Source: Pseudomonas triticicola (GTDB lineage: Bacteria; Pseudomonadota; Gammaproteobacteria; Pseudomonadales; Pseudomonadaceae). From it: a DNA stretch of 64,000 nucleotides. Location: positions 3,199,001 to 3,263,000 of the forward strand of contig NZ_JAHSTX010000001.1 in assembly GCF_019145375.1 (NCBI RefSeq), given 5' to 3'. Made by a program: the position numbers and the translations under genes. The notes beneath the pieces were generated by a model, which saw nothing but the letters and a program-made list of their open reading frames with translations, was not told where the DNA came from and ran no database searches. Below, in pieces: positions 1 through 64,000 of this stretch (positions are counted from its first letter, which is position 1; each line of letters begins with the position of its first letter).

Positions 1-251
1 AAGCCAAGAAGGAAGATCCGAGCGGTCCGTTCGTGTTCCCGTCCTACTCGGCAGTGACCGTGATTGCCGAAGGCATCAAGGCGGCCAAGTCCGAAGACGC
101 TACCGAAGTGGCTGAAGCCATCCACGCCGGTTCGTTCAAGACCCCGACCGGCGACCTGAGCTTCGACGACAAGGGCGACCTGAAGGACTTCAAATTTGTC
201 GTGTACGAGTGGCACAACGGCAAACCTAAAACCGAAGTTTCGCCTCAGTAA
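1..251 (+). CDS. livK: Branched-chain amino acid ABC transporter substrate-binding protein (C-terminal end, partial)
   Basis: The reading frame is open from the first base of the window and ends in TAA at 249-251, so only about the last 82 residues are present. The visible part (..FPSYSAVTVIAEGIKAAKSEDATEVAEAIHAGSFKTPTGDLSFDDKGD..) matches the end of periplasmic leucine/isoleucine/valine-binding proteins: a helix lining the cleft, then the 'F-T-P-G-x-L-x-FD-x-x-GD' region. An ATG at 33 is internal, not the start. A strong hairpin follows, and the permease genes begin 230 bases later, so the binding protein can be made in excess of the membrane parts. LivK versus BraC naming is a matter of convention. 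Confidence 0.85.
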   Translation, partial: AKKEDPSGPFVFPSYSAVTVIAEGIKAAKSEDATEVAEAIHAGSFKTPTGDLSFDDKGDLKDFKFVVYEWHNGKPKTEVSPQ

Positions 252-274
252 GGCCTTGCCCGACTGACTGCCAA

Positions 275-307
275 TAAAGCCCACGGCGTGCCGTGGGCTT
301 TGTTTTG
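275..307 (+). terminator. Rho-independent terminator after livK
   Basis: A perfect AAAGCCCACGG / CCGTGGGCTTT stem with a very short loop is followed by TGTTTT. It separates livK from livHMGF and probably sets the binding protein to permease ratio. The following stretch to 480 carries no convincing gene. Confidence 0.8.
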
Positions 308-480
308 CGAATGTATGGGCCGCGCTGGCGTGATCCGCCAGTCGACCCACCTGAAAATCTCAAAACCGTCATCAGCGGTTCGCTGGCAAAACCCGGATTC
401 GAAGTGGATAGAGATCCACGGGGCCGGGCGGGAAAATGACTCCACCAGTGAAATGCGTACAGGTTTTTAGGAGCGCTGTA

Positions 481-1404
481 ATGCCTGACCTCTATCACTT
501 CTTCCAACAGCTGGTTAACGGCCTCAACGTTGGCAGCATGTATGCCCTGATCGCCATCGGCTACACGATGGTCTACGGCATCATTGGAATGATCAACTTC
601 GCCCACGGCGAGGTGTACATGATCGGTTCCTACGTGGCCTTCATCGCCATCGCCGGGCTGACCATGATGGGACTCGACAGTGTCCCGCTGTTGATGACCG
701 CGGCGTTCATCGCCAGCATCGTCGTCACCAGTTCCTACGGTTACAGCATCGAACGGATCGCCTACCGCCCCCTGCGCGGCAGCAACCGTCTGATCCCGCT
801 GATTTCTGCCATCGGTATGTCGATCTTCCTGCAGAACACCGTTCTGCTGGCGCAAGACTCCAAGGACAAAGCTATCCCCAACCTGATCCCGGGCAACTTC
901 GCCTTCGGTCCGGGCGGCGCACAAGAAGTGCTGATTTCCTACATGCAGATCGTGGTGTTCGTGGTGACCCTGATCGCCATGCTCGGCCTGACCCTGTTCA
1001 TCTCCCGTTCCCGCCTGGGCCGCGCCTGCCGCGCCTGTGCCGAGGACATCAAGATGGCCAACCTGCTCGGCATCAACACCAACAACATCATCGCCCTGAC
1101 CTTCGTCATCGGTGCTGCGCTGGCAGCTGTTGCAGCAGTGCTGCTGAGCATGCAATACGGCGTGATCAACCCCAACGCCGGTTTCCTCGTCGGCCTCAAG
1201 GCCTTCACCGCTGCGGTACTGGGCGGCATCGGCAGCATCCCCGGGGCCATGCTCGGCGGCCTGGTGCTCGGTGTAGCGGAAGCGTTCGGTGCCGATATCT
1301 TCGGCGACCAGTACAAGGACGTCGTTGCGTTCGGCCTGCTGGTTCTGGTGCTGTTGTTCCGTCCGACCGGCATTCTGGGCCGTCCGGAGGTTGAGAAAGT
1401 ATGA
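481..1404 (+). CDS. livH: Branched-chain amino acid ABC transporter permease LivH
   Basis: A 307-residue inner-membrane permease with about eight hydrophobic helices, the length usual for LivH/BraD. The family motifs are clear: N-terminal [23 protein letters not shown] and the GMINFAHGE segment, and the EAA-like loop around [19 protein letters not shown] that contacts the ATPases. The start at 481 is chosen over an upstream in-frame ATG at 436 because AGGAG lies 8-9 bases before it and family proteins begin MPDxYH. It overlaps livM by four bases (ATGA), so the two are translationally coupled. Confidence 0.93.
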
Positions 1405-2657
1405 CTAGGAATCTTAAACAGGCACTGTTCAGTGCCTTGCTGGTGTGGGCGGTGGCTTACCCGGTACTCGGTCTGAAACTGACCATCGTCGGCATCAATC
1501 TGGAAGTGCACAACACCAGCCCTGCGGTACTTGCGACCATCGCGATCTGCTCGGTGCTGATGTTCCTGCGCGTGCTGTTCAACCAGCAGATCAGCAAGGC
1601 CTGGCGCTCCTCGCCGGGCATGCCGCTGATCCCGGCCAAGGCCAGCAACTTCCTGACCCTGCCGACCACCCAGCGCTATTTCATCATTGCGCTGATTCTG
1701 ATCGCCCTGGTCTGGCCGTTCTTCGGCTCCCGTGGCGCGGTAGATATCGCAACGCTGATCCTGATCTACGTGATGCTTGGCCTGGGCCTGAACATCGTCG
1801 TCGGTCTGGCCGGTCTGCTTGACCTGGGCTACGTCGGTTTCTACGCCGTCGGCGCCTACAGCTACGCGCTGCTGTCGCACTACTACGGCTTGAGCTTCTG
1901 GATCTGCCTGCCGATTGCCGGCCTGATGGCGGCGACGTTCGGCTTCCTGCTGGGCTTCCCGGTGTTGCGTCTGCGTGGCGACTATCTGGCGATCGTTACC
2001 TTGGGTTTCGGCGAGATCATCCGTCTGTTCCTGCGTAACCTGACCGACATCACCGGTGGCCCGAACGGCATCAGCAACATCGAGAAACCGACGTTCTTCG
2101 GTCTGACCTTCGAGCGCAAGGCCGCCGAAGGCCTGCAGACGTTCCACGAGTATTTCGGTCTGCAATACAACTCGATCAACAAGGTGATCTTCCTTTACCT
2201 GGTTGCGCTGTTGCTCGCACTGGCCGCGCTGTTCGTGATCAACCGTCTGCTGCGCATGCCGATCGGCCGTGCGTGGGAAGCGTTGCGTGAAGACGAAATT
2301 GCCTGCCGTGCGCTGGGCCTGAACCCGACCGTGATCAAGCTCTCCGCGTTCACTCTGGGTGCTGCGTTCGCCGGTTTCGCCGGCAGCTTCTTCGCCGCGC
2401 GTCAGGGCCTGGTGACGCCCGAGTCGTTCACCTTCATCGAGTCGGCGATCATCCTCGCCATCGTCGTATTGGGTGGCATGGGCTCGCAACTGGGTGTGAT
2501 TCTGGCGGCGATCGTGATGATCCTGTTGCCGGAAATGATGCGTGAGTTCAGCGAATACCGCATGTTGATGTTCGGTGCGCTGATGGTGCTGATGATGATC
2601 TGGCGTCCACAAGGTCTGCTGCCGATGCAACGCCCACACATGGAGTTGCGCAAATGA
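1401..2657 (+). CDS. livM: Branched-chain amino acid ABC transporter permease LivM
   Basis: 418 residues, second permease of the LIV-I/Bra system. About the first 90 residues are an extra N-terminal hydrophobic region typical of proteobacterial LivM. The core then shows [32 protein letters not shown], a hallmark of the family, and the ATPase-contact loop [21 protein letters not shown]. It starts inside the livH stop (ATGA) and ends overlapping livG by four bases, which fixes both starts. Confidence 0.94.
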
Positions 2658-3421
2658 GCCGCGAGATCCTTAAAGTCGAAAATCTGAGCATGCGCTTCGG
2701 CGGCTTGCTCGCGGTCAACGGCGTGGCGCTGACCGTGAAGGAAAAGCAGGTGGTTGCACTGATCGGCCCGAACGGCGCCGGCAAGACCACCGTGTTCAAC
2801 TGCCTGACCGGCTTCTATCAGCCTACCGGCGGCAGCATCCTGCTCGACGGCGAGCCGATCCAGGGCCTGCCGGGCCACAAGATCGCCCTCAAAGGCGTGG
2901 TGCGGACGTTCCAGAACGTGCGTTTGTTCAAGGACATGACTGCGGTCGAGAACCTGTTGATCGCCCAGCACCGTCACTTGAACACCAACTTCCTGTCCGG
3001 CCTGTTCAAGACCCCGGCGTTCCGCAAAAGCGAGCGCGAGGCCATGGAATTTGCCGAGTACTGGCTGGAAAAGGTCAACCTTAAAGAGTTCGCCAACCGC
3101 ACCGCCGGCACCCTCGCCTACGGCCAGCAACGGCGTCTGGAAATCGCCCGCTGCATGATGACCCGCCCACGGATTCTCATGCTCGACGAACCGGCCGCCG
3201 GCCTGAACCCGAAGGAAACCGAAGACCTCAAGGCGCTGATCGGTGTGTTGCGCGAAGAGCACAACGTCACCGTGCTGCTGATCGAACACGACATGAAACT
3301 GGTCATGAGCATTTCCGACCACATCGTCGTGATCAACCAGGGCACACCGTTGGCCGACGGCACGCCGGAACAGATCCGCGACAATCCTGAAGTGATCAAA
3401 GCCTACCTGGGGGAAGCGTAA
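2654..3421 (+). CDS. livG: Branched-chain amino acid ABC transporter ATP-binding protein LivG
   Basis: 255-residue cytoplasmic ATPase. Walker [10 protein letters not shown] lies near residues 37-45 and Walker B is [14 protein letters not shown]. The signature region is [14 protein letters not shown], which replaces the canonical LSGGQ as is common in LivG. The switch histidine is in [11 protein letters not shown]. It pairs with LivF to energise LivHM. The start codon overlaps the livM stop, and livF follows directly with no gap. Confidence 0.94.
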
Positions 3422-4123
3422 ATGCTGCAGTTCGAAAACGTTTCCACCTTCTACGGCAAGATCCAGGCCCTGCACAGCGTCAACGTCGAAGTCCGTCAGG
3501 GCGAAATCGTGACGCTGATCGGCGCCAACGGTGCCGGCAAATCCACGCTGCTGATGACGCTGTGCGGTTCGCCGCAGGCGCACAGCGGCAGCATCCGCTA
3601 CATGGGTGAGGAACTGGTCGGCCAGGACTCGTCGCAGATCATGCGCAAGAGCATCGCCGTGGTCCCGGAAGGGCGTCGGGTGTTTGCCCGTCTGACCGTG
3701 GAAGAAAACCTGTCGATGGGCGGATTTTTCACCGACAAGGGCGACTATCAGGAACAGATGGACAAGGTTCTCGGACTTTTCCCACGCCTGAAAGAGCGCT
3801 TCAACCAGCGCGGCGGCACCATGTCCGGCGGTGAACAGCAGATGCTCGCCATCGGCCGCGCGCTGATGAGCAAGCCCAAGCTACTGCTGCTCGACGAGCC
3901 GTCGCTGGGTCTGGCGCCGATCATCATCCAGCAGATCTTCGACATCATCGAACAGCTGCGCAAGGACGGTGTGACGGTGTTCCTGGTCGAGCAGAACGCC
4001 AACCAGGCGCTGAAAATTGCTGACCGCGCCTACGTTCTGGAGAACGGCCGCGTGGTCATGCAAGGCACCGGTGAAGCGCTGCTGACCGATCCGAAAGTAC
4101 GCGAGGCGTACCTCGGCGGTTGA
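3422..4123 (+). CDS. livF: Branched-chain amino acid ABC transporter ATP-binding protein LivF
   Basis: 233-residue second ATPase of the system. Walker A GANGAGKST, signature MSGGEQQMLAIGRAL, Walker B LLLLDEPSLGL and the switch region VFLVEQNANQAL are all intact, so both nucleotide sites of the LivG/LivF pair look functional. The ATG immediately follows the livG TAA. It is the last gene of the operon and is followed 14 bases later by a strong terminator. Confidence 0.94.
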   Translation: MLQFENVSTFYGKIQALHSVNVEVRQGEIVTLIGANGAGKSTLLMTLCGSPQAHSGSIRYMGEELVGQDSSQIMRKSIAVVPEGRRVFARLTVEENLSMGGFFTDKGDYQEQMDKVLGLFPRLKERFNQRGGTMSGGEQQMLAIGRALMSKPKLLLLDEPSLGLAPIIIQQIFDIIEQLRKDGVTVFLVEQNANQALKIADRAYVLENGRVVMQGTGEALLTDPKVREAYLGG

Positions 4124-4137
4124 GTGTTATCGCTGCA

Positions 4138-4167
4138 CAAAAAAACGGCCTTCGGGCCGTTTTTTGT
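4138..4167 (+). terminator. Rho-independent terminator after livF
   Basis: AAAAACGGCC-TTCG-GGCCGTTTTT: a perfect stem on a UUCG tetraloop with an A-run before and a T-run after. It can work in both directions. It closes the liv operon. Confidence 0.9.
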
Positions 4168-4190
4168 TTCCTGAGCACCACCAAGGTAAC

Positions 4191-4284
4191 CCTGTGGGAG
4201 CGAGCCTGCTCGCGAAAGCGGTCTGTCATTCAACATTATGGGTGCTTGACACACCGCCTTCGCGAGCAGGCTCGCTCCCACAGG
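4191..4284. repeat. Paired inverted REP element (REPIN-like)
   Basis: Two inverted copies of the GAGCGAGCCTGCTCGCGA palindromic unit, with a flanking CCTGTGGG/CCCACAGG extension, are separated by about 45 bases. Orientation is G-rich head first (GGGAGC...GCTCCC). It lies between the liv terminator and the bufferin-type operon. This is the first of nine pairs in the window. Confidence 0.9.
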
Positions 4285-4415
4285 GATACAGCTGAATCCG
4301 AAATTTTTTATAAATTTCTCGCCCCGCCTGTAACGCATCCCCCCACCCGTTCTCTAGAGGGACAAGCAAGCGCAAACCGCTTGCAGAAACCCTGATAAAA
4401 AACTGGAGAAACATC

Positions 4416-4721
4416 ATGACTGCGACTACCCGTACCCTGTCCGCCACCGCCCTGGTTCTGGCCCTCGGTTCCGCTCTGAGCATCGCCACTGTCTCCACCG
4501 CCCAGGCCGCCGATGCCAACATGGAAAAATGCTTCGGCGTGGCCATGAAGGGCAAGAACGATTGCGCCGCAGGTGCCGGGACTACCTGCGCCGGCACGGC
4601 GAAAATGGACTATCAGGCCAACGCCTGGAAGCTCGTTCCGAAAGGCACCTGCGCCACCACCGAAAGCAAAACCTCGCCGACCGGTTTCGGTCAGCTCGAA
4701 GCCTTCAAAGCCAAGTCCTGA
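4416..4721 (+). CDS. DUF2282 family bufferin-type precursor peptide (putative copper-binding RiPP)
   Basis: 101 residues with a Sec signal peptide (hydrophobic core at residues 8-28, probable cleavage after AQA at 31). A short mature part carries exactly four cysteines at 39, 50, 58 and 79 in the DUF2282 arrangement ([20 protein letters not shown]). DUF2282 proteins next to a DUF692 enzyme have been described as bufferins: exported peptides whose cysteines are converted to thiooxazoles and which bind copper in the periplasm. The same gene order is known as the gold-induced gig genes of Cupriavidus. The start follows a good SD (CTGGAGAAACATC). Function here is inferred from family and neighbours. 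A bufA-type name would fit. Confidence 0.85.
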
Positions 4722-4737
4722 TCCACGGCCTGCCTGA

Positions 4738-5634
4738 GTGACGCCCATGTTCAGTCATCACGAACCGTCCCTGCCGCGCACTCAGGCAGCTCGCACCGAG
4801 CTCCCTGCCCGCGCCGGGCTGGGGCTCAAGACCGGGCACTTCCTCGAAGTGCTCGGCTCCTTACCGGACCTCGGTTTCTTCGAAGTCCACGCCGAAAACT
4901 ACATGGTGGCCGGCGGCCCGTTTCATCATTTTCTCGGTCTGATTCGCGAACAGTACCCGCTGTCATTGCACGGCGTGGGCCTGTCGATCGGTGGCGAAGG
5001 CCCGCTGGACAGCCAGCACCTCAAACGCCTCGCCGAGCTGATCGAGCGCTATCAACCGCAAGCCTTTTCCGAACATCTGGCATGGTCGAGCCACGGCCCG
5101 GTGTTCCTCAATGACCTGCTGCCACTGGCTTACGACACGCCGACGCTGAACCGCGTCTGTGCGCACATCGACCAGGTGCAGAACACTCTGAAACGACCGA
5201 TGCTGCTGGAGAACCCGGCGACCTATCTGGGATTTGAGCACTCGACGATCGACGAGGCCGAGTTCATTGCCGAAGTGATCCGCCGCAGCGGCTGCGGCTT
5301 GTTGCTCGACGTCAACAATGTCTACGTGTCGTGCATCAATCATCAGCGCGATCCTTTGGCCTACCTCGATGCGTTACCGCTGCACGCGGTCGGCGAGATT
5401 CATCTGGCCGGCTTCGCTGAAGATTGCGACAACCTAGGCGACCGCTTGCTGATCGACGATCACGGCGCGCCGATTGATCAGGCCGTCTGGGATCTGTACC
5501 GGCAAGTGCTGCAACGTATCGGCCCGGTGGCGACGCTGATCGAACGTGATAATCAGGTGCCGGCCTTCGACGTTTTGCTCGCCGAAGCGCAGCAAGCCGA
5601 GACGCTGTTGCGCCGCGCAGAGCGTGCGGCATGA
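4738..5634 (+). CDS. DUF692 family multinuclear non-heme iron oxidase (MNIO, BufB-like)
   Basis: About 298 residues, full family length, TIM-barrel DUF692. Recognisable metal-site segments are [59 protein letters not shown] and EIHLAGF, which supply the His/Glu/Asp/Asn ligands of MNIO enzymes. The family (MbnB, TglH, BufB) rearranges cysteines of a small partner peptide, here the DUF2282 product just upstream. The listed start is GTG at 4738; ATG at 4747 in the same frame is equally possible. It overlaps the next gene by four bases. Confidence 0.9.
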
Positions 5635-6389
5635 GCACGCAAGCGGACTTCGCCGCCGCCCTGCTCAATGCGCAACTGCCGTATCCCAAGGGCCTGTGCA
5701 GCCGCAATGGCGCCGATCCGTCGCGGCGTTTCGCGGTCTATCGCAACAACGTGCAGAGCTCGCTGATCAATGCCCTGGCCGACAGCTATCCGGTGGTGCA
5801 GCAGTTGGTCGGCGAGGAATTCTTCCGCGCCATGGCGGCGATTTTCGTCCAGAGTCAGCCGCCACACAGTCCGTTGATGAGCCGCTATGGCGAGCACTTC
5901 GCCGACTTCATCGCACAATTCGAACCCATTGCCGGCGTGCCTTATGTGGCTGATGTCGCGCGCCTTGAGCACCTGCGCACTGTCGCCTACCACGCCGCCG
6001 ATGCGCAGCCGATCCGGCCTGAACAAGTCAGTGCCGCGCTGGCCGATCCGCAGTCGCTGAGTGAACTGTGTTTCGAACTGCATCCCTCGCTGCACCTGCT
6101 CGACTCTGCTTTTGCGGTCGTGGCGATCTGGGCCGCGCATCAGCAGGAGCCAACTCTCGCGGGCATTGGCCTCAATCAAGGCCAGCACGCCCTGGTGCTG
6201 CGCAATGGTCTCGACGTTGAGATGTTCGCTCTTGAACCGGGTGCGAGCGTGTTCCTTCGTCATCTGCTCCAGGGCTCGCCACTGCTCGCGGCGGCAGAAA
6301 ACAGCCCGCCGTTCGATCTCGCCCAAACCCTCGCCTTACTGATTGCGCATAACGCGATCACCCAGCTGAATTACAAGGAGTTGCCATGA
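5631..6389 (+). CDS. DUF2063 family protein, MNIO partner (BufC-like)
   Basis: 252 residues. The N-terminal half is the DUF2063 'putative DNA-binding' domain: [47 protein letters not shown], followed by Y-x-x-x-F at about residues 88-95. The C-terminal part is a second alpha/beta domain. By analogy with MbnC and other MNIO partners it should bind the precursor peptide and deliver it to the DUF692 enzyme; the old DNA-binding label is probably wrong. It is coupled by ATGA overlaps on both sides, which implies coordinated synthesis with BufB and DoxX. Confidence 0.88.
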
Positions 6390-6862
6390 ACGCTTTGGTC
6401 TTGCGCGCCATCGCGCTGTTGGAAAAAATCCCGCACAGCCTGATTGCCTTCATCGGGCGTTTTTCCATCGCTGCGGTGTTCTGGAAATCCGGGCAAACCA
6501 AGGTCGAAGGACTGGCCATCGACTTGATTGACGGCACTTTTGAACTGGGCTGGCCACGCTTGGCCGATTCGACGATTCCGCTGTTTCAGAGCGAGTACGA
6601 CCTGCCGCTGTTGTCGCCGGAAATTGCCGCGCATCTGGCGGCGTTTGCCGAGCATGTGTTTCCGCTACTGATCCTGCTCGGCCTAGCGACGCGGTTTTCC
6701 GCGCTGGCACTGCTGGGCATGACCCTGACTATCCAACTGCTTGTCTACCCGGATGCCTACCCGACCCATGGCACTTGGGCGGCGGTGTTGCTGTACCTGA
6801 TGGCGACCGGGCCGGGCAAATTGTCGATCGATCAGATGATCGCCCGCCGTTTCGCAAAGTAA
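6386..6862 (+). CDS. DoxX family membrane protein of the bufferin-type operon
   Basis: 158 residues with four hydrophobic segments and the DoxX signature (RFSIAAVFWKSGQTKVEG near the N-terminus, then LAAFAEHVFPLLILLGLATRFSALALLGM). DoxX members are four-helix inner-membrane proteins, often tied to redox processes. This is the last of four overlapping genes and the counterpart of GigT/BufD. The role in copper or thiol chemistry is inferred from context only. Confidence 0.88.
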   Translation: MNALVLRAIALLEKIPHSLIAFIGRFSIAAVFWKSGQTKVEGLAIDLIDGTFELGWPRLADSTIPLFQSEYDLPLLSPEIAAHLAAFAEHVFPLLILLGLATRFSALALLGMTLTIQLLVYPDAYPTHGTWAAVLLYLMATGPGKLSIDQMIARRFAK

Positions 6863-6868
6863 GATCCC

Positions 6869-6964
6869 CCCTGTAGGAGCGAGCCTGCTCGCGAAAGCGG
6901 TGTGTCATTCAACATCGGTATCGACTGAACTGACGCATTCGCGAGCAGGCTCGCTCCCACAGGG
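6869..6964. repeat. Paired inverted REP element (REPIN-like)
   Basis: Same head-first arrangement as the pair at 4191, with a related spacer (GCGGTGTGTCATTCAACAT). The two therefore bracket the bufferin-type operon almost exactly. It sits between the convergent doxX and lysR-type genes. Confidence 0.9.
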
Positions 6965-6972
6965 AAATCACA

Positions 6973-7887
6973 TCAGCGCTGGAGTCGATCCAGCGCTTCG
7001 CCACTGCGCTTGAACCAGCCCATCAGATAATCCGCGAGCACCTGCGTGCGTTTCGGCAATCCACCCTGATACGGGTGCACCAGATACATCGGCATGCGTC
7101 GGGTCTGGTAATCGCGCAGCAGCCAGCGCAAGCGGCCGTCAGCCAGTTCGGTTTGCAGCAGGTACGACGGCAAGCGAGCGATGCCGGCACCGGACAGCGC
7201 AGCTTTTTTCAACAGACTGTAGTGATTGCTGGCGAACGGACCGGATACCCGCACCCGCAACAACTCGTGCTGCTGGTGATACAGCCATTCTTCGCGACCG
7301 CTGTAATGGCTGTTGAGCAGGCAACGATGCTCGGCCAAGGCATGCGGCGTCGCCGGCTCGCCGAAGCGCTCCAGGTAGGCCGGGCTGGCGCAGGTCATTT
7401 CATGCCACGCCAACAGCGGCCTGGCCACCAGCCGATCGTCATTGGCCACTTCGGCGCGAATCGCCAGATCAAAGCCATCGCGGGCCAGATCGCGATAGCT
7501 GTTGTCCAGCTCCAGCTCGATCTGCACCTCCGGATATTGCCCGGAAAACTCCAGCAACAAGCCATCGAAAAATGTCTCGCCGAGCGACACCGGAACCGTC
7601 ATGCGCACCGGGCCGGCCATGTCGTCCTTCAACCGCGCCAAAGCCTGCCGTGCGCGTTCGACCTGGACCACCAGCGCCTGAGCCTGCGGCAGCAGCGCCG
7701 CCCCCGCTGCCGTCAGGCTCAAGCGCCGGGTCGTGCGTTGCAGCAGCACCACGCTGAATTGCGCTTCGAGCTGGCTGATGCGCTTGGACAATTGGCCCTT
7801 GCTGCAGCCCAACTGCTGCGCCGCCAAGGTAAAACTGCCGGCCTCGATCAGCACGGCGAAAGCGGCAAGGTCGTCCATTTCGCTCAT
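6973..7887 (-). CDS. LysR family transcriptional regulator
   Basis: 304 residues. The winged HTH at the N-terminus is clear (DDLAAFAVLIEAGSFTLAAQQLGCSKGQLSKRISQLEAQFSVVLLQRTTRRLSLT), followed by a linker helix and a type-2 periplasmic-binding fold effector domain ending with AHR..YQTRRMPMYLVHPYQGGLPKRTQVLADYL, as in CrgA-like LysR proteins. The start at 7887 (MSEMDDL) is preferred to upstream in-frame starts because family proteins begin right before the HTH. It is divergent from the SDR gene at 7992, its probable target. Confidence 0.9.
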   Translation of the reverse strand: MSEMDDLAAFAVLIEAGSFTLAAQQLGCSKGQLSKRISQLEAQFSVVLLQRTTRRLSLTAAGAALLPQAQALVVQVERARQALARLKDDMAGPVRMTVPVSLGETFFDGLLLEFSGQYPEVQIELELDNSYRDLARDGFDLAIRAEVANDDRLVARPLLAWHEMTCASPAYLERFGEPATPHALAEHRCLLNSHYSGREEWLYHQQHELLRVRVSGPFASNHYSLLKKAALSGAGIARLPSYLLQTELADGRLRWLLRDYQTRRMPMYLVHPYQGGLPKRTQVLADYLMGWFKRSGEALDRLQR

Positions 7888-7892
7888 GGATT

Positions 7893-7908
7893 GTTTCCAT
7901 TTGAAAAC
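7893..7908. promoter_or_regulatory. Candidate LysR-type operator between the divergent genes
   Basis: GTTTCCATTTGAAAAC is an imperfect palindrome of the T-N11-A kind. It lies just upstream of the lysR-type start in the 104-base divergent intergenic region. Position and symmetry suggest autoregulation and control of the SDR gene. No binding evidence is available. Confidence 0.35.
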
Positions 7909-7991
7909 CAAAGGTTGCCTATTAGTGCGCTTATCCGCAGAAAAAACCACTCTAGACTGAAACTTCATTCACACACATGGGGTACAGCTCG

Positions 7992-8591
7992 ATGAAAATT
8001 CTGTTGATAGGCGCAGGCGGCACCATCGGTTCGGCGGTGGACAAAGAGTTGTCGCAACGCCACGAGGTCATTCGTATCGGTCGCAACAGCGGTGACTTGC
8101 AGGTGGATATCAGCGACAGCGCGTCGATCCGCAAGCTGTTCGAACAAACCGGCAAGTTCGATGCCTTAATCTGCTCGGCGGGCAACGTGACGTTTGCAGC
8201 GCTGGACGAGATGACTGGGGACAGCTTCGCCCTCGGCCTGAAAGACAAGCTGATGGGCCAGGTCAACCTGCTGCTGATCGGCCGCGAGTACGCCAATGAC
8301 GGCGCCTCGTTCACCTTTACCACCGGCGTGCTCAGCCACGATCCGATTCGCAGCGGCGCTTCGGCAGCGCTGGTCAACGGCGCCCTCGACAGCTTCGTCC
8401 GCGCCGCCGCCATCGAACTGCCGCGTGGCCTGCGGGTGAACTCGGTGAGCCCGACCGTGCTGACCGAAGCCCTGGGCAAATACGCGCCCTACTTCCGTGG
8501 CTTCAAGCCGGTTCCTGCTGCAGAAGTGGCTTTGGCCTACGCGAAAAGTGTCGAAGGCCTGCAGACCGGTCAGACGTTTCACGTGGGTTAA
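7992..8591 (+). CDS. Short-chain dehydrogenase/reductase family protein
   Basis: 199 residues, the compact SDR form. The Rossmann motif is MKILLIGAGGTIGSAV, with a short variable core (ALICSAGNVTF, the NAG-like segment). The usual YxxxK active site is not obvious: the corresponding region reads SGASAALVNGALDSFVRAAAIELPRGLRVNSVSPTVL. This makes it an atypical SDR in which Tyr and Lys seem to be replaced. The start at 7992 is chosen over 7977 because the cofactor motif must be N-terminal. It is divergent from the LysR gene, a frequent pairing in Pseudomonas. Confidence 0.85.
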   Translation: MKILLIGAGGTIGSAVDKELSQRHEVIRIGRNSGDLQVDISDSASIRKLFEQTGKFDALICSAGNVTFAALDEMTGDSFALGLKDKLMGQVNLLLIGREYANDGASFTFTTGVLSHDPIRSGASAALVNGALDSFVRAAAIELPRGLRVNSVSPTVLTEALGKYAPYFRGFKPVPAAEVALAYAKSVEGLQTGQTFHVG

Positions 8592-8651
8592 GGCCCTTGT
8601 GATGAACGGTCAGGCTGCGTAACGTGGCAGCACTTGTCTGGAGAGCCAAAG

Positions 8652-9305
8652 ATGCGTGTTGCCCGTTCGATCGTCCTCGTTGCCCTGCTTCCGTTGTTTG
8701 CGGCCTGCCAGTTGTTCGACGGCCAGCGTGAAAGTGTGTCCCATGCCGGGCAAACGCGGATGCAGGGGCAACTGACCGCCGCCGACGGCAAACTGGTGTT
8801 CCAGCCGTGCCAGGAGCAGCGGCGACTGGTGGTCAACGACATCGGCGGCACCAGCGTCCTGCAAGAGGCCGCCACCCTCGCCGACGAGCAGGGCAAGCTG
8901 TTTGCCGATGTGCGCGGCAAGGTCTCCGGCGACCGCCTCGACCTCGGCCAGTTGTATCGCGTCGAACGCTCTGGCACGGCCTGTGATGACCCCAATTTCA
9001 AACTGTTGATCCTGCGTGCTGGCGGCCATGGCCCGGAATGGAACGTCAAGGTCAGCGGCAAAGGCATGGTCATCGAGCGCGACGGCCAGCCGCCGCTGGC
9101 CGTGCCGTATGTGGAAGAGCAACTGGGCGACGGCCGCTTCAATCTCAGCAGCGAAGCCAACAACCAGCGCATCGAATTGTGGGTCGCGCCACAGCGCTGC
9201 ATCGACAGCAGCACCGGCAGCGTGCAGCACATGAGCGCCGAATTGCGTATCGACGGTCAGGTGCAGCGCGGCTGCGGCTATTTCGGCGGCGCGCGTAACG
9301 ACTGA
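8652..9305 (+). CDS. Hypothetical lipoprotein (COG3650-like)
   Basis: 217 residues. A lipoprotein signal peptide ends in LFAAC (Cys19). The mature part holds two related blocks: residues about 30-125 (GQLTAADGKLVFQPCQEQRRLVV) and about 120-215 (WNVKVSGKGMVIERDG). It ends with a C-terminal R-x-C-I-D-S-S-TGSVQHMSAEL-x-x-DGQVQRGCGYFG signature that I associate with small envelope proteins of unknown role. The ATG at 8652 follows GGAG. Function unknown. Confidence 0.75.
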   Translation: MRVARSIVLVALLPLFAACQLFDGQRESVSHAGQTRMQGQLTAADGKLVFQPCQEQRRLVVNDIGGTSVLQEAATLADEQGKLFADVRGKVSGDRLDLGQLYRVERSGTACDDPNFKLLILRAGGHGPEWNVKVSGKGMVIERDGQPPLAVPYVEEQLGDGRFNLSSEANNQRIELWVAPQRCIDSSTGSVQHMSAELRIDGQVQRGCGYFGGARND

Positions 9306-9401
9306 TCGTTTTTCCCCCACGGATCCGCTCGCGGCGGCTTATAATCGCCGCCTTCAAACGCCCTGGCGCAGTTGTGCGCCCCGCGAATCCGGATCCCCGC
9401 C

Positions 9402-11015
9402 ATGTTACGAATCACCGAACTCAAGCTGCCAATCGACCATCCCGAAGAAGACCTGCGCGTCGCCATCGTGCAACGCCTGGGCATCGCCAGCGATGATCTG
9501 CTCGATTTCACCTTGTTCAAGCGCAGCTATGACGCGCGCAAAAAGTCCTCCGAACTGTGCTTCATCTACACCATCGACCTCAACGTACGCGACGAGGCCA
9601 GAGTGTTGGGCAAGTTCGCCGACGACCGTAACGTCAACGTGGCGCCGGATGTCAGCTACAAATTCGTCGGCCAGGCACCGAGCGATCTCGGCCAACGGCC
9701 GATCGTCGTCGGTTTCGGCCCGTGCGGCATCTTCGCCGGCCTGCTGCTGGCGCAGATGGGTTTCAAACCGATCATTCTCGAACGCGGCACCGAAGTCCGT
9801 CAGCGCACCAAGGACACCTGGGGCCTGTGGCGCAAAAGCGTGCTCAATCCCGAGTCCAACGTACAGTTTGGCGAAGGCGGCGCGGGCACGTTCTCCGACG
9901 GCAAGCTGTACAGCCAGATCAAGGACCCGAAATTCCTCGGCCGCAAAGTCCTGCACGAGTTCGTCAAGGCCGGCGCGCCGGAAGAAATCCTCTACGTCAG
10001 CAAGCCGCACATCGGTACGTTCCGCCTGACCGGCATGGTCGAAAACATGCGCGAGCAGATCCGTGAGCTGGGCGGTGAAGTGCGCTTCCAGGAGCGCGTC
10101 AGCGACGTGCTGATCGAAGACGGCCAACTGGTGGGCGTGCAACTGGCCAGCGGCGAAACCCTGCATTCGAAGCATGTGGTTCTGGCCCTCGGCCACAGTG
10201 CCCGCGACACCTTCCGCATGCTCCACAGCCGTGGCGTGTTCATGGAAGCCAAGCCGTTCTCGGTGGGTTTCCGCATCGAACATCCGCAATCGCTGATCGA
10301 CCGCGCGCGCCTGGGCAAATACGCCGGCCACCCGAAACTCGGCGCTGCCGATTACAAACTGGTGCACCACGCCAAGAACGGGCGCTCGGTCTACAGCTTC
10401 TGCATGTGCCCGGGCGGCACTGTGGTCGCGGCGACGTCCGAGCCCAATCGCGTAGTCACCAATGGCATGAGCCAGTACTCGCGTAACGAGCGCAATGCCA
10501 ACTCCGGCATCGTCGTCGGCATCACCCCGGAAGTCGATTATCCGGGCGGCCCGCTCGCCGGTATCGAGTTGCAGGAACGCCTGGAATCCCACGCGTTCAT
10601 CCTTGGCGGCAGCGACTACAAGGCCCCGGCGCAACTCGTCGGCGACTTTATCAACGACATTCCATCGACCGAACTGGGCGAAGTCGAGCCGTCGTACAAA
10701 CCAGGCGTGGCGCTGGGCGATCTGGCCTTGGCGCTCCCGGAGTTTGCCATTGAGGCGATCCGTGAAGCCTTGCCGGCGTTCGAGAAGCAGATTCGCGGGT
10801 ATTCGCTGCACGACGCCGTGCTGACCGGGATCGAGACGCGCACTTCATCGCCGCTGCGCATCACCCGCAACGAGTCGCTGCAGAGCATGAACGTCAAAGG
10901 CCTGTTCCCGGCCGGTGAAGGCGCGGGCTATGCCGGCGGGATTCTCTCGGCGGGTGTCGACGGGATTCGCATTGCCGAGGCGGTAGCGCGGGATATCCTC
11001 GGCCTCGACGCCTGA
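9402..11015 (+). CDS. NAD(P)/FAD-dependent oxidoreductase (COG2509-like)
   Basis: 537 residues. An N-terminal region of about 90 residues (RITELKLPIDHPEEDLRVAIVQRLG) precedes the FAD-binding Rossmann motif PIVVGFGPCGIFAGLLLAQMG near residue 100. The glycine-rich VQFGEGGAGTFSDGKLYSQI and the C-terminal GLFPAGEGAGYAGGILSAGVDGIRIAEAVA complete the uncharacterised FAD-dependent dehydrogenase family. The start at 9402 is preferred to 9372 because family members begin MLRITELKLP. The substrate is unknown. Confidence 0.88.
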   Translation: MLRITELKLPIDHPEEDLRVAIVQRLGIASDDLLDFTLFKRSYDARKKSSELCFIYTIDLNVRDEARVLGKFADDRNVNVAPDVSYKFVGQAPSDLGQRPIVVGFGPCGIFAGLLLAQMGFKPIILERGTEVRQRTKDTWGLWRKSVLNPESNVQFGEGGAGTFSDGKLYSQIKDPKFLGRKVLHEFVKAGAPEEILYVSKPHIGTFRLTGMVENMREQIRELGGEVRFQERVSDVLIEDGQLVGVQLASGETLHSKHVVLALGHSARDTFRMLHSRGVFMEAKPFSVGFRIEHPQSLIDRARLGKYAGHPKLGAADYKLVHHAKNGRSVYSFCMCPGGTVVAATSEPNRVVTNGMSQYSRNERNANSGIVVGITPEVDYPGGPLAGIELQERLESHAFILGGSDYKAPAQLVGDFINDIPSTELGEVEPSYKPGVALGDLALALPEFAIEAIREALPAFEKQIRGYSLHDAVLTGIETRTSSPLRITRNESLQSMNVKGLFPAGEGAGYAGGILSAGVDGIRIAEAVARDILGLDA

Positions 11016-11041
11016 TCCGCTAAGTTCGCAACAACGCAAAA

Positions 11042-11135
11042 CCCTGTGGGAGCGAGCCTGCTCGCGAAAGCGGTCTGTCACTCAACGAAGTTGTAGAATG
11101 TGACTCCGCCTTCGCGAGCAGCCTCGCTCCCACAG
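11042..11135. repeat. Paired inverted REP element (REPIN-like)
   Basis: Head-first pair. The second arm carries one mismatch (GCAGCCTCGC in place of GCAGGCTCGC). It lies between convergent genes. Confidence 0.88.
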
Positions 11136-11153
11136 TGGTTTCTGCTTTTGGCT

Positions 11154-12248
11154 TTAGATATTCGCGCGCAGCACCGAGGTCGGCAACGCCTCTCCGCGCT
11201 CGGCACTCGCGGCCACCGCTGCAATCAAATCACCCAGTTCGTAACCCTGCGCTTTCAACCAGTTCTGGTCGTAATAGGTGTCGGCATAACGCTCGCCGCC
11301 ATCGCACAGGATCGCCACGATCGACCCCGACTGCCCCGCCGCTTTCATCTGCTGCGCTGCCATCAGCGCACCGATCAGATTGGTCCCGCTCGACCCGCCG
11401 ACATGCCGCCCCAAACGCTGCGCCAGATAATGCATGGCCGCCAGCGACAGGGCGTCCGGCACCTTGACCATCGCATCGATCACCTTGGGCAGGAACGACG
11501 CTTCGACCCGAGGCCGGCCAATGCCTTCTATGCGCGAGCCGCAGTCCAGGCGCAGGCTGGCATCTCCGGTCTGGTAAAAATCGAAGAACACCGAACGCTC
11601 GGCATCGGCACACAACACGCGGGTGCAATGCTGGCGATAGCGCACGTAACGGCCGAGGGTCGCGGTGGTGCCGCCGGTGCCGGGGCTGGAAATCAGCCAG
11701 GTCGGCTCAGGGTGTTTTTCGAAGCGCATCTGCTGGAAGATCGACTCGGCGATGTTGTTGTTCGCTCGCCAGTCGGTGGCGCGTTCAGCGTAAGTGAACT
11801 GATCGATGAAGTGACCGCCATGCTCGCGGGCCAGGCGCTCGGATTCGGCGTAGATCTGCGTCGGATCCTGCACCAGATGGCTCTGCCCGCCGTAGAAGGC
11901 AATCTGGGCAATCTTCTCTTTCGAGGTGGTCGCCGGCATCACCGCGATAAACGGCAAACCGAGCATGCGCGCGAAATACGCTTCGGAAATCGCCGTCGAG
12001 CCGCTGGACGCTTCGATCACTGGCGCGCCGGGTTTCAGCCAGCCGTTACACAGCGCGTAGAGGAACAGCGAACGGGCCAGGCGATGCTTGAGGCTGCCGG
12101 TCGGGTGGCTGGATTCGTCCTTGAAATACAACTCGATGCCGGCAAAACCGGGCAGCGGCAAAGGGATCAGGTGGGTGTCGGCGCTGCGCTGGAAGTCCGC
12201 CTCAATGATGCGGATGGCTTCGCGGGCCCACTGTCGGTTGTCGCTCAT
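11154..12248 (-). CDS. PLP-dependent cysteine synthase family protein
   Basis: 364 residues, fold-type II PLP enzyme. The PLP lysine is expected at Lys54 in [13 protein letters not shown]. The substrate loop is [16 protein letters not shown] and the phosphate-binding glycine loop is [15 protein letters not shown]. It is longer than CysK/CysM (about 310-320) and diverges from them in several motifs, so O-acetylserine sulfhydrylase activity should not be assumed; cysteine or diamino acid metabolism are both possible. The start at 12248 (MSDNRQW) is chosen over upstream codons without a SD. Confidence 0.85.
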
Positions 12249-12499
12249 GGTTTCGGTTCTCGTTGAATCAGCCAGAAAATCGGTCTTCTGAAAAAGGTCT
12301 GCCGCAAGCTTAGGAAAAATCCCGCAGGCGGCAAAGATACAGCTGAGTCTCAATGTGTCAGGCAACTGCTAGGCTCAGTGCTGCCCGTACCAGACAGCCT
12401 GTAACGACATATAACAAAAAAGAATATAACTTTTGTTTTAACAACTAACGGTACGGGTTAGGGTGTTTCACCTTTTTCTTGATTCGATGGAGAGCGACC

Positions 12500-13687
12500 T
12501 TGCCTCTGCGTAGCACTTTCACGCGTTTCTTTCAGTTGGAAGCCGCCAGCGGTCTGCTATTGATCGCCGCAGCCGTTCTCGCGCTGATCATCAACAACTC
12601 ACCGCTGTCGTGGCTGTACACCGGCCTGCTCGACACTCCTGTGGTGGCGCAGATCGGCGCGTTGAAAATCGCCAAACCCCTGCTGCTGTGGATCAACGAC
12701 GGCCTGATGGCGATGTTCTTCCTGCTGATCGGTCTGGAAGTGAAACGCGAAGTGCTCGACGGCCAATTGTCCAAGCCTTCGCAGATCGTCCTGCCCGGCG
12801 CAGCGGCGATCGGCGGCATGCTGGTGCCGGCGCTGATCTACTGGTTCCTCAACCGCGACAACCCCGCCGCCCTGAGTGGCTGGGCCATTCCCACCGCCAC
12901 CGATATCGCCTTCGCCCTCGGCGTACTGGCGCTGCTCGGCAAGCGCGTGCCGGTGTCGCTGAAACTGTTCCTGATGACCCTGGCGATCATCGATGACCTC
13001 GGCGCCATCGTCATCATCGCAATCTTCTATTCCGGCGAACTCTCGACCCTGTCCCTTGGCCTGGCGGCTGCGTGCATTGCCGCGCTGGTGGCGATGAACC
13101 GGCTCGGCGTGGTCAAGCTCGGGCCGTACATGATCATCGGCCTGATCCTCTGGGTCTGCGTGCTCAAGAGCGGTGTCCACGCGACACTTGCCGGTGTGAC
13201 TCTGGCGTTCTGCATTCCCCTGCGCACGAAAAACGCTGAATCGTCGCCGCTGCTGACCCTCGAACACGCGCTGCACCCGTGGGTCGCCTACGGCATCCTG
13301 CCGCTGTTCGCCTTCGCCAACGCCGGCCTGTCACTGAGCGGCGTCACCGTCGAAAGCTTCACCCACGACGTACCGATGGGCATCGCCATCGGCCTGCTGC
13401 TGGGCAAGACCATCGGCGTGTTCGGCCTGACTTGGCTGGCGGTCAAGATCGGCATCGCCGCCCTGCCCCAAGGCGCCAACTGGGGCCAGGTCCTCGGCGT
13501 CGCGATCCTCTGCGGCATAGGCTTCACCATGAGCCTGTTCGTCGGCTCGCTGGCCTTCGAACCCGGCGTGAGTGATTATGCCGGCATGGATCGCATGGGC
13601 ATCCTCACCGGCTCGATCCTCGCGGCGGTGATTGGTTATGCGGTGACGGCGGCGGCGAGTCGCAGGGGTACGATACAAGCTTCCTGA
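12500..13687 (+). CDS. nhaA: Na+/H+ antiporter NhaA
   Basis: 395 residues, an inner-membrane antiporter of 12 helices that exchanges Na+ (or Li+) for H+ for pH and sodium homeostasis. Family segments are [45 protein letters not shown] and [13 protein letters not shown], plus the adjacent aspartates in [16 protein letters not shown] that form the ion site. The start is taken as TTG at 12500, seven bases after GGAGA, giving [14 protein letters not shown]; an earlier TTG at 12479 lacks a SD. The A/T-rich 12366-12470 stretch upstream probably holds the promoter. Confidence 0.92.
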
Positions 13688-13810
13688 AGTTTGTTCCGGC
13701 GAATGGCACAGCCCTTCAACAGACGAGGGGCTTGGCTGTAAACCTTGCAAATGTGCTATATCTTGCGCAAGAAACAGCCATCTACTCTTTACACCCTTTT
13801 GGAGTCATTC

Positions 13811-14080
13811 ATGTCGCGCAAAGCCGAAAAACGCCCAATGACTGATGATCAGATTGCTGTTCAGGAGTCACGAATTCCTGACATCGCTTTAAAGGCCTTC
13901 AGCAATGCCTACAAAATGGCGCTCGCAAACGGCGCAGCGGTGCTTGTCGCTAAAGATGGTCAACTGCTTGAAGTGACCGAGAAGACTTCCATCGTTTTGC
14001 GGTCGATTGGCGCCTACGGCAATCTGAAAAGCGGAACGCGTCTGCACATCAATAAATCTTCAAAACAGGTTACTTCTTGA
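13811..14080 (+). CDS. Small protein, probable partner (antitoxin candidate) of the zeta-like toxin
   Basis: 89 residues, soluble and basic at the ends. A central segment reads ALKAFSNAYKMALANGAAVLVAKDGQLLEVTEKTSIVLRSIG. The ATG at 13811 follows GGAG at a good distance. It overlaps the next gene by the TTGA junction, the tight antitoxin-toxin arrangement. I do not recognise the fold. The small size, upstream position and overlap are the only grounds for the antitoxin label. GC is lower than in the neighbouring nhaA. Confidence 0.7.
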   Translation: MSRKAEKRPMTDDQIAVQESRIPDIALKAFSNAYKMALANGAAVLVAKDGQLLEVTEKTSIVLRSIGAYGNLKSGTRLHINKSSKQVTS

Positions 14081-14817
14081 GCACACCGAGAATACGGATA
14101 TTTGCGGGACCGAACGGATCCGGGAAAAGCACATTCAATCGACTTGTCCCTGCGCACCTGCTGGGCAACTACATAAATCCTGACGACATCGAGCGCTCAA
14201 TCAAAGATACCGGTTACTTTGATTTCGGTTCTTATCGCATCGAAGCACATAAGGCGGAGCTTTTCGACTTTCTCCGTGCTCACCCCCTGCTGAAAAAATC
14301 GCCTCGTTCGCAGGCAAAGCTTGATGACCTCGCAATTGATGGAATCCGGCTCAACTTTTCGAATACTGAAATCGACTCGTACGTTGCGTCGGCACTCTGC
14401 GACTTCATCCGTAGATCGTTGATAAAAGAACGCATCAGCTTTACGTTCGAAACCGTCATGTCCTCCGCGGACAAAGTCAGCCTCCTCGCTGAAGCGAGTA
14501 AATCCGGCTATAGGGTCTACGTCTATTACGTGGCGACAGCGGATCCGCAGATAAATATTGCGAGAGTTGCATACCGCGTTTCCCGAGGCGGGCATAACGT
14601 TCCTGCTGAAAAAATTGAAGCTCGATACTGGCGATCTCTCGAGCTTTTATCCGAAGCTATTCTGGCCTCCAATCGGGCGTATATTTTCGATAACTCTGAT
14701 GAAGGCAGTGAAGACCTGACGCAGATAGCTGAAATTACGGATGGAGAACTGATCGAAATCAAATCAGACACTCAACCGCCGTGGTTCAAGCAGTTCGTGC
14801 TGGATAAATTGCTTTAG
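14077..14817 (+). CDS. Zeta toxin-like P-loop kinase
   Basis: 246 residues. Walker A is GPNGSGKST at 11-19, followed by NPDDI. The ISFTFETVMSS segment and the RVSRGGHNVPAEKIEARYWRSLELL block are characteristic of zeta/PezT-type UDP-N-acetylglucosamine kinases and related P-loop kinases. Zeta toxins block peptidoglycan synthesis by phosphorylating UDP-GlcNAc. The start is TTG at 14077, overlapping the stop of the small upstream gene, with the P-loop at the expected distance. AT-rich codon use marks it as acquired. A housekeeping kinase is possible but less likely given the partner. Confidence 0.8.
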   Translation: MSTPRIRIFAGPNGSGKSTFNRLVPAHLLGNYINPDDIERSIKDTGYFDFGSYRIEAHKAELFDFLRAHPLLKKSPRSQAKLDDLAIDGIRLNFSNTEIDSYVASALCDFIRRSLIKERISFTFETVMSSADKVSLLAEASKSGYRVYVYYVATADPQINIARVAYRVSRGGHNVPAEKIEARYWRSLELLSEAILASNRAYIFDNSDEGSEDLTQIAEITDGELIEIKSDTQPPWFKQFVLDKLL

Positions 14818-15018
14818 ATTCATTTCGAAATTCACATTGCCAATTGGTAACGATGAGTTTGCGTAGCAGACTGCTCCACGTCTCTGCGGCAGACCTCGTT
14901 CAAGTCGAACAATCCCCACGTCATTAGCGACCCGTCCTACAGCCACACTTTCCCCGCTTCGATAACGTCGTGCAGCCCCTTTCCGAGGGGCTGTCGATGA
15001 TGAACGAAGGGACGATCA

Positions 15019-16242
15019 GTGGCGCGGAACAAGGACATTCCCCGGGTGCAAAACCCGCCGGAGGGCGACGGACATCACGTTACCTGGCGGTATATGACGG
15101 CCGCCGAACTGGCCGAGCGCGAAGCCGGGCAAAACGCTTACGACGCGATGCTGGCGCGGCAGGAGGCGTTCGAGCGCAGCCGTGACGTGGCTGCGAAAAA
15201 ACCTGAAGCCGTGCGTGCCGGCTGTGTATTCGCCAAGTCCTGCAAGTTGCCGGATGCGATTATCGATTACAGCAATCCTTCCGGCATGGTGCCGACCGAC
15301 AGCCTGAAGGATTACGGCGAGCTGATTCTGCTCGGCGCTCGCGAAGCCGACGCAAGCGGCGGCATTCCTCTCAAGAAAATCAGCGCCAACGCCATCCCGG
15401 TCGGGTTCGGCAGTCTGGCCCTGGCAGGCTCGGCTTTTGAAGTGCTACCGGCGCTCGCCTCCCCTGCGGCGGCGGCGTCTTTGGTGGGGCTGGTTGCGCT
15501 TTTGATGCCATCCAGCCTGGGCGACAGCGCGCTCTACACCGATGAGCAACTGAGCACACTCAAACAAGCCCGAACCCGCGTGCGCCTGCGCGTCGAGCAA
15601 CAGGCCGATGGCAGCCTCAAGGGATACGGCTTCTACACCGGCAAGAACCGCGATTGGGAAATGGTCAATGTCGTGCAGTTCATTGCACGCGGCGACCGGT
15701 TCGTTGCGGATCTGGGTGAAGGCGTCGAACTGCTCTGGACCCCGGCGGTGGATGGCTCGGACATTCTCGGCATTCCAGCACTGGAGGCCGCACCGCAGGC
15801 ACCGCATATCTGGGTGTATCCACCGACGAAGGCGGCGGACGGGATACTGGTGAATCCGGTTTATCCGCCGGAGTATCGGGATTTTATTTTGGTGTTTCCC
15901 GCGAGTTCGGGAGTAAAACCTTTATATGCTGTATTGAACACAACACGGAAAGGGTTGGCGCCTGTAGGACATAGCTACCATCAACCACCGACAACAGAGC
16001 AAATAACCGCTTTTCCAGACTTGAAAAAAGTCAAAGACAAAAATCCGGTTCAAGGCGGTGGTGGACTTCGTAAGCGTTGGACTGATGCTAAGGGAAGGAG
16101 AATTTACGAATGGGATTCGAGACATGGAGAGTTAGAAATGTACAGAGACGATGGAGCTCACCTGGGAGCCTTTGATCCCTACACAGGCGAACAACGCGAA
16201 GGTCCGATAAAAGAAAGAAGCATCAAAAAAAGATATTTGTGA
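15019..16242 (+). CDS. Pyocin S-domain protein with C-terminal colicin E3-type 16S rRNase
   Basis: 407 residues. Residues 1-110 are a short N-terminal part with no receptor-binding or TonB-box domain. About 110-190 contain a hydrophobic Ala/Gly-rich stretch, and about 190-310 form the pyocin S translocation-like domain (RVRLRVEQQADGSLKGYGFYTGKNRDW.. to HIWVYPP). The last 60 residues match the colicin E3/cloacin DF13 nuclease. Catalytic residues of E3 (Asp, His, Glu, Arg) are all present at D366, H369, E373 and R400 in EWDSRHGELE..KER. The start is GTG at 15019 with GAAGG upstream. Base composition drops sharply from about 15880, the boundary of the toxin part. It is too short for a classic S-pyocin, so delivery by another route such as type VI secretion is possible. 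Confidence 0.88.
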   Translation: MARNKDIPRVQNPPEGDGHHVTWRYMTAAELAEREAGQNAYDAMLARQEAFERSRDVAAKKPEAVRAGCVFAKSCKLPDAIIDYSNPSGMVPTDSLKDYGELILLGAREADASGGIPLKKISANAIPVGFGSLALAGSAFEVLPALASPAAAASLVGLVALLMPSSLGDSALYTDEQLSTLKQARTRVRLRVEQQADGSLKGYGFYTGKNRDWEMVNVVQFIARGDRFVADLGEGVELLWTPAVDGSDILGIPALEAAPQAPHIWVYPPTKAADGILVNPVYPPEYRDFILVFPASSGVKPLYAVLNTTRKGLAPVGHSYHQPPTTEQITAFPDLKKVKDKNPVQGGGGLRKRWTDAKGRRIYEWDSRHGELEMYRDDGAHLGAFDPYTGEQREGPIKERSIKKRYL

Positions 16243-16249
16243 GGTAACT

Positions 16250-16495
16250 ATGGGACTGCAATTGAGACTGGAGTGGTACGACACGAAAACCTTGGAATTT
16301 CAGGGTGAGGAGTCGTCAAAAGATCTGGGAGATGATGAATCGGTGTTGAATGCTTTGAGCATCCCGGTGGAAGGCACCATAAATAACGGTAGTTTCAATG
16401 TTGTGGAACAGTGGCTCGATGTAATTCAGCCATATTTTCAACATCAGATTGCTCTCCCAAAAAACGACTACCAAATCTCGTTTGACTACAGTTAA
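16250..16495 (+). CDS. Colicin E3/cloacin-type immunity protein
   Basis: 81 acidic residues, seven bases after the effector stop, with GAGGTAACT as SD. The sequence (MGLQLRLEWYDTKTLEFQGEE.., SKDLGDDESV, NNGSFNVVEQW, IQPYFQHQI, YQISFDY) follows the colicin E3 immunity protein Im3 nearly segment by segment, so it should bind and block the nuclease domain of the preceding gene. Low GC matches the toxin end of its partner, consistent with joint transfer. Confidence 0.9.
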   Translation: MGLQLRLEWYDTKTLEFQGEESSKDLGDDESVLNALSIPVEGTINNGSFNVVEQWLDVIQPYFQHQIALPKNDYQISFDYS

Positions 16496-16775
16496 CACCG
16501 ACAGACAGGAAGTTTTTCACCTAATAAACTTCCTTTCCATCACCGGATTCTTCCCTGACGAAGTTCAAGATGACTCCTTGCAATTCGAGCTGGATATCAC
16601 AGGCAGCGAGATGAATGAAAAAGTGGCCCAGCTCATTGAATCCAAGCCCTTGGATGAGGTGGAACCCGGCGAGCTGTTGTTGACTCAGGATCAGGTAACC
16701 GCATTGGAAACCCTGCTCAACGTCAGTTTTCCAAAGGGCCTCGAATACTTCATGGGCACCTGCGCCACATACTGA
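16449..16775 (+). CDS. Second immunity-like reading frame without a normal start codon
   Basis: An open frame in another phase overlaps the last 47 bases of the immunity gene and ends at 16775. The part that looks like protein begins around FLSITGFFPDEVQDDSLQFELDITGSEMNEKVAQ (from about 16527) and ends FPKGLEYFMGTCATY. It has no ATG or GTG: the only formal start is a TTG at 16449 inside the immunity gene. AGGAAG at 16507-16512 sits in front of an ATA at 16524 where an ATG would be expected. It is acidic, like bacteriocin immunity proteins. It may be an orphan immunity gene whose start decayed, or a gene started at a rare codon. Confidence 0.45.
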   Translation: MLSQKTTTKSRLTTVNTDRQEVFHLINFLSITGFFPDEVQDDSLQFELDITGSEMNEKVAQLIESKPLDEVEPGELLLTQDQVTALETLLNVSFPKGLEYFMGTCATY

Positions 16776-16793
16776 ATGAGCAATTCACAAACA

Positions 16794-16834
16794 AAGAAAA
16801 ACCCCGACCAGTCACCTGATCGGGGTTTTCTTTT
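16794..16834. terminator. Bidirectional terminator between the immunity region and the SlyB-like gene
   Basis: AAGAAAACCCCGA / TCGGGGTTTTCTT stem with a short loop, an A-run before and T-rich after, lies between convergent genes and serves both. Confidence 0.88.
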
Positions 16835-16848
16835 ACCCAGCTTCCCGC

Positions 16849-17313
16849 TTAGTGCGAAACGCGGCTGGTTCCGCCAACGGTGGAGATCCGTACCCGCTCG
16901 CCAACGCGGAATACTTCATTCTCCTGAACCTGCTGCACATAGGCGCGCATGCTGCCGTCGTCTTCGCGGACGGTGATTTCCACGCCCTGGGTGCGGGTCA
17001 GGCCTTCTTCGGTGGCCGAGCCAAGCAGGCCGCCGGCCACTGCGCCGATGACCGCAGCGACGATGCTGCCCTTGCCGCCGCCGATGGCGCTGCCGCCGAC
17101 GCCGCCGACCACGGCGCCTGCTGCGCCACCGATCGGGGTCTTGGTGCCTTCGATTTTTACCGGTCGCAGGGATTCGATGGTGCCCATGCGAATCGTCTGC
17201 ACACGACGCGCTTCGTCACGGGAGTAGGAGTCGCCGGTGAGGCTCGATTGGCAGCCGGTCAGCAACATCGCCATCGTCGAAAAGGAAGCAACCAGCAGAA
17301 CAGACTTACGCAT
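16849..17313 (-). CDS. Glycine-zipper 2TM outer-membrane lipoprotein (SlyB-like)
   Basis: 154 residues. A lipoprotein signal (MAMLLTGC, Cys21) is followed by a glycine zipper at about 65-105 (GGAAGAVVGGVGGSAIGGGKGS...GAVAGGLLGSATEEG) that forms two membrane-inserting hairpins. The C-terminal beta part (VEITVREDDGSMRAYVQQ..FRVGERVRI) is typical of SlyB/PcpA proteins that stabilise outer-membrane proteins. The start at 17313 is set by the signal peptide; the longer frame upstream lacks one. Confidence 0.87.
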   Translation of the reverse strand: MRKSVLLVASFSTMAMLLTGCQSSLTGDSYSRDEARRVQTIRMGTIESLRPVKIEGTKTPIGGAAGAVVGGVGGSAIGGGKGSIVAAVIGAVAGGLLGSATEEGLTRTQGVEITVREDDGSMRAYVQQVQENEVFRVGERVRISTVGGTSRVSH

Positions 17314-17493
17314 AGCATCAACTCCAAAAGAACATGTGTTCATTAAACCCCGTGGCCTGGCGCCTGTCACGACACCATCCGGATTAAATTGGCTTCCATT
17401 CAGGCCTGGTACAGATGCCCGCAAGCGTCCACTCAAGGTAGCGTCAAATCAGCGATCCTGCGCCATCCGCGTTTATCTCGCTCGGTAGACTGC

Positions 17494-18141
17494 TCAGGGT
17501 GCCAGTCGTTCCAGAATCCACTCGGTGCCCTGGAGGCGGTAGTTGAGGCGATCGTGCAGGCGGCTCGGCCTGCCCTGCCAGAACTCGATGCGCTCGGGCA
17601 ACAAGCGGTAACCGCCCCAGTGTTCCGGGCAGTGCGGCTGGCTGTCGCTGAAGCGTTGCTCGGTGGCCTTGAGCAAATCTTCCAGTTCGCCACGACCGTT
17701 GATGACCCGGCTCTGCGGCGAAGCCCATGCCCCGAGGCGGCTGCCCAAGGGACGCACTTGATAATAGGCATCGGACTCTTGCGCCGTGACCTTGACCACC
17801 CGCCCTTCGATGCGCACCTGGCGCTCCAGGGTTGGCCAGAAGAAGGTCATGGCGGCAAACGGGTTGGCCGCCAGATGCTGGCCCTTGGCGCTGTCGTAGT
17901 TGGTGAAGAAGGTGAAGCCCTGCTCGTCCAGGCCCTTGAGCAACAGAATGCGACAATGCGGACGACCGTCGGCATCGACCGTGGCCAGGGTCATGGCATT
18001 GGCTTCTACCGGCGCCTGCTCGGTTTTCACCGCATCGGCGAACCACTGGTGAAACAGCGCAAACGGCTCGGCCGGGGCTTGCGCCTCGGTCAAACCGTCA
18101 CGGGTGTAGTCGCGACGCATATCGGCCAGAGCCTGGGTCAT
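17494..18141 (-). CDS. pdxH: Pyridoxamine 5'-phosphate oxidase
   Basis: 215 residues, standard length. This FMN enzyme makes pyridoxal 5'-phosphate from PNP/PMP in the cytoplasm. Diagnostic segments are RRDYTRDGL at the N-terminus, [24 protein letters not shown] (FMN phosphate binding), [16 protein letters not shown], and the C-terminal [22 protein letters not shown]. It lies 24 bases downstream of the OmpA-family gene on the same strand and may be cotranscribed with it. Confidence 0.95.
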
Positions 18142-18165
18142 GGCGGATTCCTTTTCGTTAGCGGA

Positions 18166-19269
18166 TCACTTCTTGGCAGCGTCGGCTGCGGCGACTTTCT
18201 TGTCGGTCGCGGCGGCTTTGGCTGGTGCAGTCTTTTTCGCTGGAGCCTTGGCCGGGGCCTTCTTCGCCGGAGCCTTGGCGGCGGTTTTCTTGGCTGGCGC
18301 CTTTTTCGCCGCCGGCACAGCGGCTTTTTTCGCCGCAGGCGCCGGGGTAACCGGTTTGGCCACTGGCTTGACGTCTTGCGCGGCGACCATCGTTACAGGT
18401 TTCGGCGCCGGCATGTTGTATTTGCTCAGCAGCGCAACCATGGTGTTTTGCGGCGTCACCAGAAGTTCGACACGACGGTTCAAGGCACGGCCTTCAACGC
18501 TGTCGTTGGCCGCACGCGGCGCTTCGGAACCCATCCCGCGCAGCATCAGGCGATCGCGCTGCAAGCCGCTAAGGCGGAAGATCGCCGCCACCGATTGCGC
18601 ACGCTCCTGGCTCAGTTTGACGTTGGCCGGCGCAGCACCGCTGGTATCGCTGTGACCGAGCACCAGCACTGCGGTTTTCGGGTCGGCTTCAAGGATTTTC
18701 GCTACGCGAGTGAACGGGCCAAGAGTGACCGGCAGCAGCATCGCCGGGCGGTCCGGGTTGAACGAACCTTCCACCGGCGCCGTCACCACCAGTACGTTGT
18801 CGCGACGTTCGAGTTGCAAGTTGCTGTCCTTCACCGCTTCACGCAGACGCGGTTCGTAGTCATCGAGCCAGGCTTGAGTCACCTTCGGATCGGGCATCGG
18901 CACGGCTTTGGCGGTCGGTTGATCCTTGCCGCCGAACGGCCACCACCATTTGCCATTGGACTGCGCCTCGGCTTTGGCCACTTCGACCGGTTTGGCTTCG
19001 GGTTTGACCTCGGCTTTCAGATCAGCCTTGACCGCTTCGTCGCTGGAACCGAACGGCCAGTACCACGGGTTGCTGCTTTCGGCCTTGGCCACTGGCGCAG
19101 TCGACGCCGGTTTCAACGGGGCTGGGGCTGGGGCCGGGTCTTTGGCCGCGACTTTGTCGGAAGAACCGAACGGCCACCAACTGCTGCCGTCCGCATCGTT
19201 TTTCGGGGTCTGTGCGCAACCGGTGATCGCTACACACAGGGCCAGGGCGAGGGTCTTTTTAGATGACAT
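18166..19269 (-). CDS. OmpA family lipoprotein with WPFG repeats and a histone-like Lys/Ala tail
   Basis: 367 residues. The lipoprotein signal ends at Cys18 (AITGC). Residues 28-125 are Pro/Ala-rich with three copies of a W-W/Y-W-PFG motif (SSWWPFGSSD, PWYWPFGSSD, KWWWPFGGKD). About 150-295 form an OmpA C-terminal domain with the peptidoglycan-binding motif around LVLGHSDTSGAAPANVKLSQERAQSVA and NRRVELLV. The last 55-60 residues are a strongly basic AKKAPAKK-type tail like AlgP/histone H1. An outer-membrane lipoprotein that binds peptidoglycan is the safe reading; the role of the tail is unknown. Confidence 0.85.
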   Translation of the reverse strand: MSSKKTLALALCVAITGCAQTPKNDADGSSWWPFGSSDKVAAKDPAPAPAPLKPASTAPVAKAESSNPWYWPFGSSDEAVKADLKAEVKPEAKPVEVAKAEAQSNGKWWWPFGGKDQPTAKAVPMPDPKVTQAWLDDYEPRLREAVKDSNLQLERRDNVLVVTAPVEGSFNPDRPAMLLPVTLGPFTRVAKILEADPKTAVLVLGHSDTSGAAPANVKLSQERAQSVAAIFRLSGLQRDRLMLRGMGSEAPRAANDSVEGRALNRRVELLVTPQNTMVALLSKYNMPAPKPVTMVAAQDVKPVAKPVTPAPAAKKAAVPAAKKAPAKKTAAKAPAKKAPAKAPAKKTAPAKAAATDKKVAAADAAKK

Positions 19270-19382
19270 TAAAAATCCACAAGGTGAAGTAATGAAAAAT
19301 CAGAGCACTTTCGCCCGGATAAACAGCCGTTTTGAAACGAAAATCCCTTCGAGGTTCCGACCCTGGAACCTCTGTTGAAGCT

Positions 19383-20534
19383 TTACAGACAAGTGGCAAG
19401 CACCCGCGCCAGCTTTTGCGCGCGCGGATCCATCAAAACGTAAGGCCCCAGGGTATTTGTCACGAAACCGAAAGCCACATCGTGCTCAGGATCAGCAAAA
19501 CCGATCGAGCCGCCCGCTCCCGGATGGCCGAACGCGCGTGGGCCGAGGCCGTAGGTGGCGTTGGGCACGTCCGGTTGATCGAGCATGCAGCCGAGGCCGA
19601 AACGGGTGCGCGTGAGCAAGGTCTTGTCGTCGCCGAGGCTGTGCTCGCGGGTCAGCTCTTCGAGCATCTCGCTTTCGAGCAGGCTGCCGTCGAGCAGGCC
19701 GGCATAGAACCCGGCGAGACTGCGCGCGTTGCCGTGGCCGTTGGCCGCAGGCTGCTGCATGCGTCGCCATTCCGGCTTGTTGGTGCTGGTCAGCACGGAC
19801 GGCGGATTGGTGAAGGCGCGGGTGGTCATCGCCGTCGGTTCGCGCATGGTCACTTGCAGCAGAAGCTGGGCCGCAGCGTCGCCGGCGTTGCCCTTGCCAC
19901 GGGCGATATGCGCCACGCGATGAAATTCTTCGTCGGCCAGGCCCACATGGAAATCCAGGCCCAACGGTTTGGCGACCCGAGCGACGATCGACTCGCCCGG
20001 CCCACGACCGTCGGCGCGGCGCAGCAATTCGCCGACCAGCCAGCCGTAGGTGATCGCGGCATAACCGTGACCGGTGCCGGGCGTCCACCATGGGGCTTCG
20101 GCCGCGAGGGCGTCGACCATGGTTTGCCAGTCGTAAAGGGCTTCAGGCGCGAGTAGTTCGCGCAGCGCCGGCAGGCCGGCCTGATGGCAAAGCAATTGGC
20201 GCAGGGTGACGGACTCTTTGCCGGCGGCGGCGAATTCCGGCCAGTAGCGGGCAACCGGGGCGTCGAGTTGCAACTTGCCTTCGGCCACCAGTTGCAGCGC
20301 GGTAACGGCGGTGAAGGTCTTGGTGCAGGAGAACAGGTTGGCGATGGTGTCGCTGTGCCAGGCTTCGCTGCCGTCCTTGTCGGCGGTACCGGACCAGAGG
20401 TCGAGGACGGTTTCTCCACCGACCTTGATGCACAGGGCTGCGCCGCGTTCCTGGGAATCGTCGAACAGTGCGGCGAAAGCCTCGCGCACCGCTTCGAATT
20501 GAAGCTCGTAATGTCCCTGAATCTGCACCCGCAA
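19383..20534 (-). CDS. Serine hydrolase, beta-lactamase/esterase EstB family
   Basis: 383 residues with the class C beta-lactamase fold. The catalytic S-x-x-K is S69-C-T-K72 (NLFSCTKTFTAVTA), and a Tyr-containing second motif is GYAAITYGWLVGELL. The C-terminal AFGHPGAGGSIGFADPEHDVAFGFVTN segment is typical of EstB-like esterases and related hydrolases. No signal peptide, so probably cytoplasmic. A true beta-lactamase role is unlikely. Cytoplasmic ester or amide hydrolysis is inferred; the substrate is unknown. Confidence 0.88.
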   Translation of the reverse strand: MRVQIQGHYELQFEAVREAFAALFDDSQERGAALCIKVGGETVLDLWSGTADKDGSEAWHSDTIANLFSCTKTFTAVTALQLVAEGKLQLDAPVARYWPEFAAAGKESVTLRQLLCHQAGLPALRELLAPEALYDWQTMVDALAAEAPWWTPGTGHGYAAITYGWLVGELLRRADGRGPGESIVARVAKPLGLDFHVGLADEEFHRVAHIARGKGNAGDAAAQLLLQVTMREPTAMTTRAFTNPPSVLTSTNKPEWRRMQQPAANGHGNARSLAGFYAGLLDGSLLESEMLEELTREHSLGDDKTLLTRTRFGLGCMLDQPDVPNATYGLGPRAFGHPGAGGSIGFADPEHDVAFGFVTNTLGPYVLMDPRAQKLARVLATCL

Positions 20535-20640
20535 CTCCCCCGCGAAAACGCTCTACAAAGTGGCCCGCATTGTTCCAGCCCTTGAGGGATTTGGGAACAG
20601 GCGCGGGCCAGACGGTTGATCGGCAATTTGTGTTGATCCC

Positions 20641-20717
20641 TTCGCGAGCAGGCTCGCTCCCACACTGGATCTCAACAGCAGCGCAGATCCCCTGTGGGAG
20701 CGAGCCTGCTCGCGAAG
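20641..20717. repeat. Paired inverted REP element, tail-first orientation
   Basis: Here the arms face the other way (TTCGCGAGCAGGCTC first, GAGCCTGCTCGCGAA second) with a short 31-base spacer. This contrasts with the head-first pairs elsewhere. Confidence 0.88.
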
Positions 20718-20738
20718 AACGATAACGCGGTCTGAAAC

Positions 20739-23207
20739 CTAGTGACCATTCCCCGAATGCCCACCCGCCTGTGCAGCCCCCGGCGCTTTGCCAGCCTCGG
20801 CCTTGCGCCCGCCTTCCACTTCCGCCGCCGGGCTTTTGTGCGCCTCCTTGCCCAACTGCTCCAGCGCCTGCAGATTGCTTTTACGCACCGCCTCGACAAA
20901 GCCCTGATACGGCAGGTCAGTGACCCCGACCAGACCGAAATGGCCGTTCTCGCCGTCGAGCAAACGCCCGGTCACCGGTTGGTCGAGATACTGGAACCAG
21001 TGCACGCCGACAATCGACGGTTCGCTCAGCGCCTGTTTGAGGAAGTTTGCATAGGCCGGACCGCGCTCTTCTTCCTTGGCCAACTGCGTCACGCCGCCCC
21101 AGAACGGCCCTCGGTCAGCCGAGCCGAAGTTGAATTCGGTGATCAGCACCGGTTTGTCCAGCGCCGTCAGCGCGGCGAAGTCGTAGCCGTCCTGCGGCTT
21201 GAGCGTGTACATGTTGAAGCTCAACACATCGCAGTACTGCGCGCAGGACGCCACGGCTTCAGGCGTACTGATAGCGAAGCGGCCGCCAAGCAGCATCTGG
21301 TTCGGCGCGTGCCATTTCAGCGAATCGGAAATGGTCTTGAAATAGGTATCGGCGAAGACCTTCTGGAAGTATTTGAAATCCGCTTCGATCTCCGGATGCT
21401 CCGGGTTCGGCAGTGGCGGCACGAAGCCTGGATCTTCCATCAACTCCCACGCCGGTAGCTCGATACCCCAGGCCTTGGACAGTCCGGCCTGATTGCGGTA
21501 CTTGTCACGCAATTGCTTGAGAAAGGCGCGTTTGGCCGGCACGTCGGTGGTCATTTTCAACGTGCCGTAGGCCAGCGCGTAGCGAGCCTTCGGATCGTCG
21601 CCAGGGCCAGCCCAGGCCAGTTCGTTGTCGGCGTAATAACCGATCAGCCACGGATCGTCACGGTGATCGCGGGCGGCAATGGCCACGGCGCGCTCGGTGG
21701 CCATGGCGAAACGCGGATCGAACGGATCCGGCATGCCGCCCCACCAATCGCTGCCGGTGCTGATGCTGGTGTAATCGCCGACGATCGACAGCGGCAAGGT
21801 GTACGGCACGCGCTCAGCGTCAGCCAGCGACGGCGCGCTCCAGTTGCCAACCGTGTTGAAGCCCCAGGCTCGCAGCCGATCGAGGGTATGCCGGGTCCAG
21901 CGCTCTTCATCAATTGCGGCTGTGCACGGAGTGGTTTGCGTGCTGGACGCTTGCACCGCATCAGTCTGCGCCGCTTCGGCAATACCGGATTTTGGCTCGG
22001 CAGGCACCGCTGCAGGTTCAGCAGCCTGCACCGAGCCGGCCTCAGCCGCCCCCGCCTTCGCCGCTTCGGCAATCCCGGCCTTGTTGTCGCTGTCGGCCTT
22101 GCACGGTTCGCCGTACAGGCGTTGCAGATTGGCGCCATAGAAGTCGTACCAGCGGCCGTTGCCGTAGCCACGGCCCTGATCGGCACCGTTGCCGCCACGG
22201 TTGTCGCCCTCGCCGAAATGCGCGGCCAGCGGGTCGTCGTTCTTCGGCAACGATTCGAACATGTACTCACGACCAGCGACGTAGGTCTGGTTGACTTGCG
22301 GGCTGACGGTGTTGACGCCCAGCGAATAGAACGGGTGGCCTGCAGGCGTCACCAGATACCAGCGGCCATCGCGTTTTTCCGTGCGAAAGAAACCGCTGGC
22401 CTTGAACGCCGGGCCCTTGTTCCAGCCGCCGAACTTGTCCAGCGAAGCCTTTTCACGCTCGGCCAGCCATGTATTCAGCTGTTGCTGCTCTTTGCTGGCG
22501 GCGCTTTTCAGTTGCTCGTCGCTGCTGACTTTTTCCGGCCATTTACTGCGGGTTGACTGACCGTATGCGTCGACCAGATTACCGTACACCGCGCGCGTCA
22601 CCGACTCGCCGTCCTGCACGCCGAAACGCTCGAGCAACAGGCTCTGCGCAACTTTCGGCTGATCCATCGACAGACTCACCGAAACCACTTGGCTGCGGTC
22701 GATCTCGCCGGTGCTGCTGGCCAGCAGGATGCGTTGGCCATCAACGGTCATCGGCATCGGCGGCCCGGCTTTCATGCCCTGGCTCAGTGGCGTCGAAGCC
22801 ACCAGCGGCACCAGCAAGGTCTGCGCGGGGCCGGCCGGCAGATCGACGCGGCTGACCAGAGTGCGGCCATCGTTGCTCTGGATCTGCACATAAACCGTCA
22901 CCGCCCAGTTCATCGCACTCTGCAGACGCAGAGTCATCATGCCGGACTGCGACCAGTCCCAAGCGCCGGTCTGCGGAGTCAGGCGCAAGGTCGGCCGGGC
23001 GACCGGGTTGAACGTCACCCGGCGCAGCACTTCGCCTTCGGCGGTCTGTTCGGCATTGGCCTGGGGCAGGTCGGCGTTTTCCGTGGCGACCTTGACCACG
23101 TCGGCCGGGCGTACGAAGTTGAACAGCGTCTGCTGACCGGCGGGCGCGGCCAGCAACGGCGCGGCAAAGATCATGGCGAAAACAGCGGGCAACGAACGGC
23201 GGATCAT
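20739..23207 (-). CDS. Exported GH50-like (beta-agarase-type) glycoside hydrolase
   Basis: 822 residues with a signal peptide (AAPLLAAPAG). About 30-230 is a beta-sandwich carbohydrate-binding-like region. A TIM barrel follows, starting around GFFRTEKRDGRWYLVTPAGHPFYSLGVNTV. The acid/base is expected in LIGYYADNELAW and the nucleophile in KPVLITEFNFGSADRG, both as in beta-agarase/GH50 proteins. Between residues about 370 and 425 an Ala/Glu-rich insert repeats the GIAEAAK motif. The C-terminus is Gly/Ala/His-rich. A soil pseudomonad is unlikely to use agar, so the real substrate (exopolysaccharide or other galactan) is open. Confidence 0.82.
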   Translation of the reverse strand: MIRRSLPAVFAMIFAAPLLAAPAGQQTLFNFVRPADVVKVATENADLPQANAEQTAEGEVLRRVTFNPVARPTLRLTPQTGAWDWSQSGMMTLRLQSAMNWAVTVYVQIQSNDGRTLVSRVDLPAGPAQTLLVPLVASTPLSQGMKAGPPMPMTVDGQRILLASSTGEIDRSQVVSVSLSMDQPKVAQSLLLERFGVQDGESVTRAVYGNLVDAYGQSTRSKWPEKVSSDEQLKSAASKEQQQLNTWLAEREKASLDKFGGWNKGPAFKASGFFRTEKRDGRWYLVTPAGHPFYSLGVNTVSPQVNQTYVAGREYMFESLPKNDDPLAAHFGEGDNRGGNGADQGRGYGNGRWYDFYGANLQRLYGEPCKADSDNKAGIAEAAKAGAAEAGSVQAAEPAAVPAEPKSGIAEAAQTDAVQASSTQTTPCTAAIDEERWTRHTLDRLRAWGFNTVGNWSAPSLADAERVPYTLPLSIVGDYTSISTGSDWWGGMPDPFDPRFAMATERAVAIAARDHRDDPWLIGYYADNELAWAGPGDDPKARYALAYGTLKMTTDVPAKRAFLKQLRDKYRNQAGLSKAWGIELPAWELMEDPGFVPPLPNPEHPEIEADFKYFQKVFADTYFKTISDSLKWHAPNQMLLGGRFAISTPEAVASCAQYCDVLSFNMYTLKPQDGYDFAALTALDKPVLITEFNFGSADRGPFWGGVTQLAKEEERGPAYANFLKQALSEPSIVGVHWFQYLDQPVTGRLLDGENGHFGLVGVTDLPYQGFVEAVRKSNLQALEQLGKEAHKSPAAEVEGGRKAEAGKAPGAAQAGGHSGNGH

Positions 23208-23302
23208 AAGAACGGAGTTCTCCCTAACGACCAGTCAAGGCCAGTGGAAAAGCGGTGGCAGAGAGATAGACAACGCGGCGGGCCAATCGGCCCACCCCTG
23301 TC

Positions 23303-25447
23303 TCAGGATATTTCACGACGGAAAGGTGGCAACGCATTGAGGATCGCCTTGCCGTAGCGCTGGGTGACCAGACGCCGGTCGAGCAAGGTGATGGTGCCGC
23401 GGTCTTCTTCGGTGCGCAGCAGACGCCCGCAGGCCTGAACCAGTTTCAGCGAGGCATCGGGCACGGAGATTTCCATGAACGGATTGCCGCCACGCGCCTC
23501 GATCCACTCCGACAACGCGGCCTCAACCGGATCATCGGGCACCGAGAACGGAATCTTGGCGATCACCACGTGCTCGCAGTAGGCACCCGGCAAATCGACA
23601 CCCTCGGCAAAACTGGCAAGGCCGAACAGCACACTGGAATCACCGCCATCGACTCGCGCCTTGTGTTTGTTGAGGGTTTCCTGTTTCGACAGGTTGCCCT
23701 GAATGAACACTTGCTTGCGCCAGTCGCGGTCGAGACCGTCGAACACGTCCTGCATTTGCTTGCGCGAGGAGAACAGCACCAGCGTGCCACGGGAACCTTC
23801 GACCAGATCGGGCAGTTCGCGAATGATCGCCGCCGTGTGGGCGGCGGCGTCGCGCGGGTCGGCCTTCAGGTCCGGCACGCGCAGCACGCCGGCATCGGCA
23901 TGATGGAACGGGCTTGGCACCACCGCTGTGACAGCTTTTTTCGGCAGGCCGGCGCGCATGCGGAAACGGTCGAAAGTGCCCAGCGCCGTCAGCGTCGCCG
24001 AGGTCACCAGGCAGCCGTAAGCGACGTTCCATAAACTGCGACGCAAGGTTTCCGCCGCCAGAATCGGGCTGGCGTTGACCTCGATGTCGAACAGCGAGCC
24101 GCTTTCGGCCAGGGTCAGCCAGCGCGCCATCGGCGGACTGTCTTCCGGGTCTTCGGCGGTGAACGCGGTCCACAATTCCCAGTTGCCGGAAGCGCGGGAC
24201 AACAGGCTGCCGAACAGCGGATACCATTCTTCGGCCTGATTGCTGGCGATGCCGATATTGACCTCGCCATCCATGCCTTCCTTGAGCAGGTCGGTCAGGC
24301 GTTGAAACAGGTCGTTAAGGCGCGAATAGCCTTTTTTCAGCTCGATGCCCATCTCGCGCATGTCCTCGGGAATCACCCCGCCGACAAAGCGATGACGCGG
24401 GCGCTCGCGGCCTTCGACGTCTTCGCCGGGCTTGAAATCGGCGATCTGCTCACACGCGGTGAACATGAACTGCTGCTGGGTCTTGATCTCCCGTGCCAGC
24501 TCCGGCACCTGCTCGATCAGCTTGCCGAGATCGCCCGGCAACGGATGCTGGGCCAGCAGCTTGGTGAGGTTCTTGGCGGTGGTCTCCAGCCAGTCGGCGG
24601 TGGAGCGCAGGCGCGTGTAGTGAGCGAAGTGGCCGATGGCCTTGTCCGGCAGGTGGTGACCTTCGTCGAACACGTAAATGGTGTCGCGCGGATCCGGCAG
24701 CACGGCGCCGCCGCCCAGTGCCAGGTCAGCCAGGACCATGTCGTGGTTGGTGACGATCACATCGACCTTGCCCATGCCTTCGCGGGCCTTGTAGAAGGCG
24801 CACTGGCCGAAGTTCGGGCAATGACGGTTGGTGCACTGGCTGTGATCGGTTGTCAGGCGCGCCCAGTCGGCGTCTTCCAGCGCGTTCGGCCAACTGTCGC
24901 GGTCGCCGTCCCACTTATTGCCGGCGAGCTTTTCGATCATGCTGGTGAACAGCTTCTGACTGGCTTCGTCGACTTCGATCTTGAAGCCTTCTTCCTCGAA
25001 CAACTGAGCGGTGGCGGTTTGCGCGTGGCCTTCCTGCAAGAGCATGTCGAGCTTGGACAGGCACATGTAGCGGCCACGGCCCTTGGCCAGGGCGAAACTG
25101 AAATTCAGCCCGCTGTTGCGCATCAGGTCAGGCAAATCCTTGTAGACGATCTGCTCTTGCAGGGCGACGGTCGCGGTGGCAATCACCAGACGCTTGCCGG
25201 CCAGTTTCGCCGTAGGGATCGCCGCCAGGCTGTAGGCCACCGTCTTGCCAGTACCGGTGCCGGCTTCCACCGCGACAATCGCGGGGTCGCCACTGCGCCG
25301 GCCTTCGTCATCGGTATCGATGTCACCGAGCACCTTGGCGATTTCGGCGATCATCAGGCGCTGGCCGTAACGCGGCTTGAGGCTCTTGGCCTCTAGAAAA
25401 CGCGAATAGGCGCCCTGGATCGTGGTTTTGAGTTCAGTGCTGATCAT
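23303..25447 (-). CDS. dinG: ATP-dependent DNA helicase DinG
   Basis: 714 residues, XPD-like superfamily 2 helicase that unwinds R-loops and D-loops with 5'-3' polarity. Walker A is EAGTGTGKTVAYSLAA. The iron-sulfur cysteines are MC(L)SK and CTNRHCPNFGQC. Motif II is the DEGH box in VFDEGHHLPD, and the C-terminal motif VI is QACGRLLRTEEDRG. The length matches DinG of gamma-proteobacteria. It is monocistronic and divergent from the CopD-like gene. I saw no clear LexA box in the short intergenic gap. Confidence 0.94.
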   Translation of the reverse strand: MISTELKTTIQGAYSRFLEAKSLKPRYGQRLMIAEIAKVLGDIDTDDEGRRSGDPAIVAVEAGTGTGKTVAYSLAAIPTAKLAGKRLVIATATVALQEQIVYKDLPDLMRNSGLNFSFALAKGRGRYMCLSKLDMLLQEGHAQTATAQLFEEEGFKIEVDEASQKLFTSMIEKLAGNKWDGDRDSWPNALEDADWARLTTDHSQCTNRHCPNFGQCAFYKAREGMGKVDVIVTNHDMVLADLALGGGAVLPDPRDTIYVFDEGHHLPDKAIGHFAHYTRLRSTADWLETTAKNLTKLLAQHPLPGDLGKLIEQVPELAREIKTQQQFMFTACEQIADFKPGEDVEGRERPRHRFVGGVIPEDMREMGIELKKGYSRLNDLFQRLTDLLKEGMDGEVNIGIASNQAEEWYPLFGSLLSRASGNWELWTAFTAEDPEDSPPMARWLTLAESGSLFDIEVNASPILAAETLRRSLWNVAYGCLVTSATLTALGTFDRFRMRAGLPKKAVTAVVPSPFHHADAGVLRVPDLKADPRDAAAHTAAIIRELPDLVEGSRGTLVLFSSRKQMQDVFDGLDRDWRKQVFIQGNLSKQETLNKHKARVDGGDSSVLFGLASFAEGVDLPGAYCEHVVIAKIPFSVPDDPVEAALSEWIEARGGNPFMEISVPDASLKLVQACGRLLRTEEDRGTITLLDRRLVTQRYGKAILNALPPFRREIS

Positions 25448-25546
25448 TGAGTGTCGGGCGCTGGAAACGCTGGATAAATTTTCAGTAGTTTGGTTCGGCG
25501 GCTATCATACCTGCCTAATCGATCCTGCGCAGAACGGAGTGCCCGA

Positions 25547-26011
25547 ATGACACCTTTTAGCCTCGTTTACCCCCTGCATGTCCTTGCCGCTTTGGTGTGG
25601 GTTGGCGGCATGTTTTTCGCCTGGATGGTCTTGCGCCCTGCGGCTGTGAAGGCTCTGGACGGCCCCGCTCGCCTGACCCTGTGGGTGGAAGTGTTTCAAG
25701 GTTTTTTCCGTTGGGTCTGGGTCGCCGTGATCCTGTTGCCGATCAGCGGCGTGGGCATGTTGCATCTACAGCAGGTCGGCTTCGAGACCGCGCCGAAGTA
25801 TGTGCAGGTGATGATCGGTTTGTATGTGGTGATGACGGCGCTGTTCATCCGCATTCAGGGGCTGATGCTGCCGGAGTTGCGCAAGGCGGTTGAGGCGAAG
25901 GATTGGCCGGCGGGTGCGGCGGTGCTGGGGCGGATTCGCCGGGTGGTGGGGCTTAATCTGCTGGTCGGGTTGGTGCTGGTGGCTGTGGCTGCGGCAAGAC
26001 CGATGCTCTGA
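25547..26011 (+). CDS. CopD-like small integral membrane protein
   Basis: 154 residues with four transmembrane helices. The CopD-type pattern is present: VYPLHVLAALVWVGGMFFAWMVLRP with His in helix 1, WVEVFQGFFRWVWVAVILLPISG, and a last helix VGLNLLVGLVLVAVA. CopD proteins are implicated in copper import, but small members like this are uncharacterised. The start at 25547 has GGAG upstream; earlier in-frame codons do not. Confidence 0.85.
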   Translation: MTPFSLVYPLHVLAALVWVGGMFFAWMVLRPAAVKALDGPARLTLWVEVFQGFFRWVWVAVILLPISGVGMLHLQQVGFETAPKYVQVMIGLYVVMTALFIRIQGLMLPELRKAVEAKDWPAGAAVLGRIRRVVGLNLLVGLVLVAVAAARPML

Positions 26012-26042
26012 ATCGCACTCTTGTTCTGCTGTGAACACAGTT

Positions 26043-26144
26043 GTGGCGAGGGGATTTATCCCCGCTGGGTCGCGAAGCGGCCCCGCTCTAAAAATCAAAA
26101 GCGGGACTGCTACGCAGCCCAGCGGGGATAAATCCCCTCGCCAC
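26043..26144. repeat. Long imperfect palindrome, second repeat family
   Basis: GTGGCGAGGGGATTTATCCC and its inverted copy at the other end (GGGATAAATCCCCTCGCCAC) bracket an internal inverted CCCGCT/AGCGGG pair. It is unrelated to the GAGCGAGCC REP family and can fold as one long hairpin downstream of the CopD-like gene. Such elements recur in P. fluorescens genomes. Confidence 0.85.
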
Positions 26145-26211
26145 ATAATTTCACTCACCAAAGATCTTCACTCACCAAAGCATTTTATTGATCAGAGAGT
26201 GGGTCGCAGTT

Positions 26212-26970
26212 TTAGAGACGTTGCACGGTAACCGAACCCGCCGCTCCCTCCGGCCCAGGCTGGCCATCCGCGCCGGCCTTGCCGTTCTTGCCGCCATCTG
26301 CGCGGTACACCAGGCAGCCCTTGGATTTGCCGCCCTTCCCTGCTTTACCACCGACACCCGCCGGGCCGCCGGCGCCGCCAGCCACGTTGACCTTGATCAG
26401 CTCTGCAGGGAAATCCCGTGGTACGGCGAGTCGCACCAGCGCACCCGGCGCGCCTGGCTGACCATCGCTGCCGTCACTGCCATCGGCACCGTGGCCGGCC
26501 GAGCCATAGGTGCAGCCCGGATCTTCACCGTTGCCGCCATCGAGGCCGACGAACCCCGGCGCGCCCCTGCCGCCACGGGCATCGACCGTCAGTTGCGGCG
26601 CGCTCAGGGCCTGGAATTGCAGATTCAGATTGCGCCCGGCCCGGGCCGCTTTTTCATAAGTGCCGGGGGCGCCGCGCGCGGTGATCTGGCTGCCCTCGCT
26701 CAACTCAGCGCGCTTGACCTTCACTTCCAGCGCTTGTTCAGCCGGAACGATAGCAATACGTGCTTCGTGGCCCAGGCGCAGTTCATCAATGTTCAATTCA
26801 GTCACGTTGGACGGGATCAGCAAGGTGCCGTAATCGGCGACTTCCAGTTTCTCCAGTTGCAGCGTGCTGGTGGTGTTGGGCAAGCGCATCAAAGAATTGC
26901 TTTGCACGTTGACCACTTGGGCGCAGGCCAGTGGACTGATGAATGCAGCGAGCAGGCAGAGTTTACGCAT
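26212..26970 (-). CDS. Exported glycine-rich collagen-like protein
   Basis: 252 residues with a signal peptide (MRKLCLLAAFISPLACA). About 20-120 is a beta-rich region with ladder-like repeats (LQLEKLEVADYGTLLIPSNVTELNIDELRLGHEARIAIV). From about 120 to the end come runs of Gly-X-Y-like triplets (GAPGFVGLDGGNGEDPG, GADGSDGSDGQPGAPGAL, GGAGGPAGVGGKAGKGG, GKNGKAGADGQPGPEGAAG). Two cysteines are in the Gly-rich part. The Gly-X-Y runs are interrupted, so a full triple helix is uncertain. It is probably an outer surface or periplasmic matrix protein. It overlaps the DUF1145 gene by 8 bases. Confidence 0.78.
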   Translation of the reverse strand: MRKLCLLAAFISPLACAQVVNVQSNSLMRLPNTTSTLQLEKLEVADYGTLLIPSNVTELNIDELRLGHEARIAIVPAEQALEVKVKRAELSEGSQITARGAPGTYEKAARAGRNLNLQFQALSAPQLTVDARGGRGAPGFVGLDGGNGEDPGCTYGSAGHGADGSDGSDGQPGAPGALVRLAVPRDFPAELIKVNVAGGAGGPAGVGGKAGKGGKSKGCLVYRADGGKNGKAGADGQPGPEGAAGSVTVQRL

Positions 26971-27244
26971 GGGAAGAAGCCTCCGGAGCGGCCGGGGCCG
27001 GGATGGTTTGCAGGTGGAAAACACCGAACAACAGGATGCGGCCACGATCACGCCAAGGGTGCGGACGACCCTTGAGGCTGCGGTTGCACAGCAGCACTTC
27101 GAGGAGATGAATCAGCAACAACAGAGCGCCGGCCAGATTGACCAGCAGATGCAGCGGATGGACAAACGGCACCAGTTGATTGGCCAGTACCACGCAGCAG
27201 AACAGCAGGGTCAGCAAACGCCCCAGCCCCCAGAACACCTTCAT
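26963..27244 (-). CDS. DUF1145 family small membrane protein
   Basis: 93 residues with two to three hydrophobic helices (GLGRLLTLLFCCVVLANQLVPFV, LHLLVNLAGALLLLIHLLEVLL) followed by a basic cytoplasmic segment and RGRILLFGVFHLQTI, as in the YhhL/DUF1145 family of unknown role. The start at 27244 follows GGGGGAGCG. Its end overlaps the start of the collagen-like gene, so the two are probably translationally coupled. Confidence 0.85.
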   Translation of the reverse strand: MKVFWGLGRLLTLLFCCVVLANQLVPFVHPLHLLVNLAGALLLLIHLLEVLLCNRSLKGRPHPWRDRGRILLFGVFHLQTIPAPAAPEASSHA

Positions 27245-27404
27245 ACGCTCCCCCGTGTTGCGAATTATTCTTTGCACGCACAGTACCGGCTTCTGCGGGG
27301 GATAAGCCAGAGGGAAAAATGAATTTTGTGCAAACGCTGATGAAATGGCTGCCGGGGCGACGATCTCGACCCGGCAGCTCTAGTCTGCGTACTACAGACG
27401 CTTT

Positions 27405-28127
27405 CTATCGATTGATGTGCAGCTCGACCCGGCGATTTTCCGCGCGGCCTTCATCGGTGGCGTTATCGGCGACCGGCTCACTCTCGCCTCGGCCTTCGCT
27501 GGTGAGTTTGTTCGGCGCCAGGCCTTGACTCAGCAGGTACGCGGCGACACTGCTCGCGCGCCGCTCGGACAAAGCCTGGTTATAGGCGTCCGAGCCTTTG
27601 CTGTCGGTATGGCCGATGACCTTGATGCTGACCACATCGGCATTACGCAGTTTGTCCATCAAGGTGTCGAGCTGGGCTTTGGCCGCCGGGGTCAGATCGG
27701 ACTTGTCGAAATCGAACAGCACGTTGCCGGCATCGCTCAAGGTGATCACTTCGGTTTGCGGCGCCGGTTCGACCGGTTTGACTGCCGCCGGATATTGCGG
27801 CAGCGGGCAGCCACGGTGATCGACTTCGGTATTTTCCGGTGTGTCCGGGCAGCGGTCGCGGCGGTCAAAGACGCCGTCGCTGTCCTCGTCGCCATCCTGG
27901 GCGTAACAGATCAGCCCACCGGTGACGATACCCAATGCCGCGCCGCCACCGGCCCAGCCAGCGCTTTCAATGGCGCCAAGACCGCCGCCGACCAAGCCGC
28001 CAAGCAGGCTGCAGATCGGCCACGTACGTTGATTGAGGGGGGCGGTGCCATCGCTGTGAGTGGCACAACCGGTGAGCAAGCTGCCAAGCAGCAGCACCGG
28101 CAAGACGGACCTTGAGAAAACACGCAT
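27405..28127 (-). CDS. OmpA family lipoprotein with thrombospondin type-3-like calcium repeat (copy 1)
   Basis: 240 residues. Lipobox LLTGC (Cys21). A glycine-zipper-like membrane segment lies at about 40-75, then an acidic DGDEDSDGVFDRRDRCPDTPENTEVDHRGC stretch of the thrombospondin-3/OprF linker type. The C-terminal OmpA domain contains FDFDKSDLTPAAKAQLD and GHTDSKGSDAYNQALSERRASSV..ENRRVELHI, which binds peptidoglycan. It is paralogous to the next gene, same strand, 90 bases away: a tandem duplication. Confidence 0.9.
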   Translation of the reverse strand: MRVFSRSVLPVLLLGSLLTGCATHSDGTAPLNQRTWPICSLLGGLVGGGLGAIESAGWAGGGAALGIVTGGLICYAQDGDEDSDGVFDRRDRCPDTPENTEVDHRGCPLPQYPAAVKPVEPAPQTEVITLSDAGNVLFDFDKSDLTPAAKAQLDTLMDKLRNADVVSIKVIGHTDSKGSDAYNQALSERRASSVAAYLLSQGLAPNKLTSEGRGESEPVADNATDEGRAENRRVELHINR

Positions 28128-28217
28128 TTGTGAACGCTCCTGTGTACCGGCCCATACCGGTTACTCAGGAGTAAAGACCCGCATCCGCGACTGCACAAGC
28201 CGCGGATGCGAGAGGGG

Positions 28218-28913
28218 CTAGCGGACGATTTTGATTTCGGTACGACGGTTCTGCGCGCGACCATCGGCCGACTTGTTGTCAGCCACAGGCTGGCTTTCAC
28301 CAAGGCCCGACACCGAAACGAAGCTGGCACGTGGCACGCCCTGCTGGATCAGGTATTCAACCACCGAGTGCGCACGACGATCCGACAGTTTCTTGTTGTA
28401 GGCATCGCTGCCGACACTGTCGGTGTGACCGGTCACGGTCAGTTGCGCGGTAGAGGATTCCTGTTTCAGGCGATCGGCGACCTTGTCCAGCACTTGCTTG
28501 TCAGGGCCGGTCAGCGTGGCTTTGTCGAATTCGAAATGCACATCACGAATGACGATAGTTTCTTCCTTGACCACAACCGCTTCTTCGACCACTGGCGCAG
28601 GCGTCGGTGGCGGGCAACCGTCAGCGTCGACCTGCACGCCTTTTGGTGTGCCCGGGCACTTGTCGCGACTGTCCGGCACGCCATCGCCGTCTTCATCGCC
28701 ATCACCATGCACCCAGCAATAGGCCGCTGCCGTGCCGCCAACGAGCAGCGCACCGTAGCCGGCCCACGAAGCGCTTTCCGTCGCGCCGAGACCGGCACCG
28801 ACCACACCGCCGACCGCCGCACAGGTCGGCCAGTCGGTTTTCTGCAAACCTGCACAACCAGTCAACACACTGGTTAGCAGAACCAAGGGTAATGCTGTCC
28901 GAACTATGCTCAT
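28218..28913 (-). CDS. OmpA family lipoprotein with thrombospondin type-3-like calcium repeat (copy 2)
   Basis: 231 residues, the same plan as its downstream neighbour: lipobox SVLTGC (Cys20), glycine-rich membrane segment, GDGDEDGDGVPDSRDKCPGTPKGVQVDADGCP, then an OmpA domain (FEFDKATLTGPDKQVLDKVADRL, GHTDSVGSDAYNKKLSDRRAHSV, QNRRTEIKI). It is the promoter-proximal copy of the pair. The two have diverged most in the linker, where this one carries a Val/Glu/Lys-rich segment. Confidence 0.9.
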   Translation of the reverse strand: MSIVRTALPLVLLTSVLTGCAGLQKTDWPTCAAVGGVVGAGLGATESASWAGYGALLVGGTAAAYCWVHGDGDEDGDGVPDSRDKCPGTPKGVQVDADGCPPPTPAPVVEEAVVVKEETIVIRDVHFEFDKATLTGPDKQVLDKVADRLKQESSTAQLTVTGHTDSVGSDAYNKKLSDRRAHSVVEYLIQQGVPRASFVSVSGLGESQPVADNKSADGRAQNRRTEIKIVR

Positions 28914-29112
28914 CTAGTTTTCTCCTGAGGGATCGGCTTAAAACCGATTCAGGGAGTAAAGACCGGAGTTTTAATCTCCGCCAGCAATAGGCCACCGCTG
29001 TTTGCGACCGTGTTCACAGGGGTTTGCCTCTTTTGGCGAAAACCGCCGCCACCGGGCGCTTTGCCGACGCGGTCTGGCAGGCTAGTCTTGGCGGTCTGAC
29101 TGAGGAGCTTCG

Positions 29113-29610
29113 ATGAACGCCGCCATTTCTTCGCGCACGCCACAACAGGCGTTGGCCGCTTTGCTGGATCGCTACGCCCCGGCCCGACTGCTGCTGATCG
29201 GCGCCAGCGAATTTCCCGCCTTGAGCGCTTTCAAGGACGCGCATCCAGACACCGTGGTCGCCCATGCCGCACCCGGCGCACTGCCGGCTGAGCTGGCCGC
29301 GCAACGCTTCGATCTGGCTCTGGTAGTCGATTGCCTGGAACATTTGCCCAAGCGCGACGGCCTGAATCTGTTGGGCGGCATCCGCAATCTCAACGCCAGT
29401 CGCATCGCGGTGCTGGCGGATCTGGCGGCCAGTGGCTGGCAGGAAACCGATTTCTATTCGCTGGCCCTGCAGGCCAGCGAGCGTTTCCAGCGCGACGAGC
29501 AGGTGCTGACCCTGTTCACCTACGATCTGCTTGACTACAAACAAGTCCCGGACTGGCTCAATTCACGCTTCTGGGCCAATCCGGAAAACTTCGGGAAATA
29601 CTGGTGGTAA
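29113..29610 (+). CDS. Uncharacterised DUF6231-like protein
   Basis: 165 residues with a GAGGAG SD in front. The layout recalls a degenerate Rossmann methyltransferase: [56 protein letters not shown], then a C-terminal [52 protein letters not shown]. The glycine motif for SAM is weak, so catalysis is doubtful. It sits four bases upstream of the YchJ-like gene, a stable pairing in Pseudomonas as I recall it. Function unknown. Confidence 0.8.
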
Positions 29611-29614
29611 TGCA

Positions 29615-30091
29615 ATGAGTACAGCCATTTGCCCATGCGGCAGCGGCAATCTGCTGGACGCCTGCTGCGGCCCTTATCACGACGGCCACCCGGCGCCTTG
29701 CGCCGAAGCCTTGATGCGTTCGCGCTACAGCGCTTATGTGCTGGGGCTGGTCGACTATCTGGTAGGGACTACCCTGCCCGCGCAGCAGGCGGGACTGAAC
29801 CGACAATCGATCAGCGACTGGAGTGCCCAAAGCACCTGGCTCGGCCTGGAGGTTGAAAGCTCGGAAGTCTTTGGCGGTCAGCCGGAACACGCCTTTGTCA
29901 CCTTCACCGCGCGCTGGCATGACAGCCAGGGCGAGCACAGCCATCGCGAGCGCTCATCCTTTGTCCAGAATGGTGGGCGCTGGTACTTCATCGATCCGAC
30001 GGTGCAGATGAAGCTGGGGCGCAATGACGGCTGCCCGTGTGGCAGCGGGCAGAAGTTCAAGAAGTGTTGTTCGGGTTATTTCGGCGCTTGA
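29615..30091 (+). CDS. YchJ family protein with two SEC-C metal-binding motifs
   Basis: 158 residues. SEC-C-type zinc motifs flank the domain: [19 protein letters not shown] at the N-terminus and [19 protein letters not shown] at the C-terminus. The middle is the NTF2-like YchJ domain ([32 protein letters not shown]-type core). Role unknown; probably a metal-bound adaptor. The start at 29615 is chosen because it places the first SEC-C motif at the N-terminus as in E. coli YchJ. Confidence 0.9.
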
Positions 30092-30098
30092 GCTGAAG

Positions 30099-30172
30099 AT
30101 CAAAAGATCGTCCGATCGCGGCCCGAGCCTTCGGCCGCTCCTACACGGGATTAGCCGAAGGCTGAAATCTTT
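30099..30172. repeat. Palindromic intergenic repeat, third family
   Basis: Contains AGCCTTCGGC (30126-30135) and its inverted copy GCCGAAGGCT (30154-30163), plus GATCAAAAGATCG just before. This kind of 'AAGATCAAAAGATCG...CCTTCGG' element recurs between Pseudomonas genes. It can fold as a hairpin after the YchJ-like gene. Confidence 0.7.
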
Positions 30173-30207
30173 TAAGGTCTAGACTGGGCACAAAGGGAGT
30201 CAATTTC

Positions 30208-30693
30208 ATGCTCGGTCGTCGGCGCACATTACATTTTCTGCTGTTGATGCTGATCGTAAACCTCGGCGGCTGTGCCTCGTGGTTCAGCGACGAAAGCGTC
30301 GAGCCCGCCGTGCATCTGGTGAAAGTCGAGGTGGTGCGGGCCAAACTGCTCGAGCAAAAATTCATCCTGCACTTTCGCGTCGACAATCCCAACGACAGCG
30401 ACCTGACCGTGCGCGGCCTCGAATACCGGATTCACCTGGCCGACATGCTGCTCACCGAAGGCGAGCATGAGCACTGGTTTACCGTGGGGCCCAAGCGCAG
30501 CGCTTACTTCAAAGTGCCGATCCGCACCAACCTGTGGCCGAAGGTGAAACAGGTGGTGAAACTGCTGAAAAATCCGAACCAGCAGATTCCCTATCGATTG
30601 CAGGGGGAAATGGAAACCGGTTTATTCATCGCCCACTACGTGCACCTTGAGCGCAATGGCGTGATAATCCCCGCCGATCTAACTCCGGAGTGA
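30208..30693 (+). CDS. LEA type 2 / WHy-domain lipoprotein
   Basis: 161 residues. Lipobox VNLGGC (Cys22) after a hydrophobic signal. A WHy/LEA14 immunoglobulin-like domain follows ([60 protein letters not shown]). LEA type 2 proteins are linked to desiccation or envelope stress. The ATG at 30208 has GGGAG at a good distance. Its stop overlaps the region of the next small gene, so both are probably one transcript. Confidence 0.88.
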
Positions 30694-30698
30694 CCTCG

Positions 30699-30902
30699 AT
30701 GACCCAGCAACCCCATGTCCATGGCCCTGACTGCAACCACGATCATGACCACCATCACGATCACGACCATGGCCATGTCCACGGCCCGAACTGCGGCCAC
30801 GCCCACCAGGAACCGGTGCGCAACGCCCTGAAAGACGTCGGCCGCAACGACCCTTGCCCATGCGGCAACGGCAAGAAATTCAAGAAGTGCCACGGCGCTT
30901 GA
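30699..30902 (+). CDS. Histidine-rich small protein with a SEC-C motif
   Basis: 67 residues. The first 40 carry a dense His/Asp cluster ([29 protein letters not shown]) able to bind nickel, zinc or copper. The C-terminus is a SEC-C zinc motif ([17 protein letters not shown]). The ATG at 30699 follows GGAG; a GTG nine bases upstream is also in frame. A metal reservoir or metallochaperone-like role is inferred only from composition. Confidence 0.85.
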
Positions 30903-30936
30903 TGTCACTGGCGAAGGTCTTCTTCGCCTGACACAC

Positions 30937-31026
30937 CGCTTTCGCGAGCAGGCTCGCTCCCACAGGGATCGCGTTTCATCTGAAGAAATATGGTCACTGT
31001 GGGAGCGAGCCTGCTCGCGAAGGCGG
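30937..31026. repeat. Paired inverted REP element, tail-first orientation
   Basis: CGCTTTCGCGAGCAGG... and its inverted copy ending CCTGCTCGCGAAGGCGG, with a 45-base spacer, lie between convergent genes. Confidence 0.88.
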
Positions 31027-31047
31027 CGGCGCCTCCACTACAAAACT

Positions 31048-31605
31048 TCAGCCTGCCGCCAAAACCTGCACACTACTGACCACCGTCGCATACTCCCCAT
31101 GCAGATTGCCCAGCGACATCCCGTGCACCTCTTCAGCGGTACGCGGTGTGCCGAAATAATCGGCCTTGTCGAAGGTAAAACACGCATCCTCTACCACCCA
31201 TGTGTCGAACCCCAGATTGCCCGCAGTGCGCGCCGTCGACTCAACCGAGTTATTGGTCGCCACGCCAACGATGATCAATTGCCCGATCCCAGCCTCACGC
31301 AACTGCGCCTCCAGCCCACTGGCACAAAACGCATCCGGCACCTGTTTCTGGATCAGCCATTCACCGTCCTGCGGCATAAAGCGCGGCTGGAACTCCACCC
31401 CGTCCTGCTCGGGCCAGAACACCGAATCAGGCGAGCGCGACAAATGCTGCACGTGAATCACCGGGCGCCCGCGCAGGCGCCACAGCGCCAATAACTCAAG
31501 CATTCTTTCCTCGGCCTGAGGATTATTCCGCCGCCCCAGACGCGGATGCAGAATGCCTTTCTGCTGGTCGATGATGATCAGCGCAGCGTTGCTCTGAAGC
31601 TCCAT
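31048..31605 (-). CDS. Isochorismatase/cysteine hydrolase-fold protein with Cys to Ser at the nucleophile
   Basis: 185 residues, alpha/beta isochorismatase fold. Asp13 (IIIDQQKG) and Lys87 (LIQKQVPDAF) of the triad are present. The position that is Cys in cysteine hydrolases reads VGVATNNSVESTAR, so Ser120 takes its place. It may act as a serine-dependent or isochorismatase-like hydrolase, or be inactive. PGAP-style names such as 'cysteine hydrolase' would therefore be misleading. Confidence 0.85.
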   Translation of the reverse strand: MELQSNAALIIIDQQKGILHPRLGRRNNPQAEERMLELLALWRLRGRPVIHVQHLSRSPDSVFWPEQDGVEFQPRFMPQDGEWLIQKQVPDAFCASGLEAQLREAGIGQLIIVGVATNNSVESTARTAGNLGFDTWVVEDACFTFDKADYFGTPRTAEEVHGMSLGNLHGEYATVVSSVQVLAAG

Positions 31606-31806
31606 AGCGATCTTTCTCCTGACAGGGCACGGGACTTGTTCCGTAGTTCAACATCAGCGCTTTCCCACAAGCAACTGTCACGCCTCTGACCGATCAGCCG
31701 ACAACTGCACAAATAACCACTCGCCCCGCTTGCGCGGCCCTCGCGCCGTCACTAACGTATCGGCTTCATTGCGCCCCCAGCCTTATACCCCCGCAGGAGC
31801 TTCGCC

Positions 31807-34257
31807 ATGGCCTCGCCAGCCCTTACACATTTTCTTCCCCGGTTCGGCGTTGCCGCAGCAGTGGCCGGTGTTCTCGGCCTGTCCGGCTGCCAGACCTGGA
31901 ACGCCCAGGACAGCCTGCCGCCGACCTCCGGCGTGCAACCGCTCAAGGGCCTGGCGCAGAACGTTTCGGTGCGGCGCAATGCGATGGGCATGCCGCTGAT
32001 CGAGAGCAACAGCTTCCATGACGCGCTGTTCAGCCTCGGTTACGTCCACGCCAGCGACCGCATCAATCAGATGGTCACCCTGCGCCTGTTGGCTCAGGGC
32101 CGGTTGGCGGAAATGTCCGGCGCGTCGATGCTCGATGCCGACCGCTACATGCGCGCGGTCAATCTGAAGAAGAGCGCCGGCGAGCTGTACAAGGCCTCGT
32201 CGCCACGACTCAAACGCTTCTTCGAGGTGTACGCACGGGGCGTCAACGCCTACCTGTTCCGCTACGCCGACAAGTTGCCGGGCGACCTCGCCGCCAGCGG
32301 TTACAAGCCGGAATACTGGAAACCGGAAGATTCGGCGTTGATTTTCGCCCTGCTGAATTTCAGCCAGTCGGCCAACCTGCCGGAGGAAATCCAGTCGCTG
32401 GTGCTCGCGCAAACCGTCACCACTGACAAACTCGCCTGGCTGAGCCCGTCAGCACCCGATGAAAACCTGCCAGTGACTGAAGCCGACAAACTGCAAGGCC
32501 TCAAGCTCAACGGGCAGATTCCGGGGCTGACGGAACTGAGCAGCGCCAGCCAGCAACTGTCGGCGCTGAACCTGCTCGCCACGCCGACTGCGAACAATTG
32601 GGCGATCGCCCCGCAACGCAGCCGCAGCGGCAAGAGCCTGCTGGCCAGCGATGCGCACGGGCCGCTGGCCGCACCGTCGCTGTGGAGTTTCGTGCAGATC
32701 CGCGCGCCGAAATATCAGGCCGCCGGCGTCACGGTTGCCGGTCTGCCGATGGTGCTCGGTGGTTTCAACGGCAAAGTGGCGTGGAGCATGACCAGCGTGC
32801 TCGGCGATAACCAGGATCTGTTCCTCGAGAAAATTCGCCGTCAGGGCAGCAGCCTCACTTATGAAGTCAACGGCAAATGGCAGCCGCTGGGCGTGCGCAA
32901 CGAAACCTACTTCGTCAAAGGCCAGCGACCGATTCGCGAAGCCGTTTACGAAACCCGCCACGGCGCGTTGCTCAACAGTGCCCAGGCAGCGGCGCAGGGC
33001 AGCGGTTTCGGCCTCGCTTTGCAGACGCCAAGCTTCACTGACGACAAAACCCTGGATGCCTTCTTCGATCTGAGCCGCGCGCAGAACGTCGAGCACGCCT
33101 CGGACGCCAGCCGCGAAATCCGCGCCATTACTCTGAATCTGGTCTTTGCCGATGCAAGCAATATCGGCTGGCAAGTCACCGGGCGCTTCCCCAACCGTCG
33201 CGAAGGCGAAGGCGTGCTGCCCTCGCCGGGCTGGGACGGTCGCTACGACTGGGACGGTTACGCCGACCCGATGCTGCACCCCTACGATCAGGACCCGGCA
33301 CAAGGCTGGCTCGGCACCGCCAACCAGCGGGTGATTCCCGACGGCTACGGCATGCAGTTGTCGAAATCCTGGGCGGCACCGGAGCGTGGCGAACGTCTGG
33401 CGGAAATGGCTGGCAGCGGCAAGCACGACAGCCGCAGCGTGATCGCCATGCAGTACGACCAGACCACCACCTTCGCCGCCAAGCTGAAAAAAGTCTTCGA
33501 AGCGCCAAGCATGAAGCAACCGCTGAAACAGGCGATCGACGCCCTGCCGGAAGCCGAACGCAGCAAGGCGCGCGAAGCCTTCACCCGTTTGATGGCGTTC
33601 GACGGCAAGCTCAGCCCGACCTCGGCGGATGCGGCGATCTACGAACTGTTTCTGCAGGAAAGCATGAAGCAGATCTTCCTCGATGAACTGGGTCCTGAAT
33701 CGAGCCCGGCGTGGAAGGCGTTTGTCGCCAATGGCGATCTGTCCTATGCGGCGCAGGCCGATCATCTCTTGGGGCGTGAGGACAGTCCGTTCTGGGATGA
33801 CCTGCGCACGCCGCAGAAGGAAGACAAAGCGGTGATTCTCGCCCGTAGCCTCGCTGCGGCGATTACTGCCGGTGACAGCCAGTTGGGCGGCGATCATCGC
33901 GCCTGGCAGTGGGGCAAATTGCACAGCTATGCGTGGAAAAACAGCAACGGCCAGACTGTGCGCGGACCACTGGCAGCCGGTGGCGATCACACCACGCTGA
34001 ACAGCTCGGCGTTTGCCTGGGGCCAGGACTTCGTCACCACGCGCGCGCCGTCGATGCGTTTTATCGTCGACTTCGGCCAGAGCGAGCCACTGATGGCGCA
34101 GAACGGTACGGGGCAGTCGGGCAATCCACTGAGTCCGAACTACCTGAACGGGATCGATGCATGGCTGAAAGGTCAGTACATCGGCTTGCCGATGCAGCCG
34201 CAGAACTTTGATCGGGTGTATGGCAAGACCCGCTTGACCCTCACCCCCGGGAAATAG
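31807..34257 (+). CDS. Penicillin acylase family protein (QuiP-like) lacking the Ntn serine
   Basis: 816 residues, full length for the family. A lipoprotein-like signal (GLSGC, Cys28) is followed by the alpha subunit region with [28 protein letters not shown]. The beta subunit should begin at the S-N-N-W motif, where the new N-terminal serine is the nucleophile. Here the sequence is [28 protein letters not shown], with Ala262 in that position. QuiP and PvdQ relatives cleave acyl-homoserine lactones. Without Ser (or Thr/Cys) neither self-processing nor catalysis is expected in the usual way. The reading frame is otherwise intact and well conserved. Confidence 0.87.
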
Positions 34258-34273
34258 AGCAAAGATCAACAGC

Positions 34274-34594
34274 CCCTCACCCTAGCCCTCTCCCGGAGGG
34301 AGAGGGGACTGATTGGGGGATGCTTGGGTCTTGCGCCGACCTGAAAGAGAGACGGTGAATCCAACATTGGATCAGGCTCAAGGCTGTGCCGGATCCATAT
34401 GCAACTCGGTCCCCCAAGTCGATGTACCTCACCAGAAACCTCGGTCGGCCCCTCTACAAAGCGAGGTGAATCCAACATTGGATCAGGCTCAAGGCTGTGC
34501 CGCATCCATATTCAACTCGGTCCCCCAGGTCGATGTACCTCACCAGACACCTCGGTCGGCCCCCTCTCCCTCTGGGAGAGGGCTGGGGTGAGGG
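34274..34594. repeat. Composite repeat: two 110-base tandem units inside inverted arms
   Basis: Inverted arms CCCTCACCCTAGCCCTCTCCC (left; first 20 bases pair) and GGGAGAGGGCTGGGGTGAGG (right) enclose two tandem copies of a unit starting GTGAATCCAACATTGGATCA (34355 and 34465, period 110 bases). The unit itself contains a TCCAACATTGGA palindrome. The copies differ at a few positions. No real coding frame fills it. It covers most of the 413-base gap between the acylase and exonuclease genes. Confidence 0.88.
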
Positions 34595-34670
34595 TAGCGC
34601 TTCAAAGCCGATCGAACTTCCAGCCTCACGCCTGCCTCATAGCTAACAAGCCCCCCATTCCGGTCACGAC

Positions 34671-35705
34671 ATGGATCTTGTTATTGCCCGACCTGAAGGT
34701 CTCTACTGCCCCGCCGGGGATTTCTATATCGATCCGTGGCGGCCGGTCGAGCGTTCGGTGATCACCCATGCCCATGGCGATCACGCGCGCACCGGTAATC
34801 AGCACTACCTGTCGAGCAGCGCCAGCGCCGGGATTCTGCGCGCGCGTCTGGGTCAGGACATCCAGTTGCAAACCCTCGATTACGGCCAGCGCCTGACCCA
34901 CCACGGCGTGACCCTGAGCTTTCACCCCGCCGGGCATGTCCTCGGTTCGGCGCAGGTGCGGCTGGAATACGGCGGCGAAGTCTGGGTCGCATCGGGCGAT
35001 TACAAGGTCGAGCCGGATGGCACTTGCACCCCATTCGAACCGGTGCGCTGCCACACCTTCATCACCGAATCGACCTTCGGCCTGCCGATCTATCGCTGGC
35101 AGCCGCAGGCGCAGATCTTCGCCGAGATCAATCAGTGGTGGGCGGCCAATATTGCCGCCGGTAAGGCCAGCGTGTTGTTCTGCTATTCCTTCGGCAAGGC
35201 GCAGCGGATTCTCCACGGCATCGACGAAACCCTCGGGCCGATCCTCAGCCACGGCGCGGTCGAACCGTTGAACCGCGTCTACCGCGATGCCGGCGTGTAC
35301 CTGCCGCCGACGATCTATGCGGGCGACGTAAAAAAAAGCGACCCGATCATGCGCCAGGCGCTGGTCATTGCTCCGCCGTCAGCAGGCGGCAGTACCTGGA
35401 TGCGGCGTTTCGGCGAGTTCAGCGATGCCTTTGCCAGCGGCTGGATGCGCCTGCGCGGAACCCGGCGGCGGCGCGGCGTCGATCGCGGTTTCGTCCTTTC
35501 CGATCACGCCGATTGGCCCGGCCTGCTGTGGGCGATCAACCAGACCGGCGCGGAACGGGTGATGGTCACCCACGGCTCGATCGGCGTGCTCGTGCGCCAT
35601 CTGCGCGAACAGGGCCTCGATGCACAAGGCTTCACCACCGAATACGGCGATGACGAAGACGACAACATCGCCACCGAACCCACCGTTGCCGAGACATCGC
35701 CATGA
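34671..35705 (+). CDS. Ligase-associated DNA exonuclease (MBL fold)
   Basis: 344 residues, metallo-beta-lactamase/beta-CASP nuclease related to SNM1/Artemis. The metal motif is H33-A-H35-G-D37-H38, followed by PAGHVLGSAQV and a SGDYK segment, and TESTFGLP. Proteins of this type occur in the four-gene set with an ATP-dependent ligase, a DEXH helicase and the PdeM phosphoesterase. It overlaps the ligase gene by four bases (ATGA). Confidence 0.92.
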   Translation: MDLVIARPEGLYCPAGDFYIDPWRPVERSVITHAHGDHARTGNQHYLSSSASAGILRARLGQDIQLQTLDYGQRLTHHGVTLSFHPAGHVLGSAQVRLEYGGEVWVASGDYKVEPDGTCTPFEPVRCHTFITESTFGLPIYRWQPQAQIFAEINQWWAANIAAGKASVLFCYSFGKAQRILHGIDETLGPILSHGAVEPLNRVYRDAGVYLPPTIYAGDVKKSDPIMRQALVIAPPSAGGSTWMRRFGEFSDAFASGWMRLRGTRRRRGVDRGFVLSDHADWPGLLWAINQTGAERVMVTHGSIGVLVRHLREQGLDAQGFTTEYGDDEDDNIATEPTVAETSP

Positions 35706-37390
35706 AAGCCTTCGCCGAGTTATATGCCGAACTCGACGCCACCACGTCGAGCAACGCCAAGCTGGCGGCGATGCAGGCTTACTTCGCGCAGGCCGCGCCG
35801 GAAGATGCCGCGTGGGCGGTGTATTTCCTCTCCGGTGGTCGGCCTCGGCAACTGGTGCCGGTGCGCATCCTCCGCGAGTTGGCGGTCGAAGTCTCAGGAC
35901 TGGAGCCATGGCTGTTCGAAGAAAGCTACCAAGCCGTCGGCGATCTGGCCGAGACCATTTCTCTGGTGCTGCCGGAAAATTCCCACAGCTCCGAGGCCGG
36001 TCTTGCCGAATGGATCGAAGACAAGCTGCTGCCACTTCGCGGTGAAACGCCGGAGTACCTGGCGCGCCAATTGCCAATGTTGTGGGCGCAACTGGACCGG
36101 CCGAGCCTGATGCTGTGCATCAAGCTGATCACCGGCAGTTTCCGCGTTGGCGTGTCGAAGTTGCTGGTCACCCGCGCCCTGGCGTCGATGGCCGGGCTCG
36201 ACAGCAAACGCGTGGCTCAGCGTCTGGTCGGTTACACCGATCTGTCGAACCGGCCCAACGCCGCCAGCTATCTGAAACTGATCGCCCCGGAATCCGCCGA
36301 CGAACACGCCCAGCGCGGCGGTCAGCCCTACCCGTTTTTTCTCGCCCACGCGTTGTCGCAACCGGTCGACGAATTCGAAGCCCTGCTTGGCCCGGCCAGC
36401 GACTGGCAGGTGGAATGGAAGTGGGATGGTATCCGCGCGCAAGTGGTCAAGCGCGATGGCAAGCTGTGGGTGTGGTCGCGCGGCGAGGAACTGGTGACCG
36501 AGCGCTTCCCCGAGTTCGATGTGCTGGTCCACGGCTTGCCCGACGGCACGGTGATAGACGGCGAGATCGTCGTGTGGAAGAGCACCCATCCGACTACTGA
36601 AGATGCCTTCGATCCGCGATCCGATGAGCCGCCGGCCGTTCAACCGTTCGCCCTGCTGCAACAACGCATCGGTCGCAAGACCCTCGACAAGAAGATTCTC
36701 GAAGAAGTGCCGGTGGTGGTGCTGGCCTACGACCTGTTGGAATGGCAGGGCGAAGACTGGCGCAACCAGCCGCAGGTCAAGCGCCGGGCGCAACTCGAAG
36801 AGGTGATCGCGCGCTGCAACAGCCCGGTACTGCTGCCCTCCCCGGTATTAAACGGCGAGGACTGGTTCGACTTTGGCCGCCAGCGCGAAGCGTCACGCAA
36901 ACTCGGCGTCGAGGGCATGATGCTCAAGGCCCGCGATTCGCTGTATGGCGTCGGCCGGACCAAGGACATGGGCGTGTGGTGGAAGTGGAAGGTCGACCCG
37001 TTCAGCGTCGACGCGGTGCTGATTTATGCCCAGCGCGGACACGGCCGTCGCGCCAGTCTGTACAGCGATTACACCTTCGCCGTGTGGGACGGCCCGCCGG
37101 AATCCAGTCAACGCTCGCTGGTGCCGTTCGCCAAGGCGTATTCGGGGCTGACCGATGAAGAGATGCGTCAGGTCGACAGCATCGTGCGCAAGACCACCGT
37201 GGAGAAATTCGGCCCGGTCAGCAGCGTGAAACCGAGCCTGGTGTTCGAACTCGGCTTCGAAGGCATCGCCCTGTCGCGCCGGCACAAGAGCGGCATCGCC
37301 GTGCGTTTCCCGCGCATGCTGCGCTGGCGCAAGGACAAGACCGTCGAAGAAGCCGACAGCCTCGCTACCCTTCAGGATCTGTTGGCCTAA
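35702..37390 (+). CDS. ATP-dependent DNA ligase (repair type)
   Basis: 562 residues. The N-terminal DNA-binding domain is about 1-190. The nucleotidyltransferase domain has the adenylated lysine K240 in EWKWDGIRAQ, and an OB-fold domain follows. Other motifs are DGEIVVW, EGMMLKARDSLYGVGR and WWKWKVDP. This is distinct from the NAD-dependent replicative LigA. It is translationally coupled to the exonuclease gene. In related genomes the helicase and PdeM genes follow directly; here they are 4.8 kb away. Confidence 0.93.
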   Translation: MKAFAELYAELDATTSSNAKLAAMQAYFAQAAPEDAAWAVYFLSGGRPRQLVPVRILRELAVEVSGLEPWLFEESYQAVGDLAETISLVLPENSHSSEAGLAEWIEDKLLPLRGETPEYLARQLPMLWAQLDRPSLMLCIKLITGSFRVGVSKLLVTRALASMAGLDSKRVAQRLVGYTDLSNRPNAASYLKLIAPESADEHAQRGGQPYPFFLAHALSQPVDEFEALLGPASDWQVEWKWDGIRAQVVKRDGKLWVWSRGEELVTERFPEFDVLVHGLPDGTVIDGEIVVWKSTHPTTEDAFDPRSDEPPAVQPFALLQQRIGRKTLDKKILEEVPVVVLAYDLLEWQGEDWRNQPQVKRRAQLEEVIARCNSPVLLPSPVLNGEDWFDFGRQREASRKLGVEGMMLKARDSLYGVGRTKDMGVWWKWKVDPFSVDAVLIYAQRGHGRRASLYSDYTFAVWDGPPESSQRSLVPFAKAYSGLTDEEMRQVDSIVRKTTVEKFGPVSSVKPSLVFELGFEGIALSRRHKSGIAVRFPRMLRWRKDKTVEEADSLATLQDLLA

Positions 37391-37400
37391 GCCCTTTTCA

Positions 37401-37516
37401 CTGATCGTTCCCACGCTCTGCGTGGGAATGCAGCCCGGGACGCTCTGCGTCCCCCCCAGAGCCGAACGCGGAGCGTCCGTTGATGCATTCCCACGCAGGA
37501 GCGTGGGAACGATCAG
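37401..37516. repeat. Long palindromic intergenic repeat, fourth family
   Basis: CTGATCGTTCCCACGCTCTG at the left and its near-perfect inverted copy (..AGCGTGGGAACGATCAG) at the right, with internal GGGACGCTCTGCGTCCC. It folds into a branched hairpin directly after the ligase gene. It occurs exactly at one edge of the transporter block that separates the repair genes. Confidence 0.88.
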
Positions 37517-37765
37517 TCATCGGGGACAAATCGCCTCTCCACAGTTTTTCCCTGCTCTGAGCCACGCGCTTGAACCGAAACAGTGCATGCAAACAGCTAT
37601 GCCCGTTTCCGGGCATTCAACTACCCTTGCCTCTCTGCACTTGACCTTTTAAAACACCTGTTCGGCACTCTGGTTCGGAAATTGCTACTTTCTACAGGTC
37701 GTAAGCGTTGCAGTAACAATAATTCTGCGCCACAAGCGCTCATATTGGTTCTTAGGGATTGAATA

Positions 37766-38548
37766 ATGAAAAAAGCATTGCTGACCCTTTCTGCACTGGC
37801 GTTGTGCATGGCCGCCGGCTCCGCGCTGGCCAAGGAATACAAAGAGCTGCGCTTTGGCGTTGACCCTTCGTACGCACCGTTCGAGTCGAAAGCGGCCGAT
37901 GGCAGCCTGGTCGGGTTCGATATCGATCTGGGCAACGCGATCTGCGCCGAACTGAAGGTCAAGTGCAAATGGGTCGAAAGCGATTTCGACGGCATGATTC
38001 CGGGCCTCAAGGCCAACAAGTTCGACGGTGTGATCTCGTCGATGACCGTGACCCCGGCGCGCGAGAAGGTCATCGACTTCTCCAGCGAACTGTTTTCCGG
38101 CCCGACCGCTTACGTGTTCAAGAAAGGCTCCGGCATCACCGCCGATGTCGCTTCGCTCAAGGGCAAAACCGTTGGCTATGAGCAAGGCACCATTCAGGAA
38201 GCCTATGCCAAAGCCGTGCTGGACAAGGCCGGCGTAAAAACCCAGGCCTATCAGAACCAGGATCAGGTGTATTCCGACCTGACCTCCGGCCGTCTCGACG
38301 CCGGTATCCAGGACATGCTGCAAGCCGAACTGGGCTTTCTGAAGTCGCCAAAAGGCGCCGAGTATGAAATCAGCCAGCCGGTCGACAGCGAATTGCTGCC
38401 AGCCAAAACCGCTGTCGGTATCAAGAAAGGTAACACTGAGCTGAAAGCACTTTTGGATAAAGGTATCAAAGCGTTACATGACGACGGCAAATACGCCGAG
38501 ATTCAAAAGAAACACTTTGGCGACCTGAATCTGTACAGCGGCAAATAA
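37766..38548 (+). CDS. Basic amino acid ABC transporter substrate-binding protein (AotJ/HisJ type)
   Basis: 260 residues with a signal peptide (LCMAAGSALA). Class 2 periplasmic amino acid-binding protein: LRFGVDPSYAPFESKAADGSLVGFDIDLGNAICAEL, DFDGMIPGLKANKFDGVISSMTVTPAREKVIDFS, and R83-type carboxylate-binding arginine in TPAREK. The first gene of a set in the order J-Q-M-O-P seen in the arginine/ornithine aot operon of P. aeruginosa. Arginine, ornithine, lysine or histidine are all possible ligands. Confidence 0.9.
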   Translation: MKKALLTLSALALCMAAGSALAKEYKELRFGVDPSYAPFESKAADGSLVGFDIDLGNAICAELKVKCKWVESDFDGMIPGLKANKFDGVISSMTVTPAREKVIDFSSELFSGPTAYVFKKGSGITADVASLKGKTVGYEQGTIQEAYAKAVLDKAGVKTQAYQNQDQVYSDLTSGRLDAGIQDMLQAELGFLKSPKGAEYEISQPVDSELLPAKTAVGIKKGNTELKALLDKGIKALHDDGKYAEIQKKHFGDLNLYSGK

Positions 38549-38553
38549 TGCCC

Positions 38554-38585
38554 CGGCGCCCATCCTCGATGGGCGCCTTTTCCAT
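38554..38585 (+). terminator. Intra-operon terminator/attenuator hairpin
   Basis: GGCGCCCATC-CTC-GATGGGCGCC followed by TTTTCC lies between the binding protein gene and the first permease gene. Partial termination here would give more binding protein than permease, the same logic as between livK and livH. Confidence 0.75.
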
Positions 38586-38604
38586 CCGCTCAGGTTGCTG
38601 ATTT

Positions 38605-39333
38605 ATGTTTGAAACCCTCCTGCAAAATCTGGGGCTGGCCTCGTTCAGTCTGCAGGGCTTCGGCCCGTTGCTGCTGCAAGGCACCTGGATGACCATCAAA
38701 TTATCGGCGATGTCGCTGCTGGTGGCCGTGTTGCTCGGCCTGCTCGGCGCCAGTGCCAAACTGTCGAAAGTCAAACTGGTGCGCCTGCCCGCGCAGCTCT
38801 ACACCACGCTGATTCGCGGCGTGCCGGATCTGGTGCTGATGCTGTTGATCTTCTACAGCCTGCAAACCTGGCTGACGTCACTGACCGACTACATGGAATG
38901 GGAATACATTGAAATCGACCCGTTCAGCGCCGGCGTGCTGACGTTGGGCTTCATTTATGGCGCGTATTTCACCGAGACCTTCCGTGGCGCCATCCTCGCG
39001 GTGCCGCGTGGTCAGGTCGAAGCCGCCACCGCGTATGGCCTCAAACGTGGCCAGCGTTTTCGCTTTGTTGTGTTTCCCCAAATGATGCGCTTCGCGTTGC
39101 CGGGCATCGGCAACAACTGGATGGTCATGCTCAAGGCTACCGCGCTGGTGTCGATCATCGGTCTGGCCGATCTGGTCAAGGCTGCCCAGGACGCCGGTAA
39201 AAGCACCTATCAACTGTTCTACTTTCTGGTCCTCGCCGCCTTGATCTATCTGCTGATCACCAGTGCTTCGAACTTCATCCTGCGTTGGCTCGAACGCCGC
39301 TACGCCGCCGGTGCCCGGGAGGCCGTACGATGA
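38605..39333 (+). CDS. Amino acid ABC transporter permease (AotQ/HisQ type)
   Basis: 242 residues with five membrane helices of the polar amino acid permease family. The EAA loop reads EAATAYGLKRGQRFRFVVFPQMMRFALPGIGNNW. N-terminal LLQGTWMTIKLSAMSLLVAVLLGLLGASAKLS is typical HisQ. It overlaps the next permease by four bases. Confidence 0.92.
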   Translation: MFETLLQNLGLASFSLQGFGPLLLQGTWMTIKLSAMSLLVAVLLGLLGASAKLSKVKLVRLPAQLYTTLIRGVPDLVLMLLIFYSLQTWLTSLTDYMEWEYIEIDPFSAGVLTLGFIYGAYFTETFRGAILAVPRGQVEAATAYGLKRGQRFRFVVFPQMMRFALPGIGNNWMVMLKATALVSIIGLADLVKAAQDAGKSTYQLFYFLVLAALIYLLITSASNFILRWLERRYAAGAREAVR

Positions 39334-40040
39334 TCGAACTCCTGCAGGAATACTGGAAAGCCTTCCTTTATACCGACGGCCAGAACATCACCGGACTGGC
39401 GATGACGATGTGGCTGCTGACCGCCTCGATCTGCATCGGCTTCGTCGTCTCGATTCCGCTGTCGATTGCACGCGTCTCGCCGCACTTCTACATTCGCTGG
39501 CCGGTACAGTTCTACACCTACCTGTTCCGGGGCACGCCGCTGTATATCCAGTTGCTGATCTGTTACACCGGCATCTACAGCCTCGCCGCCGTGCGCGAAC
39601 AGCCGATCCTCGACAGCTTCTTTCGCGATGCGATGAACTGCACGATCCTCGCCTTCGCCCTCAACACCTGCGCGTACACCACGGAGATCTTCGCCGGGGC
39701 GATTCGCAGCATGAACCACGGCGAAGTCGAAGCGGCCAAGGCCTATGGCCTGACCGGCTGGAAGCTGTACGCGTACGTGATCATGCCGTCGGCACTGCGC
39801 CGCTCGTTGCCTTACTACAGCAACGAAGTGATCCTGATGCTGCACTCGACGACCGTGGCGTTCACCGCGACCATTCCCGATATCCTGAAAGTCGCGCGGG
39901 ATGCCAACTCGGCGACCTTCCTGACCTTCCAGTCATTCGGCATCGCCGCGCTGATCTATCTGACCATTACTTTCGCGCTGGTCGGCCTGTTCCGCCTCGC
40001 CGAACGCCGCTGGCTGGCCTTCCTCGGGCCGACTCACTAG
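39330..40040 (+). CDS. Amino acid ABC transporter permease (AotM/HisM type)
   Basis: 236 residues, second permease of the heterodimer. EAA loop EVEAAKAYGLTGWKLYAYVIMPSALRRSLPYYSNEV. The start at 39330 (MIELLQEYW) is chosen over 39285 because it follows GGGAGG and forms the ATGA overlap with the previous gene; family proteins begin this way. Confidence 0.92.
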   Translation: MIELLQEYWKAFLYTDGQNITGLAMTMWLLTASICIGFVVSIPLSIARVSPHFYIRWPVQFYTYLFRGTPLYIQLLICYTGIYSLAAVREQPILDSFFRDAMNCTILAFALNTCAYTTEIFAGAIRSMNHGEVEAAKAYGLTGWKLYAYVIMPSALRRSLPYYSNEVILMLHSTTVAFTATIPDILKVARDANSATFLTFQSFGIAALIYLTITFALVGLFRLAERRWLAFLGPTH

Positions 40041-40067
40041 CACCGGTTTGAAAATAAAGAGATAACA

Positions 40068-41186
40068 ATGCGCCACCAGATTCATGACTTGCTGGCCCCG
40101 CTGCCGGGGACCGCACGGCAGATTCACAGTTTCCACTTCGGCCCACAGCAGGCCAAGGGCAAGGTGTACATTCAGGCCTCGCTGCATGCCGACGAACTGC
40201 CGGGCATGCTGGTCGCCTGGCACCTGAAGCAGCGTCTGGCCGAGCTGGAAGCCGCCGGCCGCCTGCGCAGCGAAATCGTCCTCGTGCCGGTGGCCAACCC
40301 GGTCGGCCTCGAACAAGTGCTGATGGACGTGCCGCTGGGCCGTTACGACCTTGAGAGTGGGCAGAACTTCAATCGCTGGTTCGTCGACCTCAGCGAAGAA
40401 ATCGGCAACGCCATCGAAGGCCAGTTGGACGACGATGCGCAGCACAACCTCGAACTGATCCGTGCCAGCCTGCGCGACGCCCTCGCCCGCCAGACGCCGG
40501 CCACACAACTGCAATCCCAGCGTTTGACCCTGCAACGCCTGGCCTGCGATGCCGACATGGTGCTGGACTTGCACTGCGACTTCGAATCGGTGGTGCACCT
40601 GTACACCACGCCCGAGGCGTGGCCACAGGTCGAGCCCTTGGCGCGCTACATGGAAGCGCAGGCCAGCCTGCTTGCTACCGATTCCGGCGGGCAGTCGTTC
40701 GACGAGTGCTTCACCCTGCTCTGGTGGCAACTGCGCGAGCGCTTCGGCGAGCAATTCGAGATTCCGCTGGGCAGCTTCTCGGTGACCGTCGAATTGCGCG
40801 GTCAGGGCGACGTCAATCACCCGCTGGCCAGCCGCGATTGTCAGGCGCTGATCGATTACCTGATCCAGTTCGATGCCATCGTTGGCGAGACCAAGCCGCA
40901 ACCGCCACTGCCGTACCCGGCCACGCCACTGGCCGGGGTGGAACCGGTGACCACGCCGGTCGGCGGCCTGCTGGTGTACTGCGCCACGCCCGGCCAATAC
41001 CTGGAAGCCGGCCAGCAGATCGCTGAAATCATCGACCCGGTCCACGACAAGGTCACCCCCATTCATTGCATCGCCGCCGGCCTGCTGTATGCGCGCTCGC
41101 TGCGGCGCATGGCCACTGCCGGCATGGTCATCGCCCACGTCGCGGGCGCCGAAGCCTATCGCAGCGGCTACCTACTTTCGCCTTGA
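40068..41186 (+). CDS. Succinylglutamate desuccinylase/aspartoacylase family protein (AotO-like)
   Basis: 372 residues, M14-type zinc carboxypeptidase-like fold. Zinc ligands are expected in IQASLHADELPGM (H..E) and VLDLHCDF (H). PVANPVGLEQVLM and GQNFNRWF are further family motifs. It lies between the permease and ATPase genes, as AotO does in P. aeruginosa. It may deacylate an imported amino acid derivative or act in arginine metabolism; its need for transport is unproven. Confidence 0.88.
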   Translation: MRHQIHDLLAPLPGTARQIHSFHFGPQQAKGKVYIQASLHADELPGMLVAWHLKQRLAELEAAGRLRSEIVLVPVANPVGLEQVLMDVPLGRYDLESGQNFNRWFVDLSEEIGNAIEGQLDDDAQHNLELIRASLRDALARQTPATQLQSQRLTLQRLACDADMVLDLHCDFESVVHLYTTPEAWPQVEPLARYMEAQASLLATDSGGQSFDECFTLLWWQLRERFGEQFEIPLGSFSVTVELRGQGDVNHPLASRDCQALIDYLIQFDAIVGETKPQPPLPYPATPLAGVEPVTTPVGGLLVYCATPGQYLEAGQQIAEIIDPVHDKVTPIHCIAAGLLYARSLRRMATAGMVIAHVAGAEAYRSGYLLSP

Positions 41187-41198
41187 GGATGCTCGTCC

Positions 41199-41963
41199 AT
41201 GTACAAACTGACCGTTGAAGGCCTGCACAAAAGCTATGGCGATCATCAGGTGCTCAAAGGCGTTTCGCTCAAGGCCAAAACCGGCGACGTGATCAGCCTG
41301 ATCGGCGCCAGCGGCTCGGGCAAAAGCACCTTTTTGCGCTGCATCAATTTCCTTGAACAACCGAATGACGGCGCCATGAGCCTCGATGGCCAGGCGATCC
41401 GCATGGTCACCGACCGGCACGGCATGCACGTTGCCGACGCCGATGAACTGCAACGCCTGCGCACGCGGCTGGCGATGGTGTTCCAGCATTTCAACCTGTG
41501 GAGCCACATGACCGTGCTGGAAAACATCACCATGGCCCCGCGCCGGGTGCTCGGTTGCAGCAAACAGGAAGCCGAGGATCGCGCCCGTCGTTATCTGGAC
41601 AAAGTCGGCTTGCCGGCGCGGGTCGCCGATCAATACCCGGCGTTTCTGTCCGGCGGTCAGCAACAGCGCGTGGCGATCGCCCGGGCACTGGCGATGGAAC
41701 CGGAAGTGATGCTGTTCGACGAACCGACCTCGGCACTCGACCCGGAACTGGTCGGCGAAGTGCTGAAAGTGATTCAGGGCCTGGCCGAAGAAGGTCGGAC
41801 TATGATCATGGTCACCCACGAGATGAGTTTCGCGCGCAAGGTGTCGAATCAGGTGCTGTTTCTGCATCAGGGTCTGGTGGAGGAAGAAGGTGCGCCGGAA
41901 GACGTGCTGGGCAACCCGAAAAGCGAACGGCTGAAGCAGTTCCTCAGCGGCAACCTTAAATAA
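41199..41963 (+). CDS. Amino acid ABC transporter ATP-binding protein (AotP/HisP type)
   Basis: 254 residues. Walker [10 protein letters not shown], the HisP-type insert [42 protein letters not shown], signature [15 protein letters not shown], Walker [20 protein letters not shown], switch [11 protein letters not shown]. Complete and canonical. Last gene of the transporter set; a small CAACCTTA/TAAGGTTG palindrome overlaps its stop codon, and a REP pair follows. No argR gene follows, unlike the P. aeruginosa aot operon. Confidence 0.93.
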
Positions 41964-41978
41964 GGTTGGCACCCAACC

Positions 41979-42075
41979 CTGTGTGGGAGCGAGCCTGCTC
42001 GCGAAAGCGGTTTATCAGTCAACATCAATGTTGAATGTGACATCGCATTCGCGAGCAGGCTCGCTCCCACGGGGG
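41979..42075. repeat. Paired inverted REP element (REPIN-like)
   Basis: Head-first pair with a 50-base spacer that contains a further ACATC/GATGT-like symmetry. It marks the other edge of the transporter block inserted in the ligase-associated repair genes. Confidence 0.9.
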
Positions 42076-42155
42076 AATCCACCGACCGACAAAGTTAAAC
42101 TTGTCCCCCCGCTTCGCTGTCTCTGAAACAACACCTCAGAGCGCACGCAGCCGGC

Positions 42156-44645
42156 ATGGCGAAATCCCCCGACTTTGCAAAAACCTGGTTCAGCGCCCGC
42201 GACTGGAAGCCGTTCGCCTTTCAGAAACAGGTGTGGGCGGCGGTGAAAAACGGCGAATCCGGGTTGCTCCACGCCAGCACCGGCGCCGGCAAAACTTATG
42301 CGGTATGGTTTGCTGCGCTCAACCGCTTCGCCCGCCTGCAACCGCCCGTGGCTACACCGCGCAAACGCAAACCGCCGGCCGAACCGCTGACGGTGCTGTG
42401 GATCACGCCGATGCGCGCCCTCGCCGCCGATACCGCCCGCGCGCTGCAAAGCCCGGTGGATGATTTACAGATTCCGTGGAGCATCGGCCTGCGCACCGGC
42501 GACACCAGCAGCAGCGAACGCGCCCGCCAGGGCCGACGTCTGCCGACCACGCTGATCACCACCCCGGAAAGCCTGACTCTGCTACTAGCCCGCGCCGATG
42601 CGCGCACCGCGTTGTCGACCCTGCGCATGATCGTCGTGGATGAATGGCACGAATTACTCGGCAACAAACGCGGCGTGCAACTGCAACTGGCCCTCGCCCG
42701 CCTGCGGCATTGGCAGCCGGAATTGATCGTCTGGGGCGTGTCCGCCACCCTCGGTAATCAATCCCACGCCGAGCAAGTGCTGATCCCACAGGGCGGCGGC
42801 GTCAGTGTTCAGGGCAAAAGCGAAAAAACCCTGCAAGTCGACACCCTGCTGCCACCGGCCATCGAGCGTTTTCCCTGGGCCGGCCACATCGGTCTGAAGA
42901 TGCTGCCGCAAGTGGTGGCCGAGCTCGACGCCTGCGCCAGCAGCCTGGTGTTCACCAACACCCGCGCGCAATCGGAGATCTGGTATCAGGCGCTGCTGGA
43001 AGCGCGGCCGGACTGGGCCGGGTTGATCGCGCTGCACCACAGCTCACTGTCACGCGATACCCGCGACTGGGTCGAGCAGGCGTTGAAGAATGGCCAGTTG
43101 AAAGCGGTGGTGTGTACCTCAAGCCTGGACTTGGGTGTGGATTTCCTCCCGGTCGAGCGTGTATTGCAGATCGGCTCGGCGAAAGGCGTTGCGCGGTTGA
43201 TGCAACGTGCCGGCCGTTCCGGTCACGCACCGGGGCGCACCTCGCGGGTGACGCTGGTGCCGACCCACAGCCTGGAGCTGATCGAAGCGGTTGCCGCACG
43301 CGATGCCGTCGAACAGCGGCGCATCGAGCCGCGTCTATCACCGCACAAGCCGCTGGATGTGCTGGTCCAGCATTTGGTCAGTATGGCCCTTGGCGGTGGC
43401 TTTATTCCTGAAGACTTGTACGAAGAAGTCCGTGGTGCCTGGGCTTATCGTGACCTGACAGCGGCAGACTGGGCCTGGGCGCTGGCGTTCGTACGCCATG
43501 GCGGGATGTCTCTTACAGCGTATCCGGATTACCGCCGGGTCGAGCCGGACGAACACGGCGTCTGGCGTGTGCCGGATGCGCGTCTGGCGCGGCGCCATCG
43601 CATGAGCATCGGCACCATCGTCAGCGACGCGAGCATCAACCTGAAATTCTGGAGCAAGGGCGGCGGTGGCAAACAACTGGGCAGCGTCGAGGAAGGCTTT
43701 ATCGCCCGGCTGAAACCCGGCGATGGTTTCCTCTTCGCCGGGCGCCTGCTGGAACTGGTGCGGGTGGAAAACATGACCGCCTACGTCAAACGCAGCACCG
43801 CAAAAAAAGCCGCCGTGCCGCGCTGGAATGGCGGGCGCATGCCGTTATCCAACGAACTGGCCGAAGCAGTGGTGACGCGCTTCAGCGCCGCTGCTCAAGG
43901 TCAGTTCAACGGCCCGGAAATGCACGCGCTGCGGCCGCTGCTGGAGACGCAGATACGCTGGTCCGGCTTGCCCACCACGGAAAATCTGCTGGCCGAGGTA
44001 CTGAAATCCCGCGAAGGCTGGCATCTTTTCCTCTATCCGTTCGCCGGGCGCCAAGTGCATCTGGGACTGGCGAGCCTGCTGGCGTGGCGCGTCAGTCAGC
44101 GGCAACCGGTGACCTTCTCGATTGCCGTGAATGATTACGGCCTAGAACTGCTCAGCGCCACACCGGTGGATTGGGCCGCGCATCTCGACGCTCACCTGTT
44201 CAACGCCGATGACCTGTTGCTGGATGTGCTGGCCAGCCTCAATGCCGGTGAACTGGCGCTGCGCCGCTTCCGCGAAATCGCGCGGATCGCCGGGCTGGTG
44301 TTCGCCGGGTATCCGGGCGCACCAAAGAGTACCCGCCAGGTGCAGGCGTCGAGTGGCTTGTTTTTCCAAGTGTTCAAACAATATGACGCCGACAACCTGC
44401 TGCTGGCCCAGGCCGGGGAAGAAGTCCTACGCGAAGAGCTGGATATTCGCCGTCTGGAACAGACACTGGAGCGCATCAATCAGATGAAACTGGATGTGCA
44501 TCAGGTTAAACGTCCTACACCGTTGGGCTTTCCGCTGCTGGTGGAGCGGATGCGCGAGAGCATGAGTTCGGAAAAACTGGCAGACAGGATCAGAAGAATG
44601 GTCGGTGACCTGGAAAAAACCGCTGATAACGGAAAATCGTCGTGA
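42156..44645 (+). CDS. Ligase-associated DEXH-box DNA helicase (Lhr2 type)
   Basis: 829 residues, SF2 helicase of the Lhr family, with a C-terminal Lhr-CTD-like region. Walker A is [13 protein letters not shown], motif II is [10 protein letters not shown], motif III is WGVSATLGN, motif VI is [14 protein letters not shown]. Partner of the exonuclease/ligase pair encoded 4.8 kb upstream and of PdeM directly downstream. The start is ATG at 42156; the SD is weak. It overlaps pdeM by four bases (GTGA). Confidence 0.92.
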
Positions 44646-45295
44646 GTGCGTACCCGGTGCGTTTGGCCGGTGAGGAGTTGTGGTTGCTGCCGGAGAAAGC
44701 GCTGTATTGGCCAGCGCAGGAAGCATTGCTGATCGCCGATGTGCATTTCGGTAAGGCGGCGGCCTATCGCAGCCTCGGCCAGCCGGTGCCGCATGGCACG
44801 ACGGCGAGCAACATCGAGGTAATCGACGCGTTGCTGGCGCGGTTGCCGTGTCGCCAGTTGATTTTTCTCGGGGATTTCCTGCATGGGCCTGGTTCCCATG
44901 TCCCGACCACGCTGAATGCGCTGGCAGAGTGGCGCGCACGGCACGCTGACCTGCCGATGACACTGATTCGCGGCAACCACGACAAACGCGCAGGCGACCC
45001 ACCAGCCTCGCTGAATATCCGCGTGGTGCCAGAGCCGCTGTTACTCGGGCCATTCGCCCTGCAGCATGAGCCCGATCCGCATCCCGAGCGGCACGTGCTC
45101 GCCGGCCATGTGCACCCGGTCTATCGGCTGCATGGCAAAGGTCGGCAGAGTCTGCGCCTGGCTTGTTTCAGACTCGGTGAGCGCATCAGCCTGATGCCGG
45201 CATTCGGTGCGTTTACCGGCGGCTATCAGGTCGAGCGCGACGACAGTTGCAAGGTCTTCGTGATCGGCGACAACGAAATATGGCCCGTCAGCTAG
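44642..45295 (+). CDS. pdeM: Ligase-associated DNA damage response endonuclease PdeM
   Basis: 217 residues, calcineurin-like phosphoesterase. Metal motifs in order: [35 protein letters not shown] and [13 protein letters not shown] start at 44642 overlapping the helicase stop. Family members have 3'-5' nuclease and phosphodiesterase activity on DNA. The last bases, including the stop, form the left arm of a 14-bp inverted repeat. Confidence 0.93.
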
Positions 45296-45326
45296 ATCGC
45301 AAATCGATCAGGCTGACGGGCCATAT
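45278..45326. terminator. Perfect 14-bp inverted repeat across the pdeM stop codon
   Basis: ATATGGCCCGTCAG (45278-45291) and CTGACGGGCCATAT (45313-45326) are perfect complements separated by 21 bases, with ATCGCAAATCGAT making a small inner stem. It lies between convergent pdeM and the small gene at 45340. It may act as a transcript-end hairpin for both; no strong T-run is present. Confidence 0.55.
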
Positions 45327-45339
45327 TCATCACAGTCGG

Positions 45340-45549
45340 TCAGGCAACAGGCGCCGGAGGCGGCTCGTCCGGCAGGGTCGGTTCGCCTGGTTCGGTCGGT
45401 TGTTCGTTGGGAGTATCGGGATCGGGCTGGCCGGGCACGCCGCCGGACAGGCTCAAAGACGGATTCGCCAGTAACGACCAGGCCAGAACGCCTATCTGAT
45501 TGGGCTCAAGCCTTGCCAGTTCAGCGCTGATTCGCGGGTCGATCTTCAT
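45340..45549 (-). CDS. Small proline-rich hypothetical protein
   Basis: 69 residues. The N-terminal half is ordered-looking (MKIDPRISAELARLEPNQIGVLAWSLLANPSLSLSG). The C-terminal half is a Pro/Asp/Glu/Thr-rich tail (PGQPDPDTPNEQPTEPGEPTLPDEPPPAPVA). The ATG at 45549 follows AGGAG. I do not recognise a family. No signal peptide or membrane segment. Confidence 0.7.
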   Translation of the reverse strand: MKIDPRISAELARLEPNQIGVLAWSLLANPSLSLSGGVPGQPDPDTPNEQPTEPGEPTLPDEPPPAPVA

Positions 45550-45584
45550 AGGGCACTCCTCAGTGAAGGCCCGAATTTGTGTGT

Positions 45585-45624
45585 AACAAAAACGGGCAGT
45601 ACACCCCCATAGAGTGTCTGCCCG
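45585..45624 (-). terminator. Rho-independent terminator after dcd
   Basis: Read on the minus strand: CGGGCAGACAC...GTGTACTGCCCG with one bulge, followed by TTTTTG. It separates dcd from the small proline-rich gene. Confidence 0.8.
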
Positions 45625-45657
45625 CCAAAGAATTCCCGACATCCGTCGGATGGTCGA

Positions 45658-46224
45658 TCAGGTACGCGGCAAGGTCACGCCACGCTGGCCCTGATATTTG
45701 CCGCCCCGATCCTTGTAGGAAACTTCACATTCCTCATCGGATTCAAGGAAGAGCATCTGCGCCACACCTTCGTTGGCGTAGATTTTCGCCGGCAGGTTGG
45801 TGGTGTTGGAAAATTCCAGCGTCACATGACCCTCCCACTCAGGCTCGAGCGGAGTGACGTTGACGATGATGCCGCAGCGCGCGTAGGTGCTTTTACCCAA
45901 GCAGATGGTCAGCACGTTGCGTGGAATGCGGAAGTACTCGACGGTGCTGGCCAGGGCGAAGGAGTTCGGCGGAATGATGCAGACGTCGCTGTGGATGTCG
46001 ACGAAGCTGCCGGCGTCGAAGTTCTTCGGGTCGACAATCGCCGAGTTGATGTTGGTGAACACCTTGAAGTGGTTGGTGCAACGCACGTCGTAGCCGTAGC
46101 TCGACACGCCGTAGGAAATCACCCGGCTGTCGTCGCTGCCGCGCATCTGGCGCTCGACGAACGGTTCGATCATGCCGTGTTCCTGCGCCATGCGGCGAAT
46201 CCACTTGTCCGATTTGATGCTCAT
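45658..46224 (-). CDS. dcd: dCTP deaminase
   Basis: 188 residues, standard length. It deaminates dCTP to dUTP, which Dut then hydrolyses for dTMP synthesis. Motifs: [14 protein letters not shown] [22 protein letters not shown], the nucleotide-binding [52 protein letters not shown] and C-terminal [19 protein letters not shown]. The catalytic Glu is in [11 protein letters not shown]. The start at 46224 ([13 protein letters not shown]) is the usual one; the longer frame upstream is not. Confidence 0.95.
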
Positions 46225-46394
46225 GGCGGGTTTGTCCTGAATAGCGAGGTGGAAAAATTCTGTCCGGCATCTTACCGGGCGCGTCGCCGCGATCAAAGTG
46301 CGCAACGCAATTCTCGGCGAACACCCCGTATTTACGCGATGTGGCGACGAACCGTCGCACCGCCGATCCCTAAAACAGAGAATCCTTTGCAAGA

Positions 46395-46579
46395 AACATT
46401 GGCACGTTCCGGAAAAAGGGTTAAGGTGGCGTCACTGTGTTGCTTGTGTCACTGAGAATCTCTACACGATATGTTGAATTTCGATCCAACCATCTACAAG
46501 AATTTTTCCTGCTCTTTGCACTCAGTCTCGGCCAGGGTTCTTCCTGAGTCGCAGTTATCTTTGTTCAAGGAGTTACACC
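46395..46579 (+). promoter_or_regulatory. Promoter and long 5' leader of the cold-shock gene
   Basis: The stretch between dcd and the csp gene holds possible sigma-70 elements: TTGTGT at 46445 and CGATAT at 46468, 17 bases apart. That would leave a leader of about 100 bases before an AAGGAG SD. Long leaders that refold in the cold are usual for cspA-type genes. The boxes are weak matches and the start site is a guess. Confidence 0.4.
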
Positions 46580-46789
46580 ATGTCTAATCGCCAAACCGGT
46601 ACCGTTAAGTGGTTCAACGATGAAAAAGGCTTCGGCTTCATCACTCCACAATCCGGTGACGACCTGTTCGTTCACTTCAAAGCTATCCAATCCGACGGCT
46701 TCAAAAGCCTGAAAGAAGGCCAACAGGTTTCTTTCATCGCTACCCGCGGTCAGAAAGGCATGCAAGCTGAAGAAGTACAAGTTATCTAA
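46580..46789 (+). CDS. Cold-shock protein (CspA family)
   Basis: 69 residues, a single S1-like cold-shock domain. RNP1 is KGFGFITP and RNP2 is LFVHFKAI, with the start [15 protein letters not shown]. It binds single-stranded RNA/DNA and acts as an RNA chaperone. Codon use is highly biased, suggesting strong expression. Strong AAGGAG SD and a terminator right after. Confidence 0.95.
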
Positions 46790-46805
46790 CTTGTAGCTTC
46801 TTTAG

Positions 46806-46840
46806 AAAAGAGCCCCGCCCTTAAAAGCGGGGCTTTTTTG
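46806..46840 (+). terminator. Terminator after the cold-shock gene
   Basis: AAAAGAGCCCCGC / GCGGGGCTTTTTT stem with a CCTTAAAA loop and a T-run. Confidence 0.9.
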
Positions 46841-46861
46841 TGGGCGCCTGTTTTGTTCAGG

Positions 46862-46899
46862 CAAAAAAAATCGCAGCCCGAAAGGCTGCGATTTTTCGT
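46862..46899 (-). terminator. Terminator after the DUF481 gene
   Basis: AAAAAATCGCAGCC-CGAA-GGCTGCGATTTTT. Symmetric, so it works both ways; it mainly closes the minus-strand DUF481 gene. Confidence 0.88.
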
Positions 46900-46907
46900 T
46901 TGTGCTT

Positions 46908-47915
46908 TTACCAGGCCACACCAAACCCTGCGGTATAACGGGTCTTGTTCAGATCCGCATCGTTGGTGCCGCTGATGATGTCGCGCTCGGCCTTGAGGTT
47001 GAGCGACGCCCAGTCGGTGACCTTGTAGCGCAGGCCCAGCTCGGCATCCAGAGCATAATCGGCAACGCCCGACAGCGGCTTGCCGACTTCGCCATTGGTG
47101 AAGAACTCGACCTTCTTGCCGATCAGGTAGCGGTTGTAGTCCCACTTCATCGCGACGGAATAGAAGTTGTCCTTGCTGCCATCGCGGTATTCATAGTCGG
47201 TGCGGTTGAGCAACGAGCCCAGCGAGAACGCGCCGAGTTCGTCGTCCCAGAACTGGTAGCCCGGACCGGTACCGACCACGCGCTGACGCGCCAGCTCTTC
47301 GATGTGATCACGCTTGTAGTTGATGCGCCCCTGCCAGAACCACTGATCGGTGAGGAAGCGGTCGAGGGAGTATTCGGCGCGCCAGTTGTTAGTGGTGGTT
47401 TCCGCATCCTGGACTTCGCGGTTGTACTCACCCTCCCCGGTATGGCGCCAGCGGCCATGGCGAGCCGAAGTCTTGAAGGCAACGTCGTAATCGTCGGTGT
47501 CCTTTTCGGCGCGCTGATAGTCCAGCGCCAGATCGACGTTACCCTTCCACACCAGGTCGGTGACGATCGGCTTGGGCTTGAGGATCTGCTGAATGCTCGC
47601 CAGCTCGACCGTCTTCGGCGCCTCGCCGTTGGCCAGGGTGACCTTGCCATCGTCGGCCGCCGTCAGCGACTTCGATACTTCACCGGCATAGGCGTCCTGC
47701 TTCACCAGCAGATGCTGATCGCTGTCGAGGGTCTTGACCTCTTTCCAGTCAATCGCCACTGCGCCGGCGTATTTGGTCTGGATCAACAGCTTGCCGCCGT
47801 CGAATACCGTGATGGTGCCACTCAGCTTGTCGCCGTTTTTCAACCAGACGGTGTCGGCAAGCAGGGGCGTGGACGCGCTGAAAACAGCAAGGCACAACAG
47901 GGTTCTGGGGAACAT
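46908..47915 (-). CDS. DUF481 family outer-membrane beta-barrel protein
   Basis: 335 residues with a signal peptide (FSASTPLLA). About 20-110 is an N-terminal Tudor-like beta domain (DTVWLKNGDKLSGTITVFDGGKLLIQTKYAGAVAIDWKEVKTL). About 120-335 is a DUF481 barrel of alternating strands, ending in W (TAGFGVAW) as recognised by BAM. Related to E. coli YdiY. Role unknown; possibly acid or salt-induced. Confidence 0.9.
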   Translation of the reverse strand: MFPRTLLCLAVFSASTPLLADTVWLKNGDKLSGTITVFDGGKLLIQTKYAGAVAIDWKEVKTLDSDQHLLVKQDAYAGEVSKSLTAADDGKVTLANGEAPKTVELASIQQILKPKPIVTDLVWKGNVDLALDYQRAEKDTDDYDVAFKTSARHGRWRHTGEGEYNREVQDAETTTNNWRAEYSLDRFLTDQWFWQGRINYKRDHIEELARQRVVGTGPGYQFWDDELGAFSLGSLLNRTDYEYRDGSKDNFYSVAMKWDYNRYLIGKKVEFFTNGEVGKPLSGVADYALDAELGLRYKVTDWASLNLKAERDIISGTNDADLNKTRYTAGFGVAW

Positions 47916-48080
47916 AAGCAGATCGGGGGCTCAGAGTTGGCGAAAAGGGTCGGCATTATCCGTAGGATTTTGCCCATGACAAGGACTGACCGGACTATTT
48001 CAATTGAGTTCATTTCTCAACTGCGCCACGAGCGATTACCCTTGTCGCCATCATCACGCCAATGCTCAGGAGCCGCGTAC

Positions 48081-48434
48081 GTGAAAGACCCGCTCGACAG
48101 CGTCGAAAACGATGCGCAAATCCGACGCACGGCACTCTACTCGACGCTCGCGCAAGTGCCCGAAGGCAAAGTCGTCAGTTATGGCCAGTTGGCCGAACTT
48201 GCCGGGCTGGGCCGCGCCGCGCGCTGGGTCGGGCGGACTTTAAGCCAGTTGCCCGGCGACACCAGGCTGCCCTGGCACCGCGTGCTCGGCGCTGGCGGAC
48301 GAATCAGCCTGCCGGTCGGCAGCCCTTCCGGTGACGAACAACGTGCGCGATTGCGCATGGAAGGCATCACCGTCCAGAACAATCGTGTGGATATTCGGCG
48401 CCATGGCTGGCGTCCGGTAGAGCACAGCGGTTAG
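48081..48434 (+). CDS. Alkyltransferase-like (ATL) MGMT-family protein
   Basis: 117 residues, only the DNA-binding MGMT domain. The active-site PCHR of O6-alkylguanine transferases is PWHR here (P64-W65-H66-R67), the hallmark of ATL proteins. These bind O6-alkylguanine without repairing it and channel it to nucleotide excision repair. GTG start at 48081 follows CAGGAG; the long upstream open frame is the shadow of the DUF481 gene. Confidence 0.9.
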   Translation: MKDPLDSVENDAQIRRTALYSTLAQVPEGKVVSYGQLAELAGLGRAARWVGRTLSQLPGDTRLPWHRVLGAGGRISLPVGSPSGDEQRARLRMEGITVQNNRVDIRRHGWRPVEHSG

Positions 48435-48477
48435 AGTGCGCGCTTTGTTTTCGCAATTTTGAGGCAGACTTCAGCCC

Positions 48478-50037
48478 ATGCCCCGTAAAACCTGGCGCGC
48501 CGCGCTCGCCGCCTATGCCAGTCCTTCGACGCTCGTGCTGTTGTTGCTCGGTTTTGCCGCCGGCCTGCCGTACATGCTGGTGTTCTCGACGCTCTCCGTA
48601 TGGCTGCGTGAAGCGGGCGTGGCCCGTGAAACCATTGGCTATGCCAGCCTGATCGGCCTGGCGTATGCGTTCAAATGGGTCTGGTCGCCCCTGCTCGACC
48701 AATGGCGCCTGCCCTTGCTGGGCAAGCTCGGCCGTCGCCGTTCCTGGCTGGTGCTCTCCCAGGCACTGGTGATTCTCGGGCTGATCGGCATGGGCTTCTG
48801 TGATCCGCAGAAGCATTTGTCCTGGCTGATCGCCATTGCCGTCGTCGTCGCCTTCGCCTCGGCCACGCAAGATATCGCGGTCGACGCCTATCGCCTGGAA
48901 ATCGCCGATGACAGCCGCCAGGCCGCCCTCGCCGCCAGCTACATGTCCGGTTACCGCGTCGCCGCCCTGCTCGCCACCGCCGGCGCGCTGTTTTTCGCCG
49001 AAGGTTTCGGCTCCACCGGCTTCAACTATAAGCACGCGGCATGGACCGGCACCTATGTACTGTTTGGCGCATTGATGGTGCCCGCGCTGCTGACCACGCT
49101 GTTCATGCGCGAACCACCGGTGCCGCTGCGCACGCAGTTGCAGGCCGGGCGCTACACGTTCATGCATCAATTGATGTCGGTGTTCGTGCTGATCGTTCTG
49201 CTGGTTTCCGTACCGGCGATGTTCACCCAGCTGTACAACACCGATTTCGCTGGCGTGCTGTTCGGTGACATGAGCCCGCTCGACCTGCTCCTCGAAGACC
49301 GCGCCTTTCTGCGCGCCATCCTCTACATATTGCTCACCGGCATGTGCCTGTCGGCCATGGGCCGGCGCGGACTGGCGCCGGTACTGACGCCGGTGAATGA
49401 CTTCATCCTGCGTTATCGCTGGCAGGCGCTGTTGCTGCTGGGCCTGATCGCCACTTACCGGATGTCCGACACGGTAATGGGCGTCATGGCCAACGTGTTC
49501 TACATCGACCAGGGTTTCACCAAGGATCAGATCGCCAGTGTCAGCAAGATTTTCGGCCTGATCATGACCCTCGTCGGTGCCGGCATGGGTGGCCTGTTGA
49601 TCGTGCGTTTCGGCATTCTGCCGATCCTGTTTATCGGTGGTGTGTCTTCGGCGGCGACCAACCTGTTGTTCGTCATGCTCGCGGACATGGGCCCGAACCT
49701 GCAGATGCTGGTGGTGACCATTTCCCTCGACAACTTCAGTTCGGGCCTGGCGACGTCGGCGTTCGTTGCCTACCTGTCGAGCCTGACCAACCTGAAGTTT
49801 TCCGCAACGCAATACGCCCTGCTCAGCTCGATCATGTTGCTGCTGCCGCGCCTGATGGGCGGCTATTCCGGCGTGCTGGTCGAGAAGTTCGGCTATCACA
49901 GCTTCTTCCTCATCACCGCCCTGCTCGGCGTGCCGACGCTGCTACTGATCGCGCTGCACTGGTTTCAGGAGCGCCGCCGCGAAGGGCAGACACCGACGCC
50001 CGAGCCTGCACCGACGCCCGTCACCGAAGAATCGTAG
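48478..50037 (+). CDS. ampG: AmpG family muropeptide MFS transporter
   Basis: 519 residues with 12-14 hydrophobic helices. It imports anhydromuropeptides (GlcNAc-anhMurNAc peptides) from the periplasm for cell wall recycling, which influences AmpC beta-lactamase control. AmpG signature: LVLLLLGFAAGLPYMLVFSTLSVWLREAGV, GLAYAFKWVWSPLLDQ, and SATQDIAVDAYRLE with the conserved acidic residues. A Pro/Thr-rich cytoplasmic tail ends the protein. ATG at 48478; no close SD is seen. Confidence 0.92.
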   Translation: MPRKTWRAALAAYASPSTLVLLLLGFAAGLPYMLVFSTLSVWLREAGVARETIGYASLIGLAYAFKWVWSPLLDQWRLPLLGKLGRRRSWLVLSQALVILGLIGMGFCDPQKHLSWLIAIAVVVAFASATQDIAVDAYRLEIADDSRQAALAASYMSGYRVAALLATAGALFFAEGFGSTGFNYKHAAWTGTYVLFGALMVPALLTTLFMREPPVPLRTQLQAGRYTFMHQLMSVFVLIVLLVSVPAMFTQLYNTDFAGVLFGDMSPLDLLLEDRAFLRAILYILLTGMCLSAMGRRGLAPVLTPVNDFILRYRWQALLLLGLIATYRMSDTVMGVMANVFYIDQGFTKDQIASVSKIFGLIMTLVGAGMGGLLIVRFGILPILFIGGVSSAATNLLFVMLADMGPNLQMLVVTISLDNFSSGLATSAFVAYLSSLTNLKFSATQYALLSSIMLLLPRLMGGYSGVLVEKFGYHSFFLITALLGVPTLLLIALHWFQERRREGQTPTPEPAPTPVTEES

Positions 50038-50166
50038 GACGCTTCGCCAATGGCGGGAGGAATCCCGCCGCTGGCGCCTTCCGCCGGCCACACTTCTGTA
50101 CGTCAGCAAAACTCGCCGGTACACTGCTCCGTCATTTCCAGTCATAGCAACCGACAACGGCCAACC

Positions 50167-51882
50167 ATGCGCACCAGTCAATTTTTGCTCGCCACACAGA
50201 AAGAAACGCCTTCCGACGCGGTCGTGATCAGCCACCAGCTGATGCTGCGCGCCGGCATGATCCGCAAGCTTGCCTCGGGCCTGTATACCTGGCTGCCGAT
50301 GGGCCTGCGAGTCATGCGCAAGGTCGAAGCCATCGTTCGCGAAGAGATGAACGCTGCCGGTTCTCTGGAAGTGTTGATGCCGAGCACCCAACCGGCCGAG
50401 CTGTGGCAGGAATCGGGGCGCTGGGAAGAATACGGCCCTGAGCTGCTGCGCATCAAAGACCGCCACGGTCGTGATTTCTGCGCGGGCCCGACCCACGAAG
50501 AAGTGATCACCGATCTGATGCGCAACGAGTTGAGCAGCTACAAACAGCTGCCAATCAACCTGTACCAGATCCAGACCAAATTCCGCGACGAAATCCGCCC
50601 ACGCTTCGGTTTGATGCGCGGCCGCGAATTCATCATGAAGGACGCCTACTCCTTCCACGCTGATCAGGCGTCGCTGCAGGTCACCTACGACCGCATGCAT
50701 GAAGCCTACTGCAACATCTTCACGCGTCTGGGTCTGAAATTCCGCCCGGTAGAAGCCGACAACGGCTCGATCGGTGGTGCCGGTTCCCACGAATTCCACG
50801 TGCTGGCCGAGTCCGGCGAAGACGATATCGTCTTCAGCAACGGCTCCGACTACGCGGCGAACATCGAAAAAGCCGAAGCGGTGCCACGGGAAACCTCGCG
50901 CCCTGCGCCAACCGAAGAACTGCGCTTGGTCGATACGCCAGACACCAAGACCATCGCGGCGCTGGTGGAAAAATTCAATCTGCCGATTGAAAAGACCATC
51001 AAGACCCTGATCGTCCACGCCGAAGAAGAAGGCAAGCTGATCGCGCTGGTGATTCGTGGCGATCACGAACTGAACGAAATCAAGGCTGCCAACCAGCCTG
51101 GCGTGGCCAGCCCGCTGGTGATGGCCTCCGATGCCGAACTGCGTGACGCGATCGGCGCCGGCGCTGGTTCGCTCGGCCCGCTGAACCTGCCGCTACCGAT
51201 CATCATCGACCGCTCGGTCGCGATGATGAGCGACTTCGGTATTGGCGCGAACATCGACGACAAGCACTACTTCGGCGTGAACTGGGAGCGCGATCTGCCG
51301 GTTCCGACCGTTGCCGACCTGCGCAACGTCGTCGCTGGCGACCCAAGCCCGGACGGCAAAGGCACGCTGGAAATCAAGCGCGGCATCGAAGTCGGCCACA
51401 TCTTCCAGCTGGGCAACAAGTACAGCAAGGCGATGAAGTGCGAAGTGCTGGGCGAAAACGGCAAGCCGGTGACCCTGGAAATGGGTTGCTACGGCATCGG
51501 CGTATCGCGCGTGGTCGCCGCTGCCATCGAGCAGAACAACGACGCCAACGGCATCATCTGGAGCGACACCCTGGCGCCATTCCAGATCGCGCTGGTACCG
51601 CTGCGCTATGAAACCGAGCAGGTGCGCGAAGCCACCGACAAGCTGTACGCCGAACTGACGGCGGCCGGCTTCGAAGTGCTACTGGACGATCGCGACAAGA
51701 AAACCAGCCCGGGCATCAAGTTTGCGGACATGGAGCTGATCGGCATTCCACACCGGATCGTGGTCAGCGACCGCGGCCTCGCCGAAGGCAACCTGGAATA
51801 CAAGAGTCGTTCCGAAGCAGAGGCGCAAGCACTGCCGGTGGCCGATGTTGTGTCCTTCCTTCAGGCCCGTATCCGCCGCTGA
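50167..51882 (+). CDS. proS: Prolyl-tRNA synthetase
   Basis: 571 residues, bacterial-type class II ProRS. Motif 1 is around [28 protein letters not shown], motif 2 is [42 protein letters not shown], and motif 3 is [19 protein letters not shown]. The editing (INS) domain sits at about 225-410, and the anticodon-binding domain is C-terminal. The start at 50167 ([13 protein letters not shown]) is the family one; the longer frame to 50050 lies in the leader. It is followed by a lipoprotein gene 17 bases on. Confidence 0.95.
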
Positions 51883-51899
51883 AACCAGATAGAGACGTC

Positions 51900-52853
51900 A
51901 TGTTCAAGCGAAACACCTTAGGCCTCGGTGGCGCCGCCCTGTGCGGCGCCCTGCTGGTCAGCGGCTGCGCCAATCACATGTCGCAACGCAGCGAGCACGA
52001 AGAGCGGGTCGAGCGAAAACTGCTCGATCACAGCCTGCAGATCGATGTCGGCGAGCCCAAGGTGCTCGAGCTGCCGCAGCGACGCGTGAAGATCAACGAA
52101 CAGAAGACTTTCGAAGTCACCGAGTTCGAGGTCACCCGTCGTTACGACCGCTACACGCCTTACCAACCCTGGCGCGAAGTCTACGAGATTCCGCTGGGCG
52201 CGGTGGCCGTGGTCGGTGGTGTCGGTGCCAACGTGGTCAACGTGTTCGCTCTCGGCAACCTGCCGGACAGCGTCACCAAGGATTGGCTGAGCTACGGTTT
52301 CGCCGGGCTCAACCCGTTCATGAACGTGCAGTCCAACGGTCGCGCGCAGCAGAACCTCGCGGGCATCGATGAAGTCCAGCGCGACAAGCGCACGGAGTAT
52401 TCGAGCCTGCCGTGGAGCGAACGACCGGTGCAGGTCAAGGCCGGCAAGCAGACATTCGACATGACCACCGACCGCAACGGCGTGCTGCGTTTGAATCTGC
52501 TCGACAGCCCTTTTGCCGAACATGACCTCAACCATGTTGGCCGCTTGCAGATCAGTGTCGAAGACGCCAAGGACGACGTGCATACCGACTCGACCCTGAT
52601 GCTCAGCGGCCACCTGCGCGGCAAGTTGATCGAGGCGCACGGGCTGATTTATGACGATCTGGAAGATGACGAAGTGAGCCAGTGGGTACACCGGGTCAAA
52701 CGCCTGTCGGAGCTGGGCCTGGAAGAAGAAGCCAGCGAACTGGAGCAGAGTCTGATCGAACTGACCCGCAATGATCCTGAGTTGCAGACTGAGTTTCTCA
52801 AGTCTCTGGCAAAGGATGCCGGGCGTTTAGTGGCTGATCCGGGACCGAATTAA
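51900..52853 (+). CDS. Hypothetical lipoprotein downstream of proS
   Basis: 317 residues. Lipobox LLVSGC (Cys23). A basic/acidic N-terminal region (HEERVERKLLDHSLQID) is followed by a beta-rich domain and a hydrophobic Gly/Val stretch near 100-120 (LGAVAVVGGVGANVVNVFALG). The C-terminus is an acidic helical region (LSELGLEEEASELEQSLIELTRNDPELQTEFLKSLAKDAG). It is the usual proS neighbour in Pseudomonas as I recall it. No known domain. Confidence 0.8.
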   Translation: MFKRNTLGLGGAALCGALLVSGCANHMSQRSEHEERVERKLLDHSLQIDVGEPKVLELPQRRVKINEQKTFEVTEFEVTRRYDRYTPYQPWREVYEIPLGAVAVVGGVGANVVNVFALGNLPDSVTKDWLSYGFAGLNPFMNVQSNGRAQQNLAGIDEVQRDKRTEYSSLPWSERPVQVKAGKQTFDMTTDRNGVLRLNLLDSPFAEHDLNHVGRLQISVEDAKDDVHTDSTLMLSGHLRGKLIEAHGLIYDDLEDDEVSQWVHRVKRLSELGLEEEASELEQSLIELTRNDPELQTEFLKSLAKDAGRLVADPGPN

Positions 52854-52863
52854 AGCTTAGAAG

Positions 52864-52940
52864 CTTCGCGAGCAGGCTCGCTCCCACAAGGGATTTGTGA
52901 ACGACGCAGATCCAATGTGGGAGCGAGCCTGCTCGCGAAG
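52864..52940. repeat. Paired inverted REP element, tail-first orientation
   Basis: CTTCGCGAGCAGGCTCGCTC and its inverted copy with a short spacer, in the same compact 77-base form as the one at 20641. It lies between convergent genes. Confidence 0.9.
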
Positions 52941-52963
52941 AGGCCCTGCGAGGCGCCGCGAAT

Positions 52964-54025
52964 CTACCGCTCAAACAACTCCATCTGCTCAAACCCGCCG
53001 CGCAGATCCTCCAGCCTCACTCCTACCCCTAACAACCGCACCGGTTTGCCGCCGCGATTGAACGCCTGCGTCAGCATCAACTGGTAACTGCCCAGGTCAC
53101 GCCCTGCCCCGGCCTGTTCCAGCGTGGTCTGGGTGAAATCATGAAATTTGACTTTGACGAACGGCTTGCCCGGTCGATAACTGCTGTCGATCCGCGCCAT
53201 GCGGGTTTTCAGGGTATCGAGCAGCTCGGGCAATTTTTCCAGGCAGCTGCGCAAGTCCGGCAGATCAACGTCGTAGGTGTTTTCCACGCTGATCGACTGA
53301 CGCCGGCTGTCGTTGTGCACCAGACGGTCATCGATTCCACGGGCGAGATTCCACAAGCGCTCGCCGAAACTGCCGAATTCGCGCACCAGCGCCAGCCTGC
53401 CCCACTCGCGCAGGTGCTGGCAGTCAACGATGCCAAGCTTGCCGAGCTTGTCGGCGGTGACCTTGCCGACGCCGTGCAGCTTGCTCACCGGCAGACCACT
53501 GACGAACTCCTCGACCTGATCCGGGGTGATCACGAACAAGCCGTTGGGTTTTTTCCAGTCGCTGGCGATCTTCGCCAGAAACTTGTTTGGCGCAACGCCA
53601 GCCGAGACGGTGATGTGCAACTGATTGGAGACCCGGCGACGAATGTCCTGAGCGATGCGCGTGGCGCTGCCGCCGAAATGCGCGCTGTCCGACACATCGA
53701 GATAGGCCTCGTCCAGCGACAGCGGCTCGATCAGGTCGGTGTAGTCGGCAAAGATCGTATGAATCTCCTTCGACGCTTCGCGATAAGCCTCCATGCGCGG
53801 CTTGACGATGGTCAGGTCCGGGCACAGCTTTAATGCATGCCCGGAAGCCATGGCCGAGCGCACACCATAGGCGCGCGCTTCATAGTTGCAGGTGGCGATC
53901 ACCCCGCGCCGATCCGCCGAACCACCCACCGCCAACGGCTTGCCGGCCAGACGCGGATCATCGCGCATCTCGATGGCGGCGTAGAAACAGTCACAGTCGA
54001 TGTGGATGATTTTTCGCTGGGTCAT
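52964..54025 (-). CDS. dinB: DNA polymerase IV
   Basis: 353 residues, Y-family translesion polymerase. Palm acidic residues are in IIHIDCDCFYAAIEMRDDP and PLSLDEAYLDVSD; the HhH region is VSKLHGVGKVTADKLGKLGI; and the little-finger domain ends in GVGVRLEDL..FEQMELF, whose end resembles a beta-clamp binding peptide. The start at 54025 (MTQRKIIHID) is the family one. A CTG-N10-CAG LexA box lies 51 bases upstream. Confidence 0.95.
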   Translation of the reverse strand: MTQRKIIHIDCDCFYAAIEMRDDPRLAGKPLAVGGSADRRGVIATCNYEARAYGVRSAMASGHALKLCPDLTIVKPRMEAYREASKEIHTIFADYTDLIEPLSLDEAYLDVSDSAHFGGSATRIAQDIRRRVSNQLHITVSAGVAPNKFLAKIASDWKKPNGLFVITPDQVEEFVSGLPVSKLHGVGKVTADKLGKLGIVDCQHLREWGRLALVREFGSFGERLWNLARGIDDRLVHNDSRRQSISVENTYDVDLPDLRSCLEKLPELLDTLKTRMARIDSSYRPGKPFVKVKFHDFTQTTLEQAGAGRDLGSYQLMLTQAFNRGGKPVRLLGVGVRLEDLRGGFEQMELFER

Positions 54026-54075
54026 GTCGGAAAAAGACAACGTGGCAAGCCGGAGCGGCAGTATCTCATTGGCAC

Positions 54076-54091
54076 CTGTATATAGCACCAG
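54076..54091. promoter_or_regulatory. LexA (SOS) box upstream of dinB
   Basis: CTGTATATAGCACCAG fits the gamma-proteobacterial CTG-N10-CAG LexA operator with a TATATA core. It lies 51 bases upstream of the dinB start. dinB is a classic SOS gene, so damage induction is expected. Confidence 0.75.
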
Positions 54092-54263
54092 TGGTTGAAT
54101 GTTCTTTTCCGACCGTAGGAGATTTCCGCTGAATTTATTTTTTCAATCACCGATCAAGGTGCAATAGAGCTGAAAGCCTTGCACCACCTGCCCTGCGCGC
54201 CGGCCAACCGCCGCGAAAAAACGCTAAGCGCTTGAACCTCAACAGATTTATCCAGATCGACGG

Positions 54264-54291
54264 TTGACACACTCGCGAACCTCTGTAGAAT
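54264..54291 (+). promoter_or_regulatory. Promoter of the first initiator tRNA gene
   Basis: Perfect -35 TTGACA (54264-54269) and TAGAAT (54286-54291) spaced 16 bases, followed by the GCCGCCACAC element and the tRNA 14 bases on. Confidence 0.85.
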
Positions 54292-54304
54292 GCCGCCACA
54301 CAGA

Positions 54305-54381
<77 letters not shown>

Positions 54382-54389
54382 AACATCAG

Positions 54390-54419
54390 AAAAGGCTACT
54401 CGAAAGAGTGGCCTTTTTT
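54390..54419 (+). terminator. Terminator of initiator tRNA copy 1
   Basis: AAAAGGCTACTC-GAAA-GAGTGGCCTTTTTT: stem with a GAAA-type loop and a T-run. Confidence 0.88.
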
Positions 54420-54557
54420 GTGCGCGTCTGTTTTGCACACGGGCGCCCCGCTCAATCGCTGGCGAAACGGCAATTTGTTGCATTTCCGAAACTTACGCAT
54501 CACCTGCGACCGTTTGCCGCGATTTCGCAGTTATTTGGCCCATTCCGGGATTAGCGG

Positions 54558-54585
54558 TTGACACCTCGTCGTTCGCCTGTAGAAT
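54558..54585 (+). promoter_or_regulatory. Promoter of the second initiator tRNA gene
   Basis: TTGACA (54558) and TAGAAT (54580) spaced 16 bases, identical in layout to the first promoter. The bases between the boxes differ (CCTCGTCGTTCGCCTG), so it is an independent, conserved promoter. Confidence 0.85.
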
Positions 54586-54598
54586 GCCGCCACACAGA

Positions 54599-54675
<77 letters not shown>

Positions 54676-54681
54676 AACATC

Positions 54682-54714
54682 AAAAAAGGCTACTCGAAAG
54701 AGTGGCCTTTTTTG
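54682..54714 (+). terminator. Terminator of initiator tRNA copy 2
   Basis: AAAAAAGGCTACTC-GAAA-GAGTGGCCTTTTTT, a copy of the first with a longer A-run. The following 240 bases to mprF contain no gene I can support. Confidence 0.88.
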
Positions 54715-54954
54715 TATCTGTCGAAAAAGTCCTTTCGCAACAATGATCTGTCACTGTGCAGTGAACCGCTGGGGATCATCAGAACCACTGACTTGCGACT
54801 ATGCTTGAGTCGCAGACAGGGTTTCTGCAATCCAGGAACTGCCCTCGCCGATGCCCGACGAGAGGCGTAGTATTTTGTGATTATTTTTTTCTACAGGGAT
54901 TGGTAACTTGGCTGGATACCTCCATCCTGTCGCGCACAATCCAAGAGGTGATTG

Positions 54955-57594
54955 ATGCGCGCCAACTCGTCTGATCCACAAGACACCGTTACAGCAGAAC
55001 AACCGATCAAACCCGAGCGTTTGCGCTGGCTGGATCGATTAAGCAAATACCGTCAGCCGATCGGTCTGGCCGTCACGTTGCTGCTGTTTGCCATTGCCCT
55101 GATTGCCTGCCGCCATCTGCTCGCCGAGCTCGATCTCGACGCGTTGCATGACTCGATTCTCGACGTGCCGAAACCCGCCCTGCTTGGCGCCATCGGTGCG
55201 ACCGTGGTCGGTTTCATTATTCTGCTCGGCTATGAATGGTCGGCCAGCCGCTACGCTGGCGTGAAACTGCCGCCGCGCACCCTCGCCCTCGGCGGTTTCA
55301 CCGCATTTGCGATTGGCAATGCGATCGGCCTGTCGCTGCTGTCCGGCGGCTCGGTTCGTTATCGTTTATATGCGCGATTGGGCGTCGGTGCGTCGGAAGT
55401 CGCGCACATGACCTTGTTCGCCAGTCTTTCGCTGGGCTGCGCCTTGCCGCCACTGGCAGCGCTGGCCACCCTGAGCAACCTGCCCGCCGCCTCGCAAGCG
55501 CTGGGGCTGTCCGAATTCTTGCTCGGCTCCGTCGCCGCTGGCGTATTGATCCTCGGTGCAGTGCTGGCAATCGGCATCTATCGCCGTCGTCTGCCGGAAC
55601 AACCCTACCCCGACAATCTGCTGGTCCGTGCCGGGCGACGGACATTGCGCCTGCCGGGTCGACGCCTGACCTTCCTGCAACTGGTGATCACCGCCCTCGA
55701 TGTCGCGGCTGCCGCCACCGTTCTGTATTTGTTGCTGCCGGAAGCGCCGCCGTTTGCGCCGTTCCTGCTGGTGTACCTGCTGGCCCTGGCCGCCGGAGTG
55801 CTCAGTCACGTGCCGGGCGGCGTCGGTGTATTCGAAGCAATTCTGCTCGCCGCATTTGCCGACAAGCTTGGCGCCGCGCCGCTGGCAGCCGCACTCCTGC
55901 TGTATCGCCTGATCTACGTGGTGCTGCCGCTGCTGGTCGCTTGCGTATTGCTGCTGATCAACGAAGGCCAGCGCCTGTTCCAATCCCAGACCATGCGCGC
56001 GGCGTCCGGTCTGGCCGCGCCGGTTCTGGCGGTGCTGGTGTTTCTGTCTGGCGTGGTGCTGCTGTTTTCCGGCGCCACACCGGAGATCGACACGCGCCTG
56101 GAGCACATCGGTTTTCTGATCCCGCATCGCCTGGTCGACGCCTCGCACTTCGGCGCCAGCCTGATTGGCGTTTTGTGTCTGTTGCTCGCCCAAGGTCTGC
56201 GCCGACGCCTGTCGGCGGCGTGGATGCTGACCGTCATTCTGCTGCTGGTCGGCGCCCTGCTCTCGCTACTCAAAGGCTTCGACTGGGAAGAAGCCACGCT
56301 GATGACGTTTACGGCCGCGCTGCTCGGCGTGTTCCGCCGCTCCTTCTATCGCCCGAGCCGTTTGACCGAACTGCCGTTTTCGCCGCTGTATCTGGTCGCC
56401 AGTCTCTGCGTGCTGGGCGCTTCGGCCTGGTTGCTGCTGTTTGCCTATCAGGACGTACCCTACAGCCACCAGCTGTGGTGGCAGTTCACCCTCGACGCTG
56501 ACGCTCCGCGTGGCCTGCGCTCGCTGCTCGGTGCGGCGGTGTTGCTGGTGATCATCTCGCTGACCTGGCTGCTGCGCACCGCGCGCCCGGTGATTCATTT
56601 GCCGACGCCGGACGAACTGGATCGCGCGGCAAAAATCCTCATGGCCTCGTCGCAACCCGATGGCGGCCTCGCGCTGACCGGTGACAAGGCGTTGCTGTTT
56701 CACCCCAACGATGAAGCGTTCCTGATGTACGCCCGCCGTGGCCGCAGTCTGGTGGCGCTGTACGACCCGATCGGGCCGAGCCAGCAACGTGCGGAAATGA
56801 TCTGGCAGTTCCGCGATCTCTGCGACATCCATCACACGCGCCCCGTGTTCTATCAAGTGCGCGCGGAGAACCTGCCGTACTACATGGACATCGGCCTGAC
56901 GGCGATCAAGCTCGGCGAAGAAGCCCGGGTCGATCTGCTGCGCTTCGATCTGGAAGCCAAGGGCAAGGAGATGAAGGACCTGCGCTACACCTGGAACCGT
57001 GGCACCCGCGATGGTCTGTCGCTGGAAATCCATGAGCCGGGCCAGGCGCCGATGGACGATCTGAAGGTGATTTCCGATGCCTGGCTGACCGGCAAGAACG
57101 TGCGCGAGAAAGGCTTCTCCCTCGGCCGTTTCAGCGACGATTACCTGAAGCATTTCCGCATTGCGGTGATTCGCTTCGAAGGCCGCCCGGTGGCGTTCGC
57201 CAATCTGCTCGAGACCTACAGCCATGATCTGGCCAGTCTCGACCTGATGCGCGCGCACCCGGAAGCGCCGAAGCTGACCATGGAATTCATGATGGTCGGC
57301 CTGATTCAACACTATAAGAGTCACGGATACGCGCGCTTCAGCCTGGGCATGGTGCCGTTGTCGGGGCTGCAACCCCGGCGCGGCGCACCACTGACCCAGC
57401 GTCTGGGCTCGATGGTCTTCCGCCGTGGTGAGCAGCTGTACAACTTCCAAGGCTTGCGCCGCTTCAAAGACAAGTTCCAGCCTGACTGGGAACCCCGTTA
57501 TATGGCCGTGCCCGCCGGACTCGATCCGCTCGTGGCGCTGGCCGACACTGCTGCCCTGATCGCGGGCGGCTTGACTGGATTGGTGAAACGCTGA
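54955..57594 (+). CDS. mprF: Bifunctional aminoacyl-phosphatidylglycerol synthase/flippase MprF
   Basis: 879 residues. The first 540 or so form about 14 membrane helices (flippase part). The C-terminal DUF2156 cytoplasmic domain carries the aminoacyl-tRNA dependent synthase (GDKALLFHPNDEAFLMYARRGRSLVALYDPIGP, LRYTWNRGTRDGLSLEI, LTMEFMMVGLIQHYKSHGYARFSLGMVPLSGL). The P. aeruginosa counterpart makes alanyl-phosphatidylglycerol under acid conditions. The start at 54955 has AAGAGGTG upstream. It ends overlapping the virJ-like gene by one base (TGATG). Confidence 0.93.
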   Translation: MRANSSDPQDTVTAEQPIKPERLRWLDRLSKYRQPIGLAVTLLLFAIALIACRHLLAELDLDALHDSILDVPKPALLGAIGATVVGFIILLGYEWSASRYAGVKLPPRTLALGGFTAFAIGNAIGLSLLSGGSVRYRLYARLGVGASEVAHMTLFASLSLGCALPPLAALATLSNLPAASQALGLSEFLLGSVAAGVLILGAVLAIGIYRRRLPEQPYPDNLLVRAGRRTLRLPGRRLTFLQLVITALDVAAAATVLYLLLPEAPPFAPFLLVYLLALAAGVLSHVPGGVGVFEAILLAAFADKLGAAPLAAALLLYRLIYVVLPLLVACVLLLINEGQRLFQSQTMRAASGLAAPVLAVLVFLSGVVLLFSGATPEIDTRLEHIGFLIPHRLVDASHFGASLIGVLCLLLAQGLRRRLSAAWMLTVILLLVGALLSLLKGFDWEEATLMTFTAALLGVFRRSFYRPSRLTELPFSPLYLVASLCVLGASAWLLLFAYQDVPYSHQLWWQFTLDADAPRGLRSLLGAAVLLVIISLTWLLRTARPVIHLPTPDELDRAAKILMASSQPDGGLALTGDKALLFHPNDEAFLMYARRGRSLVALYDPIGPSQQRAEMIWQFRDLCDIHHTRPVFYQVRAENLPYYMDIGLTAIKLGEEARVDLLRFDLEAKGKEMKDLRYTWNRGTRDGLSLEIHEPGQAPMDDLKVISDAWLTGKNVREKGFSLGRFSDDYLKHFRIAVIRFEGRPVAFANLLETYSHDLASLDLMRAHPEAPKLTMEFMMVGLIQHYKSHGYARFSLGMVPLSGLQPRRGAPLTQRLGSMVFRRGEQLYNFQGLRRFKDKFQPDWEPRYMAVPAGLDPLVALADTAALIAGGLTGLVKR

Positions 57595-58889
57595 TGATTC
57601 AACGCTCCCTGAAGTACATCCTGGCCGCCCTGCTGGTGCTGGCCGTGATTGCCGGCGGCGGTTACTGGTACCTCAAACGTCCGGCACCGGAACCGACCGT
57701 CGAACAATTGAAACCCGCCGATGGCACGGTCATGACCCGCGTGATCCCCGGCAGCAAGCCGAAGGCTCAGGTGCTGGTGGCGGTCACTGACGAACAGAAG
57801 CTCTCCGAGAAACAACTGACCACCCTCAGCCGCAGCGCCTCGGCGCAGATCGTTCAGGTGATTCTGCCCAAGGACTGCCTGCTGCAAAGCCGCGCCCTGC
57901 AATCGGGCCTGCGTGAACTGAATGGCCCGGCCACCCTGGTCAGCGGCATCGGACCAGGCGCTGTGCTGGCATGGCGCTGGCTGGCGGAACAGAAAGACGA
58001 TAAGGCCCAGGCCGTCTCCGTCGATCTGGCCCTGGAAAAACCCGGCTGCACCCACCTGTTGCCAAAATCCGCCGCCCACGGCCACTGGCTTGTGGCGTGG
58101 AACGACAACCCGGACGACGCTAGCGCAGGCTTCGTGCGCGATCAGCCGAACGCCGAAACCAGCATCAGTGACTACGACATCAACCTGCCGCAAGTGCTGA
58201 ACAACGAACTGCGCAAAATCCTCGTCGGCGGCGACAAGGCCAACGGCGGCCTGGCGATTCCGGTCGTGGAAGTGCCGGCCGGGCAGGCCAACGACACCGT
58301 TACCCTGTTCCTCTCCGGCGACGGCGGCTGGCGTGACCTCGACCGCGACGTGGCGGGCGAAATGGCCAAGATCGGCTACCCGGTGGTCGGCATCGATACC
58401 CTGCGCTACTACTGGCAGCACAAGAGCCCGGAGCAAAGCGCACTCGACCTCACCGAACTGATGCAGCACTACCGGCAGAAATGGGGCACCAAACGCTTCA
58501 TCCTCACCGGCTATTCGTTCGGCGCCGACGTCCTGCCGGCGATCTACAACCGCCTGCCAGAGAACGAACAGCAACGCGTCGACGCCATCATCCTGCTCGC
58601 CTTCGCCCGCACCGGCAGCTTCGAAATCGAAGTCGAAGGCTGGTTGGGTAACGCCGGCAAAGAAGCCGCCACCGGCCCGGAAATGGCCAAACTGCCGGCG
58701 GCCAAGGTTGTGTGCATCTATGGTGAAGAAGAGACGGATGAGAGTGGCTGCACGGACAAAACTGCTGTTGGTGAAGCGGTGAAACTGCCTGGCGGGCATC
58801 ACTTTGATGAAAACTACCCGGCGTTGGCCAAGCGCTTGGTCGAGCTGATTCAGAAGCGCCAGAGCAAGGATTCGGTGGCTGAAGAGTGA
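57594..58889 (+). CDS. virJ: AcvB/VirJ family aminoacyl-phosphatidylglycerol hydrolase
   Basis: 431 residues. One N-terminal membrane segment or signal (LKYILAALLVLAVIAGGGYWY) is followed by two alpha/beta hydrolase-like parts. The catalytic part holds VTLFLSGDGGWRDLDRDVAGEMAKIGYPVVGIDTLRYYW and the nucleophile elbow GYS308FGADVLP. In P. aeruginosa the homologue cotranscribed with mprF hydrolyses alanyl-PG in the periplasm. It is coupled to mprF by a one-base overlap, so synthesis and removal of the lipid are produced together. Confidence 0.9.
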   Translation: MIQRSLKYILAALLVLAVIAGGGYWYLKRPAPEPTVEQLKPADGTVMTRVIPGSKPKAQVLVAVTDEQKLSEKQLTTLSRSASAQIVQVILPKDCLLQSRALQSGLRELNGPATLVSGIGPGAVLAWRWLAEQKDDKAQAVSVDLALEKPGCTHLLPKSAAHGHWLVAWNDNPDDASAGFVRDQPNAETSISDYDINLPQVLNNELRKILVGGDKANGGLAIPVVEVPAGQANDTVTLFLSGDGGWRDLDRDVAGEMAKIGYPVVGIDTLRYYWQHKSPEQSALDLTELMQHYRQKWGTKRFILTGYSFGADVLPAIYNRLPENEQQRVDAIILLAFARTGSFEIEVEGWLGNAGKEAATGPEMAKLPAAKVVCIYGEEETDESGCTDKTAVGEAVKLPGGHHFDENYPALAKRLVELIQKRQSKDSVAEE

Positions 58890-58905
58890 TCTGAAGCGCA
58901 CCAAG

Positions 58906-58943
58906 AAAAGCCCCCGCAACTTCACAGTTGCGGGGGCTTTTTA
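58906..58943 (+). terminator. Terminator after mprF-virJ
   Basis: AAAAGCCCCCGCAACT / AGTTGCGGGGGCTTTTT, a very strong stem with a T-run. Confidence 0.92.
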
Positions 58944-58964
58944 CATTCCAGCAGCCACCAAAAT

Positions 58965-59061
58965 CCCTGTGGGAGCGAGCCTGCTCGCGAATGCGGTGGG
59001 TCAGTTTACAGATTCGTCGACTGACACTGCGTCTTCGCGAGCAGGCTCGCTCCTACAAGGG
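58965..59061. repeat. Paired inverted REP element (REPIN-like)
   Basis: Head-first pair. The second arm ends GCTCCTAC in place of GCTCCCAC. It flanks the downstream end of the three-gene cassette at 59086-61233. Confidence 0.88.
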
Positions 59062-59085
59062 GTTGCGCTGGATTCAGGCAACTCG

Positions 59086-59769
59086 TCAGTCCCGCTGGCC
59101 AAGCTGAACATCTATCCACGTGACATCATCGTCGCCAACGCTAAAGTCGCTATCCGGCGCCGCCAACAAAATGCTTTGCTGGGCTTGCGTCAAGTCCGCC
59201 CAAAAGCCATCAGTGACAAATACCAAGCGCTCAACAGCCTTCAGTGCACAACAAACAAAGTCAGGGTTCGGAACCCGATTGATCTTCAAGCATCGAGTTA
59301 CCGAATTTCGCGCGGGGTCTCGCGCCAACTCACAGTGCGAACGGTCGCGCCGCCAATTGGCCTTGCAATGAGGTGGCGTAATCCACTCGATGGCTCCCGC
59401 CAGCGTCGCAATCCCGCATGAACAGTCACCTTCGTATGCAATGGTGAGTCGGTCATGCGCGACCAAGCCAATCAGGTAACAGATGGCTCCCGTCTGATCA
59501 GCAGGCAACGACGCATGAAAATCCGCCAGTATTGACCCCAATAGACGCTCAACTGCTTCGGGTTCTGCAGGATAGCCCCCCTGCTCCATCCGTGTGGAAT
59601 GAGCCGCCAACATGCCCCTTACGAAGCTTTCAGCCAGCTGTCCACTGCCGCGCCTGGAAGTGCCATCCGCGACAACAAAAAAACCGCCGTCACCCTCACA
59701 GGTCGCTCCGGCATAGTCATTATTTGCCCTGCTGGCTTGCCCAGTGATTGATCGGGAGTGGTATCTCAT
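59086..59769 (-). CDS. Divergent PP2C-like serine/threonine phosphatase
   Basis: 227 residues. PP2C motif order is kept in a degenerate form: RANNDYAG (for R-x-x-N-E-D), FFVVADGTSRRGSGQLAE with D35-G36 (for D-G-x-G-G), LTIAYEGDCSCGIA (for G-D-S-R), VFVTDGFWADL (DG), and DDDVTWIDVQL at the end (for D-N-x-T). Enough acidic residues remain for a two-metal site. It lacks a signal peptide. Its ATG overlaps the stop of the nucleotidyltransferase gene by four bases, the third gene of a tight operon. A phosphatase reversing a modification made by its partner is one idea only. Confidence 0.75.
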   Translation of the reverse strand: MRYHSRSITGQASRANNDYAGATCEGDGGFFVVADGTSRRGSGQLAESFVRGMLAAHSTRMEQGGYPAEPEAVERLLGSILADFHASLPADQTGAICYLIGLVAHDRLTIAYEGDCSCGIATLAGAIEWITPPHCKANWRRDRSHCELARDPARNSVTRCLKINRVPNPDFVCCALKAVERLVFVTDGFWADLTQAQQSILLAAPDSDFSVGDDDVTWIDVQLGQRD

Positions 59770-60464
59770 GCGCTGGCCAGCGCTTTCAAACGCCTGTGAA
59801 TAATCTGCCCTCTGCCTGGATTCGTCTGCACCGAGCCTGAACTTTCGATCACATAGCCAACCCCGTCGAGCGCCATCAGTTTGCGGATTCCATCTGTGAC
59901 GAACGCCTTAAGGTCGCTGTCAGCCTGGCGCACCTCCTCCAACAGCTCAGGCCGACCATCGATCAAGATGATCATGTCCTCGACATCCTTGTGATAAGGA
60001 TCACCATTTCCCCGACCAGCGAAAGCTTCCAGTTTCGTCGCGAGAAAATACGTGGGCTGGAATATCTGGATGACAGTGCCGCTGGGCAAGGTGAATTTAT
60101 CCGCACTCGCCAGCCCCTCGACGAACCAGCGGTTGGCATAGCCGAGTACTGCAGGGTCGGAAGGCATGACATCCACAACAACGTCATTGAAGCGAAAACG
60201 ACAATTGACCTCGTCCTCACCGGTGATCTTGAATCCCTTGGCAGCCAGCCGTTCAGTGAGTTGGTTCCAGGCGCTGATACCGGCCAACTCGATCACTAAA
60301 TCAACGTCATCAGTGAAACGAATGTCGTCCAGCACGGCTGTATCTGTAACCAGCATGGCAGTTGTGCAACCGCCAACAAAAGCAACTTCGGCGAGAAACG
60401 CCTCGCCCAAGCCTTCAGCCACGAACTCAATAAGTTCGTAGTTGTGATCCGCGTTTGACGACAT
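59766..60464 (-). CDS. Nucleotidyltransferase of the AbiEii/MNT-like superfamily
   Basis: 232 residues. The pol-beta-type NTase core is visible: hG-G at 31-32 (FVGGCTTAML), the acidic pair in RFTDDVDLVIE (D53, D55), and the third acid in VVVDVMP (D98). The C-terminal part (FLATKLEAFAGRGNGDPYHKDVEDMIILIDGRPEL) is like that of AbiEii/MenT toxins and related tRNA- or protein-modifying NTases. It lies one base after the HTH gene and overlaps the PP2C-like gene by four bases. Target unknown. Confidence 0.82.
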   Translation of the reverse strand: MSSNADHNYELIEFVAEGLGEAFLAEVAFVGGCTTAMLVTDTAVLDDIRFTDDVDLVIELAGISAWNQLTERLAAKGFKITGEDEVNCRFRFNDVVVDVMPSDPAVLGYANRWFVEGLASADKFTLPSGTVIQIFQPTYFLATKLEAFAGRGNGDPYHKDVEDMIILIDGRPELLEEVRQADSDLKAFVTDGIRKLMALDGVGYVIESSGSVQTNPGRGQIIHRRLKALASA

Positions 60465-60465
60465 G

Positions 60466-61233
60466 TTATTTAAGCCCCATCCCTGCCTTCAGAATACTGA
60501 TTGCCACACCACACTCACGCGGACCACCCAGACGGATTGCATCAGCGAGCGCCAGATAGTGGTAAAGGATCCGGTCTTTTTTCACCGCTTCCGGCACTGT
60601 TTTGTAAAGCGGCTCTATCGCTTGGCCTCGCTCGGTTCCCTGCGCATCCGGCCAGACCGGAATCAAACCACCCGCACTCTTGATGCTTTTGGACAGCGCA
60701 GGCGCCGCAAAGCCTGTGGGTATGCCACGAACCATCGCGCCAGGCTTGACCGGGAAGAAGTACTTCAGCGCGTACTCGGTGATTTTCAGCAGTTCCCGGC
60801 GGTGCACTTTGGCAAGCCCGGTGTCGTAGTCATGGATGAGCAATCCGGATTCCCGGCATCGGGCGAGCGCATTTGAGACTTCGCTTTTGCTCAGTCCGAG
60901 AGAGGCAGACAGCGCACGCAGAGAGTACCGATCGCTCCAACTTGTCAGCGGTGGATCAGATGCTGGTTCCGCCCATCCCTCCCAGCCTGGCCCATCAGCG
61001 AAAGGCGAATCGAGTTCGCGGCGATGGAAGATTGTGTCTTCCCCATCAGTGGAGTAGGTGACCAATGGCTTACCCACACCCTCCCCTGCGGTCATTCGGC
61101 TGACGACATAAGGCCTGAGCAGCTCTTCGACCCTGTCCGAATTCGATTCGGCCTCCATCTCCCCCAAGAGGTTCTCTTCCTGAGCGTGGAGACTGGCCAT
61201 TTTGAACAAAAGTAAAATGTCTTGACTCTTCAT
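60466..61233 (-). CDS. Winged-helix regulator, first gene of the HTH-NTase-phosphatase cassette
   Basis: 255 residues. The N-terminus (MKSQDILLLFKMASLHAQEENLL) is predicted helical. A clear winged HTH lies at about 104-140 (YSLRALSASLGLSKSEVSNALARCRESGLLIHD). The C-terminal half (YALKYFFPVKPGAMVRGIPTGFAAPAL..GLIPVWPDAQGTERGQAIEPLYKTVP) is an unrecognised effector or partner-binding domain. A perfect 11-bp inverted repeat sits 15 bases upstream of the start, so autoregulation is likely. It plays the place of an AbiEi-type antitoxin/regulator, but I see no AbiEi sequence match. Confidence 0.8.
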   Translation of the reverse strand: MKSQDILLLFKMASLHAQEENLLGEMEAESNSDRVEELLRPYVVSRMTAGEGVGKPLVTYSTDGEDTIFHRRELDSPFADGPGWEGWAEPASDPPLTSWSDRYSLRALSASLGLSKSEVSNALARCRESGLLIHDYDTGLAKVHRRELLKITEYALKYFFPVKPGAMVRGIPTGFAAPALSKSIKSAGGLIPVWPDAQGTERGQAIEPLYKTVPEAVKKDRILYHYLALADAIRLGGPRECGVAISILKAGMGLK

Positions 61234-61247
61234 TTAGCTCAAAACCT

Positions 61248-61281
61248 CAAGTGTCCACATTCCATAAAACGTGGACACTTG
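61248..61281. promoter_or_regulatory. Perfect 11-bp palindromic operator of the cassette
   Basis: CAAGTGTCCAC (61248-61258) and GTGGACACTTG (61271-61281) are exact complements with 12 bases between, just upstream of the regulator start at 61233. The spacing of two turns between half-site centres fits a dimeric HTH protein. It is not an intrinsic terminator, as no T-run follows. Confidence 0.7.
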
Positions 61282-61283
61282 TC

Positions 61284-61466
61284 TCACTGCCGAGGCCGGG
61301 TCGTCAAGCCCTTGGGTCGATCACTAATCGCTGCATACCTTGCCCGCATATCGTCATGGCTGATTGCGCGGACCAAATCAAAGATGAGCAATCGTTCACT
61401 GGCCTTCTTTTCGATCAGAAGCTCCTCTGGTTCATCCTGTAGTTCTTGTGCCGCTGATGCCGTCAT
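61284..61466 (-). CDS. Possible small hypothetical protein upstream of the cassette
   Basis: About 60 residues (MTASAAQELQDEPEELLIEKKASERLLIFDLVRAISHDDMRARYAAISDRPKGLTTRPRQ if begun at the ATG at 61466), same strand as the cassette and ending three bases from its operator. Charged and helical in appearance. No clear SD and no recognised family; it may be a remnant of an earlier gene or a chance frame. Confidence 0.3.
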   Translation of the reverse strand: MTASAAQELQDEPEELLIEKKASERLLIFDLVRAISHDDMRARYAAISDRPKGLTTRPRQ

Positions 61467-61619
61467 ACGAACCTGAATGCTGTGCACACGTCGCTTCGTG
61501 CGTGACGTTTAGTTTCGTTTACTTCCAGTCTCGCAATATCAGATGACGCCCACAGACCTTGTAGGCAAACTCCGAAACTCTTGTTGGGCCGCTGTGCCGC
61601 TCTATTGCGCTGTTTTTTG

Positions 61620-61836
61620 ACGGGATACTCTCCGGACGTCGCTGACCCATTCAGCGATCGGGTGTGGTAACCCGGAGAAACCATCGCAACAGCCCGCTCC
61701 TCGAGTTATGGCGGCTGTGCGTGGGACGCTTTCAGGCGTGCCGGTTTCCTTGGTTCCCGGTTTACCACCCTGCGTACAGTTGCCTCCCTTTCGCGTGGTA
61801 ACGAAAGTCGCGGCGCTTCGAACTAAGGAGTAACAC
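61620..61836 (+). promoter_or_regulatory. Long structured leader of the DUF3077 gene
   Basis: About 215 untranslated bases precede the DUF3077 gene and contain several short stems: TCGCTGA-CCCAT-TCAGCGA, an enclosing TCCGG...CCGGA, ACAGCC...GGCTGT and ACGC-TTTCAG-GCGT. There is no convincing coding frame on either strand; the minus-strand 88-codon frame is a mirror of this structure. I recall very similar leaders in front of other Pseudomonas DUF3077 genes, which suggests a conserved cis-acting RNA. It covers most of the 61467-61837 gap. Confidence 0.5.
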
Positions 61837-61837
61837 G

Positions 61838-62164
61838 ATGACCGAACCTGATCTGCACGGACTCGCAAGCGTTAAAACCATCGGCTTCACCCCTTTCCTC
61901 TACAACTCGGATCAAGCGTTCTTCAACGTCCGCTCCGGCATTCCGATCATCGATGCCTTGTCCCAATCCTCCGACCTGCTGTCCCTCGCCAAATCCTTCG
62001 CCGAGGATGCTGCTTTCATCAAAGACACCGACCGCCACGCCTGGGCTGCGCATTACCTGACGGTGTTGGGCAAGGCCTTGATTGATGACGTGATCCAAGC
62101 GCTGATCCCACGACCTGCGCGGACGAAGACTGAATCTGAAGAAGAATTACCTGATAGCCACTAA
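61838..62164 (+). CDS. DUF3077 family protein
   Basis: 108 residues. The DUF3077 pattern is clear: LYNSDQAFFNVRSGIPIIDALSQSSDLLSLAKSFAED followed by AAHYLTVLGKALIDDVIQALI, two helices with small residues. Pseudomonads carry many paralogues of unknown role. Strong AAGGAG SD. Confidence 0.85.
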   Translation: MTEPDLHGLASVKTIGFTPFLYNSDQAFFNVRSGIPIIDALSQSSDLLSLAKSFAEDAAFIKDTDRHAWAAHYLTVLGKALIDDVIQALIPRPARTKTESEEELPDSH

Positions 62165-62173
62165 CACTGCAGA

Positions 62174-62270
62174 CCCTTGTGGGAGCGAGCCTGCTCGCGA
62201 ATCCGGTGGGTCAGCCACCACATGCTTCGACTGACACTACGCCTTCGCGAGCAGGCTCGCTCCCACAGGG
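62174..62270. repeat. Paired inverted REP element (REPIN-like)
   Basis: Head-first pair; its spacer (GGTGGGTCAG...CGACTGACACT) is closely related to that of the pair at 58965, so these two are probably recent relatives. Confidence 0.9.
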
Positions 62271-62303
62271 AATCAGCGGTGGTTTGAGGATTGGGCACAG
62301 GCA

Positions 62304-62346
62304 CAAAAAAGCCCCCGCCAGACACAAGGCTGACGGGGGCTTTTTG
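62304..62346. terminator. Bidirectional terminator between DUF3077 and kup
   Basis: AAAAAAGCCCCCG-CCAG / CTG-ACGGGGGCTTTTT stem; with both an A-run and a T-run it can end kup transcripts from the right. Confidence 0.9.
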
Positions 62347-62359
62347 GTTGGAGCCAGGC

Positions 62360-64000
62360 TTACATTTCGACCTGCGTCCCCAACTCAATCACCCGGTTCA
62401 GCGGTAGATTAAAAAACCGCAAATTGCCATTGGCATTCTTCAACATGAACGCAAACAACGCCTCACGCCAACGCGCCATCCCCTCGAGTTTCGAAGCAAT
62501 CACCGTTTCACGGCTGAGGAAGTAGGTCGTGCGCATCGGGCTGAAGTCGAGGTCTTCAAGGTGGCACAGCTTCAGCGCCTGCGGCACGTCGGGCTCGTCG
62601 GTGAAGCCGAAGTGCAGGATCACCCGGAAGAAGCCTTCACCATGCGCTTCCACTTCGAAGCGCCGCGATGGCGGCACACGGGGGATGTCTTCGTAGACCA
62701 CCGTCAGCAACACCACTTGCTCATGCAGCACCTGGTTATGCAGCAGGTTGTGCAAAAGCGCATGCGGCACGGCGTCGGAGCGGGCGGTGAGGAACACCGC
62801 TGTGCCCTGTACGCGATGCGGCGGTTGCACGCGGATGCTGCTGATGAAGATCGGCAGCGGCAGCGCGCCTTCGTCGAGGCGTTCGACCAGCAGCTGTTTG
62901 CCGCGCTTCCAGGTGGTCATCAGCACGAACAGCGCGATACCGGCGATCACCGGGAACGCGCCGCCCTGAACGATCTTCGGCACGTTGGCAGCGAAGTACA
63001 GGCCATCCACCAGCAGGAAGCCAAGCAACACCGGCACCGCGAGGATCGGTGGCCATTTCCACAGCAGCAGCATCACGGCGGACACCAGAATGGTAGTCAT
63101 CAGCATCGTGCCAGTCACTGCCACGCCGTAGGCCGAGGCCAGTGCACCGGAGGATTCGAAGCCCAGCACCAACAGGACCACGCCGACCATCAGCGCCCAG
63201 TTCACCGCGCCGATGTAGATCTGGCCTTGCTCATCGCTGGAGGTGTGCTGGATGTACATGCGCGGTATGTAACCGAGCTGGATCGCCTGACGGGTCAGGG
63301 AGAACGCACCGGAAATCACCGCTTGCGAAGCGATCACCGTGGCCAGGGTAGACAGGCCGACCAGCGGAATCAGCGCCCAGCTCGGTGCCAGCAGGTAGAA
63401 CGGGTTACGCGCTGCGTCAGGGTTTTCCAGCAGCAATGCGCCCTGGCCGAAGTAGTTGAGCACCAGCGCCGGCAGCACCAGCAGGAACCAGGCGCGGGCG
63501 ATCGGCTTGCGGCCGAAGTGGCCCATGTCGGCGTACAGCGCTTCCGCGCCGGTCAGCGCCAGCACTACCGCGCCGAGGATCGCTACGCCCATGCCCGGGT
63601 GCACGACGAAAAAATTCACCGCCCACATCGGGTTCAGCGCGTGCAGCACTTCCGGGGTGTGGCTGATGCCGTACACACCGAGCGCGCCGAGGACGAGGAA
63701 CCAGGTGACCATGATCGGCCCGAACAGAATGCCGATCCGCGCGGTGCCGTGGCGCTGGATCAGAAACAGCGCGACCAGCACCACCAGCGACAGCGGCACC
63801 ACCCAGTGATCGATGCCTTCAAACGCCAGGCCGAGGCCTTCGATCGCCGACAGCACCGAAATGGCCGGGGTGATCATGCTGTCGCCATAAAACAGCGCCG
63901 CGCCGATCAGCCCGCAGACCACCAACAGCGTGCGCAGGCGCTTGCGCCCCGCCGCTGCCCGCCGTGCCAGCGCCGTCAGGGCCATGATGCCGCCCTCGCC
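62360..64000 (-). CDS. kup: Kup family potassium uptake protein (5' end outside the window)
   Basis: About 547 C-terminal residues are present and the frame runs off the right end of the window ([15 protein letters not shown]). Membrane segments carry the Kup motifs: [36 protein letters not shown], and [26 protein letters not shown]. The cytoplasmic C-terminal domain ([43 protein letters not shown]) ends at [18 protein letters not shown]. It is a low-affinity K+/H+ symporter. The internal ATG at 63985 is not the start. Confidence 0.93.

Follow-up and report, generated by a model that had tools for sequence, protein, structure and literature searches.

What does a phosphatase do in an operon that otherwise resembles a toxin-antitoxin pair? 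The question is raised by a cassette of three genes in Pseudomonas triticicola, encoding a winged-helix regulator (gene A), a nucleotidyltransferase (NTase, gene B) and a divergent PP2C-type phosphatase (gene C), which lies in the window, i.e., the whole stretch of 64,000 nucleotides analyzed here.

Organization of the Cassette

The genes are arranged in the order A-B-C on the minus strand, with a gap of +1 base between A and B and an overlap of 4 bases (-4) between B and C, behind a palindrome whose arms (61248-61261 and 61268-61281) are complementary at 13 of 14 positions, the outer 11 bases pairing perfectly; the tight packing behind a palindrome, recognized beforehand in a sequence-only reading of this DNA, was thus borne out. 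The cassette and its borders comprise the following features:

60466..61233, minus strand: gene A, winged-helix regulator and putative antitoxin, PDC-M21A, 255 aa
59766..60464, minus strand: gene B, MenT/AbiEii-like nucleotidyltransferase and putative toxin, PDC-M21B, 232 aa
59086..59769, minus strand: gene C, PP2C-type phosphatase, PDC-M21C, 227 aa
61248..61281, no strand: candidate palindromic operator, core AAGTGTCCAC-N12-GTGGACACTT, 14 bases before the start of A
58906..58941, plus strand: hairpin with 16-nt arms (100%), where the convergent acvB/virJ-like gene ends
58965..59060 (C side) and 62175..62270 (second copy), no strand: REP-like pairs, 86% identical

A terminator/REP pair had also been described at this border. 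Both the hairpin and the REP-like repeats were found, but the hairpin is missing from the output of the terminator scan; by its look, it may be the terminator of the convergent acvB/virJ-like neighbor. The two REP-like pairs bracket a stretch containing the cassette and a DUF3077 gene. On one side of the cassette lie dinB-, mprF- and acvB/virJ-like genes (VirJ by Pfam, the other names by look), on the other the DUF3077 gene (by Pfam) and a kup-like gene (by look); GC content is about 0.53-0.59 over A, B and C vs. about 0.61-0.68 in the flanking genes on both sides. Directly upstream of the palindrome, a 67-aa frame (61284-61487, minus strand) is possibly a small gene, a piece of which (61333-61490) is kept at 87% in a genome devoid of the cassette (G011). 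Two tandem tRNA-Met genes (54305-54381 and 54599-54675) are located upstream of the mprF-like gene.

Identity and Distribution

The PADLOC-DB 2.0.0 entries PDC-M21A, PDC-M21B and PDC-M21C match A, B and C over most of each length (E = 2e-79, 9e-93 and 4e-57, respectively; the match of C is PDLC04518, E = 4e-57), and plasmid relatives of the trio match PDC-M21 as well. The trio is a member of PDC-M21, a catalogued three-protein phage-defense candidate from which no difference was found; the earlier view that a PP2C third partner belongs to no known system has to be abandoned. The PDC candidates were reportedly defined in a preprint by Payne and co-workers on defenses embedded in immune systems. 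No paper describing PDC-M21 was found in a literature search that left out bioRxiv preprints and reached few subscription journals.

Among 149 Pseudomonas genomes, B is present in 24 and A in the same 24, with fragments of A in two more, and a strong C stands next to A-B in 20 (M21C at E = 4.3e-36 or better). At E <= 1e-3 M21C matches 133 of the 149, the matches beyond the 20 strong ones being presumably other PP2C genes. When 14 control genomes were searched, M21B matched one (Corynebacterium glutamicum), M21A two (C. glutamicum and Methanocaldococcus jannaschii) and M21C five. B was matched, in some cases partially or weakly, in 33/398 genomes of the phylum and 41/369 of the class. A lies in the same stretch as B in 107 of the 109 fetched loci (L001-L109), the remaining two being partial matches of B: A-B is a widespread pair.

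In a FastTree phylogeny of 85 B proteins (39 loci with C and 46 without; L191 was left out of the B count), all 39 C-bearing loci fall within one clade of 46 members with local support of 0.994. On this topology, C was probably gained once, in that clade. It was then probably lost, with A-B kept, in L020 (where a remnant of its start is left), L023/L024, L037, L081, L082 and L083, i.e., about five losses, a count to be read with several inner supports low and with L037/L083 possibly one loss.

By DNA, the window stretch matched no plasmid. By protein, B matches in 116 of 72,556 plasmid records, and 17 of these 116 loci, chosen for variety among the matches listed, served as a hold-out covering Pseudomonas, Azotobacter, Providencia, Duffyella, Oceanisphaera, Vibrio, Acinetobacter, Caballeronia, Paraburkholderia and four Rhizobiales. 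A C-like frame (short in L183, L188 and L191; weak, at 16 bits, and broken in L192) adjoins A-B in 17/17, which is no rate, since the loci were found by the likeness of B to the C-bearing clade. In a DNA search, the B from Providencia matched no E. coli genome. According to the sequence-only reading, a functional system would be unlikely if the genes rarely co-occurred outside the species or if the motif residues were not conserved; in the fetched loci and the hold-out plasmids the three genes occur together far outside P. triticicola, and the residues in question are conserved in both enzymes, as detailed below.

Genomic Neighborhoods

The cassette occupies the same spot, between acvB and kup, in 16/27 genome loci, and a 17th (L002) ends before acvB. 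These two genes are neighbors in many genomes of the genus, and close relatives are found without the cassette. Two of 11 cassette-less acvB-kup sites (G033 and G034) keep a 67-base piece corresponding to window positions 61215-61281, 84 and 87% identical, covering the palindrome and the beginning of A (L123:1206-1272 and L124:1216-1282). The acvB of G033 is 99% identical. This leftover points to deletion of the cassette at the two sites; no such piece was found at the other nine.

Location in defense islands had also been suggested as a check, and some copies do have defense genes around them. PADLOC typing was applied to ten proteins from three loci, with which the other loci were compared by BLASTP. 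Type I restriction or BREX genes surround or adjoin the module in 10/53 flank sets, from about five lineages: hsdR-[ABC]-hsdM-hsdS-mrr in three (L114, L119 and L136), hsdR-[AB]-hsdM-hsdS in four (L121, L140, L141 and L142), BrxC-[ABC]-PglX in one (L112), and a position directly before hsdM, with hsdM adjoining B, in two (L151 and L163). In the other 43/53, no restriction/BREX gene is directly adjacent by BLASTP with the ten query proteins, a search that may miss others; in two of these 43 (L160 and L161), an hsdM-like frame lies at a distance of 1-3.5 kb. The 62 nearest-neighbor frames considered (of 85 listed; some are perhaps not genes) matched 48 PADLOC families; the 25 listed, each matched by one member, comprise among others reverse transcriptases, PDC-S02, S12 and S13.

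Some neighborhoods deserve mention on their own account. In the BREX locus (L112:514-7225, minus strand), the two frames that encode PglX cover profile positions 1-619 and 638-1203 (of 1205), and a UG5-nitrilase defense reverse transcriptase gene separates them, with junctions that overlap by 4 bases in one case and leave 2 bases in the other. Elsewhere (L110:1483-7590), A-B is followed by a 2035-aa AAA-ATPase (Pfam AAA_22) and then by a frame that looks integrase-like; the ATPase had no PADLOC match at 1e-10 and is a possible uncatalogued defense ATPase. On an A. tumefaciens plasmid (L190:3930-5660), the trio neighbors HigBA and a phage-exclusion gene of the Lit family, and on a V. anguillarum plasmid (L185:1-1688) a TrlF-family ATPase, all as annotated.

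Gene B: A MenT-Like Nucleotidyltransferase

The best fold match of B is the Mycobacterium tuberculosis toxin MenT1, its T39-phosphorylated form included (8an4/8rr5). B thus has the MenT fold, and the resemblance to AbiE-type toxin-antitoxin modules perceived from the sequence finds a structural counterpart, with the Pfam family AbiEii (PF08843) reaching 13.7 bits against a gathering cut-off of 22.5. The four motifs scored for DUF1814/MenT-like NTases (I, hG[G/S]; II, R-x3-DhD; III, K..A..R; IV, +DxxD) are all found in B. In the window, they include G31-G32 and R49-x-T51-x-D53-x-D55, followed by D98, so that the catalytic residues named in advance (G31-G32, D53/D55 and D98) are present; the distance between G32 and D53 is longer, with 20 residues. 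G31, G32, R49, D53, D55, K144, A147, R151, D160 and D163 are invariant in 85/85 aligned B, and this invariance of the catalytic residues extends to solo copies. Motif III reads KLEAFAGR in the window, which fits the KLxAaxxR of COG4849; over the 85 B, K144, A147 and R151 are in all, an aromatic residue at 148 in 84 and L145 in 66. The basic residue of motif IV, before D160, is Lys in the window and His in 40/46 B without C. It is Lys or Arg in 31/39 B with C, a difference between clades close to the active site. No phage record matching B was found.

One residue of motif II is of particular relevance:

60312..60314, minus strand: codon of T51 of B, the equivalent of the MenT1 T39 / MenT3 S78 phosphoacceptor by profile alignment to 8an4

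This position is Thr in 85/85 aligned B, so that the Ser/Thr that type VII toxin-antitoxin systems have at the MenT acceptor site is present, and it is equally invariant in the 46/46 loci without C, from which it follows that the acceptor does not require C. Absent from the B of the window is the basic neighbor of the acceptor (R40 in MenT1, K79 in MenT3), a point on which B departs from the type VII toxins: the residue after T51 is D52, and in the 39 C-bearing loci it is D in 32 and E in one. In the portions of the MenT literature drawn on here, R40 and K79 are described as touching the gamma-phosphate of ATP, MenT4 as escaping phosphorylation by its antitoxin, and MenT1 as restrained also through complex formation. 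Since D52 replaces a basic residue in contact with the gamma-phosphate, autophosphorylation of B may differ or fail.

Gene A and Its Candidate Operator

The wHTH of A, which had seemed clear by eye, is weak by sequence (Pfam MarR_2, E = 0.0032, sub-threshold) but is supported by a structure model (mean pLDDT 78.3) in which helices 1 and 2 of the wHTH are split by an insertion and a C-terminal part follows. Among the 50 matches listed for each of Foldseek and VIA, wHTH regulators prevail; AbiEi and MenA are not among them, an absence that is no evidence of difference. Two features belong to the insertion:

60955..61110, minus strand: residues 42-93 of A, a mostly disordered insertion that separates wHTH helices 1 and 2
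60973..60984, minus strand: WEGW motif in the insertion, residues 84-87

In the model, pLDDT is below 50 at residues 42-83 and 89-93, and the insertion is short or missing in many A-B-only loci. A WxxW motif at this place was considered as a docking motif for C. Over 97 loci, 47 have both WxxW and C, 47 neither, three WxxW only and none C only; the set is redundant, some contigs being present twice, from two collections. At 90% identity, the 69 non-redundant loci give 23, 43, three and none. Left out before the 97-locus count were L001 (same as the window), L051, L052, L074-L077, L079, L080 and L109 (truncated, broken or partial) and L084, L101 and L103 (B <200 aa). The docking motif was dropped, with WxxW present in nine of the 17 C-bearing hold-out plasmid loci and absent from eight: by sequence comparison WxxW is a clade feature only, the first pattern being largely that of one clade.

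The palindrome had been regarded as an operator, and its recurrence argues for this. An inverted repeat (p <= 0.05 vs. 60 shuffles, in 75-base windows) was found upstream of A in 22/23 loci with C and 29/46 without C, compared with 3/69 control windows taken inside B, and it ends 10-24 bases before A in 40 of the 51 loci that have one. The half-sites are not the same in all lineages, those of Pseudomonas being of the GTCC type and those found elsewhere of the TTCGC or ATTCC types, as expected for the operator of an autorepressor. In this genome, the palindrome occurs exactly once, with a single further site at 3 mismatches, and a promoter scan found no sigma-70-like site before A.

Gene C: A Divergent PP2C Phosphatase

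In the window, C carries N16/D18, D35-G36, G114-D115, D187-G188 and D214/D215. Its score against Pfam PP2C_2 (PF13672) is 18.8 bits, below the cut-off of 24 that is passed by three of five scanned relatives, and a single-sequence search with C alone gave no PDB match. A profile of 30 C matches Stp1 (2pk0, E = 2.7e-13) and PstP (2cm1, E = 2.6e-6), with which C has all metal-binding aspartates in common, while it differs from both in its divergence and in its place within a toxin-antitoxin-like operon. Among the 37 C of at least 200 aa (L183, L188 and L191 are shorter and were left out), D18, D35, D115, D187 and D215 are kept in 36, the sole exception being the broken frame of L192, and D214 in 35. 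The PP2C metal site of C is intact; the motif set had been called degenerate, which describes the low overall similarity but not the metal ligands. In intact copies of the clade, C mostly overlaps or abuts B, with gaps of -4 to 7. Over nine pairs, dN/dS is 0.05-0.16 for A, 0.05-0.18 for B and 0.13-0.36 for C, rough values with dS near or above 1 in most pairs, by which C evolves faster than A and B. C also matches phrog_5650 (E = 1.8e-14; positions 279-481 of 565), a phage family of undescribed function, which indicates a phage protein with a similar PP2C region.

Likeness to Known Systems

The trio may be considered related, as a set of three genes, to the AbiE/MenAT toxin-antitoxin modules. 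With these it shares a regulator/antitoxin gene ahead of a DUF1814-like NTase and the four NTase motifs, with MenAT also the acceptor Thr in motif II, and with AbiE an inverted repeat ahead of the first gene, as described in the part of the literature used here (PMC3985639). It differs in that B stays under the AbiEii cut-off and has D52 instead of the basic neighbor of the acceptor, and in the extra PP2C gene; no tie of A to AbiEi, MenA or another known antitoxin was established. The COG4861-COG4849 pairs, compared by motifs and description, likewise have a wHTH gene before an NTase gene and the motifs KLxAaxxR (III) and +DxxD (IV) but, in the passages concerned, two genes in place of three (PMC3985639). 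In an excerpt of a further report, AbiE ranks as the fourth most abundant phage-defense system, with the MenT toxins as its relatives (PMC11375011).

A Possible Role for the Phosphatase

It is probable that the cassette is an NTase toxin-antitoxin or defense module with the PP2C protein as a working part. Nucleotidyl transfer leaves a phosphodiester, and PP2C enzymes hydrolyze Ser/Thr phosphomonoesters. C is thus unlikely to undo the reaction of B, and its role as a direct eraser of nucleotidylation by B was rejected on these chemical grounds. The writer/eraser pair envisaged in the sequence-only reading can be retained only in recast form, with a phosphate on T51 of B, which would be a fitting substrate for C. 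A toxin silenced by phosphorylation cannot be freed by degradation of its antitoxin, so that a phosphatase is needed. In the sections of the TglT study relevant here, phosphorylated TglT reverts neither spontaneously nor through its antitoxin, PstP dephosphorylates it slowly and fully only after 12 h, and no specific phosphatase is found, one that removes the silencing phosphate being postulated (PMC7205606). Among the matches listed, later literature names no specific TglT/MenT3 phosphatase.

The following mechanism may be tentatively proposed. A would bind the palindrome and repress the operon, as its position and conservation suggest, and would bind B as an antitoxin. Free, unmodified B, by analogy with MenT, would stop growth by nucleotide transfer to RNA such as tRNA. 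Under the influence of A, B would autophosphorylate at T51 and its active site would be blocked, as in MenT1/MenT3; C would remove this phosphate, re-arming B, for example upon phage attack. That A silences B through T51 and C erases the phosphate is, as a whole, possible rather than probable; that C is the dedicated eraser of a silencing phosphate on the toxin of its own operon, providing a reversible on-switch, is a shade more doubtful still. Counted against the mechanism are D52, the presence of the acceptor Thr in loci without C, the published behavior of MenT4 and MenT1, the AbiEii score under the cut-off, the failure to tie A to a known antitoxin, the apparent repeated loss of C with A-B kept and the fast evolution of C.

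The last two of these points, together with the frequency of A-B without C (46/85 loci), speak for A-B as a self-sufficient type IV/VII-like pair, with C either an accessory with an unrelated substrate, e.g., a phage or host phosphoprotein, or the effector. This is unlikely: most loci of the clade have C abutting or overlapping B, and 39 of the 46 members have kept C, nearly all with intact metal ligands. An equally unlikely alternative leaves B as the toxin and makes A the substrate: a host kinase or B would phosphorylate A on Ser/Thr, e.g., in the insertion that the model predicts to be disordered, setting its DNA binding or antitoxin activity, and C would reset it. WxxW tracked C in the discovery set as a docking motif would, but mostly within one clade, and the link failed in the eight hold-out loci without it. 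Less likely again is a module that mainly regulates the defense system of its host, in which A, modulated by B and C, would control the surrounding restriction/BREX genes, and solo copies such as that of the window would be remnants or act on other targets. The ten flank sets with hsd or BREX genes and an operator-like repeat within the 78-base interval that separates hsdR from A (L029, for the gene set of L114) agree with such a role; it is at odds with the 43 sets devoid of a directly adjacent restriction/BREX gene, with the uniqueness of the operator in this genome and with catalytic residues of B that are invariant in solo copies too.

On the reading of C as an eraser of the T51 phosphate, a module located within restriction/BREX operons, as in some genomes, would suit a back-up triggered by disturbance of the host system. 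An operon with its own PP2C enzyme fits the reactivating phosphatase postulated, in the part of the report cited, for MenT3/TglT (PMC7205606). If this reading is true, a stable third gene would supply the missing reactivating enzyme, and the catalogued PDC-M21 would gain a mechanism.
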